Below, piece by piece: positions 1-64,000 of a DNA stretch of 64,000 nt. The first letter of the stretch is position 1, and the number at the start of each line of letters is the position of its first letter. Location: NCBI RefSeq assembly GCF_023195695.1, contig NZ_JALPQG010000007.1, positions 124,001-188,000 on the forward strand. The letters are read 5' to 3'. The position numbers and the translations under genes were made by a program. The notes below the pieces were generated by a model that saw only the letters and a program-made list of their open reading frames with translations, searched no databases and was not told the DNA's origin. Source of the stretch: Aliiroseovarius sp. S1339. Its GTDB lineage: Bacteria; Pseudomonadota; Alphaproteobacteria; Rhodobacterales; Rhodobacteraceae.

Positions 1-146
1 TAGATCAGCGCCTTTGATACGCCGCAATGCTTCGCCGCTGCTGTCATCGAGGCGCGGTCGAAGCCATGTTCGGCGAAATAGGCCGCCGCCCCTTTGCGGA
101 TGGCGGCGCGCTTTTCCTCATGGTCGCGGGCAATTCCTCGCGGCAT
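1..146 (-). CDS. TetR-family transcriptional regulator, N-terminal part (truncated by window edge)
   Basis: The first 48 codons read MPRGIARDHEEKRAAIRKGA and continue through AYFAEHGF and GVSKALI. That is the N-terminal helix and helix-turn-helix of a TetR repressor, and the rest lies outside the window. The ATG at 146-144 sits 3 bases beyond the paaK stop, so it is translated as the last visible gene of the paaI-paaK unit. The position suggests a phenylacetate-responsive repressor of PaaR type. That role is inferred from context, because the ligand-binding domain is not visible. A matching palindrome lies upstream of the first gene of the unit (1962-1971). Confidence 0.85.
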   Translation of the reverse strand, partial: MPRGIARDHEEKRAAIRKGAAAYFAEHGFDRASMTAAAKHCGVSKALI

Positions 147-149
147 CGT

Positions 150-1457
150 TCACTCCTTCGGGCGGTTGTCCACGACCCTTACCGCTTTCCCTTCGCTGCG
201 CGCAACCTTACCGCCTGCTGCAACGTGCACCTTGGCACTGACGCCGACATTGGACTTGATCTTTGCCGACAAGGTGCGGGCGGCAGCTTCAGCGCCGTCT
301 TGCGACAATCCCTCGGCCATTTCTACGTGGACATGCATTTCGTCCATGCGGCCCGGGCGGTTCAGTTCGATCTGGAAATGTGGGCCCAGGGCCGGGACGT
401 CCATCAACTGCTCTTCAATCTGGGTCGGGAAGACGTTCACGCCGCGCAGGATGATCATGTCGTCCGAACGTCCGGTGATCTTTTCCATCCGGCGCATCGA
501 CCGGGCAGTGCCGGGCAGAAGGCGGGTCAAGTCACGGGTGCGATAACGGATGATCGGGAACCCTTCCTTGGTCAGCGAGGTGAACACCAGCTCGCCCAAT
601 TCGCCGTCCTCGACCACCTCGCCGGTGTCGGGGTTGATGATCTCGGGATAGAAGTGGTCTTCCCAGATGTGCAGTCCATCCTTGGTTTCAACGCATTCGT
701 TGGCGACGCCCGGCCCGATCACCTCGGACAGACCATAGATGTCGACCGCGTGCATGTCGAAGGCGTCCTCAATCTCGCGGCGCATGTTGTTGGTCCATGG
801 CTCGGCGCCGAAGATGCCGACTTTCAGCGGGCTTTTACGCGGATCAAGCCCCTGCTTGGCGTATTCGTCCAGAATGGACAACGCGTAGGACGGGGTAACT
901 GTGATGCCATCGGCGCGGAAGTCTTCGATCAGGCGCACCTGGCGTTGCGTCATGCCGCCGGACACCGGCACCACGGTCAATCCCAACGCCTCGGCCCCGC
1001 CATGCACGCCCAGACCACCGGTGAACAGGCCATAGCCATAGGCGTTGTGCAGCACGTCACCGGGGCGCAGACCCGACGCCCGCATACAGCGCGCCACAAC
1101 CGTGGACCACATTTCCAAGTCGTTTTTCGTATAGCCAACCACCGTCGGCTGCCCCGTCGTGCCCGAACTTGCGTGAACGCGCGCGATTTCACCGCGCGGG
1201 ACGGCAAACAGGCCGAACGGATAGTTGTCGCGCAGGTCTTGCTTCACCGTGAAGGGGAATTTCGCCAGATCCGAAAGCGATTTCAGGTCGTCTGGGTGCA
1301 CGCCCGTGTCGTCAAAGCTTTTGCGATAGAACGGCACGTTGTCATAGGCGTGTTTCAGTGACCATTTCATGCGCTTAAGCTGAAGGGCGGCAATTTCGTC
1401 GCGCGATGCAATTTCGATTGGGTCAAGGTCTGCCTTGCGGGGGGTCAGGTCTTCCAT
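150..1457 (-). CDS. paaK: Phenylacetate-CoA ligase
   Basis: 435 residues, the usual length. It activates phenylacetate with ATP and CoA to phenylacetyl-CoA in the cytoplasm, the first step of the phenylacetate pathway. The AMP-binding signature SSGTTGQPT is at residues 97-105, YGLSEV lies near 240, and the C-terminal domain has a typical RSDDMIILRGVNVFPTQIEE stretch. The stop is 3 bases before the TetR start, and the thioesterase gene ends 33 bases upstream, so the three genes look like one transcript. The ring epoxidase genes (paaABCDE) are not in the window. Confidence 0.95.
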   Translation of the reverse strand: MEDLTPRKADLDPIEIASRDEIAALQLKRMKWSLKHAYDNVPFYRKSFDDTGVHPDDLKSLSDLAKFPFTVKQDLRDNYPFGLFAVPRGEIARVHASSGTTGQPTVVGYTKNDLEMWSTVVARCMRASGLRPGDVLHNAYGYGLFTGGLGVHGGAEALGLTVVPVSGGMTQRQVRLIEDFRADGITVTPSYALSILDEYAKQGLDPRKSPLKVGIFGAEPWTNNMRREIEDAFDMHAVDIYGLSEVIGPGVANECVETKDGLHIWEDHFYPEIINPDTGEVVEDGELGELVFTSLTKEGFPIIRYRTRDLTRLLPGTARSMRRMEKITGRSDDMIILRGVNVFPTQIEEQLMDVPALGPHFQIELNRPGRMDEMHVHVEMAEGLSQDGAEAAARTLSAKIKSNVGVSAKVHVAAGGKVARSEGKAVRVVDNRPKE

Positions 1458-1490
1458 ATCTCTCCTCCGGCGGGTCGTTCCCCGCCTTTT

Positions 1491-1922
1491 TCAGTCGACT
1501 TCGTCGAAATGTGTGCCGGATATCTGTCGCGAATGGCCGCGGAAAATGGCAACCTCGCGCCTGTCTTCGCCGGTGACGGTCACGTCATAGATGCCCGATC
1601 GGCCGCTCCGACTTGTCTCGCGGGCTGTTGCGATCAGCAATTCGCCCAGCTTGCCCGGCGCCAAATAAGTGATTGAGTTGTGCTGCGCGACCACGCGGTG
1701 GTTGTAGCTGTTGCAGGCAAAGGCGAAGGCGCTGTCGGCCAGCGTGAAGATGAACCCGCCGTGACAAATGCCATGCCCGTTTGCCATGTCATCGCGCACA
1801 GCCATCGAGATCACAGCGTGACCGGGTCCGATTGCATCCAAAGACATGCCCAACCCCTGCGAGGCCGGATCGTCGTCCCACATCATCTTTGCGGCGCGTT
1901 CTGCACGGTCTTGTGGCGTCAT
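1491..1922 (-). CDS. paaI: PaaI-type hotdog thioesterase (hydroxyphenylacetyl-CoA thioesterase)
   Basis: 143 residues with a single hotdog fold. The motif GHGICHGGFIFTLAD at 49-63 carries the catalytic-helix Asp, as in PaaI. In the phenylacetate pathway PaaI hydrolyses dead-end CoA esters and so recycles CoA. It is the first gene of the minus-strand unit leading into paaK. The ATG at 1922 is followed by MTPQDRAERAAKMMWDDDPA, a familiar N-terminus in this family. A TetR-type operator lies about 40 bases upstream of the start. Confidence 0.9.
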   Translation of the reverse strand: MTPQDRAERAAKMMWDDDPASQGLGMSLDAIGPGHAVISMAVRDDMANGHGICHGGFIFTLADSAFAFACNSYNHRVVAQHNSITYLAPGKLGELLIATARETSRSGRSGIYDVTVTGEDRREVAIFRGHSRQISGTHFDEVD

Positions 1923-1961
1923 CTTCCCCCCAACATGTTTTGATGAGGATGCACAAAACCG

Positions 1962-1971
1962 ACCGTTCGGT
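1962..1971. promoter_or_regulatory. TetR-type operator palindrome ACCGTTCGGT
   Basis: ACC-GTTC-GGT lies 40 bases upstream of paaI, with ACCG and CGGT arms in the layout used by PaaR/TetR sites of phenylacetate genes. A truncated TetR gene ends the same unit (1-146), so autoregulation by binding here is the likely arrangement. The match is seen in the sequence. The regulator-site pairing is inference. Confidence 0.6.
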
Positions 1972-2045
1972 CAATAGTGTTGTAGGAATGCGCCCGACGC
2001 GGCATCTAGACGCCAAAATACTGGTGCCGGATCATCTGCTGAAAA

Positions 2046-2132
2046 CGGAAAAACCCCCGATGTAGACCCGGTGCCGCAAACTGGGTGGGGGCTGTTACTG
2101 CGACACCGGGTTGAGCTTTCGCTCTCTCTACA
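2046..2132 (-). ncRNA. Candidate structured RNA with three-way junction and pseudoknot/terminator, unassigned
   Basis: Read on the minus strand, an outer helix pairs 2132-2127 with 2066-2061. Inside it is a 4-bp hairpin with a GAAA tetraloop (2124-2113) and a long helix pairing 2110-2099 with 2078-2067 with one mismatch. The loop of the long helix holds CCCCC (2091-2087). A GGGGG (2058-2054) follows the outer helix and is directly followed by UUUUU. CCCCC and GGGGG could form a pseudoknot or a rival terminator. The GNRA loop and U-tract favour the minus strand. I do not recognise a named family. The element could be a small RNA or the leader of paaI, which starts about 120 bases further on. 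Confidence 0.45.
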
Positions 2133-2254
2133 GCTTCAGATATGCCCGGTTAACGCGGCGTCAAAAGGGAAGACTTGTGTTAACTTCCGCCCCAAAGCGC
2201 GGCTAAATCTAGGCAGGGATTGATTTCTTAACCATTGATCGGCAGTCTGAAGCT

Positions 2255-2602
2255 ATGACCATGCAAAACCTGACGCCCTTTCCCGGGCAAGGCCGGCCGC
2301 CCGATCAAGTTGCCTTCAACCGTATGGAGCTTGGGGCTATCATGGGCCTTTATGGCCGAATGGTCGCTGCAGGCGAATGGCGCGATTATGGGATGAGCTT
2401 CCTGCGAGACGTCGCCATTTTTTCCGTTTTTCGGCGCACTGCGGAAACACCCCTTTACCGGATTGAGAAACGCCCCAAGCTGCGCAACCGGCAAGGACAA
2501 TATGCGGTGATCGGGATGGATGGGCGCATTTTGAAACGTGGGGGCGACCTGTGCGCGGTGCTGCGGGTGCTGGAACGTAAGCTCATTCGCGCAGTCGAAT
2601 AG
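2255..2602 (+). CDS. DUF2794 family protein
   Basis: 115 residues. The core YGRMVAAGEWRDYGMSF followed by VFSVFRR-like and LYRIEKRPKLRNRQGQYAVI segments is the conserved signature of DUF2794, a small cytoplasmic family widespread in Alphaproteobacteria with no known function. ATG 2255 and the in-frame ATG at 2261 (MTMQNL) are both possible. The gene stands alone on the plus strand, tail to tail with the NlpC/P60 gene 3 bases away. Confidence 0.85.
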   Translation: MTMQNLTPFPGQGRPPDQVAFNRMELGAIMGLYGRMVAAGEWRDYGMSFLRDVAIFSVFRRTAETPLYRIEKRPKLRNRQGQYAVIGMDGRILKRGGDLCAVLRVLERKLIRAVE

Positions 2603-2605
2603 GCG

Positions 2606-3430
2606 CTACAGCCTGCGCCGGGCTGTGACCGGCCCGTCGCCTTGTGCTTCGATGCGCGCGATACCTTCTTGGATATCCTCATACGCGACCGCCATGTGAT
2701 AGGCGTTGGCATGGATCATCTGCGTGCCGTCCACAACAATCGCCACATGCCCTTTCCAAAACAGAAGATCGCTACGTTGAAGGGGAGCGTCCTTGGCGAT
2801 TGCAGTGCCAAGCGCCTCTTGCATGTCACTGTCACCGGGGCAGTCATGCCCGGCCGCCAGCAGCGCGGCCTGCACGAGGCCGGAACAATCTATCCCGTCA
2901 CGCGAATTGCCGCCCCACAGATAGGGTGTACCCAAGAACAGCTCGGCGGTGGCAACGATATCGGGGCGCTTTTCATCGGTTGAACTTAGATGCGCCTTGG
3001 GCAGGAAAAGACCCGCGTCGGTTTCGGCAAAACGACCAGAAGCCCCAACAACAGTGACGCGCGCGCCAAATGACAACGTGTCGATTGCCCGCTGCTTGAA
3101 GTCGGGTTCCGGGTAGAGATGCGATCCAAGATTGCTGACCCAATGTGTCGTTGAACCGTCATCGGTCAGACAAGACGAGGACATATAACCGACATATCCG
3201 TCCCGTTCGGCCTGAACGAAAGCAAACCCGTCGCGGTCGTCCAATTGCAAAACGCGCTCGCCGAACAAAGCCTGCCTGTTACGCGCGCCATTGGGTGCGC
3301 GCAGGATATCTGCGACGCCAACGCCCGCGCGGCGCCACGTGCCGTCGGTATAGGCCGGGGCATCGACAATCCCGCGCAGGCTTTGGTGCGCGACGTGATC
3401 GTTTGCGGGGGTTAGGCGGGCGTCCATCAC
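2606..3430 (-). CDS. NlpC/P60 family cell-wall hydrolase with SH3-like domains
   Basis: 274 residues. The N-terminal half (about 30-150) looks like two SH3-type wall-binding domains. The C-terminal NlpC/P60 domain (about 155-270) has the catalytic triad residues Cys182 (DCSGLVQ), His228 (KGHVAIV) and His240 (MIHANA). Enzymes of this type cut gamma-D-glutamyl-diaminopimelate bonds in peptidoglycan stem peptides. No signal peptide is evident, so it may act on muropeptides during recycling. The start codon overlaps the end of the aminopeptidase gene by 4 bases (ATGA), showing translational coupling, and both products process peptides. Confidence 0.9.
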   Translation of the reverse strand: MMDARLTPANDHVAHQSLRGIVDAPAYTDGTWRRAGVGVADILRAPNGARNRQALFGERVLQLDDRDGFAFVQAERDGYVGYMSSSCLTDDGSTTHWVSNLGSHLYPEPDFKQRAIDTLSFGARVTVVGASGRFAETDAGLFLPKAHLSSTDEKRPDIVATAELFLGTPYLWGGNSRDGIDCSGLVQAALLAAGHDCPGDSDMQEALGTAIAKDAPLQRSDLLFWKGHVAIVVDGTQMIHANAYHMAVAYEDIQEGIARIEAQGDGPVTARRRL

Positions 3431-4809
3431 AGGTCCAACATTTCTGGCAGGGCGGCCAGCAACGCGCGTGCGCCCATGCCAACGCCGCCTTTCGGGCGGG
3501 CAGGGGCGGGCGTCGGGTTCCAGCCATAGATGTCGAAATGCATATAGCGCGGGGTGTCGGTTACAAAGCGGTTTAGAAACAGCGCCGCTGTGATTGAGCC
3601 TGCAAAGCCGCCTTTTGGTGCGTTGTCCAGATCGGCGATGCCCGGTTCAATCATGCTTTCATAAGGTGTCCAAAGCGGCAGTTCCCAGACCGGGTCAGCG
3701 GCGGCCTCAGCCCCCCTGCGCAGAGCATCCGCATCCTCGCTTTTTGTCGCATAGAACGGCGACAAGTCGGGGCCAACTGCGACCCGCGCAGCCCCGGTCA
3801 GAGTCGCCATCGAGATCATCAGGTCCGGTGTTTCTTCATCTGCCAGCGCCAGCGCGTCGGCCAGCACCAGTCGGCCTTCTGCATCCGTGTTGTTGACCTC
3901 GACCGTCAGGCCTTTGCGCGAAGTCAGGATGTCACTGGGCCGAAAGGCGTTGCCAGCGACGGCGTTTTCGACCGCCGGGATCAGCACGCGAAGCTGCATT
4001 TTCACGCCAAGCGCCATGATCATCTTTGCAAGACCAAGCACGGTGGCCGCCCCGCCCATATCTTTCTTCATCAACCCCATCGAAGCGCCGGTTTTCAGGT
4101 TCAACCCACCGGTGTCAAAGCACACGCCTTTGCCAACCAGCGTCAGTGTCGGTCCAGCATCGCCCCAGCGCATGTCGATCAGCCGAGGCGCGCGATCCGC
4201 CGCACGGCCGACCGCATGGATCATCGGTAGGTTGTCATCCAATAGGGCATCACCCTTCGTCACGCTGACAGTTGCGCCATGATCCTTAGCCAGGGTTTGG
4301 ATCGCCGCTTCCAGTTCGTCAGGGCCCATATCCTCGGTCGGGGTGTTGATCAGGTCGCGGGTTAGCGCCTCGCCTGCGGCAATCGCTTCTAGCCTGGCTG
4401 CATCGATACCATCGGGCGCGACGATCATGGCTTGCGGCACGTTCTGGCTGGCGTATCGGTCGAAGCGATAGCCTTCCAGCAACCACCCAAGCGCGGCTTC
4501 TTCCAGCGCGGCAGGTTCCAGCGCATGTTGCAGCCGATAAGTGCCGTTTGGCAGCTTGGCGCGCGCTGCCGCTATGCCAAACCGTCCACGTGCGCGCGCG
4601 GCGGCGTCGCCGTTGCCGACCAACGCCAGGGCGGGCACGCCGTCCTCGTCCGGGATCACCAGAACCTCGCCCAACGTGCCTTGGAAACCGTTTGCTTTGG
4701 CCCAAACGCGGGCCGGTTCGGGCAACGCGTCCAAGACGACCTCGTCCCCTTTTTCAATTAAGATCAGGGGGATGGCGTCGGGCGTGTCGGGGGCGAAAGT
4801 CAGGGTCAT
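3427..4809 (-). CDS. M17 leucyl aminopeptidase family protein
   Basis: 460 residues. It is a cytoplasmic di-metal exopeptidase that removes N-terminal residues from peptides. The metal-binding stretch GKGVCFDTGG is at 226-235, KKDMGG at 248-253, and the family signature NTDAEGRL at 307-314. It resembles the PepB-like branch in its compact N-terminal domain rather than the 500-residue PepA. It is translated together with the downstream NlpC/P60 hydrolase through a 4-base overlap, which suggests a shared job in breaking down wall or dietary peptides. Confidence 0.92.
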   Translation of the reverse strand: MTLTFAPDTPDAIPLILIEKGDEVVLDALPEPARVWAKANGFQGTLGEVLVIPDEDGVPALALVGNGDAAARARGRFGIAAARAKLPNGTYRLQHALEPAALEEAALGWLLEGYRFDRYASQNVPQAMIVAPDGIDAARLEAIAAGEALTRDLINTPTEDMGPDELEAAIQTLAKDHGATVSVTKGDALLDDNLPMIHAVGRAADRAPRLIDMRWGDAGPTLTLVGKGVCFDTGGLNLKTGASMGLMKKDMGGAATVLGLAKMIMALGVKMQLRVLIPAVENAVAGNAFRPSDILTSRKGLTVEVNNTDAEGRLVLADALALADEETPDLMISMATLTGAARVAVGPDLSPFYATKSEDADALRRGAEAAADPVWELPLWTPYESMIEPGIADLDNAPKGGFAGSITAALFLNRFVTDTPRYMHFDIYGWNPTPAPARPKGGVGMGARALLAALPEMLDL

Positions 4810-4895
4810 CTGGGCCTCGGCTCATTGAAGTTTGGCACAGCTTAACGCCACCGTGCGCCACTGCAAGGCCAAGGGGAACAGCGGCCACCTTTCGC

Positions 4896-5282
4896 CTAGA
4901 TCGACATGTCCTGAATATCCCAAACGGCAATCAGGCTGCGCTCGCCAATGCGCCCCAACCGGGCCAGCGTGGCGTTGAACCCCGCAAAGTCAGAGCCTTG
5001 TGAAAGGTCAAGCACGTCGCGCGCAACCCGTCCAAGAGTGGTCATGCCGACCTTATTGGCGATTGCGATCAAGTCGCGTACGCCGTCGCGCACGGCGTCG
5101 GTCTGACCAAGCCGCTGAGCTTTTTGCACGCTCGCCAACCCGATCGCCAATTCTTCAAGCGTCTGATTAACCTCTTTATCAGCGTGGGCTGGCCCAAGCT
5201 GAGCATATAGCCGTTCCAATTGCGCGCGATCCAGTCGCACGGATTCCCTAACGTTCAAATTTACAATGATCGACACCGGCAC
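4896..5282 (-). CDS. Conserved hypothetical protein
   Basis: 128 residues, mostly predicted alpha-helical, with no signal peptide, membrane segment or metal motif. It begins MPVSIIVNLNVRESVRLDRA. The helical stretch around 40-110 has regular hydrophobic spacing, which could fit a four-helix bundle, but I cannot assign a family. Relatives appear typical of Rhodobacterales as far as I can judge. It is divergent from the carbonic anhydrase gene, with 134 bases between the starts. Confidence 0.7.
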   Translation of the reverse strand: MPVSIIVNLNVRESVRLDRAQLERLYAQLGPAHADKEVNQTLEELAIGLASVQKAQRLGQTDAVRDGVRDLIAIANKVGMTTLGRVARDVLDLSQGSDFAGFNATLARLGRIGERSLIAVWDIQDMSI

Positions 5283-5334
5283 ACCCTCAGTAATTTTCCC
5301 TCACGAGGGAGATTGTGACGTAACGGCCTCAAGA

Positions 5335-5379
5335 AATCGTATACCGATAATGCAAAATTACCTCGAATTTCATACGATT
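5335..5379. promoter_or_regulatory. Inverted repeat upstream of carbonic anhydrase
   Basis: AATCGTAT at 5335-5342 is matched exactly by ATACGATT at 5372-5379, about 38 bases before the carbonic anhydrase ATG. A second hyphenated palindrome, TCCCTC-ac-GAGGGA, lies at 5297-5310. Both sit in the divergent promoter region and may be operators or mRNA hairpins. The regulator is unknown. Confidence 0.4.
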
Positions 5380-5416
5380 GCAGCATACACACAAGGAACT
5401 TGAACCGGAGGATCTT

Positions 5417-6064
5417 ATGGAACGAGCGCAACCGCTGCCAACTTACCTTGCACAACGCTATCAGGGCTGGAAAGCCACGGGATATGCGGAAAACAAAGCA
5501 TGGTATCGCCGTTTGGCCGAAGATGGCCAGCATCCGCGCGCGATGGTGATTTCTTGCTGTGATTCGCGCATCCATGTGACCGCCATTTTTGGTGCCGATC
5601 AGGGCGAGTTTTTTTTGCACCGAAACATCGCGAATCTTGTGCCGCCATATGCGCCAGATGGTGATTATCACGGGACATCGGCGGCAGTTGAGTATGCTGT
5701 GAAGGCGCTGAAAGTCGCGCATCTGATCGTTCTGGGTCATTCAACTTGCGGCGGCGTGAAGGGGTTTCACGATATGTGCCACGGACGCGCGCCTGAACTG
5801 GCCGAAAAAACCTCGTTCATTGGCCGCTGGATGGACATTCTGCGCCCCGGCTATGAACGGCTGGGCGGCAATGATGCCGAGATTGACGACGCCATGCTGG
5901 AAAAAGAGGCCGTCAAAGTGTCGATGGACAACCTGATGACCTTCCCCTTCGTGCGCGATGCGGTTGAGGCTGAAAAGCTGTCCCTTCATGGGCTGTGGAA
6001 CGATATTGGCGAAGGTGGTCTGGAATTTTACGACGCCAAGACCGATTCATTCCTGCCCGTCTAA
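5417..6064 (+). CDS. Beta-class carbonic anhydrase
   Basis: 215 residues from the ATG at 5417, which has GGAGG just upstream; an earlier in-frame start at 5378 lacks such a site. It interconverts CO2 and bicarbonate in the cytoplasm. Zinc ligands are visible as Cys47, His108 and Cys111 (GHSTCGG), with the Asp49/Arg51 dyad in CCDSR. It heads a plus-strand run: the acyltransferase gene starts 15 bases after its stop. Bicarbonate supply for acetyl-CoA carboxylase would fit a lipid neighbourhood, but that link is inference. Confidence 0.93.
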   Translation: MERAQPLPTYLAQRYQGWKATGYAENKAWYRRLAEDGQHPRAMVISCCDSRIHVTAIFGADQGEFFLHRNIANLVPPYAPDGDYHGTSAAVEYAVKALKVAHLIVLGHSTCGGVKGFHDMCHGRAPELAEKTSFIGRWMDILRPGYERLGGNDAEIDDAMLEKEAVKVSMDNLMTFPFVRDAVEAEKLSLHGLWNDIGEGGLEFYDAKTDSFLPV

Positions 6065-6079
6065 GTAAAGGGTCGGCGG

Positions 6080-6718
6080 TTGTTTCACACGATCCTTTCG
6101 CAATTGGTCGGAACCGCGATTGCGCTGTTTGCTCGCGTGGTGACCGCCGTTCGCGGTGTGTGGCAGGGCGTTGAGCCTGTGCCGCGCCAGCGGGTCTATT
6201 TCGCCAACCATACCTCAAATGGTGATTTCGTTCTGATCTGGACAGTGCTGCCACCCGCCCTTCGGGCGCGCACCCGCCCGGTGGCGGCGGCGGATTACTG
6301 GCTGACCGGGAAGCTGAAAACCTTTATCGGGCGCGAGGTGTTCAACTCCGTTCTGATTGACCGAAACCCGCAAACGCGACGCGAAGACCCGATTGTGCAG
6401 ATGGTCACCGCTTTGGACGATGGGGCAAGTCTGATCCTGTTTCCCGAAGGCACGCGGAATATGACAGATCAGACGCTTTTGCCGTTCAAACCGGGGCTTT
6501 ATCACCTTGCACAGAAACGCCCAGATGTTGAGATCGTGCCCACATGGATCGATAACCTGACCTCGGTCATGCCGAAGGGCAAGATCATCCCCGTGCCGCT
6601 TTTGTGCTCGGTCACATTCGGCGCGCCGCTTGAGGTGATCGAAGGTGAAGACAAGGCCAAATTTCTTGCGAGGGCCGAAGCTGCGCTGGCTGCATTGGCA
6701 CAGGAGGTCGCCCGATGA
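6080..6718 (+). CDS. PlsC-type lysophospholipid acyltransferase
   Basis: 212 residues from a TTG at 6080. The acyltransferase box NHTSNGD (43-49, H-x4-D) and the glycerophosphate-binding box FPEGTR (121-126) are intact. It begins with a hydrophobic segment (about 4-22) typical of membrane-associated 1-acylglycerol-3-phosphate acyltransferases. Its end overlaps the cdsA-like gene by 4 bases (ATGA). Such enzymes make phosphatidate, the substrate of the next gene product. Confidence 0.88.
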   Translation: MFHTILSQLVGTAIALFARVVTAVRGVWQGVEPVPRQRVYFANHTSNGDFVLIWTVLPPALRARTRPVAAADYWLTGKLKTFIGREVFNSVLIDRNPQTRREDPIVQMVTALDDGASLILFPEGTRNMTDQTLLPFKPGLYHLAQKRPDVEIVPTWIDNLTSVMPKGKIIPVPLLCSVTFGAPLEVIEGEDKAKFLARAEAALAALAQEVAR

Positions 6719-7656
6719 CCGCGCCCGCTGAATTCACCACGCTTATCGGCGGGGTCTTTGCCATTCTGGTTGTCGCGACCGTTATTGGTCAGGTCTTGAA
6801 ATCCCGTATGGGGCCAGACAACGAAGTGGTCGAAAACCTTGTCGCGCGCATCAATGCGTGGTGGGGCATGGTGGTCCTGCTGGCCTTGGCGATGCTGGGC
6901 GGGCAGGCGGGTGTCGTGATCTTGTTTGCGCTGCTCAGCTTCGCAGGTTTGCGCGAGTTTCTGACGTTGACGGCCAAACGGCGGGCGGACCATTGGGCGC
7001 TGGCCGTCAGCTTCTTCATTATCCTACCTGTTCAATACGCGCTGATCTGGGCGGATTGGTATGGGATGTTCTCGGTCTTCATTCCCGTTTATGCTTTTCT
7101 ATTATTACCCATCGTGGTGGCGGTCCAAGGCGACACTGACGGATATCTGACTCGCGTGGCGGAAACACAGTGGGGCCTGATGATCTGCGTCTTTGCCGCC
7201 AGCCATGTGCCTGCGCTGCTATCGCTGAACATTCCCGGATACGAAGGCAAAAACGTGCTGTTGGTCGCCTTCCTTGTGGTCGTGGTGCAGCTGTCAGACG
7301 TGCTGCAATATGTATGGGGCAAGATGATCGGTCGTCACAAAATCGCGCCGCGCTTATCGCCCTCTAAAACGTGGGAGGGGTTTGTGGGCGGCATCGCCAG
7401 CGCCTCGGCCGTGGGGGCAGGGCTGTGGTGGATGACACCATTTTCGCCCCTTGAAGCCGCAGGGCTTGCGCTGGTCATCACCCTGATGGGCTTTTTCGGA
7501 GGTCTGGTGATGTCCGCCATCAAACGCGACAAGGGGGTGAAGGACTGGGGGCATTTGATTGCGGGTCATGGCGGTTTCATCGACCGGCTGGACAGCGTCG
7601 TGTTTTCCGCCCCGATCTTCTTTCATCTGGTCCGCTATTTTTGGTCCGTCGCCTAA
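6715..7656 (+). CDS. CdsA-like phosphatidate cytidylyltransferase
   Basis: 313 residues with about eight membrane segments. The family signature near the C-terminus reads SAIKRDKGVKDWGHLI followed by GHGGFIDRLDS. It uses CTP to turn phosphatidate into CDP-diacylglycerol at the inner membrane. Being flanked by an acyltransferase and a CDP-alcohol phosphotransferase, this is probably a second, YnbB-like copy and not the housekeeping cdsA, which normally sits near dxr and uppS. That assignment is inference from gene order. Confidence 0.88.
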   Translation: MTAPAEFTTLIGGVFAILVVATVIGQVLKSRMGPDNEVVENLVARINAWWGMVVLLALAMLGGQAGVVILFALLSFAGLREFLTLTAKRRADHWALAVSFFIILPVQYALIWADWYGMFSVFIPVYAFLLLPIVVAVQGDTDGYLTRVAETQWGLMICVFAASHVPALLSLNIPGYEGKNVLLVAFLVVVVQLSDVLQYVWGKMIGRHKIAPRLSPSKTWEGFVGGIASASAVGAGLWWMTPFSPLEAAGLALVITLMGFFGGLVMSAIKRDKGVKDWGHLIAGHGGFIDRLDSVVFSAPIFFHLVRYFWSVA

Positions 7657-7673
7657 TCGGAAAGTGAGGCCTA

Positions 7674-8291
7674 ATGGCTCAACGTCGCCCCATCACCACC
7701 CGTGACCGTAAGTGGGCACAGCGCATGGCCGCTTGGCTTGCGCAAAAAGAGGTGACGCCGAACCGGATCAGCCAAGCCTCGATTCTGTTCGCAGCCGTGG
7801 CAGGCGCGGCGTTCTGGCTGTCCGGTGGCGTGTCCGCCCTGTGGTTGGTCGTTGCGGCGCTGGGCGTGCAGGGGCGGCTGTTGTGCAACCTGTTTGACGG
7901 CATGGTGGCCGTCGAAGGTGGCCGCGCCGAACCCGATGGCCCGTTCTGGAACGAGGCACCCGACCGCTATGCCGATATTCTGATCCTTGTCGGGATGGGG
8001 TTGGGGGTGGGAGCCCCGGCGCTGGGCTGGGCGGCGGCAACCATGGCCGTGCTGACGGCCTATACTCGCGAAGCCGGGGCTGCTCAGGGGTTGGAGCCCG
8101 ACTTTTCCGGCCCGATGGCGAAACAACACCGCATGGCACTTGCGACTGTCGTGGCGGTGGTCGCCATCTTCTTGCCAGCCGTTTTCGGGCACGCGACTTT
8201 GGCAGTGGCGCTTTGGGTCATCGTGCTTGGCACAGCATTGACGGCGGCCGCCCGCGGGATGCGCATGATCGCGACGTTGAAATCGCGCTGA
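7674..8291 (+). CDS. CDP-alcohol phosphotransferase family protein (YnbA-like)
   Basis: 205 residues with about five or six membrane segments. The CDP-alcohol motif is recognisable but altered: Asn72 and Asn93 replace two of the usual metal-binding aspartates, DG at 75-76, Asp97 and a further Asp101 are present, and Val80 stands where Arg is normal (DGMVAV). The family swaps CMP for an alcohol on CDP-diacylglycerol. The acceptor here is unknown. It starts 17 bases after the CdsA-like gene, so the two products probably act in sequence. Confidence 0.8.
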   Translation: MAQRRPITTRDRKWAQRMAAWLAQKEVTPNRISQASILFAAVAGAAFWLSGGVSALWLVVAALGVQGRLLCNLFDGMVAVEGGRAEPDGPFWNEAPDRYADILILVGMGLGVGAPALGWAAATMAVLTAYTREAGAAQGLEPDFSGPMAKQHRMALATVVAVVAIFLPAVFGHATLAVALWVIVLGTALTAAARGMRMIATLKSR

Positions 8292-8339
8292 CGGTCGATC
8301 CGTGTTAAACTTCGCCTATTAGAGCGAAGGAAATTACAC

Positions 8340-8873
8340 ATGAAACTGATCTTTGGCGCACTGAAGGGGTTTGCGATTCTCGCAATTGTCCTTGTTGCGA
8401 TAGCTTTTCTGCTGCCGTCTGAGGTTTCGGTCAGTCGGACGACAGTGATTGCCGCCCCAGCCGACGATATTTTCCCCCATGTCAATTCGATGCAGGCCAC
8501 GCAAGACTGGTCGCCGTGGCTGTCACGTGATGCGGATGTTGAATTGGTCTATGAAGGCCCGGAACAGGGTGTCGGGAACACGTTGCGCTGGATGTCTGAC
8601 CAGCCGGACGTTGGCAATGGCATTCAAGTGATCACCGCAAGTACCGAGAACGAGCGCGTGGAAACCGCGCTTGATTTCGGCCCCCAAGGCCTTGCCAACG
8701 CCTATATTGATCTGGAGCCGGTCGACGGCGGCACTCAGGTGACATGGGGATTTGATACTAAGCTGGGGATGAACCCAATGGCCCGTTGGATGGGCCTGAT
8801 GTTCGATGGCTGGATTGGTAAGGACTATGAAGTGGGGTTGGCGAATTTGAAGGCGTTGGTCGAGGGCGGCTAA
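8340..8873 (+). CDS. SRPBCC-fold (polyketide cyclase-like) protein with N-terminal membrane anchor
   Basis: 177 residues. A hydrophobic segment spans about 8-26, followed by a START/SRPBCC domain beginning VSVSRTTVIAAPADDIFPHV. The family binds hydrophobic ligands in a deep pocket. Nothing here gives the ligand. GAAGGA lies 8 bases before the ATG. It is the last plus-strand gene of the lipid run before the accessory region starts. Confidence 0.8.
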   Translation: MKLIFGALKGFAILAIVLVAIAFLLPSEVSVSRTTVIAAPADDIFPHVNSMQATQDWSPWLSRDADVELVYEGPEQGVGNTLRWMSDQPDVGNGIQVITASTENERVETALDFGPQGLANAYIDLEPVDGGTQVTWGFDTKLGMNPMARWMGLMFDGWIGKDYEVGLANLKALVEGG

Positions 8874-9012
8874 CAACGTGTCTATTAAAGTCAGCTTGGC
8901 GGGACGAAGCTGCCGTTAGTCTTATTCAGTTCAATGACGGCTTTCAGTTTTCAACACTATTCAATAACGTGTTGCAGAATGAACTATTTGAATTCCCCGA
9001 CAGGACTTGAAC

Positions 9013-11076
9013 ATGCGTGATCCGCGCTACGATATCCTTTTTGAACCTATCAAAATTGGTCCGGTCACGACCCGTAATCGGTTCTACCAAGTGCCCCATT
9101 GTACAGGCATGGGGCACCGATACCCGCAGGCCGAGGCACGGCTTCGTGGAATGAAGGCCGAAGGGGGATGGGGCGTTGTGTCCACGCAAGAGGCCGAAAT
9201 TCATGCAAGCTCTGACCTGACACCGGCAAATGAGGCGCGAATTTGGGGTGCCGAGGACATTCCGGCTTTGCGGCTTCTCACGGATGCAGTGCACGAACAT
9301 GGCAGTCTGGCCGCGATTCAACTGGTCCACAATGGCCTGCACTCTGCGAACCGCTACAGCCGTGTCGCGCCAATCGCACCATCTTCCGCCATTGTGGACG
9401 GTGATGATCCGGTGCAAGCGCGGGCGATGGACAAGACGGACATTGCAGCATTTCGTAAATGGCATGTAGACGCAGCTTTGCGGGCACAAGATGCAGGGTT
9501 CGATATCATCTATGCCTATGCAGGCCACGACATGACGCTTCTGCAGCACTTCCTGTTGGCCCGTCATAACCACCGCACAGATGAATACGGTGGGTCATTT
9601 GAAAATCGTTTACGGCTGTTCCGCGAAGTGATTGAAGACACAAAAGAAGCGGTGGGCGAAACCTGCGCGGTTGCAGTCCGCCTTGCGGTGGATGAATTGC
9701 TTGGAGCTGGTGGCATTCAGCACGATGCAGAAGCCCGCGACATAATCGAAGCTTTGGCAGAAGAACCCGATCTGTGGGATGTGAATTTGTCCGATTGGTC
9801 CAACGATAGCCAAACCTCGCGCTTCTCGGATGAAGGGTTTCAAGAACGATACACAGGCTTCGTCAAATCAGTCACCACCAAACCAGTGGTTGGGGTTGGC
9901 CGCTATACCTCGCCCGACACCATGGCGCGGGTCATCAAAAGCGGCCATCTGGATTTGATTGGCGCTGCACGTCCTTCCATTGCGGACCCGTTCTTACCCA
10001 ACAAAATCGAGGCAGGAGAGATCGAAGCAATCCGCGAGTGCATTGGCTGCAACATCTGCGTCATGGGCGACAACACCAGCACACCGATGCGCTGCACCCA
10101 AAACCCGACCATGGCAGAGGAATGGCGGCGCGGTTGGCACCCCGAAATCATCCCTCAGGTCACAAAATCGGATCCCTATTTGATCGTCGGCGGCGGCCCC
10201 GCAGGGCTAGAGGCTACGCGAGCCTTAGTGCAGCGTGGCGCAGACGTTACCTTGTCCGAGGCTGGCACCACTTGGGGCGGTCGGGTCACGTCTGAAAGTG
10301 CATTGCCCGGCCTTGCTGCGTGGGGCCGTGTACGCGACTGGCGATTGTGGCAATTGCAGCAAGCCTCAAATGCTGAACTCTATCTTGAAAGCCCGCTTAA
10401 GGCGTCTGATATCCCTGAGTTTGGTATCCCCCATGTTGCCTTAGCAACCGGATCGACGTGGCGTGCAGATGGCGTCGGCCGCGCGCATCGTCGGCCGCTT
10501 CCATTTCTTGATCTGGCCCGTGTGCTGACACCTGATGACATCATGACGAAGGGCGCTGCTGCGGTATCCGCCGACGGTCCTGTTGTGATCTTCGACGATG
10601 ATCGCTTTTACATGGCAAGCGTTCTGGCAGAAGTCTTGGTCAATGCAGGCCGCGAGGTGGTGTTCGTCACGCCTGCGCCAATCGTGTCGCCGTGGTCGGA
10701 AAATACGCTGGAACAAGGCCGCATTCAGCGCCGTCTAATCGAAAAACAGGTGCGTATTATCCCATTGCACAATTTAGCGGATATGTCGCCAGATACGCTC
10801 ACGCTGTCCTGCGTCTACACAGGAACAACCCAAGTGATAGATTGCACAAAACTTGTCACCGTCACATCTCGACGCCCCAACGATCAGCTCTGGTTGGACC
10901 TCATCGCAATGAAAGATCAATGGGCGGATGCGGGCATCCAGACCGTGAAACGGATTGGGGATTGCTACGCCCCAAGCCTAATCGCAATGGCCGTTCAGGC
11001 GGGTCACACTTACGCGCGTCACGCAGAGCTTGAAATCGAACCGCAGCCGTTACGAGAAGATTTCGGACACGTCTAA
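9013..11076 (+). CDS. Trimethylamine-dehydrogenase-family iron-sulfur flavoprotein
   Basis: 687 residues. An N-terminal FMN TIM barrel (about 1-335) is followed by a 4Fe-4S cluster motif and two Rossmann domains (GGGPAGLEATRAL near 390). From ATG 9013, Cys30 in QVPHC matches the cysteine that binds FMN covalently in trimethylamine dehydrogenase. The cluster cysteines are 343, 346, 349 and 361. The substrate site differs: Glu60 stands where the trimethylamine enzyme has Tyr60, and the region carrying Trp355 is changed and one residue shorter. A secondary or tertiary amine, dimethylglycine or N-methylproline are possible substrates. No electron-transfer flavoprotein genes are adjacent. Confidence 0.85.
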   Translation: MRDPRYDILFEPIKIGPVTTRNRFYQVPHCTGMGHRYPQAEARLRGMKAEGGWGVVSTQEAEIHASSDLTPANEARIWGAEDIPALRLLTDAVHEHGSLAAIQLVHNGLHSANRYSRVAPIAPSSAIVDGDDPVQARAMDKTDIAAFRKWHVDAALRAQDAGFDIIYAYAGHDMTLLQHFLLARHNHRTDEYGGSFENRLRLFREVIEDTKEAVGETCAVAVRLAVDELLGAGGIQHDAEARDIIEALAEEPDLWDVNLSDWSNDSQTSRFSDEGFQERYTGFVKSVTTKPVVGVGRYTSPDTMARVIKSGHLDLIGAARPSIADPFLPNKIEAGEIEAIRECIGCNICVMGDNTSTPMRCTQNPTMAEEWRRGWHPEIIPQVTKSDPYLIVGGGPAGLEATRALVQRGADVTLSEAGTTWGGRVTSESALPGLAAWGRVRDWRLWQLQQASNAELYLESPLKASDIPEFGIPHVALATGSTWRADGVGRAHRRPLPFLDLARVLTPDDIMTKGAAAVSADGPVVIFDDDRFYMASVLAEVLVNAGREVVFVTPAPIVSPWSENTLEQGRIQRRLIEKQVRIIPLHNLADMSPDTLTLSCVYTGTTQVIDCTKLVTVTSRRPNDQLWLDLIAMKDQWADAGIQTVKRIGDCYAPSLIAMAVQAGHTYARHAELEIEPQPLREDFGHV

Positions 11077-11095
11077 GAGCGATCATCCTTTGGCA

Positions 11096-11160
11096 TAGCG
11101 GACCTTTGCAAAGACGCAGAAAATTGGAAGTCCCGGACTCAGAGCCGACTTCGGATGCGG
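11096..11160. repeat. Intergenic repeat copy A (start of accessory block)
   Basis: It begins TAGCGGACCTTTGC and contains ATTGGAAGTC, then CGGACTCAGAGCCGAC and GGATGCGG. The order AGCGGAC ... GCAG ... ATTGG ... CTCAGAGCCGAC recurs at 15061-15148 and 20390-20442. It lies between the flavoprotein and the recombinase. Confidence 0.5.
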
Positions 11161-11238
11161 CACACCATTTCCTGATATGATGAAATGTCAACGTCGGGTT
11201 GTCGTTGTGGGAGGGCATGGCGGGTCGGAGGACCGGTC

Positions 11239-11871
11239 ATGGAAACACCAAACTTACCTGCCATTCGCGCTCTTCGTCCTGCCTGGAACAAGGGCCGCAT
11301 CGTCGGTCAGAAACCCCCGCTGCAGCCCAAACACGTTTGGGCAATCAGGGTTCGACTTGAACTGGCCGAAAACCATCGCGACCTCGTGTTGTTCAACATG
11401 GCAATCGACAGCAAGCTTCGCGGGTGCGATCTCGTGAGAATGAAAGTTGTCGATGTTATGGCGTCGGGCCAGATCAGGGATCGTGCATCGGTGTTGCAGA
11501 GCAAAACGCAAAAACCAGTACGGTTTGAGATTTCGGAAGGCACACGTGCGTCGGTCGAGAAGTGGATGCAGGACGAACTTATGGTTGGGTCAGAGTATCT
11601 TTGGCCAGGTCGTTTTCACGAACGCCTACACATCTCAACTCGCCAGTACGCGCGGATCGTCCGCGACTGGGTAACGTCGATCGGCCTTGAAGCGACAGCC
11701 TATGGAACGCACTCGACGCGGCGCACAAAGGTGACACAGATTTACAAGAAGACAGGCAACCTGCGCGCTGTTCAATTGTTGCTGGGTCACACAAAGATGG
11801 ACAGCACAGTTCGGTATCTCGGCGTCGAACTAGAGGACGCATCGGCCATCGCTGAAGCGATTGAAATCTAA
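11239..11871 (+). CDS. Tyrosine recombinase/integrase, orphan
   Basis: 210 residues from ATG 11239, preceded by GGAGG. The catalytic set of a tyrosine recombinase is present: Arg61 (KLRGCDL), a candidate Lys89, His158-x2-Arg161 (THSTRR), His184 (LLGH) and the nucleophile Tyr193 (VRYLGVE). It is compact and lacks an obvious N-terminal arm-binding domain, like the small integrases scattered in alphaproteobacterial chromosomes. No excisionase, phage or conjugation gene is nearby. It could be a leftover of the event that built the accessory block. Confidence 0.9.
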   Translation: METPNLPAIRALRPAWNKGRIVGQKPPLQPKHVWAIRVRLELAENHRDLVLFNMAIDSKLRGCDLVRMKVVDVMASGQIRDRASVLQSKTQKPVRFEISEGTRASVEKWMQDELMVGSEYLWPGRFHERLHISTRQYARIVRDWVTSIGLEATAYGTHSTRRTKVTQIYKKTGNLRAVQLLLGHTKMDSTVRYLGVELEDASAIAEAIEI

Positions 11872-11892
11872 CCATTTGGGCCGCCTTCATGG

Positions 11893-11914
11893 GCGACCCA
11901 AAGCGGGCATTCGT
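11893..11914. repeat. Short intergenic repeat related to 15190-15211
   Basis: GCGACCCAAAGCGGGCATTC here matches GCGACCCATAGCGATCATTC at 15190-15209 with four differences. It is preceded by TTTGGGCCGCCTTCATGG, which I see once in the window. It lies just after the recombinase gene. Confidence 0.4.
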
Positions 11915-12033
11915 CGCCACCCCTGGTTGCTATCGCGCAGCCCTTCGAAGCAGTCGTTCGTGCGCCTTGCAGCATTTTCCTGAAGAATATGGGAGAAACG
12001 CGAACAAACGAAATTACAGGCGAACATTCGTTG

Positions 12034-12513
12034 CTAATCCGCCATGCGTTCGTCGCGCGTAATCTTGGGTCTAAATGCACCCATGACCATTTCCGTGACC
12101 AGCGGGATGACGTTTGACATACCCACCAGTTTTTCACGTTCCTCAAGCGCCAGAAACGCCTCGCTCAGCTTGCCGTTGGGGACTGATGCTTCGGCCAGAG
12201 TCAGCAACTCCGGCATCATCGGGACGAGGAACACGAAGGCGTTAACCGTCAGAAAGGCCGTGCAGGCCAGTTTGATCCGCATCCACCAGGCGCGCTCGCC
12301 ATATGCAAGCCAAAGGATCAGATCGGTCACAATCTTCAAGCCCAGCCCTGGAAGGATCAGAATGTACGCGCTTTGCAGTTTGTAGATGTAGACCGTGATG
12401 GTCGTCTCGGGGCTGCTATGGGCAAAGAGTGCGCCAATCACGATGTGGGACAGGATGCCGCCCACATACATGATGGTCCCAATTTCGTGCAGGAAGCCGA
12501 TGAATTTGCGCAT
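12034..12513 (-). CDS. Small integral membrane protein, possibly DUF2269/CopD-like
   Basis: 159 residues with about four hydrophobic helices (roughly 8-32, 44-70, 80-102 and a weaker C-terminal one). It begins MRKFIGFLHEIGTIMYVGGI, a pattern like DUF2269/CopD-type membrane proteins whose histidines may bind heme or metal. His9 and His23 are candidates. It lies downstream of the NOX-like flavocytochrome on the same strand with a 76-base gap, and may be a partner subunit. Family and function are tentative. Confidence 0.65.
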   Translation of the reverse strand: MRKFIGFLHEIGTIMYVGGILSHIVIGALFAHSSPETTITVYIYKLQSAYILILPGLGLKIVTDLILWLAYGERAWWMRIKLACTAFLTVNAFVFLVPMMPELLTLAEASVPNGKLSEAFLALEEREKLVGMSNVIPLVTEMVMGAFRPKITRDERMAD

Positions 12514-12589
12514 GGTGGGTCTCCGGTGGTTTGAAGTTGGCCGGGGGCATGGTCGACGGCGGCGTATCCGCCGACTGACCGCTACAGCA

Positions 12590-13852
12590 TTACCGAAACT
12601 CGAAAGCTTCGGTGTGAATGTTTCCGCGACTGACGCCCTCCTTCTTCAGGTCTTTCATTAGGCCGTCGATCATCGGTTTCGGACCGCACATGAAGTATTC
12701 GTAGGTGCCCAGCGGGTCGGGCAGGTTTTCCTTCATCTTATCGACCCGGGCAAAGTTACCCTCGTCCGAGAAAAGCGGGATCAGAGTGATGTTTCGCAAT
12801 TCGCTGGCCCGCGCCTTCAATTCATCGAGGAAGATCGCGTCCTGTTCCTCGCGTGCCGCGTAGACCAGGTGGATTTGCCGATCGTCACCCGGCTGCATCG
12901 CGCGCAGTTTCGACAAAAACGGTGTCAGGCCAATGCCGCCGGCCAGCCAGACTTGCTTCCTTCCGATAGCTCCTGCGGCGTCGAAACGACCATAGGGACC
13001 ACGAACCATGACGTCTCTTCCAGGCTGCAGTTCTTCGCGCACTTTGCGGGTCCAGTCCCCAAGTACCTTCATAGTGAACCGGAGCCGATCTTCGCCGGGC
13101 GAACTCGATATTGTGAAGGGATGCGGTTCCGACCAGCCCTTGCCCTGCACTTCCACAAAAGCAAACTGGCCGGGCTTGAAATCGATCATGTCGCCGACCG
13201 GCTTTAGAACCACTTCAGTGGCGCGCTCCAAAGCGTTGACCGCCTCAATCGTGAACGGAATAGCCGTGCGCCTGTTCATCCCGAACAGAGAGTAGATAAG
13301 AGATGCAGTACCGAGAATTGCTGCCAGCATCAGCAGGATACCTGAAGCGCTGAACCGGTCAAAAAAGATGCCCGGTGCGGTCATGAAATGGCCGATTATC
13401 AGCACGTAGACCACAGCCATGACTTTGTGGGTCGGGCGCCAGCGCGAATACCGTATCTTTCGGTTCAACGCCACGAACAGTCCAATAACCAAGAAGATCA
13501 ACCCCAGCATGCCTAGCGGCGCGGACGGCACTAACGCATTCGCGACCGGATCAACGCTTTCGGGTAGCTCCTTGGGCACACCAAAAAAGTGAACCAATGC
13601 GAAGATTGCCGCGAAAGTGCCCGCGACACGGTGCACCTGGTACATGCGATCCAACCCGCCAAAGAGATCTTCAAAAACTTCCATTCGCGCGGACAGAACC
13701 ACGGAAGACGTCATCAGAAGAAACGCGATCCCTCCCAGCATCGTGGTGCCGGTCGTGCGCGGACCGTGAGCTTCCGGCGGAAATCCCAAATGTAAGATGA
13801 TGAACAACACTAGCGCTGCTGCGATAGCAAGTGGTCCCTGTTGGCGAAGCAT
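12590..13852 (-). CDS. NOX/FRE-type transmembrane flavocytochrome (ferric reductase-like)
   Basis: 420 residues from ATG 13852, which has AGGAGA upstream; an earlier TTG at 13876 overlaps the previous gene. About six membrane helices carry two heme histidine pairs, His74/His88 (x13) and His142/His155 (x12), the spacing of NADPH oxidases and ferric reductases. The cytosolic half has an FAD motif HPFTISS (244-250), a pyridine-nucleotide motif GGIGLTPF (305-312), a CGPKPM segment and the terminal EAFEF. It should pass electrons from NAD(P)H across the membrane to oxygen, ferric iron or a periplasmic acceptor. It follows the EF-hand gene closely. Confidence 0.88.
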   Translation of the reverse strand: MLRQQGPLAIAAALVLFIILHLGFPPEAHGPRTTGTTMLGGIAFLLMTSSVVLSARMEVFEDLFGGLDRMYQVHRVAGTFAAIFALVHFFGVPKELPESVDPVANALVPSAPLGMLGLIFLVIGLFVALNRKIRYSRWRPTHKVMAVVYVLIIGHFMTAPGIFFDRFSASGILLMLAAILGTASLIYSLFGMNRRTAIPFTIEAVNALERATEVVLKPVGDMIDFKPGQFAFVEVQGKGWSEPHPFTISSSPGEDRLRFTMKVLGDWTRKVREELQPGRDVMVRGPYGRFDAAGAIGRKQVWLAGGIGLTPFLSKLRAMQPGDDRQIHLVYAAREEQDAIFLDELKARASELRNITLIPLFSDEGNFARVDKMKENLPDPLGTYEYFMCGPKPMIDGLMKDLKKEGVSRGNIHTEAFEFR

Positions 13853-13876
13853 GATCAGGTTCTCCTCGTATTTCAA

Positions 13877-14368
13877 CTATTCTGCTGGGGGTGGATTGAT
13901 GGCGGCGCGGGCCGCGACGTTAACGGAGAACCCAAGAAGGAACTCTTCTTCGGTCAAGACGGCATCGTTGTTTGCATCGGCACGTCTGAAGTCGGACATC
14001 AGCGACTGGCGGTGTTCGGTGCGCGTGATCTCGTTGTCACCGTCACGATCCCAAAAGGCGAATACGACACGCATGGCGGTCTCAAAGGCCTCCGCCCTGC
14101 CTGCATCCTCGGCCACTTGTTCCAAGCCGAAGCCCCAAGAAAGGAACTCTCCCAAAGACAGCTTGTTGTTTTGGTCGTTGTCCATCGAGACAAACACATC
14201 GCCGCCGAAATTCGAGAACTCGCCTTGGTCTATATATCCGCGTTCGGCCGTATCCACCGACTGGAAGGCTAACTTGGCGAGGTCGCCTCCTTCGCTGGAT
14301 TGAGCAATGGCGCCGACCGGAGCCGCGAGCGCTCCAATCAGCAGTGAAGTTGTGAAAGTTGTCCGCAT
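13877..14368 (-). CDS. Exported protein with four EF-hand calcium loops
   Basis: 163 residues from ATG 14368 (AAGGGGGA upstream). A signal peptide ends near IAQ (about residue 23). Four 12-residue EF-hand loops can be read: 39-50 (degenerate at positions 3 and 5), 63-74 (DNDQNNKLSLGE), 107-118 (DRDGDNEITRTE) and 131-142 (DANNDAVLTEEE), as in calmodulin. It is probably a periplasmic calcium-binding protein. Its stop lies 24 bases before the flavocytochrome start, so the two are surely co-transcribed. The gene is divergent from the MarR regulator with shared operator-like repeats between them. Confidence 0.87.
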   Translation of the reverse strand: MRTTFTTSLLIGALAAPVGAIAQSSEGGDLAKLAFQSVDTAERGYIDQGEFSNFGGDVFVSMDNDQNNKLSLGEFLSWGFGLEQVAEDAGRAEAFETAMRVVFAFWDRDGDNEITRTEHRQSLMSDFRRADANNDAVLTEEEFLLGFSVNVAARAAINPPPAE

Positions 14369-14419
14369 GAATGGGTCCCCCTTGTTGAATGTGATCGTGC
14401 TAAGCGCGAGTCGCTTGAC

Positions 14420-14469
14420 TTGTATATGCATAACTTGCAATTGCAAATGTTGTAAACACACATATACAA
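14420..14469. promoter_or_regulatory. Operator-like repeats between the EF-hand gene and marR
   Basis: TTGTATATG (14420-14428) and CATATACAA (14461-14469) form an exact inverted repeat. Nested between them is the perfect 12-base palindrome TTGCAATTGCAA (14435-14446), and a related TTGCAGTGCA follows near 14480. Palindromes of this size and AT-rich make-up are usual MarR targets. The region holds both divergent promoters, so the MarR protein probably represses itself and the EF-hand/flavocytochrome unit. Confidence 0.6.
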
Positions 14470-14529
14470 ATGCAACACTTGCAGTGCACGAGGCGCGGGG
14501 TTATGGCATTGACTAGGAGGCACTACGTC

Positions 14530-14970
14530 ATGACCCAAGTCCCTGAACCAAATGGGATTCGAGAGAGTAGCTTCGGCTTTCTAATCCAGACGCTTGCGCG
14601 GCGTATTGATGCTGACATGAAAGAACGCCTGAAAGAACACGGCGTAGACTTGAAGATTTTTGCCAACCTCATGTTCCTATCTGCCAAGGATGGCATAACG
14701 CAGCGTGAAATCGGAAACGAGTTGAACTTCCCTGACTACTACACCAGCAGAAACGTCGATGCCTTGATCCAGGAAGGTTTCGCCGAACGACGCCCAGACC
14801 CAAAGAGCCGTCGGACAACCCTGATCTTTCTAACCCCGAAGGGTCGTAAGAAGGCTGCCGAGCTGCCGAAGGTCATCTGGGCATCGAATGAGAAGTCATT
14901 GGCCAGACTGAGCGCAAACGAACGAAACCAGGTGATGCATTTGCTGAAGAAAGCTGCTGGAATGGGCTGA
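14530..14970 (+). CDS. MarR-family transcriptional regulator
   Basis: 146 residues from ATG 14530, preceded by AGGAGG; an upstream in-frame ATG at 14470 overlaps the operator region and is less likely. The winged helix-turn-helix runs about 45-105 (GITQREIGNELNF, then SRNVDALIQEGFAERR, and RRTTLIFLTPKG for the wing). MarR proteins bind short palindromes as dimers and release on binding small phenolic or oxidised ligands, or on cysteine oxidation; I see no cysteine in this protein. Its divergent partner unit encodes an exported calcium protein and a transmembrane flavocytochrome. Confidence 0.88.
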   Translation: MTQVPEPNGIRESSFGFLIQTLARRIDADMKERLKEHGVDLKIFANLMFLSAKDGITQREIGNELNFPDYYTSRNVDALIQEGFAERRPDPKSRRTTLIFLTPKGRKKAAELPKVIWASNEKSLARLSANERNQVMHLLKKAAGMG

Positions 14971-15060
14971 GGCGCATCGGTTGGTCGCGTCTGTCACCCA
15001 GCAGGAAACTGGTGGCCTACTCCGGGAATGCCTAAGTGCCTTGCCGACGACCCTCATTGG

Positions 15061-15148
15061 GGCGGACAAACACCGAACCGTGCAAAGCCGACATCGGTGC
15101 ATCACGCAGCATTCGACACATTGGGTTCTGAGCCGACATCGGTTGCGG
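15061..15148. repeat. Intergenic repeat copy B (longest copy)
   Basis: It starts GGCGGACAAACACCG, has GCCGACATCGGTGC internally, then CGCAGCATTCGACACATTGG and TTCTGAGCCGACATCGGTTG. The GCCGACATCGG core occurs twice within this copy. The later half aligns with copies at 11096-11160 and 20390-20442. Confidence 0.5.
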
Positions 15149-15189
15149 TGCAGTGAACAACCATCTTGCAGAAGCCATGACCGTAGCTA

Positions 15190-15211
15190 GCGACCCATAG
15201 CGATCATTCAT
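15190..15211. repeat. Short intergenic repeat related to 11893-11914
   Basis: GCGACCCATAGCGATCATTC, close to the copy after the recombinase gene. It lies 42 bases after repeat copy B, so the two blocks may be parts of one longer degenerate element. Confidence 0.4.
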
Positions 15212-15324
15212 CAAGTGACCCCCGTGGGTCGGCGCGACAGGACAAACCGGACTCAGTTGTTCTTGCAGAAATTTGGGCGTGACCACCCTATGGGGCTAAA
15301 CCCTGCCACACGCCTTACGTTGGA

Positions 15325-15957
15325 CTAGCGCGACGTTGTTCGATAAGTCCAAATCCGCAGATCAGCGAGCGCCTTCACGGTCGCGGCGAGGACCAGCACG
15401 CAAAGCGCTACCTTCGATATCGTCTCCATTGTTCCTTCAATCAACATTGCATGAACCACGCTTCCCGCAACAACCACCGCCGCAAGGGCCGTGTGGTAGC
15501 GGCGCCAATGACGCGGTCGCAGGCGCAATCGTCGGCGCAGCACGCCAAGCAGCGCGGCGGCGAAGACGGCCCACATGGCAATCACGCCCCAGGCTGAAAA
15601 CGGCGTCGGCGACCTGAACAGAAATGCATCAATTACGTCTGGTGGGCTGGTTATCCAAAGTGCCAAAACGTGAACTATGACGCTCACAACCGTTGCGACC
15701 CCGACCCAGCGATGCGCGCGCCGCCCACGAAACCCTGACAGGCCGGGTAGGTATCCGGCCACCAACAAAGGCTGAACAAGCAAGAGGGTCATTGCGAATA
15801 TTCCAGCGAACCCAGCCAGGATGTAGATCGGATCGCGCCATGCAAGAAGTGGGCTCGATGCTGACAAAGCAATCGGTGCGGCGGTGACAATGGTCAGAGC
15901 CATCCAAATCAGAACAGCACGAACCAAAATCATTTGCTTTTTGCCCAGTCCGATCAA
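15325..15957 (-). CDS. Heme-type six-helix membrane protein (ferric reductase-like/YedZ-MsrQ-like)
   Basis: 210 residues with about six membrane helices and no flavin domain. Two histidine pairs with x13 spacing, His82/His96 and His155/His169, are placed to hold two hemes, as in ferric-reductase-like membrane domains including MsrQ. The start TTG at 15957 overlaps the TGA of the upstream gene (TTGA), suggesting coupling; an internal ATG at 15933 is the alternative. Its partner is a Tat-exported protein, the same arrangement as MsrP-MsrQ but with an unrelated exported protein. Electrons would come from the quinone pool or a flavin reductase, which is inference. Confidence 0.8.
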   Translation of the reverse strand: MIGLGKKQMILVRAVLIWMALTIVTAAPIALSASSPLLAWRDPIYILAGFAGIFAMTLLLVQPLLVAGYLPGLSGFRGRRAHRWVGVATVVSVIVHVLALWITSPPDVIDAFLFRSPTPFSAWGVIAMWAVFAAALLGVLRRRLRLRPRHWRRYHTALAAVVVAGSVVHAMLIEGTMETISKVALCVLVLAATVKALADLRIWTYRTTSR

Positions 15958-16442
15958 ACCGGCTGGAGGACGAAATGCGCCTCAAGTTCGGTATTCTTGG
16001 CGCTCGACATCACGGGACGCAGAAAAACAGTTTCGAAGTCATCGCTGTCATAGGCAAGGTGGCCGTGCGGTTGGCCGAAGGCCGGCACAATTTGCGGCAT
16101 CTCAAGGCGGAATTTCCCGTTTGCGTCTGTAAGGGTGGCGCCATGACTGTGAGGGTCGCGTTCATGCCCTTCGGTCGTATGCGCCCAGATTTGAATGCGT
16201 TGGCCTGAAAGCGCGGTACCATCACCTGCGCGGCGCACAGTGCCCGTCATCCAAAACCCGCCACCGCCGATCCGATCCACGATAGGCGCGCCGGGTATAT
16301 AGTTGTTCGACCCACCCCGCATCGAGCGTGTTGGCGCAAGGCTTTGAGCACGCGCGGGGACAATGAGGCCGGACGCTCCGGATACCGCCAAGGCACCGCC
16401 TGCGACAATCAACTTGCGACGCGTGATCAGCGAATGTGTCAT
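15954..16442 (-). CDS. Tat-exported intradiol-dioxygenase-like protein
   Basis: 162 residues from ATG 16442, with AGAGG upstream. The Tat signal is TRRKLIVAGG at 7-16 (Arg8-Arg9), with likely cleavage after ARA/AQ near 33. The rest resembles the beta-sandwich of intradiol ring-cleavage dioxygenases: GTVRRAGDGTALSGQRIQIW at 67-86 and PHGH at 125-128 with the His-x-His iron pair. The two iron-ligand tyrosines of protocatechuate dioxygenase are not in their usual places (PAFGQ before the His pair, AHTTEGH after IW). It may bind another metal or be non-catalytic. It is coupled to the heme-type membrane protein downstream. Confidence 0.75.
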   Translation of the reverse strand: MTHSLITRRKLIVAGGALAVSGASGLIVPARAQSLAPTRSMRGGSNNYIPGAPIVDRIGGGGFWMTGTVRRAGDGTALSGQRIQIWAHTTEGHERDPHSHGATLTDANGKFRLEMPQIVPAFGQPHGHLAYDSDDFETVFLRPVMSSAKNTELEAHFVLQPV

Positions 16443-16556
16443 TTTTAATGCCTCTTTTTGAGCGTTTGAGCGCACTGTAGATTAGCGAACCTGCGCGTTA
16501 GTGCTCCAGCATCACACCACCGCTTTTTCCCATTCGAACGGGCGGTTCAGGCAACG

Positions 16557-17378
16557 TTATTCTGCTTGGCCAGAGGTCTTTAGATAGCGCGCCATACCCT
16601 CGATATTCTCGCCACGCCATGCATCGTATTGCCCCCAATCTTTGTAGGCATCCATAGTGACCTCGGATTTCAGTTGCTCCACTGACTTTCCGGCTTTCAG
16701 TCCATCAAGCACCGCAGCTTGCAGATCGACCATATAGGTATGTGCGTCATCAAGATCGGATTTGTTGCCTATGGCGCCGTGACCGGGCGCAAAGACTTCA
16801 AAATCCAGCGCCTGCGCAGCTTCGATCTGTTTGAACCACCCGCCAATATCCGAGCCGGCGAAATCACGAAATGGAAGCCGCTTGGGCGCAGCAACGTCGA
16901 CAATGAACGCTACGTTCTCGGGGCGGACGATCGTGACCAGCATGTGATTGTCATGACCAGCGCCGAGATTAGTAATCTCAATCGTTTTGCCGCCGACCGT
17001 CATTGAATGTGCGTCCCCGACACGCAGATCGGGCGTGACACCGTCGATTGCATCCGGAGCATCCTCGTGGGCGATCACCACCGCGCCTTCATGCGCGCCA
17101 CCGCCCGAACCATGGTCGCCATGACTGTGCGAATAGATCAGATGGCTTACCTTTTCTTGTCCGATTTCACCCAGATTGGCGTTAAGCCACATTCCAGCCT
17201 CGGCATTTATCGGATCAATGCGGACAACACCTTCCGAAGTCGCCACCAGAAGCGAGTTGTGGAAGTCATTTCGCATCAAATAGACGTCGCCTGTCACTGG
17301 TTCGATGGTGCGTGTCACGTCTTGTGCGAACGCCGGAGCGGCGAAAATGACCAAAAACAATCCTATTAGTAGTCTCAT
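16557..17378 (-). CDS. Exported metallo-beta-lactamase-fold hydrolase
   Basis: 273 residues. A signal peptide MRLLIGLFLVIFAAPAFA is followed by the mature protein from about QDVTRTIEPV. The metal motif HSHGDH is at 84-89, a further metal Asp is likely in AFIVDVAAP, and the late histidine in FAPGHGAIGN. This is the architecture of periplasmic MBL enzymes found beside sulfur or quinoprotein oxidation genes. The substrate cannot be told from sequence. GGGAGG precedes the ATG. It lies 114 bases upstream of the Tat-exported protein on the same strand and may share its transcript. Confidence 0.87.
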   Translation of the reverse strand: MRLLIGLFLVIFAAPAFAQDVTRTIEPVTGDVYLMRNDFHNSLLVATSEGVVRIDPINAEAGMWLNANLGEIGQEKVSHLIYSHSHGDHGSGGGAHEGAVVIAHEDAPDAIDGVTPDLRVGDAHSMTVGGKTIEITNLGAGHDNHMLVTIVRPENVAFIVDVAAPKRLPFRDFAGSDIGGWFKQIEAAQALDFEVFAPGHGAIGNKSDLDDAHTYMVDLQAAVLDGLKAGKSVEQLKSEVTMDAYKDWGQYDAWRGENIEGMARYLKTSGQAE

Positions 17379-17596
17379 CGAGCCCTCCCAAGCTTAAAGA
17401 ACGATTGGGATTGAGTATGCGGTCGATCAACATATCCGTCGTGTCACTTTCCTGTGAGCACATCAGACGGCGAATTGTTGCGTAGACAGTCGATTCAGCG
17501 GGACCTAGATGCGTTCAACCGATGCTCACAATCACATACCGATCACTACATCAAGATCGGCACACTGCGCCAATTGAGTTTGCATATGTTCAGCTA
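17379..17596. other. Spacer between the MBL gene and the sugar-kinase remnant
   Basis: 218 bases with no recognisable gene on either strand. It should hold the promoter for the minus-strand MBL gene. Together with the remnant at 17597-17800 it makes the interval without an intact gene about 420 bases long. Confidence 0.5.
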
Positions 17597-17800
17597 TCAG
17601 AACTTTGGTCTTGCCGCGCTCTGGTGCGCATTGAAAGTCTCCAAACGCACATTGTGGTGGCCAGCCAACCGACCAGTGACAGGTGAAACTATCTCCTCCA
17701 CAAACGACATTTTCTGCATTGCAATGTTTTTGCTATCGAAGGTTCTTCCTGCAACTGCGCCAAGCAAGGCTGCGCCGAGTATAACAGGTTCTGCTGCCTC
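17597..17800 (-). pseudogene. FGGY-family carbohydrate kinase, C-terminal remnant
   Basis: On the minus strand an open frame of 67 codons reads EAAEPVILGAALLGAVAG, then AMQKMSFVEEIVSPVTG and ends SAARPKF-stop. EPVxLGAAxLGAVAG followed by AMxxMS is the C-terminal part of FGGY pentulose kinases. The ATP-binding and substrate domains are absent, and the frame joins directly to the stop codon of the GAF gene (17801-17799). This looks like a deletion that removed more than 400 codons. It cannot encode a working kinase. Confidence 0.75.
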
Positions 17801-18242
17801 AGAGTGCGCATTGCTCCATCGCCCAAATTATATCGTCACGATGCTGCTCGACGGTAACGAGGCAGTGATCCACGGTCTGTGGCGAGAAGTAATGCTCTTT
17901 GTCGAGAATGTTGACTGTCCCTATGACCTCTTCCAAGCAAATCGGCACATTTAACGCAGCGCCACATCCAAGGCTTTCAATCAAGGCATGGTCCGGGAAA
18001 TAGATCGCGAACTCCGCAACGGTGTTCGCAACAAAAACCTCACCGCGTTCTACGACCTGTTCTGTCCAGGCCCCTTGCGACATCGATTTGGTCCCGGACA
18101 CCGGATAAGCGTCGGCGTGAGATGTATAAACCCGCCGCGCAAGACCAGCGGCGCGGTCCAGCACCGTCACGGTGAACAACCGCCCCCCGGTTTGCGTGTG
18201 CAAGGCACGATAGATTGCCTCGGGGGACGGTTGATGGGTCAT
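17799..18242 (-). CDS. GAF-domain protein
   Basis: 147 residues, almost entirely one GAF domain (about 10-140), with GAALNVPICLEEVIGTVNIL as the central strands and HYFSPQTVDHC after it. GAF domains bind small ligands or sense redox state. The ATG overlaps the TGA of the peptide-binding protein gene (ATGA), so it is part of that operon. Its last codons CAL-stop lie at the junction with the kinase remnant, so the true C-terminus may have been changed by the deletion. Confidence 0.82.
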   Translation of the reverse strand: MTHQPSPEAIYRALHTQTGGRLFTVTVLDRAAGLARRVYTSHADAYPVSGTKSMSQGAWTEQVVERGEVFVANTVAEFAIYFPDHALIESLGCGAALNVPICLEEVIGTVNILDKEHYFSPQTVDHCLVTVEQHRDDIIWAMEQCAL

Positions 18243-19831
18243 TCCTTTTCGACCAGACGGTAGAAGACGTAGTCAGATGTGGCGCCGTTGACGAACCCTT
18301 TGATGTTGTCCCGCATCGCGACCTGTTTGATCGCCTGGAACATGATAACGAACGGCGCTTCGGCCTGGGTCTCTTTCTGGAGCTCCAGATACATGCTGAG
18401 CCGCTTGTCCGCGTCCTGCTCGCCCAGGGCTGCCATGGTTTTGGCGTTCATCTCTGCAGGTGGCATCCATGCGTTGCGCCAAGTCGTGGTCGAGGCGTAT
18501 TTGTCGTCGGAGTTATCCTTGTTGAACGCAAATGCCTTGGCGTTGGAATGCGGGTCCATGAAGTCAGGGCCCCAATACAGCAACATCGCCTCATGGGTTC
18601 GTGCGCGGTATTTGGTGATGACCTGCGCGCCTGTGCCTGCAATGATTTCGAGGTTAATCCCGCCTTTGGCGAAAGAGGCCTGCAACGCCTGTGCCATTTC
18701 CACGAAGGTGGGGGCCGAAATCACATCCATTGTGACGTTAATCGGCGTCTCTACCCCGGCATCCGCCAGGATCTGTTTGGCTTTTTCGGGGTCGTAGTTG
18801 AACGGTGTGTCGGTTAACGCGCCCGGAAAACCATCCGGCCAAAATGCCTGATGCACCTTCATCTGACCCTTGAGCATGCCATTGGCCATGCCTTGATAAT
18901 CCACCAGATACCGTGCGGCTTCCCATACGGCGGGATCGGTCAGACTGTCAGTTTTCTGATTGAACGACACCCAATGCACGGCGGCTTGCGGGTAGGTCTC
19001 TACACGCACACCATCAACCCCCTCAAGGCCGGCGATCTGACCGGGATCAAGGTCCTTGGCCATGTCGATATCGCCCGCTTCAAGCTGCAATCGTTGGGTT
19101 GCACCTTCGGGGTTGTGTTGAATGACGATGCGGTCCATCGACGGGCGGCCCTGATAATAATCAGGGTTGGCATCGAGCGAGAGGATATCGGCAGGACGAT
19201 AGGTGCCCAAGCTGAACGGCCCGGTGCCCGCAGAGTTCTTGTTCAACCACGCATGGCCCATGTCGCCGTCGACCTCGTTGGCCATGACGGTTTGCATGTC
19301 CACGACTGATGCCGGGCGTGCGGCGAGCACGTTCAAAACGAAAGATGGCGCAAAGTCGCCCTCGTAACGCACGATGACCGTATTGCCTTCTGCGGTGACC
19401 ATTTCGGCGATGTTGTCAGCGGTCCAACCCAACTGAGTCAGGATGAAGGATGGTGCCTTATCAAGGGCGACGACACGGGTCCATGATCCGACCACATCCT
19501 CGGCTCGCACCGGATTGCCAGAGTGGAATTTAACTCCGTCGCGCAAGGTGAAAGTGACAGTCTTGGCGGTGGCGTCGACGGTCCACTCGGTGGCCAACGC
19601 AGGGGCCAACACAGTCGTGTCGGTCGCATCATAGCGCACCAGCGTGTCATACGTGTTGGCAACATATTCGCCTGAGCTGAATTCGTAAGCCGAGGCTGGA
19701 TCGATCGTGACAATGTCGTCGATGTTTTGGGCCACCACAAGCATGTTGTCTGGCGTTGCGGCTGTCACCGGCGAAAGCGCCAAGGCGCTTGCCAGAAGTC
19801 CCGCAATGAACGTTGTCTTTAGGTTAAGCAT
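18239..19831 (-). CDS. ABC transporter substrate-binding protein, family 5 (peptide/nickel type)
   Basis: 530 residues. A signal peptide (MLNLKTTFIAGLLASALALS, cut near VTAA) precedes a typical SBP family 5 fold with YEFSSGEYVANTYDTLVRYD, RDGVKFHSGNPVRAEDVVGS and DPHSNAKAFAFN. It would capture oligopeptides or related solutes in the periplasm. GGGGGAC precedes the ATG. No permease gene is present, and the neighbouring ATPase and kinase are broken, so the protein is probably orphaned unless it uses permeases encoded elsewhere. Confidence 0.9.
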   Translation of the reverse strand: MLNLKTTFIAGLLASALALSPVTAATPDNMLVVAQNIDDIVTIDPASAYEFSSGEYVANTYDTLVRYDATDTTVLAPALATEWTVDATAKTVTFTLRDGVKFHSGNPVRAEDVVGSWTRVVALDKAPSFILTQLGWTADNIAEMVTAEGNTVIVRYEGDFAPSFVLNVLAARPASVVDMQTVMANEVDGDMGHAWLNKNSAGTGPFSLGTYRPADILSLDANPDYYQGRPSMDRIVIQHNPEGATQRLQLEAGDIDMAKDLDPGQIAGLEGVDGVRVETYPQAAVHWVSFNQKTDSLTDPAVWEAARYLVDYQGMANGMLKGQMKVHQAFWPDGFPGALTDTPFNYDPEKAKQILADAGVETPINVTMDVISAPTFVEMAQALQASFAKGGINLEIIAGTGAQVITKYRARTHEAMLLYWGPDFMDPHSNAKAFAFNKDNSDDKYASTTTWRNAWMPPAEMNAKTMAALGEQDADKRLSMYLELQKETQAEAPFVIMFQAIKQVAMRDNIKGFVNGATSDYVFYRLVEKE

Positions 19832-19914
19832 GTCGTCCCCCTAGTGGTTGGTGCCCTCGAACAGAGGTCTGCAGCAACTGCTGCGAATAAGGAAGTTTGG
19901 CCGAGAATTGTACG

Positions 19915-20216
19915 CTAGACCTCTACTTCTATGATTTCAACAATCTCGCCGTCCTTCGTGACCGCAAGCCTGTCGCATATGCAACCCGCGGCTGAGAGGT
20001 GTGCGACACGATCTGACAGGCGAGCCAGTGTTCCTCGCGCAGGTCAGCCATCAGGTTGTGAAGCGCCGTGTGTAATGGATTGTCTGAAGCGGAGGTCGGC
20101 GCATCCAACAAAAGAAACTTCGGCTCATGCGCCAGCGCGCGGGACATGGCCATCTGCTGGTGTAGGCCACCAGCATCGCGTGCGCGCAAGCGTGACCGAC
20201 AGGTACCGCATGTCAC
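19915..20216 (-). pseudogene. ABC transporter ATPase remnant with frameshift (peptide-type)
   Basis: The minus strand reads GGLHQQMAMSRALAHEPKFL, then LLLDAPTSASDNPLHTALHN. This is the signature-to-Walker B part of an ABC ATPase, but with the Walker B glutamate changed to Ala (DAPTS). The matching C-terminal piece DRLAVTKDGEIVEIIEVEV-stop is found in another frame, ending at 19915, so there is a frameshift near 19980. The Walker A half is missing. It was probably the ATPase of the same uptake system as the binding protein next door. Confidence 0.75.
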
Positions 20217-20389
20217 TGAAATTAGTTGAAGACTGGAAAGAGCTTTGTCTAGCTCAGGCGGACCCGCTGGAAACAGAGAACCTGTATGACGCGGTTGATC
20301 GAAAAAACCTCTCGGCAGTCCTTGTCAGAACTGATGCTCCGGCGGACCATCGACCTTCGAGGTCGTGCGCCGCGGCTCGGATAAAGAGC

Positions 20390-20442
20390 TAGCGGACATT
20401 CACAGCAGATGCAGCATTGGTCAGTTCGGGCTCAGAGTTGCC
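20390..20442. repeat. Intergenic repeat copy C (end of accessory block)
   Basis: It begins TAGCGGACATTCACAGCAGA, then GCAGCATTGGTCAGTTCGGG and CTCAGAGTTGCC. It follows the same order as copy A (11096-11160), about 9.3 kb away in the same orientation. Confidence 0.5.
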
Positions 20443-20457
20443 ATTCACCCAAGTAAA

Positions 20458-20483
20458 AAAGCCCCACCAAAAGGCAGGGCTTT
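20458..20483 (-). terminator. Rho-independent terminator of asd
   Basis: On the minus strand AAAGCCC and GGGCTTT form a 7-bp stem around a 12-base loop, followed by TTT. It begins 24 bases after the asd stop codon. Confidence 0.75.
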
Positions 20484-20506
20484 CACAACTAATTCGTTAT
20501 GAGCAT

Positions 20507-21532
20507 TCAACCCTTCTTCAGAACCTCACGGCCCAGAAGCTCGGCGATCTGAACGGCGTTCAGGGCAGCCCCTTTGCGCAGGTTGTCCGACACACACCAC
20601 AGGTTCAGGCCGTTTTCCACGGTCACGTCCTGACGGATGCGACTGACGAAGGTGGCATAGTCGCCGACGCATTCCACCGGGGTGACATAGCCACCGTCTT
20701 CGCGCTTATCCACGACCAGAATGCCGGGAGATTCACGCAAAATGTCGCGGGCTTCGTCCTCGTCCAGAAACTCCTCGGTCTCGATGTTCACCGATTCCGA
20801 GTGGCCGACGAAAACCGGGACGCGCACGCAGGTGGCGGTCACCTTGATCGACGGGTCGACGATCTTCTTCGTCTCGGCGACCATTTTCCATTCTTCTTTC
20901 GTGTCGCCGCTGTCCATAAAGACATCAATATGCGGGATCACGTTGAAGGCGATTTGCTTGGGGTAAACCGAAGGCTCGACTTCCTGGCCCGGCACATACA
21001 TGCCCTTGGTCTGGTTCCACAGCTCGTCAATCGCGTCTTTGCCCGAGCCGGACACCGACTGATAGGTCGACACGACAACGCGCTTGATCTTGGCGCGGTC
21101 ATGCAACGGCTTCAGCGCCACAACCATCTGCGCGGTTGAGCAATTGGGGTTCGCGATGATGTTCTTCTTGGCATACCCGTGGATCGCCTGTGGGTTCACC
21201 TCGGGCACGATCAGCGGAATGTCAGCGTCGTAGCGATAGAGCGACGAGTTGTCGATGACCACACAACCGGCCTTTGCCGCCTTGGGGGCGTATTGCTTGG
21301 TGGCCTCGGACCCGACGGCGAACAGGGCTATATCCCAACCAGTGAAATCGAACGTGTCGAGGTCTTTGGTCTTAAGGGTGGTATCGCCAAAGCTGACTTC
21401 GGTGCCGAGCGACCGGCGCGACGCAAGCGCGACAATCTCGTCCACAGGAAACTGGCGCTCTGCCAGAATGTTCAGCATCTCGCGGCCTACGTTACCCGTA
21501 GCGCCAACGACAGCGATTTTATAGCCCATCAC
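20507..21532 (-). CDS. asd: Aspartate-semialdehyde dehydrogenase
   Basis: 341 residues, the normal length. It reduces aspartyl phosphate with NADPH to aspartate semialdehyde, the branch point to lysine/diaminopimelate, threonine and methionine. The nucleotide loop GATGNVG is at 10-16 and the active-site Cys131 sits in ANPNCSTAQ. The second residue is also Met (MMGYKIAVVG), and either could be the start; AGGAGG precedes both. It has its own terminator and a 400-base divergent promoter region shared with the helicase. lysA, further along the same pathway, is at 53047. Confidence 0.97.
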   Translation of the reverse strand: MMGYKIAVVGATGNVGREMLNILAERQFPVDEIVALASRRSLGTEVSFGDTTLKTKDLDTFDFTGWDIALFAVGSEATKQYAPKAAKAGCVVIDNSSLYRYDADIPLIVPEVNPQAIHGYAKKNIIANPNCSTAQMVVALKPLHDRAKIKRVVVSTYQSVSGSGKDAIDELWNQTKGMYVPGQEVEPSVYPKQIAFNVIPHIDVFMDSGDTKEEWKMVAETKKIVDPSIKVTATCVRVPVFVGHSESVNIETEEFLDEDEARDILRESPGILVVDKREDGGYVTPVECVGDYATFVSRIRQDVTVENGLNLWCVSDNLRKGAALNAVQIAELLGREVLKKG

Positions 21533-21932
21533 GGCCTCCTATATGTATGTATGGCCCGCCAGCCTAAGCGTAGACTCGGCTGGACCAAGGGCGTCCATAG
21601 CGCAATTGCCGCGCTTGCGAAAGGTTCTAGCACGCTCTTGCAGCAATTTATCATTGACTTGCCCGCTTCTAGCTGTGATACGGGCACAATTCTGTCCGGC
21701 TGACGCGTGAGCAGCCCGCCCTACTTTTACGGCAGACAGAGATCCAAGGCGCATATCGCGCCTGATACAAGTTCCCAAATCACGCGGGGTTCTGACGGCC
21801 AGATCGGCGGGCAGGAAACTGTATAGGGCACTCGGCCCACCGCGAGCATTGGCCGCTAACCGAAGCGATGGGGCATTTGCCCCCAAACCCGCGTGATAGC
21901 GGTGTGCCAGCGTGCATGCCAGAAAGACGATA
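21533..21932. other. Divergent spacer between asd and the DEAD-box helicase gene
   Basis: 400 bases without a gene. It has two GC hairpins: TGCCCG with CGGGCA (about 21660-21686) and GGCGC-atatc-GCGCC (21748-21762). TTGACT at 21655 could be a -35 box for the plus strand, with a weak -10 near 21677. If so, the helicase mRNA has a leader of about 250 bases, as is common for cold-regulated helicase genes. Confidence 0.4.
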
Positions 21933-23252
21933 ATGACAAAATTTACAGAGCTCGGGCTTGACCCGAAGCTGGTCACAACCGTGACCGAAGCCGGATATGA
22001 AACGCCGACACCCATCCAGATCAAAGCAATCCCGCTGGTCCTTGAAGGCCGCGATGTAATGGGTCTGGCCCAGACCGGCACCGGAAAAACGGCAGCCTTC
22101 GGCCTGCCTTTGATCCACCAACTTTTGGGCAATCATGACAAGCGCGAACCGAAATCGGTTAAGGCGCTGATCCTTGCCCCCACACGCGAACTGGTGAACC
22201 AGATCGCAGTGAACCTGCACGACTATGTAAGCGGCACCCACTTGAAAGTACGCACCGTGGTGGGCGGCATGTCGATCAAAAAGCAAATCAACACTCTGGC
22301 GCCGGGCATCGACATTCTGGTCGCCACCCCCGGTCGTTTGATTGACCTGATGGACCGCAAAGCGATCCGTATGGACACGGCGAAGTTCCTTGTCCTCGAC
22401 GAAGCTGACCAGATGCTTGACATGGGGTTCATTCATGCGCTGCGCCGGATTGCGCCCGAACTGGGCACGCCGCGTCAGACGATGCTGTTTTCGGCCACCA
22501 TGCCAAAGCAGATGGAAGAACTGTCGCGCGCCTATCTGACCAACCCGGCCAAGGTGCAGGTGTCACCTCCGGGTAAAGCCGCCGATAAGGTGACACAGGG
22601 CATTTATTACTCGCCCGGTCGCAATGAAAAGATCACGCTGCTGATTGACCTTTTGGGCCATGACGCGGACTCGCTGTCGCTGGTGTTTTCGCGCACCAAG
22701 CACGGGGCCGAAAAGCTGATGAAAACGCTCGTTGCGGAAGGCTTCAAAGCCGTTTCGATTCACGGCAACAAAAGCCAGGGGCAACGTGATCGTGCGCTGG
22801 CCGCGTTCCGGTCGGGTGAAGCACGTGTTCTGGTTGCCACCGATGTGGCTGCCCGTGGCATCGACATTCCGGGCGTCAGCCACGTCTACAATTTCGACCT
22901 GCCCGAGGTTGCCGAAAACTACGTCCACCGCATTGGCCGGACGGCCCGTGCGGGCGCTGGTGGCGATGCGATTTCCTTCGTGTCAGGTGTCGAACTTGGC
23001 CTGCTGCGTGACATCGAAAAGGTGATGAAGATCGACATCCCGATCCTTGGCGGAACGCGTCCGGCAGAAGAAAAACGCCCGACCCGCAATCAGGGTGGCG
23101 GCGGCGGTCGTCGCGGTGGTGGCGGCGGGCGCAAACCCCGCGCCCATGGCGGAGGTGATACGCGGTCTGGTCAATCGGCTGGCCGAGGCGCCCCCAAACC
23201 CGCCAACAGCTCAAAGCGTCGCCGCCCGCGTCGTGGTGCGAAGTCGGCTTAG
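21933..23252 (+). CDS. rhlE: DEAD-box ATP-dependent RNA helicase (RhlE-like)
   Basis: 439 residues from ATG 21933. The helicase core has the Q motif (TPTPIQIKAIP), Walker A AQTGTGKT (46-53), PTRELVNQI, VLDEADQMLDMGF, SAT and YVHRIGRTARAG. The C-terminal tail (about 385-439) is basic and glycine/arginine-rich (GGGGGRRGGGGGRKPR) for RNA binding. It unwinds RNA in ribosome assembly or mRNA decay. Its last 4 bases overlap the end of the convergent MFS gene. An earlier in-frame ATG at 21912 gives a non-conserved extension. Confidence 0.93.
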   Translation: MTKFTELGLDPKLVTTVTEAGYETPTPIQIKAIPLVLEGRDVMGLAQTGTGKTAAFGLPLIHQLLGNHDKREPKSVKALILAPTRELVNQIAVNLHDYVSGTHLKVRTVVGGMSIKKQINTLAPGIDILVATPGRLIDLMDRKAIRMDTAKFLVLDEADQMLDMGFIHALRRIAPELGTPRQTMLFSATMPKQMEELSRAYLTNPAKVQVSPPGKAADKVTQGIYYSPGRNEKITLLIDLLGHDADSLSLVFSRTKHGAEKLMKTLVAEGFKAVSIHGNKSQGQRDRALAAFRSGEARVLVATDVAARGIDIPGVSHVYNFDLPEVAENYVHRIGRTARAGAGGDAISFVSGVELGLLRDIEKVMKIDIPILGGTRPAEEKRPTRNQGGGGGRRGGGGGRKPRAHGGGDTRSGQSAGRGAPKPANSSKRRRPRRGAKSA

Positions 23253-24436
23253 TCTGTGCGATCTTCGCTGAGAAGATAGAGCAGACAGCCGATCAGCCCC
23301 GGCACAGCAAAAAACAGGAACACGGCCTGATAGGGGGCCGTGACCGCGACGTCGGGCCCTTGTGCCGCACGGAACACACTGGCCGAGCTGTATTGGAAAA
23401 TCCCGACGCCGCCGATCCCGAACATATTCATCAGCGTCACGCCGCGCCCGACAAGATGCGGCGGATAGAAGCTGCGCCCATGCGCCATGATCAAAGGGAA
23501 GCTCGCGCCGAACAGCCCGATGGCCGCCATGGTCAACGACACCTGCCAAACGCCAGCGCCGGGGACGGCCCATAGTAAGAAGACCAATCCGACCGCGATC
23601 ATGTTGCCAACAAAGATCACCCATTTTCGCGTGCCAAAGATCCGGTCCAACGGGCCATAGGCGAAACTGCCGATGACCATAGCCAAGGCAATCGCCATTG
23701 TGGCCCAGCCAATGCCGGTGGTGTCCAGACCATAGACATCACGCAGATAGGGCCCCGCCCAACTGCCCCTTAACCCGGCGGCGGCGGTATAGTTCACGAA
23801 CATGATAGGGAAAATCGCCCACAGTGCGGGCATTTTCAGCAAGTCCAGAACCGACCCTTTCGGCGTGCCTTCTTTGGCGACCAGTTTCGGTGGGTTGTCG
23901 ACCGCCAGCATGATCAGGGCGGCCACCACAAGCGTCACCGCCGATAAGGCCCAAAGACAAGCGCGCCAACCAAATTGCTCGACCGCCAGCGCCATCGGCA
24001 AAGCACCCGCGATATTGCCCAGTGACCCGATGCCAATCACCATGCCGGCCAAAGTGCCGAAGACCGCAGGGGAATACATGCGCGCAAAGATGAAATAGCT
24101 CGCCATCAGAACCGGCGAACAACCGATCCCGATCAGGACCATCGCATAAAGGATGTGATCGGGCGTGGTGGCCACCGCGAAAAGCGCGGCACCTCCGGCA
24201 CCGCCGAGCGCCAACAGCGCAGCCGCCACTTTGCGCGGCCCGATATTGTCCAAGCCCCAGCCCACCGGAAGCTGCATCAATGCAAACACCAGAAACCAAG
24301 CCCCCGAAGCGCGGGCAAGATCCTCAGGCGAGGCACCCAGATCGGCCTTCAGCGCAGGCGTCATCACCGCCAGAAAGGCGCGATAGAACTGGCTCAGCAC
24401 ATAAGCAATAATCAGGGTGGCGATACCAAGCCGCAT
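23249..24436 (-). CDS. MFS transporter
   Basis: 395 residues with about 12 membrane helices. It starts MRLGIATLIIAYVLSQFYRA, and the loop between helices 2 and 3 reads VGWGLDNIGPRKVAA, the usual G-x3-D-x2-G-x-R/K MFS motif. The substrate cannot be deduced; the closest general type is the nitrate/oxalate-like or sugar-phosphate-like MFS carriers. AGGAGGAG precedes the ATG. hemE follows on the same strand with a hairpin between them. Confidence 0.9.
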   Translation of the reverse strand: MRLGIATLIIAYVLSQFYRAFLAVMTPALKADLGASPEDLARASGAWFLVFALMQLPVGWGLDNIGPRKVAAALLALGGAGGAALFAVATTPDHILYAMVLIGIGCSPVLMASYFIFARMYSPAVFGTLAGMVIGIGSLGNIAGALPMALAVEQFGWRACLWALSAVTLVVAALIMLAVDNPPKLVAKEGTPKGSVLDLLKMPALWAIFPIMFVNYTAAAGLRGSWAGPYLRDVYGLDTTGIGWATMAIALAMVIGSFAYGPLDRIFGTRKWVIFVGNMIAVGLVFLLWAVPGAGVWQVSLTMAAIGLFGASFPLIMAHGRSFYPPHLVGRGVTLMNMFGIGGVGIFQYSSASVFRAAQGPDVAVTAPYQAVFLFFAVPGLIGCLLYLLSEDRTD

Positions 24437-24455
24437 CGGCTCCTCCTAAAGACAA

Positions 24456-24478
24456 CGCGGCCACAAGATATGGCCGCG
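24456..24478 (-). terminator. Possible terminator after hemE
   Basis: CGCGGCCA and TGGCCGCG form a perfect 8-bp stem with a 7-base loop. On the minus strand it is followed by TTGTCTTT, a weak U-tract. It lies 42 bases beyond the hemE stop and just upstream of the MFS start. Confidence 0.5.
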
Positions 24479-24519
24479 TGTCAAAAAGCAAGCAGAGAGG
24501 TCTTGCGGCGAAAGGCTGA

Positions 24520-25554
24520 TCAGCCGCCCCGCACCGTGTCGATCATCAACTGCACGTTTTCCGGGTCTGCATCGGGTGTGATCCCATGGCCAAGGTTGAA
24601 AATATGGGGGCCGTTTTTGAACGCCTCGACGACTTTCCGGGTCTCGTCAACCAGCGCCTGACCGCCCGTGACCATGTGGCTTGAGGCAAGGTTGCCCTGC
24701 ACACAGCCATCGACCTGCACATGCTTGGCGGCCCAGTCCGGGCTGACCGAGTTGTCGATCGCCACACAATCCACACCGGTCGCCTTGGCAAAGCCGATAT
24801 AGCCGTCGCCCGCTTCGCGCGGGAAGCCGATGACGGGAATGCCGGGGTGACGCTTCTTCAGGGCTTGCGTGATCACGCGGGCGGGCTCGACCGCGTATTT
24901 CTGGAAATCGGCGCTGTTCAGCGACCCAGCCCAGCTGTCAAACAGCTTGACCACCTCGGCACCGGCGTCGATCTGCATCGACAGGTATTCGATGGTCGCC
25001 TCGGTCAATCGGTCCATCAGCGCGTCGAACACCGCAGGATTCTCAGCTTTCAAGGCATGCGCCGGGCCCTGGTCCTTGGTGCCCTGGCCTGCGATCATAT
25101 AGGTCGCGACCGTCCACGGCATCCCGGCAAAGCCGATCAGCGTGGTCTCGTCGGGCAACTCGCCGCGCAGAATGCGGACCGTTTCGTAGATCGGGTTTAG
25201 CGTCTTGTGGATGTCATCTTTGCCCAACAGCTTGTCGAAATCGGCTTGGCTGGTGATCGTGGACAGGCGCGGGCCTTCGCCGGTGACGAACCACAGGTCA
25301 GCGCCAAGCGCCTGTGGTACCAAAAGGATGTCGGCGAACAGGATCGCGGCATCAAATCCGTAACGGCGAATGGGTTGTAGCGTGACCTCGGCGGCCAGCT
25401 CGGGGTTATAGCACAGCTTGAGGAAATCGCCTGCCTGTGCCCGTGTCGCGCGATATTCGGGCAGATACCGCCCCGCCTGACGCATCATCCAGATCGGTGG
25501 CGTGGGAAGTGTTTCGCCCGCCAGTGCGCGCAGAATGGTTTTTTGCTGGGACAT
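24520..25554 (-). CDS. hemE: Uroporphyrinogen decarboxylase
   Basis: 344 residues. It converts uroporphyrinogen III to coproporphyrinogen III in heme and bacteriochlorophyll synthesis. The N-terminal signature [17 protein letters not shown] and the second signature [20 protein letters not shown] are intact, as is the catalytic Asp region [20 protein letters not shown] precedes the ATG. hemC is divergent with 118 bases between the starts, so the two pathway genes probably share a control region. Confidence 0.97.
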
Positions 25555-25672
25555 GATGGCGGGCCTTTCCTGACTGCGTTTGAGCCGTGGTCCCTCACGC
25601 GCGACAGGATGTCAAGCGTGCGGGGTGCCGCAGGCATGGACAGCCCCGATCTTCCGGCGTAAATGGGGTGCC

Positions 25673-26629
25673 ATGACACATGCATATCCGACCCCCGACG
25701 CCCCGCTGAAAATCGGCACCCGTGGCAGCCCGCTGGCACTGGCGCAGGCCTATGAAACCCGCCGCCGCCTGATGGCCGCCTTCGACCTGCCGGAAGCCGC
25801 GTTTGAGGTGGTGGTCATACAGACCACGGGTGATGACCGCGCGTTGATCGACGCGGACCGCCCGTTGAAAGAGATTGGCAACAAAGGTCTGTTCACCAAG
25901 GAAATCGAAGAGGCGATGCTGGATGGCCGCATCGACATCGCCGTGCACTCGATGAAGGACATGCCAACTGAACAGCCCGAGGGGTTGGTTCTGGACTGCA
26001 ACCTGCCGCGTGAAGACACGCGCGATGCGTTCGTGTCGATCAATTACCGCTCAATCAGTGATCTTCCCAAGGGTGCCGTTGTCGGCACCTCGTCCTTGCG
26101 CCGCAAAGCCCAGCTTCTGAACCGTCGCCCCGATCTTGAGGTTGTCGAGTTTCGCGGCAACGTCCAGACCCGCCTGAAAAAGCTCGAGGATGAGGTGGCC
26201 GAGGCGACCTTCCTCGCGATGGCTGGCTTGAACCGCTTGGGAATGGACGGCGTGCCAAAAACAGCCATTCCGACTAACGAGATGCTGAACGCCGTCGCCC
26301 AAGGCGCCATTGGCATCGAACGGCGCGCCGACGACATGCGCGCCAAAGAGATGCTGGATGCCATCCACGACGCGGAAACCGGGCAACGACTGGCGGCTGA
26401 GCGCGCGTTTCTGGGCGCATTGGACGGGTCTTGCGAGACCCCGATTGCCGCCCTTGCCACTCTGGATGGCGACACGTTGACCCTGCGCGGGGAAATCCTG
26501 CGCACCGATGGGTCAGAGGCTGAATCGGATCAGATGTCGGGGCCTGTATCAGACGGACCCGCGCTTGGCATCAAGCTGGCCGAAGAGCTTTTGTCGCGGG
26601 TTGGCGACGATTTCTTCGACTGGAAGTAA
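25673..26629 (+). CDS. hemC: Porphobilinogen deaminase (hydroxymethylbilane synthase)
   Basis: 318 residues from ATG 25673 (MTHAYPTPDAPLKIGTRGSP); an upstream in-frame ATG at 25580 would give a 31-residue extension absent from the family. It joins four porphobilinogens into hydroxymethylbilane. The dipyrromethane cofactor cysteine is Cys254 in DGSCETP, and the substrate-binding SLRRKAQL and EFRGNVQTRL segments are present. No hemD (uroporphyrinogen III synthase) gene follows in this window, although the two are often adjacent. Confidence 0.96.
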   Translation: MTHAYPTPDAPLKIGTRGSPLALAQAYETRRRLMAAFDLPEAAFEVVVIQTTGDDRALIDADRPLKEIGNKGLFTKEIEEAMLDGRIDIAVHSMKDMPTEQPEGLVLDCNLPREDTRDAFVSINYRSISDLPKGAVVGTSSLRRKAQLLNRRPDLEVVEFRGNVQTRLKKLEDEVAEATFLAMAGLNRLGMDGVPKTAIPTNEMLNAVAQGAIGIERRADDMRAKEMLDAIHDAETGQRLAAERAFLGALDGSCETPIAALATLDGDTLTLRGEILRTDGSEAESDQMSGPVSDGPALGIKLAEELLSRVGDDFFDWK

Positions 26630-26672
26630 CGTTTTTGCCCGGCGCTTACGCCGGGCAAGATTGACCTTCTGA

Positions 26673-27848
26673 TCAGATGCGTTCGATGGCCAGCGCGATG
26701 CCCTGACCGCCGCCGATGCACATGGTGATCAGCGCTTTCGATCCACCAATCCGTTCCAATTCATACAGCGCCTTGATCGTGATGATCGCGCCAGTTGCCC
26801 CGACCGGGTGTCCCAAGGCGATGGCACCGCCGTTTGGGTTCACTTTGGCTGGGTCCAGACCAAGACCCTTGTTTACGGCGATGGCTTGCGCAGCAAAGGC
26901 CTCGTTTGATTCGATCACATCGAAATCCGCGACGCTCAGCCCGGTTTTTGCCAACAGGTTTTCGACCGCTGGCACAGGGCCAATGCCCATCACTTCGGGC
27001 CGCACGCCTGCGTGGCCATAGCTGATGATGCGGGCCATGGGCTTCAGACCCGCGCGGTCTGCCGCATCGGCGCGTGCCAGCACCAAAGCCGCCGCCCCGT
27101 CGTTGATGCCCGAGGCATTGCCCGCCGTGACGCTCCCATCCTTCTGGAACACGGTGCGCAGACCGGCCAAAGCCTCGGCCGTTGTGGGTTTGGGGTGTTC
27201 GTCGCGGGCAAATTCCACCGTTTCGCGGCGCTGTTTGACCTCGATCGGGACGATCTGGGTGTCGAAATGGCCAGCCTCGATGGCCGCAGCAGCGCGTTTC
27301 TGGCTTTCCAGCGCGAAGGCGTCTTGATCTGCGCGGCTGACATCATGTTCGGCCGCGACGTTTTCGGCGGTCACACCCATATGCCCGGTGCCAAACGGGC
27401 AGTTCAGCGCGCCCAGCATCATATCTTGTGCACCGGTGTCGCCCATTTTCTGGCCCCAACGAGCTTGGGGTAGAATGTAGGGTGCACGGCTCATGCTTTC
27501 GGCACCGCCTGCCACACCAAAGTCGCTATCCCCCAGCAGCAGGGATTGTGCGACAGACACCACCGCCTGAAGCCCGGACCCGCATAGACGGTTTACGTTC
27601 ATCGCGGGGGTGGTGTCGGGAATGCCTGCCTCGATCATGGCGACGCGCGAAAGATACATATCACGTGGCTCGGTGTTGATGACGTGGCCAAAGGCGACGT
27701 GGCCGATCTGGCCCGACTCGACGCCCGCGCGCACCATTGCCTCGCGCGTGACACTGGAACCCAGTGCGCTGGGTGGGGTTGCGGCCAGACTGCCGCCAAA
27801 GGTGCCAATTGCGGTGCGAGCGCCGCCAAGAATTACGATGTCGGACAT
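26673..27848 (-). CDS. Acetyl-CoA acyltransferase (thiolase)
   Basis: 391 residues. The nucleophile Cys89 is in NRLCGSG, the general-base region GGAIALGHPVGATG and the second cysteine in CIGGGQG are present. It condenses or cleaves acyl-CoA and acetyl-CoA. It differs enough from the PhaA copy at 58957 to suggest another chain-length preference (BktB- or FadA-like), which is not decidable from sequence alone. AAAAGGGG precedes the ATG. It follows a MarR gene on the same strand. Confidence 0.9.
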   Translation of the reverse strand: MSDIVILGGARTAIGTFGGSLAATPPSALGSSVTREAMVRAGVESGQIGHVAFGHVINTEPRDMYLSRVAMIEAGIPDTTPAMNVNRLCGSGLQAVVSVAQSLLLGDSDFGVAGGAESMSRAPYILPQARWGQKMGDTGAQDMMLGALNCPFGTGHMGVTAENVAAEHDVSRADQDAFALESQKRAAAAIEAGHFDTQIVPIEVKQRRETVEFARDEHPKPTTAEALAGLRTVFQKDGSVTAGNASGINDGAAALVLARADAADRAGLKPMARIISYGHAGVRPEVMGIGPVPAVENLLAKTGLSVADFDVIESNEAFAAQAIAVNKGLGLDPAKVNPNGGAIALGHPVGATGAIITIKALYELERIGGSKALITMCIGGGQGIALAIERI

Positions 27849-27943
27849 GGGAATCCCCTTTTATGGTCTGATGTCGAGGCAGGATCGCACAGCAAAGGTC
27901 GCTTTGTCGCCCCTACGCGCCGAAAAAACGGCGGTCGTTAATG

Positions 27944-28399
27944 TCAGGCTTGATCGTCTTCGGTCAGGTCGTGGTCAAGGGTCGCAATGAGCTCGGACAC
28001 GCGGGTGCGAAACTTTGCATCATCCGCGCCCAGAAGGGCAGACAGTTGCCTTTCATATTGGTGGGCAATCGGCGTCAGCGCCTGGATCATGTCGCGCCCT
28101 TTTGGCGTCAGGCTCAGTTCGACAAGTCGGCGATCATGGGGGTTCACTGTCTTGGTGACATAACCCGCAGCTTCCAGCCGGGACGCAGCGCGGCTGACTT
28201 TGGGCTTGTCCATGTCCACCCGTGCATGAATTTCGCGAACACTGACGCTGTCCGCCTGGCTTAGATGGGCCACCACACGCCATTCGGATACCGAGATGCC
28301 ATAGGCTTTCCGGTAGTGTTTCGAAAAACCTGCGCTGACACGGCTGGACAGCACCGACAGTTGATAGGGAAGGAAGTCATCAAGCTTGAATGAACTCAC
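27944..28399 (-). CDS. MarR-family transcriptional regulator
   Basis: 151 residues from a GTG at 28399 with GAAAGG upstream; in-frame codons reach 28462 but encode a non-conserved extension. The winged helix runs through GISVSEWRVVAHLSQADSVS, VRVDMDKPKVSRAASRLEAA-like helices and DRRLVELSLTPKG. It lies between hemF and the thiolase on the same strand and could control the thiolase, although this is only a position argument. No obvious palindrome stands out in the 95-base gap before the thiolase. Confidence 0.88.
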   Translation of the reverse strand: MSSFKLDDFLPYQLSVLSSRVSAGFSKHYRKAYGISVSEWRVVAHLSQADSVSVREIHARVDMDKPKVSRAASRLEAAGYVTKTVNPHDRRLVELSLTPKGRDMIQALTPIAHQYERQLSALLGADDAKFRTRVSELIATLDHDLTEDDQA

Positions 28400-28518
28400 G
28401 CGCGCGCCTTTCGTTTCGTTCCCAACAGGTTGCCCGCAACACACAGGCAAGGCAAGCCACATCCGGCACGTGTATTGCGTGCAATGTTACAGGATAGGGA
28501 GGATCGCTGGACCGAGCG

Positions 28519-29409
28519 TCAGACCCACTTGGCCAAGGGTGGCAGGCTCATCAACACAGCGTTGGCGTCATGGCCAGTGGTCAGGCCAAACTTGGTGCCA
28601 CGGTCATACACCAGATTATATTCGGCATAGAGCCCCCGGTGGACGAGCTGCTTATCTTTGTCAGCGTCGTTCCAAGGTGTGTCGCAGCGGGTTTCGGTGA
28701 CGGGCACGAAAGCGGGTAGGAACGCGCGGCCAATGTCTTTGGTGAAGGCAAAGTCAGCCTCCCAATCGCCGGTGTTCAGGTCATCATAGAAGATGCCGCC
28801 AACACCGCGCGCGCGACCGCGGTGGGGGATAAAGAAATATTCGTCCGCCCAAGCTTTGAACTTGTCATAATAGGCAATGTCGTGACGCTGGCACGCGGCT
28901 TCCAACTGGCTGTGGAAATGGGCGGTATCTTCGTCATATTCGATACAGGGGTTCAGGTCGGCCCCGCCACCGAACCACCACGCATTTGGCGTCCAGAACA
29001 TCCGAGTGTTCATATGAACGGCGGGCGTGTGCGGGTTTTGCATATGCGCCACAAGGCTGATGCCCGACGCCCAGAACCGAGGATCGTCCGCCATCCCCGG
29101 CACGCCGCGCGCGGCCATGGCTTTCTGCGCAGATTTGCCAAGTGTGCCGTATACGGTCGAGATATTGACGCCCACTTTTTCGAAGACGCGGCCATTGCGC
29201 ATAACGCTCATCATGCCGCCACCTGCGTCACTTCCGTCGTCGGAGTTGCGGGTCGTTTCGCTGACCTCAAACCGTCCAGCGGGCTGGTTGGCAAATGGGC
29301 CACTTGTCTGGGTGTCTTCCAGACCTTCGAACGCGGCGACGATCTGGTCGCGAAGGTCACGAAACCATGCGCTTGCGCGGGCTTTCTGGTCTTCCATCTT
29401 GTCGGTCAA
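28519..29409 (-). CDS. hemF: Oxygen-dependent coproporphyrinogen III oxidase
   Basis: 296 residues. It oxidatively decarboxylates coproporphyrinogen III to protoporphyrinogen IX using O2. Recognisable family segments include HMNTRMFWTPNAWWFGGGAD, LNPCIEYDEDTAHFH and GRARGVGGIFYDDL. The start appears to be the TTG at 29409, since GGAGAGG lies at the right distance; the in-frame ATG at 29397 has no such site. The presence of the aerobic enzyme fits a marine aerobe. No FNR-type site is evident upstream. Confidence 0.95.
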   Translation of the reverse strand: MTDKMEDQKARASAWFRDLRDQIVAAFEGLEDTQTSGPFANQPAGRFEVSETTRNSDDGSDAGGGMMSVMRNGRVFEKVGVNISTVYGTLGKSAQKAMAARGVPGMADDPRFWASGISLVAHMQNPHTPAVHMNTRMFWTPNAWWFGGGADLNPCIEYDEDTAHFHSQLEAACQRHDIAYYDKFKAWADEYFFIPHRGRARGVGGIFYDDLNTGDWEADFAFTKDIGRAFLPAFVPVTETRCDTPWNDADKDKQLVHRGLYAEYNLVYDRGTKFGLTTGHDANAVLMSLPPLAKWV

Positions 29410-29479
29410 GTGCCTCTCCTTCAGTCGCGTGGCGGCTCTGTGTTATTGGCTTTTATGTTCGTGAAGTAAGGGGCGGGTA

Positions 29480-30307
29480 TCAGTGCGCCGGGTTGCCGAC
29501 GGCGTCCAGCAGGCTGCGCCCGCCGTCAACTGTCAGGATGTGTCCGGTCATGAAGCCCGCGCCTGCTGAGGATAGGAATTGCACCGCGTCTGCCACTTCG
29601 TTGGCCGAAGCGATGCGGCCAAGGGGGGTGCCTTCCAAAATATCTGCACGAGTTTCACCAGCTTCGCGAATCGAGTCGCGCAAGCTTGCGCTCATCACTG
29701 ACCCAAAAGCGACGGCATTAACGCGGATGCGGTTTGACGCCAACGCAACGGCCAGCGACCGCGTCATTTGATCCAGCGCCGCGCTGGCAATTGAAAAGGC
29801 CATCAATCCCGGTTGCGTGCGATAGGCAGCGATAGATGACAGGTTTACAATCGCCCCCAGCGGCGCGGTCTGTTCATCCTCCCCTAAATCTTCCCCTTGC
29901 TGGATCATACGTTTCGCCACCAATTGGCTCAGGCGCAGGCTGGTCATCAGGTTCTGGTCCAGCAGCATTTGCACCGCTGTGTTGTCGGCATCAAGCGGGT
30001 CGGCCAACATCACCTGACGCGAGGCGTTCACCAAAATGTCGACGCGCTCAAACGCGTCGATGGTGGCGGACAGAAGGTTCGCAATGGTCAGTTTTTCACG
30101 CAGATCGCCTGCGAAAATACGAGTATTTGACGGATCATCCGCATCACTGTCGGGGTTTGGCCCCCATTCGTCCAAAAGGCGCGCTTCATCCATGTCAGCG
30201 CAAACCACGTTCGCCCCGTGATCCGCAAAATGGCGGGCAATGGACAGGCCGATACCATTGGCTGCGCCCGTGATGATGGCGGTTTTGCCAGTGATGGAAA
30301 AGGACAT
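29480..30307 (-). CDS. Short-chain dehydrogenase/reductase (SDR) family protein
   Basis: 275 residues. The Rossmann motif TGAANGIG is at about 14-21, the NASR segment replaces the usual NAG, and the catalytic position reads SSIAAYRTQPGLMAFSIASAA. There the usual Tyr-x3-Lys becomes Phe-x3-Ala, so normal SDR catalysis may be lost. The C-terminus GAGFMTGHILTVDGGRSL is typical. AGGAGG precedes the ATG. It lies just upstream of hemF on the same strand with a 70-base gap. Confidence 0.85.
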   Translation of the reverse strand: MSFSITGKTAIITGAANGIGLSIARHFADHGANVVCADMDEARLLDEWGPNPDSDADDPSNTRIFAGDLREKLTIANLLSATIDAFERVDILVNASRQVMLADPLDADNTAVQMLLDQNLMTSLRLSQLVAKRMIQQGEDLGEDEQTAPLGAIVNLSSIAAYRTQPGLMAFSIASAALDQMTRSLAVALASNRIRVNAVAFGSVMSASLRDSIREAGETRADILEGTPLGRIASANEVADAVQFLSSAGAGFMTGHILTVDGGRSLLDAVGNPAH

Positions 30308-30342
30308 ATGTGCCTCCTGATTCCCGGTGAGCCTAGCTGATC

Positions 30343-31332
30343 CTAGCGCCGTGTGCGACGTGGCTTTGTGCCGCTTAGCAGTTTGAACCCCGGCGTGCCG
30401 CCCAATTCTTCGACCTCGCGAAACAACTCGCCCAGCGTGTCCTCGTAAGGCAGATGCCGGTTGGCGACCATCACAAACCGACCTGACGGGCTCAGCATCG
30501 CGGCTGCGGACCGAATGAAGGCGCGACCGAGATTCGGATCGCCGGCGCGGCCTGTGTGAAACGGCGGGTTTGAAATGACGACGTCATAGGGGGCTGGCGG
30601 GCGAAAGCGGGTCGCATCGTCCCAGATAAAATTGGCGCGCGGGTCGGTGATGTTGATCTTTGCACACTCAAGCGCCACCAGATCAGCCTCAATCAAATCG
30701 AGCGAGGTGACGCCAGAGCGTTCCAGAATATGCCGCGAAAGATACCCCCAGCCCGCGCCCAGATCGGCTACGCGGCCCTTGATTTCAGCCGGCATGGCTG
30801 CGGCAAGAACCGCCGACCCCTTGTCGACCCTGTCTGCCGAAAACACACCGGGCCGTGTGGTGAAACCGCCTTCTAGCTGCGTGTCCACAGCCGCCCAATC
30901 CGCGACGTCCGCGTTTTTAAACCAGATCAGCTTGCCATGCGCTTTGGAAAGCGTACCAAGCAGATCGGCCCTCTTTTTCAAGGCTTTCAGCAGGCTGTCA
31001 ATCCCATCGGTCTTTTGCCCATCCAGCAAAACCAACCCGCCATTCGTGGCCTTTGTGGCGGCCTGCACCCAAGAGTGCGCCAATGTTTTCGACCGGGGTG
31101 CACAAACCAAAGCTGCCGCAAATTCACTGTCTGGCAGTGTGGAAACGGTATCGAAACCGCGCGACGTCCAATGATCATGATCAGGAAAAAAGCGGCTGTA
31201 GATCGTCACTTGGTCTTTTGGCAACGCCGACAGGTCCTGTTCGGCGGTTGGCCCGACAACCAGGATGCGACCGTCTTCCGGCAGTGACACCGCGCCGTCG
31301 CGCAGTGCTAGGGATAATCTTGTGTGAAGCAT
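30343..31332 (-). CDS. RsmC-like 16S rRNA guanine-N2 methyltransferase
   Basis: 329 residues from ATG 31332. It has the two-domain layout of RsmC: a degenerate N-terminal methyltransferase domain and a C-terminal catalytic one with SAM motif VADLGAGWGYLS and catalytic NPPFHTGR. RsmC methylates G1207 of 16S rRNA. The frame is open further to 31374, inside the clpS end, and a GTG at 31341 is another possible start, so the exact N-terminus is uncertain. Its start overlaps or abuts clpS, so the two are probably co-transcribed. Confidence 0.85.
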   Translation of the reverse strand: MLHTRLSLALRDGAVSLPEDGRILVVGPTAEQDLSALPKDQVTIYSRFFPDHDHWTSRGFDTVSTLPDSEFAAALVCAPRSKTLAHSWVQAATKATNGGLVLLDGQKTDGIDSLLKALKKRADLLGTLSKAHGKLIWFKNADVADWAAVDTQLEGGFTTRPGVFSADRVDKGSAVLAAAMPAEIKGRVADLGAGWGYLSRHILERSGVTSLDLIEADLVALECAKINITDPRANFIWDDATRFRPPAPYDVVISNPPFHTGRAGDPNLGRAFIRSAAAMLSPSGRFVMVANRHLPYEDTLGELFREVEELGGTPGFKLLSGTKPRRTRR

Positions 31333-31352
31333 GTTGATCACCGCTGACGCGG

Positions 31353-31694
31353 CTACTCCTTTTCCATCGTGCATTGCAGCGGATGCTGATGCTCGCGCGC
31401 CATATGCATGACTTGGGTCACTTTTGTCTCGGCGACCTCGTGGGAAAAGACACCGGCCACGGCCAGCCCTTTTTTATGCACTGTCAGCATAAGCTCAAAC
31501 GCCTGCGCGTGGTTCATGCCAAAGAACCGTTCCAGCACCATTACAACGAATTCCATTGGTGTGAAATCGTCGTTCAAAATCAAAACCTTATACATCGGCG
31601 GGCGCTTGGTCTTCGGTTTCGTGACCACAGCAAGGCCAGCATCGCCGTCATCGGCGTCGTCGCCTTGTGACAAGATGAAGGGCAGTCTGGCCAT
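31353..31694 (-). CDS. clpS: ATP-dependent Clp protease adaptor ClpS
   Basis: 113 residues from ATG 31694, preceded by CGGAG; upstream in-frame ATGs (31727, 31823) give extensions not seen in the family. The ClpS core reads [20 protein letters not shown] and then [20 protein letters not shown]. It delivers N-end-rule substrates to ClpAP by binding the ClpA N-domain. A variable acidic N-terminal tail ([12 protein letters not shown]) precedes the core. clpA itself is not in the window. Confidence 0.95.
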
Positions 31695-31806
31695 GTGGGC
31701 TTCACTCCGAAGGTTGTAAAAGGGCATGTTTGGACCACAGAATATATAGTCGTCATCCCCAAAGAAAAGAGGCAGCGTGCAGGGTCTTATGAAAGGCACA
31801 TACAAA

Positions 31807-32511
31807 ATGGCCGCGCAAGTCACAACAATTGGTTTCGATGCGGACGATACCTTGTGGCAAAACGAGCAGTTCTTTCAAATCACCCAGACACGTTTCGCCG
31901 AGCTTCTGGCCGATTTTGCGGACCCCGATCACCTATCTGAAAGGCTGTTGCAGGCCGAGATGCGCAACCTTGGCCACTACGGCTTCGGTGTGAAGGGCTT
32001 TACCCTGTCCATGATTGAAACCGCGATCGAGGTGACGGATGGCAAAGTCCCCGGTCACGTCATTCAGGCGTTGATTGATGCGGGGCAGGAAATGCTATCA
32101 CACCCGATTGAACTGCTGCCCCATGCCGGGGATGTGGTGGGTGAACTGGCGAAAACCCATAACATCCTTCTGATCACCAAGGGCGACCTGCTGGATCAGG
32201 AACGCAAGTTGGCGCAGTCGGGTCTTGGCGACTATTTCGATGGGGTTCAGATCGTGTCTGACAAGTCGCCCGCTGTTTACAAGCGGGCATTTTTGCCCTT
32301 TGGCGGCGTGCAGAAGGCGGTAATGGTTGGCAATTCGCTGAAGTCCGACGTGATCCCGGCGCTTGAGGCCGGTGCTTGGGCCGTGCATGTCCCGCATGAC
32401 CTGACATGGAGCTATGAGCAGGCGATGGCTCCGATTGCGCATGAAAAATTTCGTACCTTGCGCGATCTATCGCGACTGCCAGCAATTTTGAACGAACTGC
32501 CCCAGATATAG
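31807..32511 (+). CDS. HAD-superfamily hydrolase
   Basis: 234 residues from ATG 31807; an ATG at 31789 is also in frame with a plausible ribosome site. The nucleophile motif is FDADDTLW, motif II LLITKGD, the lysine in DKSPAVYKR and motif [14 protein letters not shown]. The cap domain is alpha-helical (C1). Such enzymes dephosphorylate small phosphate esters; the substrate is unknown. It is divergent from clpS. Confidence 0.9.
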
Positions 32512-32669
32512 GTTCCGGCGCAGGCCGCGCCACTACATCTGCCGTCCGTGTCCTGTGCGCCACGAAATAGGCCATTGAAAATAAGGTGTTTTCTCAAACG
32601 TAATCTTCGTGTTACGCTGAAAAAAACAAATCAGCCGGACATAAGATCCAGGCGATTGAGGCAGAAAAG

Positions 32670-34232
32670 GTGGACGACGTGCAAAAACGTCCGTGGCAGT
32701 GGGTCCGTATTGGGCTGTTCCTTGCAGTAATTGGCTGTGTTGTGCAGATTGCGCCATCGCGTGCGCAAGCGGCACCCTACGCAGCGATGGTGATAGATGC
32801 GCGCACCGGCGAGGTGCTTCATTCGCGCAATGCGGATACGCGGCTGCATCCAGCCTCTTTAACCAAAATGATGACGCTGTATATCGCATTTCAAGCGATC
32901 AAGCGCGGCGAGATTTCACCCGATACGGTTGTGACGATCACCAGCAAAGCGGCGTCCGAACCGCCCTCGAAACTAGGGTTGCGAGCGGGGCAGAAAATCA
33001 AGTTCCGCTATTTGATCCGTGCGGCAAGTGTCAAATCCGCCAATGATGCGGCGACTGCGATCGGCATTGCGATTTCCGGGTCCGAAGCGGCTTTTGCCCG
33101 TCGGATGAACCGGACTGCAAAGGCGCTGGGTATGTCGCGCACACATTTCAAAAACGCCCACGGGCTGACCGAAAAGGGCCACCTGTCGACCGCGCGCGAT
33201 ATGACCGCGCTGGGCCGCCACCTGTTTTTTGATCACCCCGGTTACTACAACCTGTTTTCGCGCATCACGACGGATGCGGGGATGAAGCCCGTGTCAAACA
33301 CCAACCGGCGGTTTCTGAGAAATTATAAGGGCGCAGATGGCATTAAAACCGGCTACACGCGCGCCGCTGGCTTCAATCTGGTGGCGTCCGCGGAACGCGG
33401 TTCTAAGCGAATTATCACAACGGTTTTTGGTGGCCAATCGACCGCATCGCGCAATGCAAAAGTTGCCGAACTGATGGATCTTGGCTTCCGCCGCGCGCCC
33501 AACCGCGCTTCGGTGCGCAAACCGGCGCTGCCTGCCTATACAGCCGAGGCGCGTGAAACACCGCAACCCGGCGCGTTTGGCAAGACCATTCGTTTGATCA
33601 CAGCCGTCAAACTGAGCCCGCGCCCCAGCCCACGCCCGATCAAACAAGATCCAGCCGCACAAGCCCAGCTTGCTGCCCTGACCGAAAGCATCAAAGACGC
33701 CGTCGCGACGGCAATTGCTGAGCCTTTGGAGGAGCCGGAGGTCGTGGCAGATGCCTTGCCGCAAGTGCAGGCGCAAGAGCCGACAACAACAACGCCCGTG
33801 GCCGAGATTGTTACGGCCTCAGTTGAGGCTCCGGCTCCCACCCCCACCGCGCAACCATTCGTCGGCAAGCCTGCTGCGCCAGTGACGGCGGCCGCCCCGC
33901 CAGCCCGTCCCGCCGCAATCATTCTGACGTCACTTGCGTCACAAGCCCCCTCGACCGCCGAACCTGAAGTGGTGACGCGTATGTCGACCTCAGGTGGGCG
34001 TCATTGGGCGATTAATGTGGGTGTGCTTGGGTCACGCTATCAGGCCGAACGCACCCTTCTGAAAACCGCATTGAAAGAGATCGACACGCTGGACGAGGCC
34101 CTTCGCAAAGTTGTTCGCCGCTCGGACGGGTGGCATGCGAATTTCGTGGGGATGTCACAGACTCAAGCCGATCTGGCTTGCCGTCGACTGACCGCACGCA
34201 ACACACGTTGCAACGTGCTAGGTCCGTCCTGA
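32670..34232 (+). CDS. D-alanyl-D-alanine carboxypeptidase (PBP5/6 type) with C-terminal SPOR domain
   Basis: 520 residues from a GTG at 32670. A signal segment (about 11-35) ends near AQAA. The penicillin-binding motifs are Ser63-x2-Lys66 (PASLTK), Ser123-x-Asn125 (VKSAND) and Lys226-Thr-Gly (GIKTGYTRAAGF). A Pro/Ala-rich linker of about 140 residues leads to a SPOR domain (about 440-520, HWAINVGVLGSRYQAERTLL) that should bind denuded septal peptidoglycan. It trims the terminal D-Ala of pentapeptides. The PBP5 C-terminal membrane anchor is replaced by the SPOR domain. Confidence 0.92.
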   Translation: MDDVQKRPWQWVRIGLFLAVIGCVVQIAPSRAQAAPYAAMVIDARTGEVLHSRNADTRLHPASLTKMMTLYIAFQAIKRGEISPDTVVTITSKAASEPPSKLGLRAGQKIKFRYLIRAASVKSANDAATAIGIAISGSEAAFARRMNRTAKALGMSRTHFKNAHGLTEKGHLSTARDMTALGRHLFFDHPGYYNLFSRITTDAGMKPVSNTNRRFLRNYKGADGIKTGYTRAAGFNLVASAERGSKRIITTVFGGQSTASRNAKVAELMDLGFRRAPNRASVRKPALPAYTAEARETPQPGAFGKTIRLITAVKLSPRPSPRPIKQDPAAQAQLAALTESIKDAVATAIAEPLEEPEVVADALPQVQAQEPTTTTPVAEIVTASVEAPAPTPTAQPFVGKPAAPVTAAAPPARPAAIILTSLASQAPSTAEPEVVTRMSTSGGRHWAINVGVLGSRYQAERTLLKTALKEIDTLDEALRKVVRRSDGWHANFVGMSQTQADLACRRLTARNTRCNVLGPS

Positions 34233-34246
34233 ACGGTGCTCACGCC

Positions 34247-35854
34247 TTACTCTGACGCGCCCTTCGTTGCGACAATGTCGAATGCCGCCGCCATCAAGGC
34301 GCGGGTGTAATCCGTCTGCGGGGCGTCAAAAATCTGATCTGCCGGACCGCTTTCCACAACATCGCCCGCGCGCATAACCAACACGTGATGAGATAGCGCG
34401 CGCACCACGCGCAGGTCATGTGAGATGAACAGATAGGCCAGCCCGTGCTTCTTCTGAAGGCCGCGCAATAGCTCGACAATCTGCACCTGCACGGTCATAT
34501 CCAGCGCCGAGGTTGGTTCATCCAGAACGACCAGTTTTGGGCGCAGGATCATCGCCCGTGCGATGGCGATACGTTGGCGTTGTCCGCCGGAAAACTCGTG
34601 CGGATAGCGATCCATTGTGGCGGGGTCGAGCCCGACCTCCAACATGATTTCCGTCACCATTTCGCGCCGATCCCGACCGGGTTCTAATCCGTGCACGGAG
34701 AGGCCTTCGGCGATAATCTCTTCCGCCGTCATGCGCGGCGACAATGACCCATAGGGGTCTTGGAACACGATCTGCATGTCGCGCCGAAGCGGTTGCAGTT
34801 GGCGCGACTTGCGCCCCTGAATATCCTCGCCCAGAAACACCACCGGGCCATCCGAGCTAATCAACCGCATCACGGCCAGTGCCAGCGTCGTCTTGCCCGA
34901 CCCGCTTTCACCGACAATCCCAACGGTTTCACCCGCGCGGACCGAGAAGCTGGCGGCGTTCACGGCCTTCACATGCCCGACCGTGCGCCGCAGAAAGCCG
35001 CGCTGGATCGGGAACCAGATGCGCAGGTCTTTGGTCGCGGCAATTTCCGGTGCGTCTGCGGGCACCGGGTCGGGGCGGCCATGCGCCTCGGCATTGATCA
35101 GGGTGCGGGTGTAGTCGTGTTTGGGGTTGGCAAACAGCGCGGCGGTTGGGCCTTCTTCAACGATGATGCCATCTTTCATCACGCAGACGCGATCCGCAAT
35201 TTTACGCACGATGCCAAGGTCATGGGTGATGAACAGCAAGCCCATCCCTTCGCTGTCTTTCAATTCGGCCAGAAGGTCGAGGATCTGCGCCTGAATGGTT
35301 ACGTCCAGTGCCGTGGTTGGTTCATCCGCGATCAGAAGTTCGGGCCCGTTTGCCAGCGCCATGGCGATCATCACTCGCTGCCGTTGCCCGCCGGACAATT
35401 GGTGCGGATAATGCGCAAGCCGCGTTTCGGCGTCGCGGATACCGACCTTGTTCAGAAGCTCAAGGATGCGCGCGCGGACCGCGTCCCCGGTCAGACCTTG
35501 GTGCAGCTCAATCGACTCGGCCAGTTGCTTTTCGATCGTGTGCAGCGGATTCAGCGATGTCATCGGTTCCTGAAAGATGAAGCTGATGTCATTGCCGCGC
35601 ACGTCGCGCAAGTCGGATGGCGATGCGCCAATCATCTCGCGCCCATCATAGGTGATCGACCCGCTGACTTGTGCGCTATCCGGCAGAAGCGATACGGTGG
35701 ATAACGCAGTGACGGATTTGCCCGATCCGCTTTCGCCCACAATGGCGACCGTTTCGCCTTTGCCAACCTCGAAGCTGACACCCTGCACGGCGGGGTGAAG
35801 CTGGCCGTCCTGACGGAATGAGACATGCAGGTCTTTGACGTTCAGAACGCTCAT
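34247..35854 (-). CDS. yejF: Peptide ABC transporter, dual ATP-binding protein YejF
   Basis: 535 residues with two full ATPase domains. The first has Walker A GESGSGKS at 40-47, LSGGQRQR near 158 and [12 protein letters not shown]. The second has GESGSGKTT near 333, FSGGQRQR near 433 and [12 protein letters not shown] fused pair of this kind is the hallmark of YejF. The ATG overlaps the yejE stop by 4 bases. It powers uptake of oligopeptides and, in E. coli, microcin C. Confidence 0.94.
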
Positions 35855-36972
35855 TGGAAGGTCTTTCGCGGGTCAAATGCGTCGCGCACGCCCTCAAAAA
35901 TGAAGACAAGCAAGGACAGCAGGATCGAAAAGGTCAAGAAGGCGGTGAACCCCAGCCACGGCGCCTGCAGGTTGGCTTTGGCTTGGCGTGTCAGCTCGCC
36001 CAGCGATGGGGAGGAGGACGGTAGGCCGAAGCCCAGGAAGTCCAGCGTTGCAAGGGTCGAGATTGTGCCGGTGATGATAAACGGCAGCATGGTCAGCGTG
36101 GCGACCATCGCGTTGGGCAGCACATGGCGCACCATGATCACCCGGTTCGATACCCCCAAAGCACGCGCCGCGCGGACATATTCGAAATTGCGCGCGCGCA
36201 GGAATTCGGCGCGGACGACGCCCACCAGCGCGGGCCAGCCGAACAGCACGGTGACAAACACCAAAAGCCAGAAACTTCGTCCTAAAATCGCGAACAGAAT
36301 GATGATGACGTAAAGCGATGGCGTTGAGCTCCAGATTTCCAAGATGCGTTGGAACACAAGATCCACCCAGCCGCCGAAATAGCCTTGGATGGCCCCGGCG
36401 GCGATGCCGACGACGGACGTTAGCACGGTCACGATGATGGTGAAAAAGACCGACAACCGGAAGCCATAGATGACACGCGCGGATACATCGCGCGACGTGT
36501 CATCCGTGCCCAATATGTTCTGGCTGGTAGGGGGCGATGGCACTGCGCCGCCTGTGTCGACAATGGTGGTGAAGCTGTAAGGGATCGGCGGCCAAAGCAG
36601 CCAGCCTTTCTCGATCTCGGCCCCGTCCACCATGCCGGTTTCGGACTGCGCGATGACATCTTCCGGGTCGTCCCAGCAGGCATCAAGCCCGCCGGATTTG
36701 ATCAGGCACCGGACTTCGATATCGCCATAATTCGCCTCGGTCCTGAAATCTCCGCCAAAGGTGGTTTCGGGATAAAACTTGAAGATCGGAGCGTAGAGTT
36801 CACCCTGATAGCTAACCACGATGGGTTTGTCGTTGGCGATGAATTCAGCCAGCAGTGATAGGCCAAACAGGATGCAAAACAGGATCAGCGACCAGAAGGC
36901 ACGATTGTTTCTGCGAAAATTGCGCCAACGGCGTTGGTTCAGGGGGGACAGTTGGAATGCGGATTGGGCCAT
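35851..36972 (-). CDS. yejE: Peptide ABC transporter permease YejE
   Basis: 373 residues. An N-terminal membrane helix (about 26-44) is followed by a long periplasmic loop (about 50-160) typical of YejE, then five helices with the permease loop EFLRARNFEYVRAARALGVS (EAA motif). It forms the membrane channel with YejB. It starts 2 bases after yejB ends and overlaps yejF. Confidence 0.94.
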   Translation of the reverse strand: MAQSAFQLSPLNQRRWRNFRRNNRAFWSLILFCILFGLSLLAEFIANDKPIVVSYQGELYAPIFKFYPETTFGGDFRTEANYGDIEVRCLIKSGGLDACWDDPEDVIAQSETGMVDGAEIEKGWLLWPPIPYSFTTIVDTGGAVPSPPTSQNILGTDDTSRDVSARVIYGFRLSVFFTIIVTVLTSVVGIAAGAIQGYFGGWVDLVFQRILEIWSSTPSLYVIIILFAILGRSFWLLVFVTVLFGWPALVGVVRAEFLRARNFEYVRAARALGVSNRVIMVRHVLPNAMVATLTMLPFIITGTISTLATLDFLGFGLPSSSPSLGELTRQAKANLQAPWLGFTAFLTFSILLSLLVFIFEGVRDAFDPRKTFQ

Positions 36973-36974
36973 GA

Positions 36975-38057
36975 TCAGACCTCGCGCCCTTCAAAGTCGA
37001 TGCGGGGATCGACAAACACATACATAAGGTCAGACAGGATGCCGACGAGCAGACCGATCAGGCCGAAGACGAACAGCGTGCCGAAGATAACGGGATAGTC
37101 GCGCTGCAACGCGGCCTCGAACCCAAGCCGCCCTAGCCCGTCAAGCGAGAATAGCGTTTCGATGATCACAGAGCCGCCAAAGAAAACGCCAAGAAAAACG
37201 GCGGGGAAGCCTGCGATCACGATCAACATCGCATTGCGGAACACGTGGCCATACAGCACCCGACTTTCCGCCAGACCTTTGGCGCGGGCGGTCACCACGT
37301 ATTGCTTCTTTATCTCGTCCAGAAAGCTGTTCTTGGTCAGCAGAGTCAGTGTCGCAAAACTCGCGATGGTCGAGGCAAAAACCGGCAGGGTGATGTGCCA
37401 GAAATAGTCGACGATCTTACCCCAAAGGCTCATCTCGCTCCAATTGTCAGAGGTCAGGCCGCGAAGCGGGAACCATTGCAGGTAAGACCCGCCTGCAAAG
37501 ACGACCAGCAAAAGGATGGCGAACAGAAAGCCGGGGATCGCATAGGCCACGATGATCACGCCCGACGTCCATGTGTCGAATTTCGACCCATCGCGCACAG
37601 CTTTGCGCACGCCCAGCGGGATCGAGATCATATAGGCGATCACGGTGGACCAAAGCCCCAAGGTGATCGACACCGGCAGTTTTTCGGCCACCAATTCGAA
37701 CACGCCGATAGACCGGAAATAGCTTTCGCCGAAATCCAGACGGACATAGTTCCATAACATCGAAAAGAACCGTTCGACCGGGGGTTTATCGAAGCCGAAT
37801 TCTTTCTCCAACTCCGCAATGAATTCAGGCGGCAAGCCGCGCGCGCCAAGATAGCGTTCATCCCCGCCACCGCCCGCACCCGCGTCAGCGCCACCACCTG
37901 CGATGGTGGCAAACACGTCGCCTTCGCCCTCCATCTGGGCGATGATCTGTTCGATTGGGCCACCGGGGACAAACTGGGTCAGGGTGAAGTTGATCACCAT
38001 GATCCCCAGCAAAGTCGGGATGATCAAAAGAAGCCTGCGCAGAATATATGCGCCCAT
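36975..38057 (-). CDS. yejB: Peptide ABC transporter permease YejB
   Basis: 360 residues. It begins [20 protein letters not shown], the standard first helix of DppB/YejB permeases, with the conserved [12 protein letters not shown] after it. An insertion of glycine/alanine-rich sequence ([16 protein letters not shown]) in the first periplasmic loop is typical of the YejB subgroup. The EAA motif is [20 protein letters not shown]. It pairs with YejE. The start lies 44 bases after the yejA stop. Confidence 0.94.
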
Positions 38058-38101
38058 TTGGGTCTCGCTCTCTTACTCGTGCGGTTCGTGCGCGTCGCGG
38101 G

Positions 38102-39994
38102 TCAGCGAAGCACGCCGTCTGCCTTCAGTTTTTCTGCTTTTTCGGCATTAAACCACCAAAAGTCCAGATAGCCCAGATCATAGGGGGGCAGGGGGTCGGG
38201 ATGTTCGAACTGGTCGTAATAAGCAACCGTGTGTTTATTTTTGTACCATTGAGGGACCGAGAATTTCAGCGCCCGCATGACCCGGTCTAGCGCTTTGGTG
38301 GCAATCACAAGATCGTCCTTAGTGTCGGCATTGCGAATGATGTCGATCAGGGTGTCCACGGCGGGGTCTGCGACGCCGGGCGAGTTGAAGACCGACACCG
38401 CAGCCTCTTTCGAGCCGAAGGCCTGTTCCAGATTGCTGCCGGGTTCATAGCCGAACGCCATTTGATCGGTGATGACGTCATAATCGAACGCATAGCGGCG
38501 GTCGACGAATTGGGATGTATCGACCCGGTTCAGAACAGCATCGACGCCGATTTTGCGCAGGTTTTCGACATAGGGCGTGATCACGCGATCAAAGGTGGGT
38601 GAGAAGGTCAGAAATTCGACCCGCAGCGTTTTGCCCGCTTCATTGCGTCGCATCCCGTCATTGCCGACGACCCATCCGGCCTCTTCAAGCAGGCCGGAAG
38701 CCTTGCGCGCGTTTCGTCGGTCAAATTGCTTGTCGCCCGAGGTTGGCGCCATGATCGCCTCGCCCAACGCGCCTTCGGGCAGCTTGTCGGCCAGTGGTTC
38801 CAGCAGCGCCAGTTCTTCGGGCGAGGGTGTGCCGGTGGCTTCAAGATATGAGTTCTCGGCAAAGCTGTTCACGCGTTCGTAAAGGCCATAAAACAACGCC
38901 TCGTTCGACCAATTGAAGTTGAACATCAGGCCGATAGCTTCACGCACGCGGATATCCTGAAACTTTTCGCGACGCATGTTGAACACGAAACCTTGCCCCG
39001 GGGCCTGACTGCCATCGTCCAGTTCGGCCTTGATCACGTGGCCCGATTTGACCGCTGGGAAGTCATAAGACGTGGCCCACTCTTTCGAGCTGTTTTCCAG
39101 CCGGAAGGTGTAACTTCCCGCCGAAAAGCCTTCGATGGCCGCATTGCTGTCGGCGAAGTATTCGATGCGGATCGTGTCGAAATTCCAACGCCCCTTGTTG
39201 ATCGGCACGTCCTTGCCCCAGTAGTCGGGGTTGCGCTTGTAAACGATGCGTTGGTTGATTTTGTAGCTGTCCAGCATATACGGGCCGGTGCCCATCGCTT
39301 GCTCTAAACGGCTTTCGTCCAGCCGCGCGCCGGTCTTTTCAAACCACGCTTTCGACATGACAGGCGTTGCCGAGGCTTGGCCGATGCGTTCGCGGACCGG
39401 GGCATCTGGCTGAAAGGTGAATTTGACCCGCGCCGGGTCAAGGGCTTCGACGCTGGCGATGATCCGGCTGACGCCTTCGCGATAACTGATCAGACCTTGC
39501 TCCATGAACAGATCATGCGTGAAGACCACATCCTCGGCGGTCATGGGGCTGCCATCGGCAAACGCAGCCTCGGGGCGCAGGGTGAAGATAACCCAGCTTT
39601 GATCTTCGGGATATTCAAGACTTTCCGCGAGCAGCCCGTAGGAGGTTCCGCTTTCGTCGGCAGTGGCGGTCATCAGACGTTCAATGTTGATCGAGGCCAG
39701 CGCCCCGGGCACACCCTTGCGCGCATAGGGGTTGAAGCTGTCAAAAGTGCCGTTTGATGATGAGATGACGATCTCGCCACCTTTCGGCGCGTCCGGGTTC
39801 ACATAGTCCAGATGGGTGAAATCTGCGCTGTATTTCGGCTGGCCAAAGTATGAATAGGCGTGTGACGTGATCGTCGTCTCGGCACGGGCCAGCAGCGGCG
39901 TCAGCACCAGAACAAGACCCATCAACAATCCCCAGAACATGGTGAGGCGGGTATCGGGCGTTTTCGCTTTGGCGTGCGACTGGACAGGCATCAT
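38102..39994 (-). CDS. yejA: Peptide ABC transporter substrate-binding protein YejA
   Basis: 630 residues. An N-terminal signal (hydrophobic LTMFWGLLMGLVLVLTPLL, cut near ARAE) is followed by an SBP family 5 fold with HLDYVNPDAPKGGEIVISS, the characteristic YejA opening. It captures oligopeptides in the periplasm. First gene of the minus-strand yejABEF operon. MMPVQ offers two start codons (39994 and 39991). Confidence 0.94.
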   Translation of the reverse strand: MMPVQSHAKAKTPDTRLTMFWGLLMGLVLVLTPLLARAETTITSHAYSYFGQPKYSADFTHLDYVNPDAPKGGEIVISSSNGTFDSFNPYARKGVPGALASINIERLMTATADESGTSYGLLAESLEYPEDQSWVIFTLRPEAAFADGSPMTAEDVVFTHDLFMEQGLISYREGVSRIIASVEALDPARVKFTFQPDAPVRERIGQASATPVMSKAWFEKTGARLDESRLEQAMGTGPYMLDSYKINQRIVYKRNPDYWGKDVPINKGRWNFDTIRIEYFADSNAAIEGFSAGSYTFRLENSSKEWATSYDFPAVKSGHVIKAELDDGSQAPGQGFVFNMRREKFQDIRVREAIGLMFNFNWSNEALFYGLYERVNSFAENSYLEATGTPSPEELALLEPLADKLPEGALGEAIMAPTSGDKQFDRRNARKASGLLEEAGWVVGNDGMRRNEAGKTLRVEFLTFSPTFDRVITPYVENLRKIGVDAVLNRVDTSQFVDRRYAFDYDVITDQMAFGYEPGSNLEQAFGSKEAAVSVFNSPGVADPAVDTLIDIIRNADTKDDLVIATKALDRVMRALKFSVPQWYKNKHTVAYYDQFEHPDPLPPYDLGYLDFWWFNAEKAEKLKADGVLR

Positions 39995-40124
39995 CTGGCT
40001 TCCCTCATACGGTTCAACGGCTTTACGTTTTCACAAGCTAATGGCGCGGTCCAATAAACTGCAAGGCGCGATTTGGTGATCGGGGCGCGATCCGGGGTAA
40101 TCAGGGATCATATCGCAAAGAAAA

Positions 40125-40150
40125 GGGCCGCCCCGGTGTCGGGACGGCCC
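40125..40150 (-). terminator. Rho-independent terminator of the cytochrome c gene
   Basis: GGGCCG-C-CCCG and CGGG-A-CGGCCC pair with one mismatch around a 4-base loop. On the minus strand the stem is followed by TTTTCTTT. It begins 23 bases after the cytochrome stop codon and separates it from yejA. Confidence 0.85.
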
Positions 40151-40172
40151 TGAAAAACGGATAGGTCAGCGC

Positions 40173-40703
40173 TTAGCCGCCAATGGTTTGCAGATAGGCG
40201 ATCAGATCGGCGCGGTCTTCTTCCTTTTTCAGACCCGCATAGGTCATCTTGTTGCCCGGCGCGTAAGCTTTCGGGTTAGCCAGCCATTCGTTCAGCTCGT
40301 CCGGGCCCCAATTTCCGCCAAGCCCAGCCAGTGCGTCCGAATAGTTAAAGCCGTCAACGCCGCCAATCGGGCGGTCAATAAGGCCATAAAGGTGTGGACC
40401 GGTGCCATTGGCGCCGTCTTCCAGCTTGTGACAGGCTTTGCACTTGCCATAGACCTTTTCGCCCTTGGCGGGATCGGCTGCGGCCAACAGGTCCGCAAAC
40501 GGAACAGCCTCTTCGGCTTCTTCTTCTGCGCCACCTTCTGCGTCGGTCGCAATCATGTAGCCGGTGGCGGTGTGGCCATCTTCGCCGTGACCACCTGCTT
40601 CTGTTGAATACAGGCTGTCTGCCGCCCAAGAGCCCAGCAGGAAGAACAGGAGGGCACCGATTACGGCGGCCCCGGCTTTCGTCATTGTCATTGTGTCGAA
40701 CAT
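40173..40703 (-). CDS. Membrane-anchored class I cytochrome c (c-552/c-y type)
   Basis: 176 residues from ATG 40703. An uncleaved N-terminal helix (about 11-29) anchors it, an acidic linker (GGAEEEAEEA) follows, and the heme domain has Cys88-x2-Cys91-His92 (CKACHK) with the axial Met153 in NKMTYAG. It shuttles electrons from the bc1 complex to terminal oxidases at the periplasmic face, like cytochrome c-y/CycM. Upstream in-frame codons to 40757 encode a non-conserved extension. It is divergent from the prephenate dehydratase gene, as is usual in Rhodobacterales. Confidence 0.93.
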   Translation of the reverse strand: MFDTMTMTKAGAAVIGALLFFLLGSWAADSLYSTEAGGHGEDGHTATGYMIATDAEGGAEEEAEEAVPFADLLAAADPAKGEKVYGKCKACHKLEDGANGTGPHLYGLIDRPIGGVDGFNYSDALAGLGGNWGPDELNEWLANPKAYAPGNKMTYAGLKKEEDRADLIAYLQTIGG

Positions 40704-40810
40704 GTCGCGTTCCGTCTCATCCAAAGTCAAAAGCCTTCTAGCCGCTTCCATTGCCATGTTTCAAGCGATATGACAGCCGACGAGCTGCACTTTAACGCTA
40801 ACCGGCAGAA

Positions 40811-41656
40811 ATGGACCGCGAAATGACCAGCCGTATCGCCTTTCAGGGGGAACCTGGCGCCTATTCGCACGAGGCCTGCATCGCGGCCCGTCCCGACCTT
40901 GATCCGATGCCGTGTGAGACCTTTGAAGAGGTGATTGAAGCGGTGCGAAGCGGCGCGGCTGAACAAGCCATGTTGCCGATCGAGAACACGACCTATGGCC
41001 GGGTGGCCGATATTCACCGTCTGTTGCCCGAAAGCAGTCTGCATATCCAGGACGAAGCCTTCGTGCGCGTGCGCATCAGCCTGCTGGGTCTGCCGGGGTC
41101 AAAAGTTGACGATATCAAGACAGTGCGCGCGCACCTGGTGCTGCTGCCACAATCTGCCACGTTCCTGAAAAGTCACGGCATTCGCGGGATTTCGGCGGCG
41201 GACAGCGCAGGTGCTGCGGCAAAACTGGCGCAGGCAAAGACCGCTGGCGAAGGCGTGCTTGCCTCGTCATTGGCCGGGCAGATTTACGGGCTGGACGTGC
41301 TGGCTGAAGATGTTGAGGATCACGGCCATAATACCACGCGATTTGTCATCATGGGGCGCGAGCCAGACCATAGGCGGCGCGGTGACCATGGCATGATGAC
41401 CACGTTCGTGTTCGAAGTGCGCAACATTCCTGCCGCGCTTTACAAGGCGATGGGTGGTTTTGCGACCAATGGCGTGAACATGACCAAACTGGAAAGCTAC
41501 ATGGTGGACGGCTCGTTCACCGCAACGCGGTTCTATGCCGATATCGAAGGGCATCCTGACGACCGCAAGGTGCAACTGGCCTTGGAAGAACTGGATTATT
41601 TCACTTCGACCCTGGAAATCCTTGGCGTCTATCCGCGCGACCCGGCCCGCGACTGA
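40811..41656 (+). CDS. pheA: Prephenate dehydratase with ACT domain
   Basis: 281 residues from ATG 40811, or 277 from ATG 40823 (MTSRIAFQGEPGAYS, the more usual family start). It converts prephenate to phenylpyruvate for phenylalanine synthesis. The dehydratase domain includes IENTTYGRVADIH and NTTRFVIMGR, where the Thr-Arg-Phe catalytic motif is visible. The ACT domain (about 195-275) carries GVNMTKLESYM for phenylalanine feedback binding. No chorismate mutase domain is fused. It is convergent with the SRPBCC gene, with no base between the stops. Confidence 0.95.
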   Translation: MDREMTSRIAFQGEPGAYSHEACIAARPDLDPMPCETFEEVIEAVRSGAAEQAMLPIENTTYGRVADIHRLLPESSLHIQDEAFVRVRISLLGLPGSKVDDIKTVRAHLVLLPQSATFLKSHGIRGISAADSAGAAAKLAQAKTAGEGVLASSLAGQIYGLDVLAEDVEDHGHNTTRFVIMGREPDHRRRGDHGMMTTFVFEVRNIPAALYKAMGGFATNGVNMTKLESYMVDGSFTATRFYADIEGHPDDRKVQLALEELDYFTSTLEILGVYPRDPARD

Positions 41657-42136
41657 TCAGCGAATCGGGTGCGTGGTGGGGCGATAGCGGTTTTCAATCG
41701 ACTGGGCGTAATCAGCGACCCGCTTGCGAAACCGTTTGACCATAGAAGCTCGCGCAAGCTTCATGGATTGCAACAACAGCCGCGCAGGGATCGATTTGGG
41801 CCGCATGTCGATGCTGAGGTTCATGCGCGTGCGATTGCGCGACAGCGACATCAGTTCGACTTCCACCACCGCTTCGATCCCCGATACTTTCGAAAATAGC
41901 GAGAGCTGGTGTGGGGCCTCATAGGTCTTCAGAAGCATATCAGCAACGCGGGTGCGGTTGCGAAACGGGAAAGACGCATGCCACGTCATCCCCTGACCCG
42001 GCGCGCTCAGGTTGTCGGTGCGTGTGACCTGGGCCCCGCGACGCAGCGCGGCCCGTTCCATCCCATCGAAATCCGACACGGCTTCAAACACCTGCTCCAA
42101 CGTGGCTTCGATGTCTTCGCGGGTCTTGAACTTCAT
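41657..42136 (-). CDS. SRPBCC-fold protein
   Basis: 159 residues. One START/SRPBCC domain begins MKFKTREDIEATLEQVFEAV, with SDFDGMERAALRRGAQVTR next and a basic C-terminal helix (KLARASMVKRFRKRVADYAQ). No signal peptide. It could bind a lipid or be a membrane-surface protein, but the ligand is unknown. It follows nudC on the same strand with a 45-base gap. Confidence 0.8.
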   Translation of the reverse strand: MKFKTREDIEATLEQVFEAVSDFDGMERAALRRGAQVTRTDNLSAPGQGMTWHASFPFRNRTRVADMLLKTYEAPHQLSLFSKVSGIEAVVEVELMSLSRNRTRMNLSIDMRPKSIPARLLLQSMKLARASMVKRFRKRVADYAQSIENRYRPTTHPIR

Positions 42137-42181
42137 GCGTGGTCTCTTTGGTTTCTATCCGAAGGTTGCCTGTTTGTGGTC

Positions 42182-43147
42182 TTAATCAAGCCGATCCGCA
42201 AGCCAGTTTGACAGCAGGAACTGCGCGATAGACCCCTTTCTGGCGGGCGAAATGGCGGGTTTCTGGCCTGCGAACACCTCTAGCATATCTTCGCGCGACA
42301 CCCACATGGCTTGTTCCAGCTCGTTGGGGTCAATGGTGATCTCGGTCGTGGTGGCCGTGCCGCGTGTGCCGATCATCAGCGACGACGGATAGGGCCAGGG
42401 TTGCGACGCCAGATAGTCGACCGGGCCAACCCGCACGCCGGTTTCTTCAAACACTTCGCGCCGTGTGGCGGCTTCGATGGTTTCGCCTGGTTCCAAAAAG
42501 CCAGCCAGAAGCGAGAACATGCCTTCGGGCCACCGCGCGCCACGACCAACCAGAACCGCGTTGCCGTGGGTGATCAACATGATCACCACGGGATCGGTGC
42601 GCGGAAAATGTGACCGATCACAGGCGGGGCAATTGCGCTGCCAGCCTGCCTGCGCCGGGACGCTTTTCGTCCCGCAATTGGCGCAATAGCGGTGGATGCG
42701 GTGCCATTCCAGAATACTGCGGGCAGAGGCGGCCACTTCAGCCTCAAGCGGCGTAAGCTGGGCCATGATACCGCGCAACTCGGCAAACCCGTGATTGTCG
42801 GGCGTGTCGGGAAGATGTTGCCATGTCTGGTCAAGAAACGCGGTCGGGTCGGGTATGTCGCCCTCGGGCTGCCATTTCGAGACATCAGTGGCGAACAATG
42901 GGCCTTTATCGTCCAGACCTAGAAACACCAGCTTATCTTGCCGTGGCATGATTCCGGGGTGGCTTAAAGTCAAACAGGCCAGATCAATCTGGAGTGTAGC
43001 GCTCTGCTTGACCATCGGCTTGCCGCGCCAGATGGGCAGGATGCGCGCGGTTTCAGCAAGGCGCGCAAGGCCGCTGATATCGCCACGCTTTTCCGCTGCG
43101 CGGTCTAAAAGGCCTGCACCGAAGGTAACCTGCTCGGCGATTTTCAT
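42182..43147 (-). CDS. nudC: NAD+/NADH diphosphatase
   Basis: 321 residues. The zinc ribbon CANCGTKS ... CPACDRSHFPR precedes the Nudix domain, whose box reads GFLEPGETIEAATRREVFEE then TG (G-x5-E-x7-REVxEExG). The NudC-specific SQPWPYPSSLM motif follows. It hydrolyses NAD(H) to NMN(H) and AMP, and in E. coli also removes NAD caps from RNA. GGGGGTG precedes the ATG. Confidence 0.94.
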   Translation of the reverse strand: MKIAEQVTFGAGLLDRAAEKRGDISGLARLAETARILPIWRGKPMVKQSATLQIDLACLTLSHPGIMPRQDKLVFLGLDDKGPLFATDVSKWQPEGDIPDPTAFLDQTWQHLPDTPDNHGFAELRGIMAQLTPLEAEVAASARSILEWHRIHRYCANCGTKSVPAQAGWQRNCPACDRSHFPRTDPVVIMLITHGNAVLVGRGARWPEGMFSLLAGFLEPGETIEAATRREVFEETGVRVGPVDYLASQPWPYPSSLMIGTRGTATTTEITIDPNELEQAMWVSREDMLEVFAGQKPAISPARKGSIAQFLLSNWLADRLD

Positions 43148-43313
43148 AGCACCCCCATGTGTAAAAACGTGCGGCGAACGCTAGCAGGATGGCTGGTGAT
43201 TGCCACCCGCATTTACAACACAATAAGAAAACACGCTAAAGTTGCATAAAATATCTTTCAAATCACTCCTGAATGTTTTTCTATGAGGCGGAGTAGCGGT
43301 AGGAGAGTAAACG

Positions 43314-45242
43314 GTGTTGAAGCGGTTGGAGCAATGCAGGTCCCCCAAGGGCGCAACGCAGGCACGATTGCGCATTCTGGCGACGACTGATCTGCACATG
43401 CACATTTTGCCCTACGACTATCTCGCCGACCGTCCGGTGGAAGGGTGGGGGCTGACCAACACAGCCAAATTGATCGAAGCGGCGCGAGCCGAAGAACCCA
43501 ATACGATCCTGTTGGACAATGGCGATTTTCTACACGGCACAGCCATGGGTGATCTGGTGGTCGAACAATATCGTGCGGCTGGTGGGGCGGACGCCCCCAA
43601 GGTGCATCCGATGATCGCGGCCATGGATAATCTGGGCTATGACGCCGGCACGTTGGGCAACCATGACTTTGATCGTGGGGTCGAGGTTCTTTTTGATGCA
43701 ATTGCGCAGGCAGGCTTTCCCATCGTTTCTGCCAACACGGTTTTGAAGCGGGCGGCTGTGCCGACGCAGGACACCACCTTGGTTCCGCCATTTGCGATGC
43801 TCAACCGCCAGATCATCGACACAAACGGTACACCAAAAGATATCCGAATAGCGGTGATCGGCTTTCTGCCGCCCGGTTCGCTGAAGCTGGGTCATAATTC
43901 CGGTAAAGCCCCCGAGACGCGAGATATCGTTGAGACCGCGAAGGCCTTTGTGCCCCATCTGAGGGCGCGCGGGGCGGATGTCATCGTTGCGCTTGCCCAT
44001 TCTGGGATCGGCGATGCCACCCATGTGGAGGGGATGGAAAACGCCCTGTTGCCGCTGTCTGGCGTCGCGGGGATTGACGCCATAGTCGGTGGTCATTCCC
44101 ATCAGACCTTCCCGGACCAAACCTCGCCCGTTGTTGGGCCTGATGGGCTGAGCGATTACCTGAACCGCGTGCCGACCGTCGTGCCGGGGTTCTGGGGGTC
44201 GCATCTGGGGGTGATTGATCTGACGCTGGAACATGATGGTGACGGTTGGCGCGTCCTTTCTGGTAAGGCGAGTTTGCGAAAGGTCGAAGCCGCACGCTGT
44301 CCACGAGCAACTGCGACGCCCCAGACGCACCAAGCCTCTAATGGTTTTCCGAACTGGTTTCAGCTGCTGCATGAACGCACGTTGTCGCACATGCGCACGC
44401 CAATCGCGCAATGTTCGCAGGATCTCGACAACTACCTTGCCCTTGTTGGTGGCGATCGCGCAACACGGCTTGTGCAAGAGGCGATGAGTGATCACGCCCG
44501 GCGGTATCAGGTCGAGATTCTTGGCAGTGATCTTCCGGTTCTGGCCTCAAGCGCGCCGTTCAAGTCCGGGGGGCTTGCGGGGCCGAACTATTATTCGCAT
44601 GTGCATGCGGGTCAGATGACGCTCAGGTCTTTGTCTGACCTTTATGTGTTCCCAAATGAACTGACGTTGATCCGCGCGACCGGAGTGTTTCTGAAAATCT
44701 GGCTAGAGCGGTCGGCCAGCTTGTTCAATCAAGTGTTGCCAGGGGAACGGGCGGTGGCGCTGAAAGACGCTGGCACGCCGGGGTATCTGCTCGAATCGGT
44801 GCTGGGTTTGACTTATCAGATCGACCTCAGCCAACCCGCGCGCTTCACGCCCGCCGGGGCGGCGTCTGGGTTGGGTGGCGGGCGCATTTTTGATCTTCGC
44901 CATAATGGACAGCTGGTTGGCGATGATGACACTTTTCTGCTGGCCACCAGTGATTACCGCGCCTGCGGTGGAGGTGGCTATCCCATCGCCCCGGCAGACC
45001 AGATTGTTGCCACGCCCCCACTGGCCATTCGCGATGTTTTGAAAGCCTATGTGCAACAGACGGGTCTGATCAAAGTTGGCGCGGACCCGATCTGGCGGTT
45101 TGCAGACGTTGCAGGCGCAAGCGTTTGGTTCAAGTCCTCGCCCAACGCCCAACCGGCCTGCCAAAATCACCCGTGGTTATCCATTCGCTGTGTTACAGAC
45201 CGTGACGAAGATGGGTTTGCCCATTACGAGATGGAACTCTGA
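43314..45242 (+). CDS. 2',3'-cyclic-nucleotide 2'-phosphodiesterase/3'-nucleotidase family protein
   Basis: 642 residues. The N-terminal metallophosphatase domain has TTDLHMHILPYDY, GNHDFDRG and GGHSHQTF, and the C-terminal 5'-nucleotidase domain follows. CpdB-type enzymes cleave cyclic and 3'-nucleotides in the periplasm. Here the GTG at 43314 (AGGAG 8 bases before) is followed by LKRLEQCRSPKGATQARLRI with no signal peptide, and an in-frame TAA lies two codons upstream. It may therefore stay in the cytoplasm or use another export route. Confidence 0.9.
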   Translation: MLKRLEQCRSPKGATQARLRILATTDLHMHILPYDYLADRPVEGWGLTNTAKLIEAARAEEPNTILLDNGDFLHGTAMGDLVVEQYRAAGGADAPKVHPMIAAMDNLGYDAGTLGNHDFDRGVEVLFDAIAQAGFPIVSANTVLKRAAVPTQDTTLVPPFAMLNRQIIDTNGTPKDIRIAVIGFLPPGSLKLGHNSGKAPETRDIVETAKAFVPHLRARGADVIVALAHSGIGDATHVEGMENALLPLSGVAGIDAIVGGHSHQTFPDQTSPVVGPDGLSDYLNRVPTVVPGFWGSHLGVIDLTLEHDGDGWRVLSGKASLRKVEAARCPRATATPQTHQASNGFPNWFQLLHERTLSHMRTPIAQCSQDLDNYLALVGGDRATRLVQEAMSDHARRYQVEILGSDLPVLASSAPFKSGGLAGPNYYSHVHAGQMTLRSLSDLYVFPNELTLIRATGVFLKIWLERSASLFNQVLPGERAVALKDAGTPGYLLESVLGLTYQIDLSQPARFTPAGAASGLGGGRIFDLRHNGQLVGDDDTFLLATSDYRACGGGGYPIAPADQIVATPPLAIRDVLKAYVQQTGLIKVGADPIWRFADVAGASVWFKSSPNAQPACQNHPWLSIRCVTDRDEDGFAHYEMEL

Positions 45243-45616
45243 GGCTTGCATCGACGGTTTTCGCCTCATATATGAGGGTCGAGAGGTTGGCGCGGGCAGG
45301 CACCTCGCCAATCTGGTCAGGTCCGGAAGGAAGCAGCCACAACGAGCCCCGCTTGGGTCGTGTTCAGCCTCTCACCCAGTTTCAAATTCGCAAAATTTGG
45401 AACCCCGACAGGCGAAACAAAGTTTTGCCGGACGGGACACCACCCAAAGGCCCGCCAAATTGCAGGCCATAGATGATCGGAGGGCCAATATGAATGTCGT
45501 CATCACCCTTCGGGCAGGAATTTGCTAAGCGGGTTTATCCCCTTTCTGCCTGAGCACGCACACCCCAAGCCGCGTTTGCGCGCGGGGTGCAATGCCATGC
45601 TGAAACAGGCAGACCA
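45243..45616. other. Interval holding the SRP RNA, upstream of rsgA
   Basis: 374 bases. The SRP RNA occupies about 45281-45373. Beyond it are small hairpins (GGCGAAAC with GTTTTGCC near 45411-45430, and CACCCC with GGGGTG at 45561-45589) and a 12-codon frame at 45490-45528 (MNVVITLRAGIC) with GGAGG ahead of it. I do not claim that the short frame is translated. Confidence 0.6.
45281..45373 (+). ncRNA. ffs: Signal recognition particle RNA, small bacterial type (4.5S)
   Basis: The universally conserved Ffh-binding core GGTCAGGTCCGGAAGGAAGC is present at about 45317-45336, followed by AGCC. The ends pair: GAGAGGTTG (45281-45289) with CAGCCTCTC (45365-45373, one G-U pair). That gives a single hairpin of about 93-100 bases with the expected internal loops. 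It works with Ffh to target membrane proteins co-translationally. dnaX lies about 1.8 kb downstream, a common neighbour. Confidence 0.93.
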
Positions 45617-46645
45617 ATGACACACACACTTACGGACCTTGGTTGGTCCCCTTTCTTCGAAGCGCAGCGCGACGACGCTGCCGACTTGACCCCTTACCGG
45701 ATCACCGACATTCACCGCAGCCGCATGAATGCGCTGGGCGAGGCGGGCGAGGTCACCCTGACCTCTCCCAAGATCGTGGCCGGCGAATTGGCGGTTGGCG
45801 ATTGGGTTTTGGCCGACCCAGAGCTTCGCATACAACGATGTTTGGAGCGAAAATCACTGCTTCAACGACGTGCCGCCGGGACCGATGCACATACGCAGCT
45901 AATCGCGGCGAATGTCGATACCCTGTTTATCGTGACCTCGTGCAATGATGATTTCAACATTGCCCGGATCGAACGGTTTTTGGCACTGGCACATGAGGCT
46001 GGATGTTATCCTGTTCTGGTCCTGACAAAAGCGGACCTGTGCGATGATCCCCTTCGATACGAGGCCGAGGCACAGACCCTTGACCCGATGCTGACGATCC
46101 TGACCGTCAACGCCCGCGACCCATCCGGTGCGGCAGCGGTGGCGGCGTGGTGCAAAGCCCCGCAAACGGCGGCCTTTATCGGGTCGTCCGGCGTGGGCAA
46201 AACAACCCTAACCAATGGCTTGACTGGGGGCGACGCCGACACCGGCGGTGTCCGCGAAGACGATGCCAAGGGCCGCCACATCACAACCTCGCGCAGTATG
46301 CGTCCCATGCTGCAGGGCGGTTGGATCATTGATATGCCCGGCATGCGCGCGTTACGTCTTTTGGACACCCGCGAGGGGATCGACAGCGTTTTTGACGATC
46401 TGGCCGAGCTGGAAACCCAATGTCGGTTTTCCGACTGTGCGCATGAAACCGAGCCAGGGTGTGCCGTGCGCGCGGCCATCGACGCGGGAGAGCTTGATCT
46501 GGACCGTTTGGCACGCTGGCGCAAATTGCGCGCCGGTGATGCAAAGAACACCGAGACGGTGGCCGAAAGCCGCGCGCGACAGCGAAAGTTCTCGAAAATG
46601 GTGAAGAGCGTTACCAAGGGCGCAGGAAAGCGCAAAGGACGTTAG
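45617..46645 (+). CDS. rsgA: Ribosome small-subunit-dependent GTPase A
   Basis: 342 residues from ATG 45617 (MTHTLTDLGW). It is a circularly permuted GTPase in late 30S assembly. The order of motifs is G4 LTKADL, G1 GSSGVGKTT, then G3 DMPGMR, after an N-terminal OB-fold. The C-terminal zinc region has CRFSDCAHETEPGCAV (Cys-x4-Cys-x-His-x5-Cys). A frame-open extension to 45587 overlaps a hairpin and is less likely. Confidence 0.93.
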   Translation: MTHTLTDLGWSPFFEAQRDDAADLTPYRITDIHRSRMNALGEAGEVTLTSPKIVAGELAVGDWVLADPELRIQRCLERKSLLQRRAAGTDAHTQLIAANVDTLFIVTSCNDDFNIARIERFLALAHEAGCYPVLVLTKADLCDDPLRYEAEAQTLDPMLTILTVNARDPSGAAAVAAWCKAPQTAAFIGSSGVGKTTLTNGLTGGDADTGGVREDDAKGRHITTSRSMRPMLQGGWIIDMPGMRALRLLDTREGIDSVFDDLAELETQCRFSDCAHETEPGCAVRAAIDAGELDLDRLARWRKLRAGDAKNTETVAESRARQRKFSKMVKSVTKGAGKRKGR

Positions 46646-46719
46646 TCCAAGGGGATATCGCTTGGCGCGCGTCCGCAAATCAGGTCGCACTGAGACAACT
46701 GACAGGATAGGGTCGGAAC

Positions 46720-47097
46720 ATGGCCAGTCACGATGCAAAAGATGATGAGGAAAAAGCTGAAATCCGAACGCGGTGGGCCGAGGATCGAACGATCATGGCC
46801 AATGAACGCACGTTTTCAGCTTGGATGGGAACCGGCCTTGGCGCGGTGGGTGTTGCGATCGGGTTAAAGGCCGTGTTTGGGGCGTTTGATCCAACCTGGG
46901 CGGCCAAACTGGTCGCGACTTTGTTCTTGCTGGCAGCGATCGTGATCTATTGGGCGGCACGGCGGCAGGCTTGCAAAACTCTGTCGCGGCTATCTGAAAA
47001 CGATGCAGAAGCGTTACCGACACAGTCTTTCACCCGTCTTGCCGCTTTGATGACTGTGGCAACGGTTGGGGTCGGGGGGATCTTGTGGGCGTTGTGA
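46720..47097 (+). CDS. DUF202 (YidH-like) membrane protein
   Basis: 125 residues. An N-terminal charged segment with RTIMANERTFSAWMGTGLGA, the DUF202 hallmark, is followed by three membrane helices (about 35-52, 60-78, 103-124). The function is unknown. It lies between rsgA and dnaX on the plus strand with its own spacing on both sides. Confidence 0.88.
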   Translation: MASHDAKDDEEKAEIRTRWAEDRTIMANERTFSAWMGTGLGAVGVAIGLKAVFGAFDPTWAAKLVATLFLLAAIVIYWAARRQACKTLSRLSENDAEALPTQSFTRLAALMTVATVGVGGILWAL

Positions 47098-47179
47098 CCA
47101 GCGACCGCATCTTTGGTGGACCCCTGCCTCGCCCCGCTTTAGTCTTCTGTGACTGGACGAATCTCGACAAAGGTTGACG

Positions 47180-48952
47180 ATGAGCGACACCACTCCCGAC
47201 ACGGCGCAAGCGGCCCAGCCCTATCAGGTTCTGGCGCGCAAATACCGCCCAGAAACGTTCGCCGATCTGATCGGGCAAGAGGCGATGGTGCGCACGCTCA
47301 AGAACGCGTTCGAAGCCGACCGGATCGCGCAGGCCTTTGTAATGACGGGCATTCGCGGTGTGGGCAAAACCACCACGGCGCGGATCATCGCCAAGGGCAT
47401 GAACTGCATCGGGCCAGACGGCACGGGCGGACCAACTGTCGAGCCCTGCGGCAAGTGTGAACATTGCGTTGCCATCGCCGAAGGCCGCCATGTGGATGTG
47501 ATGGAGATGGACGCCGCCTCGCGCACTGGTGTGGGGGATATTCGCGAGATTATCGACAGTGTTCATTATCGTGCGGCATCGGCGCGGTATAAGATCTATA
47601 TCATCGACGAAGTTCACATGCTGTCGACCAGTGCGTTCAACGCCCTGCTCAAGACGCTTGAAGAGCCGCCTGAGCACGTGAAATTCATTTTTGCGACCAC
47701 CGAAATCCGTAAAGTGCCCGTCACGGTTCTGAGCCGCTGTCAGCGGTTTGACCTGCGCCGGATCGAACCTGAGGACATGCTGGCCATGTTGCGCCGGATT
47801 GCCGATGCGGAAGGGGCTGCGATCGCCGATGATGCGCTGGCGCTGATCACGCGCGCCGCCGAAGGCTCGGCCCGTGATGCGCAATCGCTGCTGGATCAGG
47901 CGATCAGCCATGGTGCCGGTGAAACGACCGCCGAACAGGTGCGCGCCATGTTGGGGCTGGCGGATCGGGGCCGGGTGCTGGACCTGATGGATCTGATTCT
48001 AAAAGGGAATGCGGCGGGGGCTTTGGTTGAGCTTGGTGGTCAATATGCCGACGGCGCTGATCCAATGGCGGTGTTGCGTGATCTGGCCGAAGTTTCGCAC
48101 TGGCTGAGCGTGATCAAGATCACACCAGAGGCCGTCGAAGACCCGACGGTGTCATCGGAAGAGCGCAATCGCGGGCAAACCATGTCGCGCGAACTGCCGA
48201 TGCGGGTTCTGTCGCGGATGTGGCAGATGTTGCTGAAGGCGATTGAAGAGATCTCGGTTGCGCCAAATTCGATGATGGCAGCTGAAATGGCGGTCATTCG
48301 GCTGACCCATGTGGCCGACTTGCCTACGCCGGAAGAATTGGTGCGCAGGTTGAAGGACCAGCCTGGGCCGCCAGCCGGGCCGATAGGCGGTGCCCCTGCG
48401 CCATCGGGTGGCAGTGGACCGAGTGCGACCTCTGTATCGCGCGGTTCGGTTTCTGGTGGCGGGTCAAGCGGTGGCGCAACTGCTTTGGCCGTATCGCAGG
48501 AACCGGAAAACGCCTTGGCGCGCTATACCCGGTTCGAGGATGTGATCGAATTGATCCGATCTAACCGCGATGTGAAGCTGTTGGTCGAGGTTGAGGGCGG
48601 CCTGCGGCTTGCAGCTTACGCACCGGGCCGGATCGAATTCACGCCCGCTGATGGGGCACCATCCGACCTTGCCGCCCGTCTTGCGCAACGTCTGCAAGGA
48701 TGGACTGGTGTGCGTTGGGGCGTCACGCTGGTGAATGGATGTGAGGCGGCGACGATTACTGAGACGCGGGATGGTGAAAAGCTTGCGCTGGAAGAAGAAG
48801 CGGCGGCGCACCCTTTGGTTCAAGCGGTGATCGCAAACTTTCCCAAGGCGCGGATCACTGAAATTCGCACCGCAGCAGACATGGCCGATGAAGCCGCCGC
48901 AGAAGCCCTGCCAGAGGTTGACGACGAATGGGATCCGTTTGAGGAAGAGTAG
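47180..48952 (+). CDS. dnaX: DNA polymerase III subunits gamma and tau
   Basis: 590 residues from ATG 47180 (AAAGG 7 bases before). It is the clamp-loader ATPase. YQVLARKYRPETFADLIGQE is the standard start, Walker A is GIRGVGKTT (57-65), a zinc site CGKCEHC follows, and the DExx box with ILSRCQRFDL-like sensor 1 is present. The C-terminal tau region begins after a Gly/Ser/Pro-rich linker. I find no A-rich slippery run, so a frameshift-made gamma form is not indicated. The next gene starts right after the stop codon. Confidence 0.96.
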   Translation: MSDTTPDTAQAAQPYQVLARKYRPETFADLIGQEAMVRTLKNAFEADRIAQAFVMTGIRGVGKTTTARIIAKGMNCIGPDGTGGPTVEPCGKCEHCVAIAEGRHVDVMEMDAASRTGVGDIREIIDSVHYRAASARYKIYIIDEVHMLSTSAFNALLKTLEEPPEHVKFIFATTEIRKVPVTVLSRCQRFDLRRIEPEDMLAMLRRIADAEGAAIADDALALITRAAEGSARDAQSLLDQAISHGAGETTAEQVRAMLGLADRGRVLDLMDLILKGNAAGALVELGGQYADGADPMAVLRDLAEVSHWLSVIKITPEAVEDPTVSSEERNRGQTMSRELPMRVLSRMWQMLLKAIEEISVAPNSMMAAEMAVIRLTHVADLPTPEELVRRLKDQPGPPAGPIGGAPAPSGGSGPSATSVSRGSVSGGGSSGGATALAVSQEPENALARYTRFEDVIELIRSNRDVKLLVEVEGGLRLAAYAPGRIEFTPADGAPSDLAARLAQRLQGWTGVRWGVTLVNGCEAATITETRDGEKLALEEEAAAHPLVQAVIANFPKARITEIRTAADMADEAAAEALPEVDDEWDPFEEE

Positions 48953-49423
48953 ATGAAAAGCTCAACGCGTTCCGAGATTGCGATCCTTGAAGAGGTCAAG
49001 TCACTTGCGGTTGAATACTACCAACTGACCGGTAAGCCTCTCGGTGTGACGGGCGAGATCGCCGAGATGGAGGCTGCCAGGCTGCTTGACCTAGAACTCG
49101 CCGAAGCACGCACTCCCGGTTTCGACGCGTATCGAACAACAACGGACAGAAAAGAGAAAATTCAAATCAAGGGACGCTGGAAGAATGATGGGGCGTCTTG
49201 GGGCCGTGTTTCGAAGATAAACACGGATCAAGAATTCGATGCTGTTCAGCTTGTGCTGTTACAAGGAAACTACGAAGTATTTGAAATCTGGGAAGCCACG
49301 CGGGACGATATCATCGAAAGACTGAATGCCCCTGGCTCCAAGGCGCGCAATGAACGCCGGTCTATGGGTGTTTCACAGTTCAAGTCCATTGCTGATCTTG
49401 TCTGGCCGTGCCACGCCTTGTAA
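48953..49423 (+). CDS. Small PD-(D/E)XK nuclease-like protein inside the dnaX operon
   Basis: 156 residues. The ATG at 48953 directly follows the dnaX TAG. A candidate PD-(D/E)XK core is Glu35 (VTGEIAEMEA), Asp58 (GFDAY) and Gln71-Ile-Lys73 (KIQIKGRW), the order of restriction-endonuclease-like folds. The rest (TDQEFDAVQLVLLQGNYEVF) looks like the next strands of that fold. I do not recognise a named function. The usual Rhodobacterales order is dnaX-ybaB-recR, so this gene appears inserted between dnaX and ybaB. Confidence 0.75.
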   Translation: MKSSTRSEIAILEEVKSLAVEYYQLTGKPLGVTGEIAEMEAARLLDLELAEARTPGFDAYRTTTDRKEKIQIKGRWKNDGASWGRVSKINTDQEFDAVQLVLLQGNYEVFEIWEATRDDIIERLNAPGSKARNERRSMGVSQFKSIADLVWPCHAL

Positions 49424-49482
49424 GCGGGGCGGCCCGACCGTATCTAAGACTGAACCGAATACACAAGATCGAGGAGCATAAA

Positions 49483-49827
49483 ATGCTGAAGGGACTGGGT
49501 GGTCTTGGCGATATGGCCAAGATGATGAAAGCCGCACAAGAGATGCAGACCAAGATGTCGGATATGCAAGAAAGCCTGTCTACGATGACCGTGGTCGGGG
49601 AAAGTGGTGCCGGTTTGGTGCGGGCCACTGCGACCGCAAAGGGCGTGTTGACGGGCCTGGACATTGACCCTTCGATCTTCAACCCCGACGAAAAGGAAGT
49701 GGTCGAGGATTTGATCCTTGCCGCGATCAAGGATGCTCAGGCCAAGGCGCAGGACCGCAGCGAAACCGAGATGTCACGCCTGACCGAAGAACTTGGTCTG
49801 CCCAAGGACATGAACCTGCCGTTCTAA
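49483..49827 (+). CDS. ybaB: YbaB/EbfC family nucleoid-associated protein
   Basis: 114 residues from ATG 49483 with GAGGAG upstream. It starts [20 protein letters not shown], and the helix-strand pattern and [18 protein letters not shown] region are typical. It binds DNA as a dimer and usually sits between dnaX and recR, as here. The recR ATG is 13 bases after its stop. Confidence 0.95.
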
Positions 49828-49840
49828 GGCAGAAAACCGC

Positions 49841-50437
49841 ATGTCAGAAGCCCCGCGTGATATCGAGAACCTGATCGAGTTAATGGCGAAACTGCCCGGA
49901 CTCGGTCCGCGGTCTGCGCGGCGAGCGGTGCTGTATCTGATCCGCAAGCGTGCGCTTGTGCTGACGCCGCTCGCGGACGCGATGGCCGCGGTGGCCGAGA
50001 CGGCGCGCGAATGTATCACCTGCGGAAATGTATCGACTGCAAACCAGTGCGATATCTGTGCGTCCGAGAAACGTGCAGTGGGCGAGATTTGCGTGGTCGA
50101 AGATGTCGCCGACCTTTGGGCGATGGAACGTGCTGGTCGTTTCAAAGGGCGCTATCACGTGCTGGGCGGAACCCTGTCGGCACTTGATGCGGTCGGCCCG
50201 GAAGACCTTGGCATTCCCCGCCTGATCCAGCGCGTTATTGATGAAAATGTGACCGAGGTCATCTTGGCACTGAACGCGACTGTCGACGGTCAAACCACGG
50301 CGCATTACATCGCAGAAGAGCTGGAAGGGCGTTGTGCCGTTTCATCTCTGGCACAGGGTGTGCCGATAGGAGGCGAGCTGGATTATCTGGACGAAGGCAC
50401 AATTTCGGCAGCATTGGCCGCGCGCAAACGGTATTGA
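49841..50437 (+). CDS. recR: Recombination mediator protein RecR
   Basis: 198 residues. The N-terminal helix-hairpin-helix ([17 protein letters not shown]), four zinc cysteines 58, 61, 70 and 73, and the Toprim domain ([15 protein letters not shown]) are all present. It works with RecO/RecF in loading RecA at gaps. It ends 22 bases before the convergent TIGR02302 gene. Confidence 0.97.
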
Positions 50438-50459
50438 GCTTGTCGCGAACCGGGGCCGC

Positions 50460-53030
50460 TTAAAACTGATCCAGCAGACGTTTTAGGTAGTCGCGTTCCA
50501 GATCGGGGCGATCACCGTCACCGGATCGGCGGCGCAGTTCGTTCATCAACTCTTGCGCGCGTCGATAGACGTCTTCACCATCTTCAAGCGGGTTATCTGT
50601 GCCGACCGCACCGGATTGACCGTCGGGGTTGCGACCAAGCGGGTCGCGTTGGCTTGATCTGCGGCCTTCGCCGGGGCTGCTGCCCTGTTCACCTTCGCGC
50701 TGGGCTTGTTGGTTTTGCATGGCTTCGTCGAACTGGCGCATCCCTTCGCGCAAGGCCTCCATCGCGTCGGCCTGTCGGCCCAGCGCTTCGGGCAGGTCGC
50801 CCTGTTCCAATGCGTCAGCGGCGTCACCCATGGCGCGCCCGGCCTCGTCCAGCGCGTCGCGCGCGGCTTGGCCTGCTTCGTCGCTGGCACCGGGCAGGTT
50901 GCGGCGTTGGGCTTCAAGTTGCCGTTGTAAATCGCTTTGGCGCTGCGCCAGATCGTTGCCTTGCCCGGGGCTGTTGTTCTGTTCGGGCCCTGCGCCTTCG
51001 CCATCTTGCCCTTGTTGGCCGCCAGTCCCATCATGGCTTTGGCCACGCCCCTGACCGCCGTCGCGCCCTTCGTTGCCCTCAGCCTCGCCCGCCTGCGATC
51101 CTTGCCCTTGTTCCTGCAGGTCGCGGAAAGCCTGATCCGACAGACCTTGTTGTTCGCGCAGTGTGTCCTGAAGACCCTCGCGCGCGCTTTCTCCGGGTTG
51201 GCTGGGCTGCCCGTTCTGCGCCATCTGCATGTTTTCCATCATCTGGCGCAGTTGATCGAGCATCTGCATCGCCTCGTCCTCGCGCCCTTCACGCATCAAC
51301 TCTTCGATACGGTCCATCATATCTTCAATGTCGGCCTGCGACATCTCGATCCCGTTTTCAGGTGGCGGCTGATCAGATTGCGGTGCGTTCTGCTGGTTCT
51401 GCGCCAGCTGATCCATGTAGTCGCGCATCGCCTCGCGGACCTCGTCCATCAGTTCGGCCAGCTCTTCTTCGCTGGCCCCGTCGCGCATGGCTTGTTCCAA
51501 CCTATCTTGTGCCTGCTGCATCCGGGCAAGCGCGTCGGCAAGCCGGCCATCGTCAAGTTCGACGGCGACGTCCCACAGTAAGGTGGCGATCTCGTCGCGC
51601 AGGTCTTCTGGCAGGCCTGAAGGCAGGTCAGAAAAGGCGATGCCAGCTTCCAGTCGCCGGATGCCCCCGCGTAGCCGTAAGTAGACGCCGTCGGGTAGCT
51701 TAAGGTCGTCGGGGCGGTTCAGCACAGCCCGCAGGATTTGCGCAACGCGGCGTCCGTTCTGGCGTGACCACATCAGATCGCGGCGTTGTTCGACCAGTGC
51801 TTTGGCAACGGGATGCAGAAAACGGCGGGCGGGAAGAATAATGCCCAGCGGGGTCGACGTGCCGGTTTGTTCTGCGCCATCTTCGACCTTCAGCGTCAGG
51901 TTGATCGGCAGGCCCGCCCACGGGTGTTCGATCAGGTTTTCCTCCAACACCCCTTCGATCAGCGTTCGTGCGCCGCGATAGGGCAATGGTAGGTCAACAA
52001 TCAAAGGTGGGCGGGGTTCCGGGTCGACTGCCAGCCCATGGCGGCGATCCATGCGGTCAAGCCCAAGTGACGCTTCGGCGTGACCTGCAGTGACGGCGTA
52101 ATCATCGGTCGCGATGAACGGAAGCGAAAAATCGCCAGCAATGCGGCGCGACAGGTCCCCGTCTATGCCTACATTGGGCGGGGTGTCGCCGATTGCGGTG
52201 ATGTGCCAAGTCGCCCCGCCGGGACCGTCGATGCTGAGCAGGCTATTTTTGGTGATGATCTGGACATAGCTTTGCAGGGTCGGGCCTTTAATCGGCGCGC
52301 CGGACAGATCGGCGTCGATGGTAAAGGCGCTAAGGTCGCCATACAGCCGCAGGGTCAGGCGGCTGCCCGTGGGCACGGCCAGTGGTCCGGGGGGTTGGTC
52401 GGCCAGATACAGGCTGGGGCGTCCAGTGTAGCCGGGCGGCTCAATCCACCCTTCCCAACTGGCGCTGGCGATTGGCTGAGCGCTGGCGTTCGTGCCCGTG
52501 ACCGACGCCGCGCGGTCCATCCACGGGGTAAAGCCAAGCGCCAAAGCGGCACCTGTGGCGGCTATCAGACGCAAGCCATAAGGGTCATTCAGCGCGACGC
52601 GCAGGTCGGGCGCAACGGGCCTTACGCCCTTTAAACGCTGGGCCATCCGGTGCAAATGGGCCTGCCACAGATCACGCGAGGCCGGGTCATTGCGTCCGGT
52701 CGCCTGTTCGTCTTGCAGGGCTGCAATCGGGTGGCCAGGCAGGCTGTCATCCAGCCGGGCTAGGCGCTCGGCCCGGCTGGGCCACGAGAATTTTCGAACC
52801 CCCCAAATCAGCGCGATAAGGGCTATGGCCGCGCCAACCATCATCGCGCCGCTCGCTGCGGGGGATGGGCCGATGGTCCAGAAGCTCCACACTGCGAAAG
52901 CTGCCAGAAGGATTGTCGCAAGCGGCCAGAAAGCATGCCAGAACCGCTCCAAAACCATGCCAGCCCCTGTCAGACGCAAAGGCCATCTGAGATGCGGTTG
53001 CACCTCGTTAGGTAGGGTGGGGCGGGTCAT
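50460..53030 (-). CDS. TIGR02302 family protein (DUF4175)
   Basis: 856 residues. Two membrane helices lie near the N-terminus (about 34-50 and 59-76), with a third hydrophobic segment near 152-170. A large domain with beta structure follows. The region from about 515 to 810 is extremely rich in Gln, Glu, Gly and Asp (repeats such as QGQGSQAG, REQQGLSD, GQGRGQSHDG) with helical stretches. This is the architecture of the TIGR02302 family of Alphaproteobacteria, of unknown function. It starts 16 bases after lysA and is likely the last gene of the argH-lysA unit. Confidence 0.92.
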   Translation of the reverse strand: MTRPTLPNEVQPHLRWPLRLTGAGMVLERFWHAFWPLATILLAAFAVWSFWTIGPSPAASGAMMVGAAIALIALIWGVRKFSWPSRAERLARLDDSLPGHPIAALQDEQATGRNDPASRDLWQAHLHRMAQRLKGVRPVAPDLRVALNDPYGLRLIAATGAALALGFTPWMDRAASVTGTNASAQPIASASWEGWIEPPGYTGRPSLYLADQPPGPLAVPTGSRLTLRLYGDLSAFTIDADLSGAPIKGPTLQSYVQIITKNSLLSIDGPGGATWHITAIGDTPPNVGIDGDLSRRIAGDFSLPFIATDDYAVTAGHAEASLGLDRMDRRHGLAVDPEPRPPLIVDLPLPYRGARTLIEGVLEENLIEHPWAGLPINLTLKVEDGAEQTGTSTPLGIILPARRFLHPVAKALVEQRRDLMWSRQNGRRVAQILRAVLNRPDDLKLPDGVYLRLRGGIRRLEAGIAFSDLPSGLPEDLRDEIATLLWDVAVELDDGRLADALARMQQAQDRLEQAMRDGASEEELAELMDEVREAMRDYMDQLAQNQQNAPQSDQPPPENGIEMSQADIEDMMDRIEELMREGREDEAMQMLDQLRQMMENMQMAQNGQPSQPGESAREGLQDTLREQQGLSDQAFRDLQEQGQGSQAGEAEGNEGRDGGQGRGQSHDGTGGQQGQDGEGAGPEQNNSPGQGNDLAQRQSDLQRQLEAQRRNLPGASDEAGQAARDALDEAGRAMGDAADALEQGDLPEALGRQADAMEALREGMRQFDEAMQNQQAQREGEQGSSPGEGRRSSQRDPLGRNPDGQSGAVGTDNPLEDGEDVYRRAQELMNELRRRSGDGDRPDLERDYLKRLLDQF

Positions 53031-53046
53031 TGGACCCGCGTTGGGT

Positions 53047-54312
53047 TCACAGCCATGAAGGGATGGTATCGCGTCCTAGCATCTGTTCATAGGTGGGTCG
53101 CGCACGGATGACTTCAAATTGATCGCCCATCACCAGAACTTCGGGGATCAGGGGGCGGGAGTTATACTCGGAGGCCATCACCGCGCCGTAGGCGCCCGCG
53201 GACCGGAAGGCGATCAGGTCCTCGGGTCGAAGGCTGTCCAGATCGCGCCCCTTTGCGAATGTATCGCCGGTTTCGCAGATCGGCCCGACGATGTCATAGC
53301 GGGCTTTTTCGTCGCCGGGTGTCGCCTCGATCACTGGAATAATGTCGTGATGGGCTTCATACATCGACGGGCGCACAAGGTCGTTCATCGCGGCGTCCAC
53401 GATCAGGAAGTCCTGTCCTTCGCCTTCCTTCACATAGATCACGGATGTGACCATCAGGCCCGCATTGCCGGATACCAGCCGTCCCGGTTCAATCTCGATC
53501 TCGCAGCCCAGATGCCCCACGGTTTCGCGCACCATCTGGCCGTATTCGATGGGCAGCGGGGGTGCGGTGTTTGATCGCTCGTAAGGAATGCCAAGCCCGC
53601 CGCCTAGATCAAGGCGGGTGATGTCGTGGCCGTCTGCGCGTAGGGCTTCAGTCAGTTGCGCAACCTTCTGGTAAGCTTGGCGGAACGGCTCCAGCTTGGT
53701 CAGTTGGCTGCCGATATGCACGTCGATGCCGACGGCCTTCAGGCCGGGCAGGGTGGCAATTTCGGCGTAAACGTCGCGGGCACGGGTGATTGGGATACCG
53801 AACTTGTTTTCAGACTTGCCGGTCGAGATCTTGGCGTGGGTTTTGGCATCGACGTCCGGGTTTATGCGGACGGTCACGGGCGCGACCACCCCCATATCAG
53901 AGGCAACCTGCGACAGCACCCGCATCTCGGGTTCGCTTTCCAGATTGAACTGACGGATACCATGGGCCAGCGCCAGTCGCATTTCGTCGCGGGTCTTGCC
54001 GACACCGGAAAAGACGATCCGGTCGCCCGGCACGCCAGCGGCCAGCGCGCGGCGGTATTCACCTTCTGACACCACGTCCATGCCCGCGCCCAAGTCACCC
54101 AGCAGCTTCAAGACGGCAAGGTTCGAGTTGGATTTGACCGCGAAGCAGACAAGGTGGTCCGCCCAGTCCAGCGCTTCGGTGAACAGCCCGATATGACGTT
54201 TCAGCGTGGCGGCGGAATAGACATAGAAGGGCGTGCCGACCTTGGCGGCGATCTCGGGGATTGCCACGTCTTCGGCGTGCAGGATGCCGTCGCGGTAAAG
54301 GAAATGATCCAT
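53047..54312 (-). CDS. lysA: Diaminopimelate decarboxylase
   Basis: 421 residues from ATG 54312 (MDHFLYRDGILHAEDVAIPE); the frame is open to 54405 but overlaps the small lipoprotein gene. It makes lysine from meso-diaminopimelate using PLP. The PLP lysine is Lys60 in VCFAVKSNSN, with the GGGLGIPY phosphate loop and the catalytic CETGDTFAKG near the C-terminus. It lies 25 bases after the lipoprotein stop. asd, upstream in the pathway, is at 20507. Confidence 0.97.
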   Translation of the reverse strand: MDHFLYRDGILHAEDVAIPEIAAKVGTPFYVYSAATLKRHIGLFTEALDWADHLVCFAVKSNSNLAVLKLLGDLGAGMDVVSEGEYRRALAAGVPGDRIVFSGVGKTRDEMRLALAHGIRQFNLESEPEMRVLSQVASDMGVVAPVTVRINPDVDAKTHAKISTGKSENKFGIPITRARDVYAEIATLPGLKAVGIDVHIGSQLTKLEPFRQAYQKVAQLTEALRADGHDITRLDLGGGLGIPYERSNTAPPLPIEYGQMVRETVGHLGCEIEIEPGRLVSGNAGLMVTSVIYVKEGEGQDFLIVDAAMNDLVRPSMYEAHHDIIPVIEATPGDEKARYDIVGPICETGDTFAKGRDLDSLRPEDLIAFRSAGAYGAVMASEYNSRPLIPEVLVMGDQFEVIRARPTYEQMLGRDTIPSWL

Positions 54313-54337
54313 GGGCGGGCCTTTCGGGCAGCTGGGC

Positions 54338-54454
54338 TTACTGGCGGGCTTGTTGTTCTGCGATGTCTTCCGGGCTACCGGGACGAATAGGCTCGCCATC
54401 GGCACCGCAGGCAGCCAGACTCAGAAGGGCGAGGATCAGGGTGACGCGGATCAT
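54338..54454 (-). CDS. lptM: LptM-like small lipoprotein
   Basis: 38 residues. The signal [16 protein letters not shown] ends in the lipobox LAAC (Cys16), followed by [20 protein letters not shown]. The ATG at 54454 overlaps the argH stop in an ATGA, and GGAGG lies 6 bases before it. In many Proteobacteria a tiny lipoprotein just upstream of lysA or dapF is LptM (YifL), which helps mature the LptDE outer-membrane LPS translocon. The family match rests on lipobox, size and position, so the symbol is tentative. Confidence 0.8.
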
Positions 54455-55848
54455 GACAGCACCTCCTTCCAACGAGCGATCTGTTTGCGAACCTCGGACG
54501 GGGCCGTGCCGCCATAGGATGTGCGGCTCGCGACGGAATTATGCACGCCAAGAACGCCGAAGACCTCGTCGGTGATCGCATCATGGATCGACTGCATGTC
54601 GGCGAGCGACAGGTCGGGCAGGTCGCAGCCGCGGGTTTCGGCCATAGCCACCAGCGACCCGGTCACGTGGTGGGCGTCGCGGAACGGCATGTTCAATGCG
54701 CGCACCAGCCAGTCGGCAAGATCGGTCGCGGTCGAGAAACCGGAAGAAGCCGCAGCCTCAAGTGCGTCCGTATTTGCTGCCATGTCTGACACCATGCCAG
54801 TCATTGCGGCCAGTGCCAGCATCAGGTTGTCGGCGGCGTCAAACACCTGTTCCTTGTCTTCCTGCATGTCCTTGGAATAGGCGAGCGGCAGCCCCTTCAT
54901 CACGGTCATCAGGCCCACGGTGGCCCCCATGATCCGCCCGATTTTGGCGCGGATCAGTTCAGCCGCGTCTGGGTTGCGCTTTTGTGGCATGATCGACGAA
55001 CCGGTGGACCATTTGTCAGACATGCGCACGAAACGGAACTGGGCGGATGACCAGATCACCAACTCTTCTGCAAAGCGACTAAGGTGCATGGCGCAGATGG
55101 ACGCTGACGTCAGGAACTCCAACGCGAAATCACGGTCGGCCACGGCGTCCAGCGAATTGGCGGTGGGGCGGTCAAAGCCCAAGGCCTCGGCGGTCATGTG
55201 GCGGTCGATAGGGAAGGACGTGCCAGCGAGGGCTGCTGATCCCAAGGGGCACTCGTTCATCCGGGTGCGCGCATCGCGGAAACGAGACATATCACGGGCA
55301 AACATCTCGACATAAGCCATCATGTGGTGGCCCCATGTCACTGGTTGGGCCGTTTGCAGGTGCGTGAAACCTGGCATGACCCAGTCCGCCCCTGCTTCAG
55401 CCTGACCGATCAAAGCGCGGATCAGCGCCTCCAACCCCTCGATTGCCGCGTCCATCTGGTCACGCACCCACAGGCGGAAATCGGTAGCGACCTGATCATT
55501 GCGCGACCGGGCCGTGTGCAGACGGCCAGCGGGCTCACCGACGATTTCTTTCAGGCGAGCTTCGACATTCATGTGGATATCTTCAAGCGCTGTCGAGAAG
55601 GCGAAACTGCCGCCTTCAATCTCACTCAGGACTTGCGTCAGACCTTCGTGGATCGCTTCGGCGTCTTGCTCCGTGATGACACCGGTTGCTGCCAGCATTA
55701 AGGCGTGCGCACGCGATCCGTCGATATCTTGCCGCGCCATGCGCTGGTCATAGCCGATCGAGGCGTTGATTGCCTCCATGATTGCATCGGGGCCAGCGGA
55801 AAAGCGGCCACCCCACATGGCGTTGGTGGTTTTGCTGTCGTCACTCAT
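54451..55848 (-). CDS. argH: Argininosuccinate lyase
   Basis: 465 residues from ATG 55848 ([20 protein letters not shown]), preceded by GGAAAGG; the frame is open to 56145 but that extension is not conserved. It splits argininosuccinate into arginine and fumarate. The fumarase/aspartase signature [11 protein letters not shown] and the SSIMPQ flexible loop serine are intact. First gene of the argH-lptM-lysA-TIGR02302 unit. It is divergent from the transglycosylase gene. Confidence 0.97.
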
Positions 55849-56069
55849 TGTCAGCCTTTCGGAAGGTCGGATCTGCGTTGACTTGCTATACGCGGCGCAG
55901 GGCAAAGGCGCAATTGGGCAGCGGCGGTTGGCAAAAATTTGGGGCGCGACAAAGGATGCGCGGGCCCTGTCAGCGCGAGATTGCCGATCCGCGCCGCAAG
56001 GCTTTGAGGTCTGCGCAAACAGGCGTATTGTCTGCACTCGGCGCACAAATCTGCTCGGACGAGGCTGCG

Positions 56070-57287
56070 ATGGCTGGGGTGTCAAAAGGCATGCAAACCG
56101 GAAGAATCTCAAGGCGACAGGCAGCAGGGCTGCTTTTGGCCGCAAGTATTATGCCTAAAGCCGCGCTGGCCGATGCGGGGTTTGCGGCATGGCTGGCCAG
56201 TTTCCGTACACGGGCTGCCTCAAGCGGCATTCCGGCCAACACCCTGCGCGCGCTGGAGAAGGTGCGTTTCCTGCCCGAGGTGGTCAGGTCAGACAAAGCG
56301 CCCGCAGAAACATCAAGATCGCTTGGCGACTATCTCGCCTCGGCAGCGTCGCCGCAGCGGATCAAGGGTGGGCAAGTCGTTATGGCGCGCTATCCGACCC
56401 TGCTGGGGCGGATCGAGAAACATTTTGAGGTTCCGCGTGAGATCATCGTGGCGATCTGGGGCATGGAAAGCAGCTATGGGGCTGTGCGCGGGTCGGCCCC
56501 GGTTCTGTCGACCCTGGCGTCGCTGGCCTATGATGGCCGTCGCCGCAATCTGTTCGAAGAAGAGCTGCTGGCTGCCTTGCATATCCTTGCCTCTGGCGAC
56601 ACATCACTTAGCCGGTTGAACGGATCTTATGCGGGGGCCATGGGGCACACGCAGTTCATGCCAAGTTCGTTCTTGCGCCATGCGGTTGATTTCAACCGCG
56701 ATGGTCGGCGCGACATTTGGGCCGATGATCCGACGGACGCGCTGGCCTCGACTGCGGCGTATCTGCGTGCGAAGGGTTGGCACGAAGGACAACCTTGGGC
56801 TTATGAAGTGCAATTGCCGAAAGGCTTCGATCTGGCGCGCACCGGGCGCGTCCATACGCGGCGGCAACGTGATTGGGCGCAGCTTGGCGTGACCCACGCG
56901 TCGGGCGAAAAGCTTAGCGGTTCGGCCTTCGGCGCGCTGATTCTGCCAGCCGGCCCCACCGGCCCTGTGTTCATGATCTTCGACAATTTCCACGTGCTGA
57001 AGACCTATAATTATGCCGACAGCTACGTTATCGGCGTGGGGCATCTGTCTGACCGTCTAGCCGGGCGCGGACCCATTCGCGCCAAGTTCCCCGGAGACCC
57101 GTGGGGTATGACCACCGCCGAGCGGCAAGAGTTGCAAAGCCGCCTGAACGCGTTGGGCTTCAAGGCCGGGCGCCCGGATGGTGTGATCGGTGAAAAGGGG
57201 CGTGCGGCGATACGGTCTTATCAGACTGCGCGCGGCGTGCCGGTTACCGGCGTTCCCAGCCGGGACTTGCTGGCGGGACTTCGCTAG
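56070..57287 (+). CDS. Lytic murein transglycosylase (MltB/SLT_2 type)
   Basis: 405 residues from ATG 56070 (GAGG 6 bases before) or 398 from ATG 56091. A Tat-like signal [13 protein letters not shown] lies near the N-terminus. The SLT_2 domain (about 35-330) has [12 protein letters not shown] with the catalytic Glu and [19 protein letters not shown]-terminal peptidoglycan-binding domain (about 345-403, [20 protein letters not shown]) follows. It cleaves glycan strands to 1,6-anhydro ends. Its last 44 bases overlap the convergent tag gene. Confidence 0.93.
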
Positions 57288-57843
57288 CCACCTGATTAAA
57301 GCGAAAGCAGCTTGTGGTGTGGTTGTTTAACAAGCCACAGGCCTCCATCCAAGCATAGATGATTGTGGGGCCGCAGAACTTGAACCCAGCCTTTTTCAGA
57401 TCTTTAGACATCTGTTCGGTCAATGGGCTTGAGGTCGGGACCTCCGCAAGGCTGGCGTATCGCGACACCTGCGGCACGCCGTCGACATACCCCCAAATCA
57501 AATCTGCAAAAGCCTGCGCGCCGCCAAGATTCAGATAGGCTTGCGCGTTGCCGATGGTAGCTTCGATCTTGCCGCGGTGGCGGACGATCCCGGCATTGCC
57601 CAGCAATCGCGTCACCTCGTCGTCGCCCCATTTGGCGATAACGTCGGGGTCGAACCCTTCAAAGGCAGCGCGGAATGCGTCACGTTTGCGCAGAATGGTG
57701 ATCCAACTCAGCCCGGCCTGAAACCCGTCAAGGATCAGCTTTTCCCACAACGCCCGGCCATCATATTCCGGCACGCCCCATTCGGTGTCGTGATAGGTGA
57801 CATAAAGCGGATCATCTCCGCACCATGTGCAGCGCTGGGTCAT
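57244..57843 (-). CDS. tag: DNA-3-methyladenine glycosylase I
   Basis: 199 residues from ATG 57843 (MTQRCTWCGDDPLYVTYHDT). It excises 3-methyladenine from DNA. The zinc ligands are at the N-terminus (Cys5, then the histidine in YHDTEWG) and the C-terminus (HTTSC). FCGPTIIYAWMEACGLLNNH is the usual end of the family core. The final 14 residues are read through the tail of the convergent transglycosylase gene. Confidence 0.94.
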   Translation of the reverse strand: MTQRCTWCGDDPLYVTYHDTEWGVPEYDGRALWEKLILDGFQAGLSWITILRKRDAFRAAFEGFDPDVIAKWGDDEVTRLLGNAGIVRHRGKIEATIGNAQAYLNLGGAQAFADLIWGYVDGVPQVSRYASLAEVPTSSPLTEQMSKDLKKAGFKFCGPTIIYAWMEACGLLNNHTTSCFRFNQVASEVPPASPGWERR

Positions 57844-57951
57844 AAGAGAGCTTTCTTCTGAGATACGTAAAATTAGCAGGAAATTGAGGATTTCACTGCT
57901 TGTTAGCATATGTGGCGCATCAATGTCTCATCGCTGCGATGGAGATTTTCA

Positions 57952-58791
57952 ATGATGCGTAATTTGAGATGGGATGAGGTGCCTGGAATAGCGCCGATGG
58001 GCGACCAACCGATGAGCGACCCACTCTCCGTCGCCCTTGATCTGCGCGACCACGAAGCGCTGGACTTGGTGCGCCATGCATTGCGCCACAAACAGGTGAA
58101 ACTGGCCTATCAACCGGTTGTGCAGACGGCCAATCCAGACCGTATGGCATTTTATGAAGGCCTGTTGCGGGTGCATGACGCCTCTGGCCGAGTGATTCCC
58201 GCAAAAAGCTTTATTGGAGCCGTCGAAGACACCGAGATGGGGCGCATTCTTGACGCGCTGGCCTTGGAAAAGGGGCTGGAAGTTTTGGCAGCGGAACCGG
58301 GGCTGCGATTGGCGGTTAACATGTCGGCCCGTTCGATCGCCTATCCGGGCTGGAAACAGGTGTTGGAACGCGGCCTGCAGGACAACCCGACTGTGGGTGA
58401 GCGCCTGATTCTTGAGATTACAGAACGTACAGCCATCACCATGCCGGATCTGGTGCAGGTCTTCATGGCGGACCTGCAGCAAAAAGGGATCAGCTTCGCG
58501 CTGGATGACTTTGGCGCAGGCTTCACTTCTTTCCGTTATCTCAAAGACTTCTACTTCGACATCCTGAAGATCGACGGCGAGTTCATCCGCGGCATCCATC
58601 AAGACGCTGACAATCAGATCCTGACCGAAGCAATGTTGTCCCTAGCACGCCATTTCGACATGTTCACGGTGGCGGAAAGTGTCGAAAACTATAAGGACGC
58701 GACTTATCTTGCTTCGATTGGCGTGGATTGCATGCAGGGGTATTATTTTGGTGCGCCGACGATCAATCCCTATTGGCAGAAGGTGGCCTGA
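57952..58791 (+). CDS. EAL-domain cyclic-di-GMP phosphodiesterase-like protein
   Basis: 279 residues from ATG 57952 with GGAG 8 bases before. One EAL domain and no GGDEF, PAS or membrane segment. The signature is EGL (Glu69-Gly-Leu) instead of EAL. Other catalytic positions are kept: NMSARS, EITERT, DDFGAGFTSF, LKIDGEF, AESVEN and MQGYYFG. It should hydrolyse c-di-GMP to pGpG, and retention of the metal ligands argues that it is active. It lies between tag and phaA with no functional link evident. Confidence 0.9.
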   Translation: MMRNLRWDEVPGIAPMGDQPMSDPLSVALDLRDHEALDLVRHALRHKQVKLAYQPVVQTANPDRMAFYEGLLRVHDASGRVIPAKSFIGAVEDTEMGRILDALALEKGLEVLAAEPGLRLAVNMSARSIAYPGWKQVLERGLQDNPTVGERLILEITERTAITMPDLVQVFMADLQQKGISFALDDFGAGFTSFRYLKDFYFDILKIDGEFIRGIHQDADNQILTEAMLSLARHFDMFTVAESVENYKDATYLASIGVDCMQGYYFGAPTINPYWQKVA

Positions 58792-58956
58792 TCCGGCTGC
58801 CCACTTAAGGTTCCCTGACAGAGCAAGTGCGTGCGACTTGATTTCCTCTGCAATGCAGCACAGGATGCGTTCAACATCGGATATCAGTTCGAAAAAACGT
58901 CGTTTCGCGGCGGTTTGCCGGCGCTTATCCGTCAGTTTGGAGGAAAAGGAACCATC

Positions 58957-60132
58957 ATGACCAACGTTGTTATCGTATCCGCCGCGCGGACTGCCGTCGG
59001 CAGTTTCTCGGGCTCGTTTGCAAACACGCCCGCCCACGACTTGGGGTCCGCTGTGCTTGAGGCCGTCGTCGTCCGCGCCGGAGTCGACAAAAGCGAGATT
59101 GATGAAACCATTCTGGGTCAGGTTCTTCAGGCCGGACAAGGGCAGAACCCCGCGCGCCAAGCGCATATCAACGCCGGATTTCCCAAAGAAAGCTCGGCGT
59201 GGAGCATTAACCAAGTCTGCGGTTCGGGTCTGCGCACCGTGGCGCTTGGTGCCCAGCATGTGATGCTTGGCGATTCGGCCATCGTTGCCGCTGGCGGTCA
59301 GGAAAGCATGTCGCTTAGCGCCCACGTTGCGCATTTACGTGCAGGTCACAAGATGGGCGACATGAAGTTCATCGACTCGATGATCAAGGACGGCCTTTGG
59401 GATGCCTTCAACGGCTACCACATGGGTCAAACCGCCGAGAATGTGGCCCAGCAATGGCAGATCACCCGCGAGATGCAGGATGAATTCGCTGTCGCCTCGC
59501 AAAATAAAGCAGAGGCCGCCCAGAAGGCTGGCAAATTCGCGGATGAGATCGTCCCCTTTGTCGTAAAGACCCGCAAAGGCGAAACTATCGTCGATCAGGA
59601 TGAATACATCCGCCATGGCGCGACAATGGAAGCCATGCAGAAGCTGCGCCCGGCCTTCACCAAAGACGGATCGGTAACTGCGGCCAACGCCTCGGGCATC
59701 AATGACGGTGCAGCCGCGGTATTGCTGATGAGCGCGGAAGAAGCCGAAAAGCGTGGGCTGGAGCCGCTGGCGCGCATCGCATCCTATGCCACCGCAGGGC
59801 TTGATCCGTCGATCATGGGTGTCGGACCGATCCATGCCTCAAAAAAGGCGTTGGAAAAGGCGGGCTGGAAAGCGCAAGACCTTGACCTTGTGGAAGCCAA
59901 TGAGGCGTTCGCCGCGCAGGCTTGCGCCGTGAACAAAGACATGGAGTGGGACACGTCCGTTGTGAACGTGAACGGCGGTGCAATTGCCATCGGCCACCCC
60001 ATTGGTGCCTCGGGCTGCCGTATTCTGAACACGCTGTTGTTTGAGATGAAGCGCCGCGACGCCAAGAAGGGTCTTGCGACACTTTGCATTGGCGGCGGTA
60101 TGGGCGTGGCAATGTGCCTTGAACGTCCCTGA
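58957..60132 (+). CDS. phaA: Acetyl-CoA acetyltransferase
   Basis: 391 residues from ATG 58957 (GGAGG upstream). It condenses two acetyl-CoA to acetoacetyl-CoA, the first step of polyhydroxybutyrate synthesis. The nucleophile is Cys88 (NQVCGSG), with [17 protein letters not shown] and LCIGGGMG at the C-terminus. A terminator follows and phaB lies 171 bases downstream. The frame is open upstream to 58831 but that part is not conserved. Confidence 0.95.
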
Positions 60133-60153
60133 GCCATCGCCGGGCTGAAAAGA

Positions 60154-60177
60154 AAAGGCGCCTCTGGGCGCCTTTTT
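60154..60177 (+). terminator. Rho-independent terminator of phaA
   Basis: AAAGGCGCC and GGCGCCTTT form a 9-bp stem with a TCTG loop, ending in TTTTT. It begins 22 bases after the phaA stop, so phaB needs its own promoter or read-through. Confidence 0.9.
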
Positions 60178-60227
60178 GCTACATTGCGGAAAGGCGGGGA
60201 AATAATCTCTGCAATTCTGAAAATGTT

Positions 60228-60246
60228 TACGCAATAATATTGCGTA
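60228..60246. promoter_or_regulatory. Perfect palindrome upstream of phaB
   Basis: TACGCAATAATATTGCGTA is an exact 19-base palindrome about 58 bases before the phaB ATG. A TAGATAAT near 60282 may be a -10 box. Such a site between the phaA terminator and phaB suggests a repressor or activator of phaB. PhaR is a candidate in this group, but its reported targets are TGC/GCA-rich and the fit here is only partial. Confidence 0.5.
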
Positions 60247-60303
60247 GCGAGTGTATAAAAGGTAACAGAGTTTCCATACCTAGATAATATATTGGAGGAA
60301 TAC

Positions 60304-61026
60304 ATGGCTCGAGTTGCACTGGTTACCGGTGGTTCGCGCGGCATTGGCGCTGCGATTTCCAAGGCTCTGAAAGCAGAGGGCTATAACGTGGCGGCCACAT
60401 ATGCGGGCAATGATGCAAGCGCTTCGGCCTTTACGGAAGAAACCGGCATCAAGACCTACAAGTGGAATGTTGCTGACTACGAGGCCTCGGCGAAAGGGCT
60501 GGCACAGGTCGAAGCGGATCTCGGACCGATTGACGTTGTGGTTGCCAATGCGGGTATCACCCGCGACGCTCCGTTTCACAAGATGACGCCCGAACAGTGG
60601 CACGAGGTGATTGATACCAACCTGACCGGCGTGTTTAACACGGTTCACCCGATTTGGCCCGGTATGCGCGAACGCAAGTTTGGCCGGATCATCGTGATCA
60701 GCTCGATTAATGGTCAGAAGGGGCAGTTCGCTCAGGTGAACTATGCCGCGACCAAGGCGGGCGATCTTGGCATCATCAAATCGCTGGCCCAAGAAGGCGC
60801 GCGCGCAGGCATCACCGCCAACGCAATCTGCCCCGGCTATATCGCAACCGAGATGGTGATGGCTGTGCCTGAAAAGGTACGCGAATCGATCATCGCCGGT
60901 ATCCCGGCGGGACGTCTGGGCGAGCCGGAAGAGATCGCACGTTGCGTGACTTTCCTTGCGTCGGACGATGCGCAGTTCATCAATGGCTCGACCATTTCGG
61001 CCAACGGGGCGCAGTTCTTCGTCTGA
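60304..61026 (+). CDS. phaB: Acetoacetyl-CoA reductase
   Basis: 240 residues from ATG 60304 (TTGGAGGAATAC before it). It reduces acetoacetyl-CoA to (R)-3-hydroxybutyryl-CoA with NADPH. The SDR motif TGGSRGIG is at 8-15, NAGIT follows, and the catalytic Tyr-x3-Lys is in VNYAATKAG, with NAICPGYIATEMV typical of PhaB. The synthase phaC is not in the window. Confidence 0.96.
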   Translation: MARVALVTGGSRGIGAAISKALKAEGYNVAATYAGNDASASAFTEETGIKTYKWNVADYEASAKGLAQVEADLGPIDVVVANAGITRDAPFHKMTPEQWHEVIDTNLTGVFNTVHPIWPGMRERKFGRIIVISSINGQKGQFAQVNYAATKAGDLGIIKSLAQEGARAGITANAICPGYIATEMVMAVPEKVRESIIAGIPAGRLGEPEEIARCVTFLASDDAQFINGSTISANGAQFFV

Positions 61027-61049
61027 TCTCGCCTTGAAATCGCATTATT

Positions 61050-61080
61050 GGGGACTGGCCAAACCGGCTGGTCCCCTCTT
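61050..61080 (+). terminator. Rho-independent terminator of phaB
   Basis: GGGGACTGGCC and GGCTGGTCCCC pair over 11 positions (two of them G-U) around a 5-base loop and are followed by TCTTTCTT. It starts 23 bases after the phaB stop. Confidence 0.85.
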
Positions 61081-61225
61081 TCTTGGGCAACGCCGAATTG
61101 GTCCTGAGGGACTCGGAGATGTGCATTGATCAGTCTTTCAAGGTCACAAATTAGATGATACCTAACCGAAATGACCGACTGCCTACCGTCACCGACATGA
61201 CCATAATCCCGGTCGAGAAGCTGAT

Positions 61226-62101
61226 ATGACAACCGGCAAGGCAACCCTAGTGGGCTTTAGCGCGGTGCTGTTGTGGTCTCTGTTGGCTCTTTTTACTGTG
61301 GGAACCGTCCCTGTGCCGCCCTTTCAACTGGCGGCCATGGCGTTTCTGATTGGCGGTTCTGTCGGGTTGGTCTGGATCGGATGGGCCGGGAACTTGGGCG
61401 CGCTGCGGCGAGTTGGGTGGCGCGTTTACCTGTTCGGGACGCTCGGCCTGTTTGGTTATCACGCACTTTATTTCTCGGCCCTGCGCATCGCACCGGCTGC
61501 CGAAGCGGGGTTGATTGCGTATCTTTGGCCGTTGTTGATCGTGCTTTTCTCGGGCCTATTGCCAGGCGAGCAGCTAAGGCCGCTTCACATTATCGGCGCG
61601 CTTGTGTCCTTCGTGGGCGCGGCGATCATCGTTTTGGGCGGATCGAGCGGGTTTAGCGCAGATGCACTGCCCGGCTTTGGCCTCGCGTTTCTATGCGCGC
61701 TGACATGGTCGGGGTATTCGGTTCTTTCACGCAGGCTGGGAAACACGCCGACCGCCTCTGTCGTCGTTTTTTGCCTTTTGACGGCAGTGCTTGCGACCGG
61801 TGCGCATCTGACATGGGAAGTTACAGCGTGGCCAGTCGACGCCCTTGGTTGGGCCGCGGTTCTAGGTCTGGGGCTAGGCCCAGTCGGACTTGCGTTTTAC
61901 GTGTGGGATATTGGAGTGAAGCTGGGCGACATTCAACTATTGGGCGTCGCTAGCTATAGCGCGCCGCTGTTGTCGACACTTATCCTGATCGTTGCAGGCG
62001 TGGCGGAGCCCCGTCTGTCATTGATCCTTGCTGGTCTTCTTATCACGGTTGGCGCGGTGATGGCCGCGCGGGCCAGTTCGGCACAAAGCGCAGGCAACTG
62101 A
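61226..62101 (+). CDS. EamA-family (DMT) transporter
   Basis: 291 residues with about ten membrane helices in two repeats of the EamA domain. It begins MTTGKATLVGFSAVLLWSLL, and the GLGLGPVGLAFYVWDIGVKL and LGVASYSAPLLSTLIL segments are typical of the second repeat. Such carriers export amino acids or metabolites; the substrate is unknown. It resembles the YdcZ/YddG-like aromatic amino acid exporters, but this is a weak inference. Confidence 0.88.
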   Translation: MTTGKATLVGFSAVLLWSLLALFTVGTVPVPPFQLAAMAFLIGGSVGLVWIGWAGNLGALRRVGWRVYLFGTLGLFGYHALYFSALRIAPAAEAGLIAYLWPLLIVLFSGLLPGEQLRPLHIIGALVSFVGAAIIVLGGSSGFSADALPGFGLAFLCALTWSGYSVLSRRLGNTPTASVVVFCLLTAVLATGAHLTWEVTAWPVDALGWAAVLGLGLGPVGLAFYVWDIGVKLGDIQLLGVASYSAPLLSTLILIVAGVAEPRLSLILAGLLITVGAVMAARASSAQSAGN

Positions 62102-62117
62102 CCCGGTCTGATAGGCC

Positions 62118-62285
62118 CTAGGCGGTTGCGAGACGCTCAATTTCCTCTTTGAGCAGGAGTTTCTGCTTCTTCAGCTCAGAAATCTCGTGGTCGCTGCTGC
62201 CGGGCGACCGTTGGATCGCCTCGACCTTTTCAGAGAGAACCTCGTGTTTCCTCCGCAGCTCTTCAAGATGCGAACTCATGCTCAT
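62118..62285 (-). CDS. YdcH/DUF465 family small protein
   Basis: 55 residues from ATG 62285 (MSMSSHLEELRRKHEVLSEK), preceded by GAGGAAC. It is a single coiled coil (heptads from about 5 to 52) ending ELKKQKLLLKEEIERLATA. The family is small, cytoplasmic and of unknown function. An upstream in-frame ATG at 62348 is not supported by a ribosome site. Confidence 0.88.
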   Translation of the reverse strand: MSMSSHLEELRRKHEVLSEKVEAIQRSPGSSDHEISELKKQKLLLKEEIERLATA

Positions 62286-62414
62286 GGGCGTTCCTCCTCT
62301 GATGTAAATGGACAGATTGAGTGCACCACATATTTGGCAGCTTGTCACGAGGTCGTTGCATCCAAATGACGAAAATCCGCGATGAGTTCGATCCGAACCC
62401 GGTGCCTGCGGCGT

Positions 62415-63176
62415 CTAGTCCAAGGACAAGGCCGCGCCTGTACGCAAAATCGCGGCGACCTCGGGTGTGTAATGATCGCGGTCGGCTTCGTGCATAATGC
62501 CTTCGTGCAAAATAAGGGGAGCCGCCAGTCGGAACGCGCCACGTCCACCTTTTCGCGCCTGCACGATCACCAGTGATGCCGCCCGTCCGATGCGCGGGCA
62601 AAGAGGCTTCACCACCACCGAACCAAGCCTGCTATCCATTGCGGCTAAGACCTCGGGCAGTCGTTCGGCATTTTGGATCAGGGTAATGTATCCGGCGGGT
62701 GACAGGCGTCGCGTCGCCTGATCCAGCCAAGTGGAAAGCGGCGTGTCTTCGCCCAACGCGCCTTCGCGCACCGCATCGGGGGAGGCGGTGCCTCGGTCGC
62801 GCCGAAAGTAGGGCGGGTTCATAATAACGTGATCAAACCCGTCATTGCGCAGCGCGGCCGGCATGTTTGCCAGATCGCCTTTGTGTACGGTCAGGGGAAT
62901 TTTGTTTTGCTTGGCGTTGAGCTTCGCAAGATCAGCGTAAATGGTTTGCCGCTCCAACCCCACCAGTCGCAGCCCGGCGACGCGCCGCCCAAGACAAAGT
63001 GACGCGGCCCCGGCACCGCACCCAAGTTCAAGAACCGATTGTCCGGGGGATGCCGGGACAGATGCGGCCAGAAAAACCGGGTCAACGCCCGCGCGATACC
63101 CGGTCGCGGGCTGTGCTAGCGTCAATTGCCCGCCCAAAAATGCATCTTTTGTCAGTTCGGGGGCCGCAGGTGTCAT
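62415..63176 (-). CDS. TrmN6-like SAM-dependent methyltransferase
   Basis: 253 residues. The SAM motif VLELGCGAGAASLCLG and the adenine-N6 catalytic motif NPPYF (MNPPYFRRDRG) identify it as a relative of TrmN6/YfiC, which methylates A37 of tRNA1(Val). FRLAAPLILHEG near the end is also typical. It starts 3 bases after the stop of the DUF2007 gene, so the two are co-transcribed. Confidence 0.88.
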   Translation of the reverse strand: MTPAAPELTKDAFLGGQLTLAQPATGYRAGVDPVFLAASVPASPGQSVLELGCGAGAASLCLGRRVAGLRLVGLERQTIYADLAKLNAKQNKIPLTVHKGDLANMPAALRNDGFDHVIMNPPYFRRDRGTASPDAVREGALGEDTPLSTWLDQATRRLSPAGYITLIQNAERLPEVLAAMDSRLGSVVVKPLCPRIGRAASLVIVQARKGGRGAFRLAAPLILHEGIMHEADRDHYTPEVAAILRTGAALSLD

Positions 63177-63179
63177 GGT

Positions 63180-63395
63180 TTACCCTTCGTATTCCACGCC
63201 ATTATCGCGCAAAACGGCGCGCGCAAGGAATAAATCTTTTTCAAGGACCATTAAGCGGCGCGGCAGGATTCCGATCGAACCTTCCAGCGCACTCATATGG
63301 ACGTCCATCGCAAAGCAGTTTATATCCTCGCCATCAAGAAGGGCCGTGACAAACGGGATCAAAGTTGGGTCTGTGGTGCGAAGAAGCTCTCTCAT
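63180..63395 (-). CDS. DUF2007 family protein
   Basis: 71 residues. It begins MRELLRTTDPTLIPFVTALL and contains DGEDINCFAMDVHMSALEGS, the pattern of the DUF2007 (PII-like fold) family of putative signal-transducing proteins. It is divergent from the polyprenyl synthase gene, with 71 bases between the starts, and co-directional with the methyltransferase. Confidence 0.87.
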   Translation of the reverse strand: MRELLRTTDPTLIPFVTALLDGEDINCFAMDVHMSALEGSIGILPRRLMVLEKDLFLARAVLRDNGVEYEG

Positions 63396-63466
63396 AGATA
63401 TGGACTTAATGGCAGGTCCATGGCTTTGTCGAGCCGGATGACGGGCAATCTGACGGGAAGGTGATC

Positions 63467-64000
63467 ATGCTGATCGAAGCTGCACATAAACCGCACGAAC
63501 GTTTGGGTGCGCATCTCGAAGACGAGATGGCCGCCGTGAACGCCTTGATCAGTCAACGCATGGCATCAAAGAACGCCCCGCGCATTCCCGAGGTGACAGC
63601 TCATCTGGTTGATGCGGGCGGCAAACGTCTGCGACCCATGCTGACCTTGGCGGCGGCGAAGCTGTGCGGATACCAAGGGCCCTATCACATCCATCTGGCC
63701 GCAACGGTCGAGTTCATTCACACCGCCACGCTGTTGCATGACGATGTGGTCGATGAAAGTGGTCAGCGCCGCGGACGGCCCACCGCCAACTTGTTGTGGG
63801 ACAACAAGTCCAGCGTTTTGGTCGGCGACTATCTATTTTCGCGCAGTTTCCAGCTGATGGTGGAAACCGGCAATTTGCGGGTTCTGGATATTCTGGCCAA
63901 TGCCTCGGCCACGATTGCCGAAGGCGAGGTGTTACAACTGACCGCCGCGCAGGATCTGGCGACGGACGAGGCGATTTATCTGCAAGTGGTGCGCGGCAAG
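63467..64000 (+). CDS. Polyprenyl diphosphate synthase, N-terminal part (cut by window edge)
   Basis: 178 codons are visible. From ATG 63467 (GGGAAGG before it) the protein reads MLIEAAHKPHERLGAHLEDE. GGKRLRPML and the first Asp-rich motif LLHDDVVDE (Asp92, Asp93, Asp96) place it among trans-isoprenyl synthases. It most likely makes the long side chain of ubiquinone (octa- or decaprenyl, IspB/DdsA-like). The second Asp-rich motif is beyond the window. Confidence 0.93.
   Translation, partial: MLIEAAHKPHERLGAHLEDEMAAVNALISQRMASKNAPRIPEVTAHLVDAGGKRLRPMLTLAAAKLCGYQGPYHIHLAATVEFIHTATLLHDDVVDESGQRRGRPTANLLWDNKSSVLVGDYLFSRSFQLMVETGNLRVLDILANASATIAEGEVLQLTAAQDLATDEAIYLQVVRGK

Follow-up and report, generated by a model that had tools for sequence, protein, structure and literature searches.

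A predicted periplasmic EF-hand protein encoded beside two kinds of transmembrane b-haem cytochrome in Rhodobacterales

The nearest solved relative of the flavocytochrome analysed here is SpNOX of Streptococcus pneumoniae, a transmembrane NAD(P)H oxidase (PMC11031084). In the definition of Hajjar et al. (2017, PMC5676040), a bacterial NOX carries two His-x12/14-His haem motifs, in the third and fifth membrane helices, and the FAD motif H[PSA]F[TS][LIMV]. SpNOX differs from our locus in that, in the available excerpts of the papers describing it (PMC5676040, PMC11031084), it is presented as constitutively active and an EF-hand partner is not mentioned. EF-hands are linked to a NOX-type flavocytochrome in NOX5 and in the cyanobacterial NOX5-like proteins, as they are here. 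The EF-hands of NOX5 are cytosolic, and for SpNOX we know of no partner.

Exported partners have been described for other membrane redox proteins. In MsrPQ (PMC5676040) an FRD membrane protein likewise feeds a periplasmic partner; this partner, MsrP, is a molybdoenzyme acceptor, whereas the EF-hand protein studied here has no evident cofactor. In LcoA-BcnA a cytochrome b561 is likewise genetically tied to a haem-free exported partner (PMC9113575), which differs in being a lipocalin and not an EF-hand protein; the word MarR is absent from that paper.

We analysed a stretch of 64,000 nucleotides from Aliiroseovarius sp. S1339 (the window), part of a 3.54-Mb genome. An earlier sequence-only reading had proposed that an exported four-EF-hand protein, a NOX/FRE-type flavocytochrome and a small membrane protein form one unit under a MarR regulator, and all of the genes it named are present (Table 1).

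Table 1. Features of the EF-hand/flavocytochrome locus, in window coordinates.
Feature	Position	Strand	Description and basis
Exported EF-hand protein	13877..14368	-	163 aa; Pfam EF-hand families, alignments, loop analysis, AlphaFold, hydropathy
NOX/FRE-type flavocytochrome	12590..13852	-	420 aa; Pfam, motifs and conservation, nearest solved structure, hydropathy
Small helical membrane protein	12034..12513	-	159 aa; no Pfam family; optional module member
MarR-family regulator	14521..14970	+	149 aa, divergent; Pfam MarR_2; no cysteine
EF-hand/MarR intergenic region	14369..14520	.	Conserved TTGCA/GCAAGT repeats (intergenic alignment, NOX-type loci)

On the minus strand the EF-hand gene, the flavocytochrome gene and the small membrane protein gene follow one another in one tight run (14368-12034), separated by 24 bp and 76 bp and with purine-rich, ribosome-binding-like stretches ahead of the starts. 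With such spacings the three genes would form a single operon. The MarR gene starts 152 bp from the EF-hand gene on the plus strand, and the repeats conserved between them include the palindrome TTGCAATTGCAA; this region is probably a two-way promoter with a putative MarR operator. A sigma-70 consensus scan found no promoter in it, and promoter and terminator consensus scans returned sites no more numerous than in shuffled sequences. Roughly 160 bp beyond the last gene of the module, and convergent to it, lies a phage-type integrase gene (11185-11871, plus strand; Pfam Phage_integrase), a possible sign of mobility. Plasmid records contained no relative of the flavocytochrome (E<=1e-60) or of the EF-hand protein (E<=1e-15).

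The flavocytochrome matches the Pfam families Ferric_reduct (2e-14), FAD_binding_8 and NAD_binding_1, and hydropathy places six membrane stretches in it. Its nearest solved structure is SpNOX (PDB 8qt6, E 4e-52), with which it shares the domain order, the haem spacing and the FAD and NAD(P)H domains. Two bis-histidine pairs, H74-x13-H88 and H142-x12-H155, fit the two-haem definition of Hajjar et al. and are invariant in 17 orthologs, while HPFTI at residue 244 fits the FAD motif. HPFT, GGIG and CGP are kept in all 17 aligned orthologs. For a further bacterial NOX motif of the same authors the window protein is a near miss (GIGLTP, with Leu at position 4), and the GIGITP of the ortholog at locus L049 fits it. 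Together the domains and motifs speak strongly for transmembrane electron transfer. In kind, the module is a variant form of bacterial NOX/FRE flavocytochrome to which an exported partner has been added.

Whether oxygen is the acceptor is less easily read from the residues. In NOX2, His-119 in TM3 has been tied to superoxide-forming NOX, and a Thr-178/Gly-179 pair in TM4 is a feature of ROS-generating NOX (Zhang et al. 2013, PMC3591440). The residue four positions after the second TM3 haem histidine, the counterpart of His-119 by spacing, is Val92 in 17/17 orthologs, and the TM4 stretch of the window protein, read on its own, shows no Thr-Gly. Since SpNOX also lacks that histidine at the aligned position and yet makes superoxide (PMC5676040), Val92 does not exclude oxygen as the acceptor.

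The gene order is conserved, and the earlier observation proves stronger than it was put. Our ortholog search, covering 295 genomes of the order and the genome contig collection, yielded 22 distinct orthologous loci (61-90% identity) once duplicates had been removed (L008 = L041, L009 = L051, L010 = L052). The EF-hand gene lies directly upstream of the flavocytochrome gene in 20 of these, an adjacency that exceeds chance and answers the objection that the two genes might rarely be neighbours in other genomes. A divergent MarR gene is present in 21/22 loci; the small membrane protein gene was found in only 9/22. Pairwise distances among the EF-hand, flavocytochrome and MarR proteins are correlated (Mantel r 0.59-0.68, P about 0.0005; 17 loci). 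At L051 and L074 (genome G236) a frameshifted flavocytochrome and a truncated EF-hand protein occur at the same locus, which suggests that the genes of the module decay together.

Two Shimia loci (L045 and L047) keep the flavocytochrome and MarR genes and have no EF-hand gene. Whole-genome searches for EF-hand homologs found none in one of these genomes and only a match at E = 1e-6 in the other, so the flavocytochrome can be kept without a strong EF-hand homolog. Around distant flavocytochrome homologs (29-34% identity; 40 loci) no EF-hand ORF was found within about 1.5 kb, using a scan that detected 16/16 control loci.

The EF-hand protein begins with a hydrophobic, signal-like stretch followed by an AxA-type site (hydropathy), and its AlphaFold model contains two EF-hand pairs (mean pLDDT 80). 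It has its own gene and its own signal stretch, is separate from the flavocytochrome, as had been proposed, and is predicted to be exported to the periplasm. Loops 2-4 (residues 63-74, 107-118 and 131-142) are canonical 12-residue loops with conserved ligands, and loop 1 (residues 39-50) is degenerate in all NOX-type members. By fold and loops this is an EF-hand calcium-binding protein; the proposal of four EF-hands was right about the fold, but only three loops look calcium-competent. The mature part contains no cysteine, making the protein unlikely to be an electron carrier. Its design also differs from that of NOX5, where the EF-hands are fused at the N-terminus of the oxidase (PMC3591440), whereas the window encodes a separate exported protein of a family that is also used with cytochrome b561.

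Lanmodulin, which likewise is periplasmic and has two EF-hand pairs, is the best fold match to the EF-hand protein. Loops within each pair are 12 residues apart in our protein, the same gap as in lanmodulin. We rejected an identification as lanmodulin itself, with a score of 24.8 bits against a LanM cut-off of 135 and no Pro2 in the window loops.

This resemblance bears on the possibility that the flavocytochrome reduces ferric or cupric ions for uptake while the EF-hand protein helps to bind or shield the metal. The nearest fold in the structure search, the loop pairs with their 12-residue gap and the Ferric_reduct core without the NOX-specific histidine would all suit such a metal reductase. 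The EF-hand loops, however, are of the calcium type, and those of the window protein have no Pro at position 2. Inspection of the flanks revealed no recognisable metal transporter, and the regulator is MarR and not of the Fur type. We judge this reading very improbable.

The most informative result came from the second partner of the EF-hand family. We searched 290 Rhodobacterales genomes with an EF-hand profile, and each of the 23 strong homologs (E <= 1.2e-34) was found beside a transmembrane b-haem protein, which was the flavocytochrome in 7 cases and a cytochrome b561 in 16. The b-haem gene is always directly downstream of the EF-hand gene (23/23, later 3/3); the three further copies, all of the MarR/EF/b561 kind, come from genomes G1021, G1014 and G1020, chosen only for their NOX-type locus. 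The b561 partner is about 180 aa long, matches the Pfam prokaryotic cytochrome b561 family (7e-26) and has a divergent MarR gene too. Scores of 91.5 and 89.7 bits pass the PF01292 cut-off of 30.1, placing these partners in the Pfam family of the E. coli cytochrome b561 CybB, a superoxide oxidase; against the NCBIfam model PRK11513 cytochrome b561 the score is 40 bits, with a cut-off of 170. The calcium ligands of loops 2, 3 and 4 are kept in both the NOX-type and the b561-type EF-hand proteins. Since the EF-hand family pairs more often with b561, the protein is not a NOX regulator as such.

The order EF-hand gene then b561 gene also holds at L097, from another alphaproteobacterial family, and in the distant member L079. 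A class-wide search matched only 3/385 genomes, suggesting that the family belongs mainly to Rhodobacterales. In the EF-hand tree the NOX-type members occupy one branch (87/96) with the b561-type members around them; the root is not firm within this set, and the topology is consistent with one partner change.

Other neighbours were noted at some loci. At the distant EF/b561 locus L118 (2407-4216), the gene after b561 is dioxygenase-like (PF00775) and has a possible export leader. In a second b561 subgroup (L106:7486-8025, L109:3539-4072) a Polyketide_cyc2 (SRPBCC-type) gene lies about 1 kb downstream of b561. At L075 and L076 distant exported EF-hand proteins are encoded directly after a gene that is NuoF-like by eye.

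Could the EF-hand protein simply share the MarR regulator with the cytochromes and never contact them, buffering calcium or countering stress in the envelope on its own account? The two Shimia genomes, which lost the EF-hand gene and kept MarR and flavocytochrome, would agree with this, as would the fact that the two membrane partners belong to unrelated families and that remoter EF-hand homologs (E about 1e-20 to 1e-29) have unrelated gene neighbours, for example a NuoF-like gene just before them. We nevertheless consider mere co-regulation rather unlikely, because no member of the strong family lacks the b-haem protein directly downstream, and one partner serving two unrelated cytochromes points to a shared haem task and not to a shared promoter.

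The sequence-only reading had compared the locus with NOX5 and suggested a calcium-gated electron transfer or superoxide system, an interpretation borne out only in part. Seawater contains about 10 mM calcium, and in a marine bacterium a periplasmic EF-hand protein would probably be saturated and constantly calcium-loaded. This predicted location, the commoner pairing with b561 and the two genomes that keep the flavocytochrome without the EF-hand protein make NOX5-style gating unlikely. The analogy itself breaks down on the separate, exported EF-hands and on their more frequent partner (16/23). A calcium-gated, superoxide-producing NADPH oxidase, a bacterial equivalent of NOX5 split in two and with its calcium sensor outside, would draw on the NOX-type core with its HPFT and haem motifs, on the superoxide formed by SpNOX, its nearest solved relative, and on the extracellular superoxide of Roseobacter-clade bacteria, for most of which the responsible enzymes are unidentified (PMC6414704). 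Against it stand Val92 and a TM4 stretch in which no Thr-Gly was seen, in addition to the saturation, partner choice and dispensability just given, and we judge it very unlikely.

Taking these results together, we lean towards a MarR-controlled module in which electrons taken from NAD(P)H leave for the periplasm and the EF-hand protein, loaded with calcium, is the periplasmic partner. What the sequences themselves show is the gene order and its conservation, the domains, the haem and cofactor motifs and the exchange of partners; the direction of the electrons, the periplasmic contact, the calcium loading and the control by MarR are what we infer. Cytoplasmic NAD(P)H would reduce the FAD of the flavocytochrome, from which electrons would pass to an inner haem (His74/His142), to an outer haem (His88/His155) and on to a periplasmic acceptor, which may be oxygen, a metal or a protein. 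At the outer-haem side the calcium-loaded EF-hand protein would not carry electrons; it may dock, stabilise or steer their delivery. The same partner would play this part with cytochrome b561, which is likewise a membrane protein with two haems. In one subgroup of b561 loci the circuit may be completed from separate pieces, a membrane-anchored FAD/NAD(P)H reductase being encoded on its own.

One purpose such a module might have, overlapping with electron export, is defence of the envelope against redox stress, both cytochromes supplying reductant to a radical- or quinone-linked scavenger in the periplasm, as has been suggested for LcoA-BcnA. MarR regulators often respond to stress or aromatic compounds, which would suit this purpose. 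So would the published arrangement in which a b561 and an exported partner act against lipid peroxyl radicals, and the oxidation of superoxide by E. coli CybB with transfer of the electron to quinone (PMC9113575). The EF-hand protein, however, has no evident redox cofactor, cysteine or lipocalin fold, and we hold this purpose to be possible rather than probable.

The split arrangement concerns one b561 subgroup. A small Anthrone_oxy-like membrane protein follows b561 in 10/16 b561 loci, as well as at L121, and in 8 of the 11 loci of this subgroup a separate reductase is encoded downstream. This 381-aa protein has a membrane part (4TM) at its N-terminus and, at its C-terminus, an FAD/NAD-binding part akin to the flavocytochrome's dehydrogenase, so that the parts united in the single flavocytochrome chain can, in the b561 type, be spread over several chains. 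Judged by gene content, b561 plus the reductase may correspond, in split form, to the fused flavocytochrome. The arrangement is not general, since the reductase was not seen within the flank read in 13/21 b561-type loci.

Small membrane proteins recur in both settings, Anthrone_oxy-like ones being found in many NOX-type loci as well as in b561-type loci. The 159-aa protein of the window gave no significant match in the fold search, and its model is helical (pLDDT 74.5). Its homology to the membrane part of the separate reductase, suspected by eye, was not borne out (hhalign probability 3%, E 0.014). At L036 (7270-8154), L048 (7264-8131) and similar loci two extra small membrane genes, one Anthrone_oxy-like and one without a family, separate the flavocytochrome from the small membrane protein; the window does not have them.

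A broader and more doubtful proposal is that the periplasmic EF-hand protein may serve Rhodobacterales as a general plug-in for b-haem proteins that export electrons across the membrane, its family having passed from one cytochrome to another, unrelated one. The resulting complexes would be calcium-dependent and previously undescribed, and would be candidates for producing or controlling the superoxide found outside the cells of marine Roseobacter-clade bacteria. In the open-licence literature we found no paper linking an EF-hand protein to the flavocytochrome or to cytochrome b561; judged by title and abstract, the listed 15 of the 19 papers containing both 'cytochrome b561' and 'EF-hand' do not seem to have this link as their subject. 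Searches of the same literature for EF-hand with MarR in Rhodobacteraceae and for DUF1772 with b561 also returned none. If the EF-hand protein contacts the cytochromes, it would be a calcium protein that partners transmembrane electron export from outside, the opposite of NOX5 in side and in design. The module supplies named, deletable candidates for the enzymes behind Roseobacter-clade extracellular superoxide, and the two unrelated cytochromes that share one partner also offer a natural experiment on which features the EF-hand protein recognises.

Finally, a second membrane redox protein is encoded nearby. At 15325-16475 (minus strand) the gene for a YedZ/ferric-reductase-like membrane protein adjoins that for an exported protein with a twin-arginine-like leader, for which only a sub-threshold, dioxygenase-like similarity was found. 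This pair was not seen in other NOX-type loci, and we treated it as a separate system. The exported protein occurs in 80/197 genomes, and the two genes stand side by side in all 19 other loci read (19/19), an MsrPQ-like arrangement.
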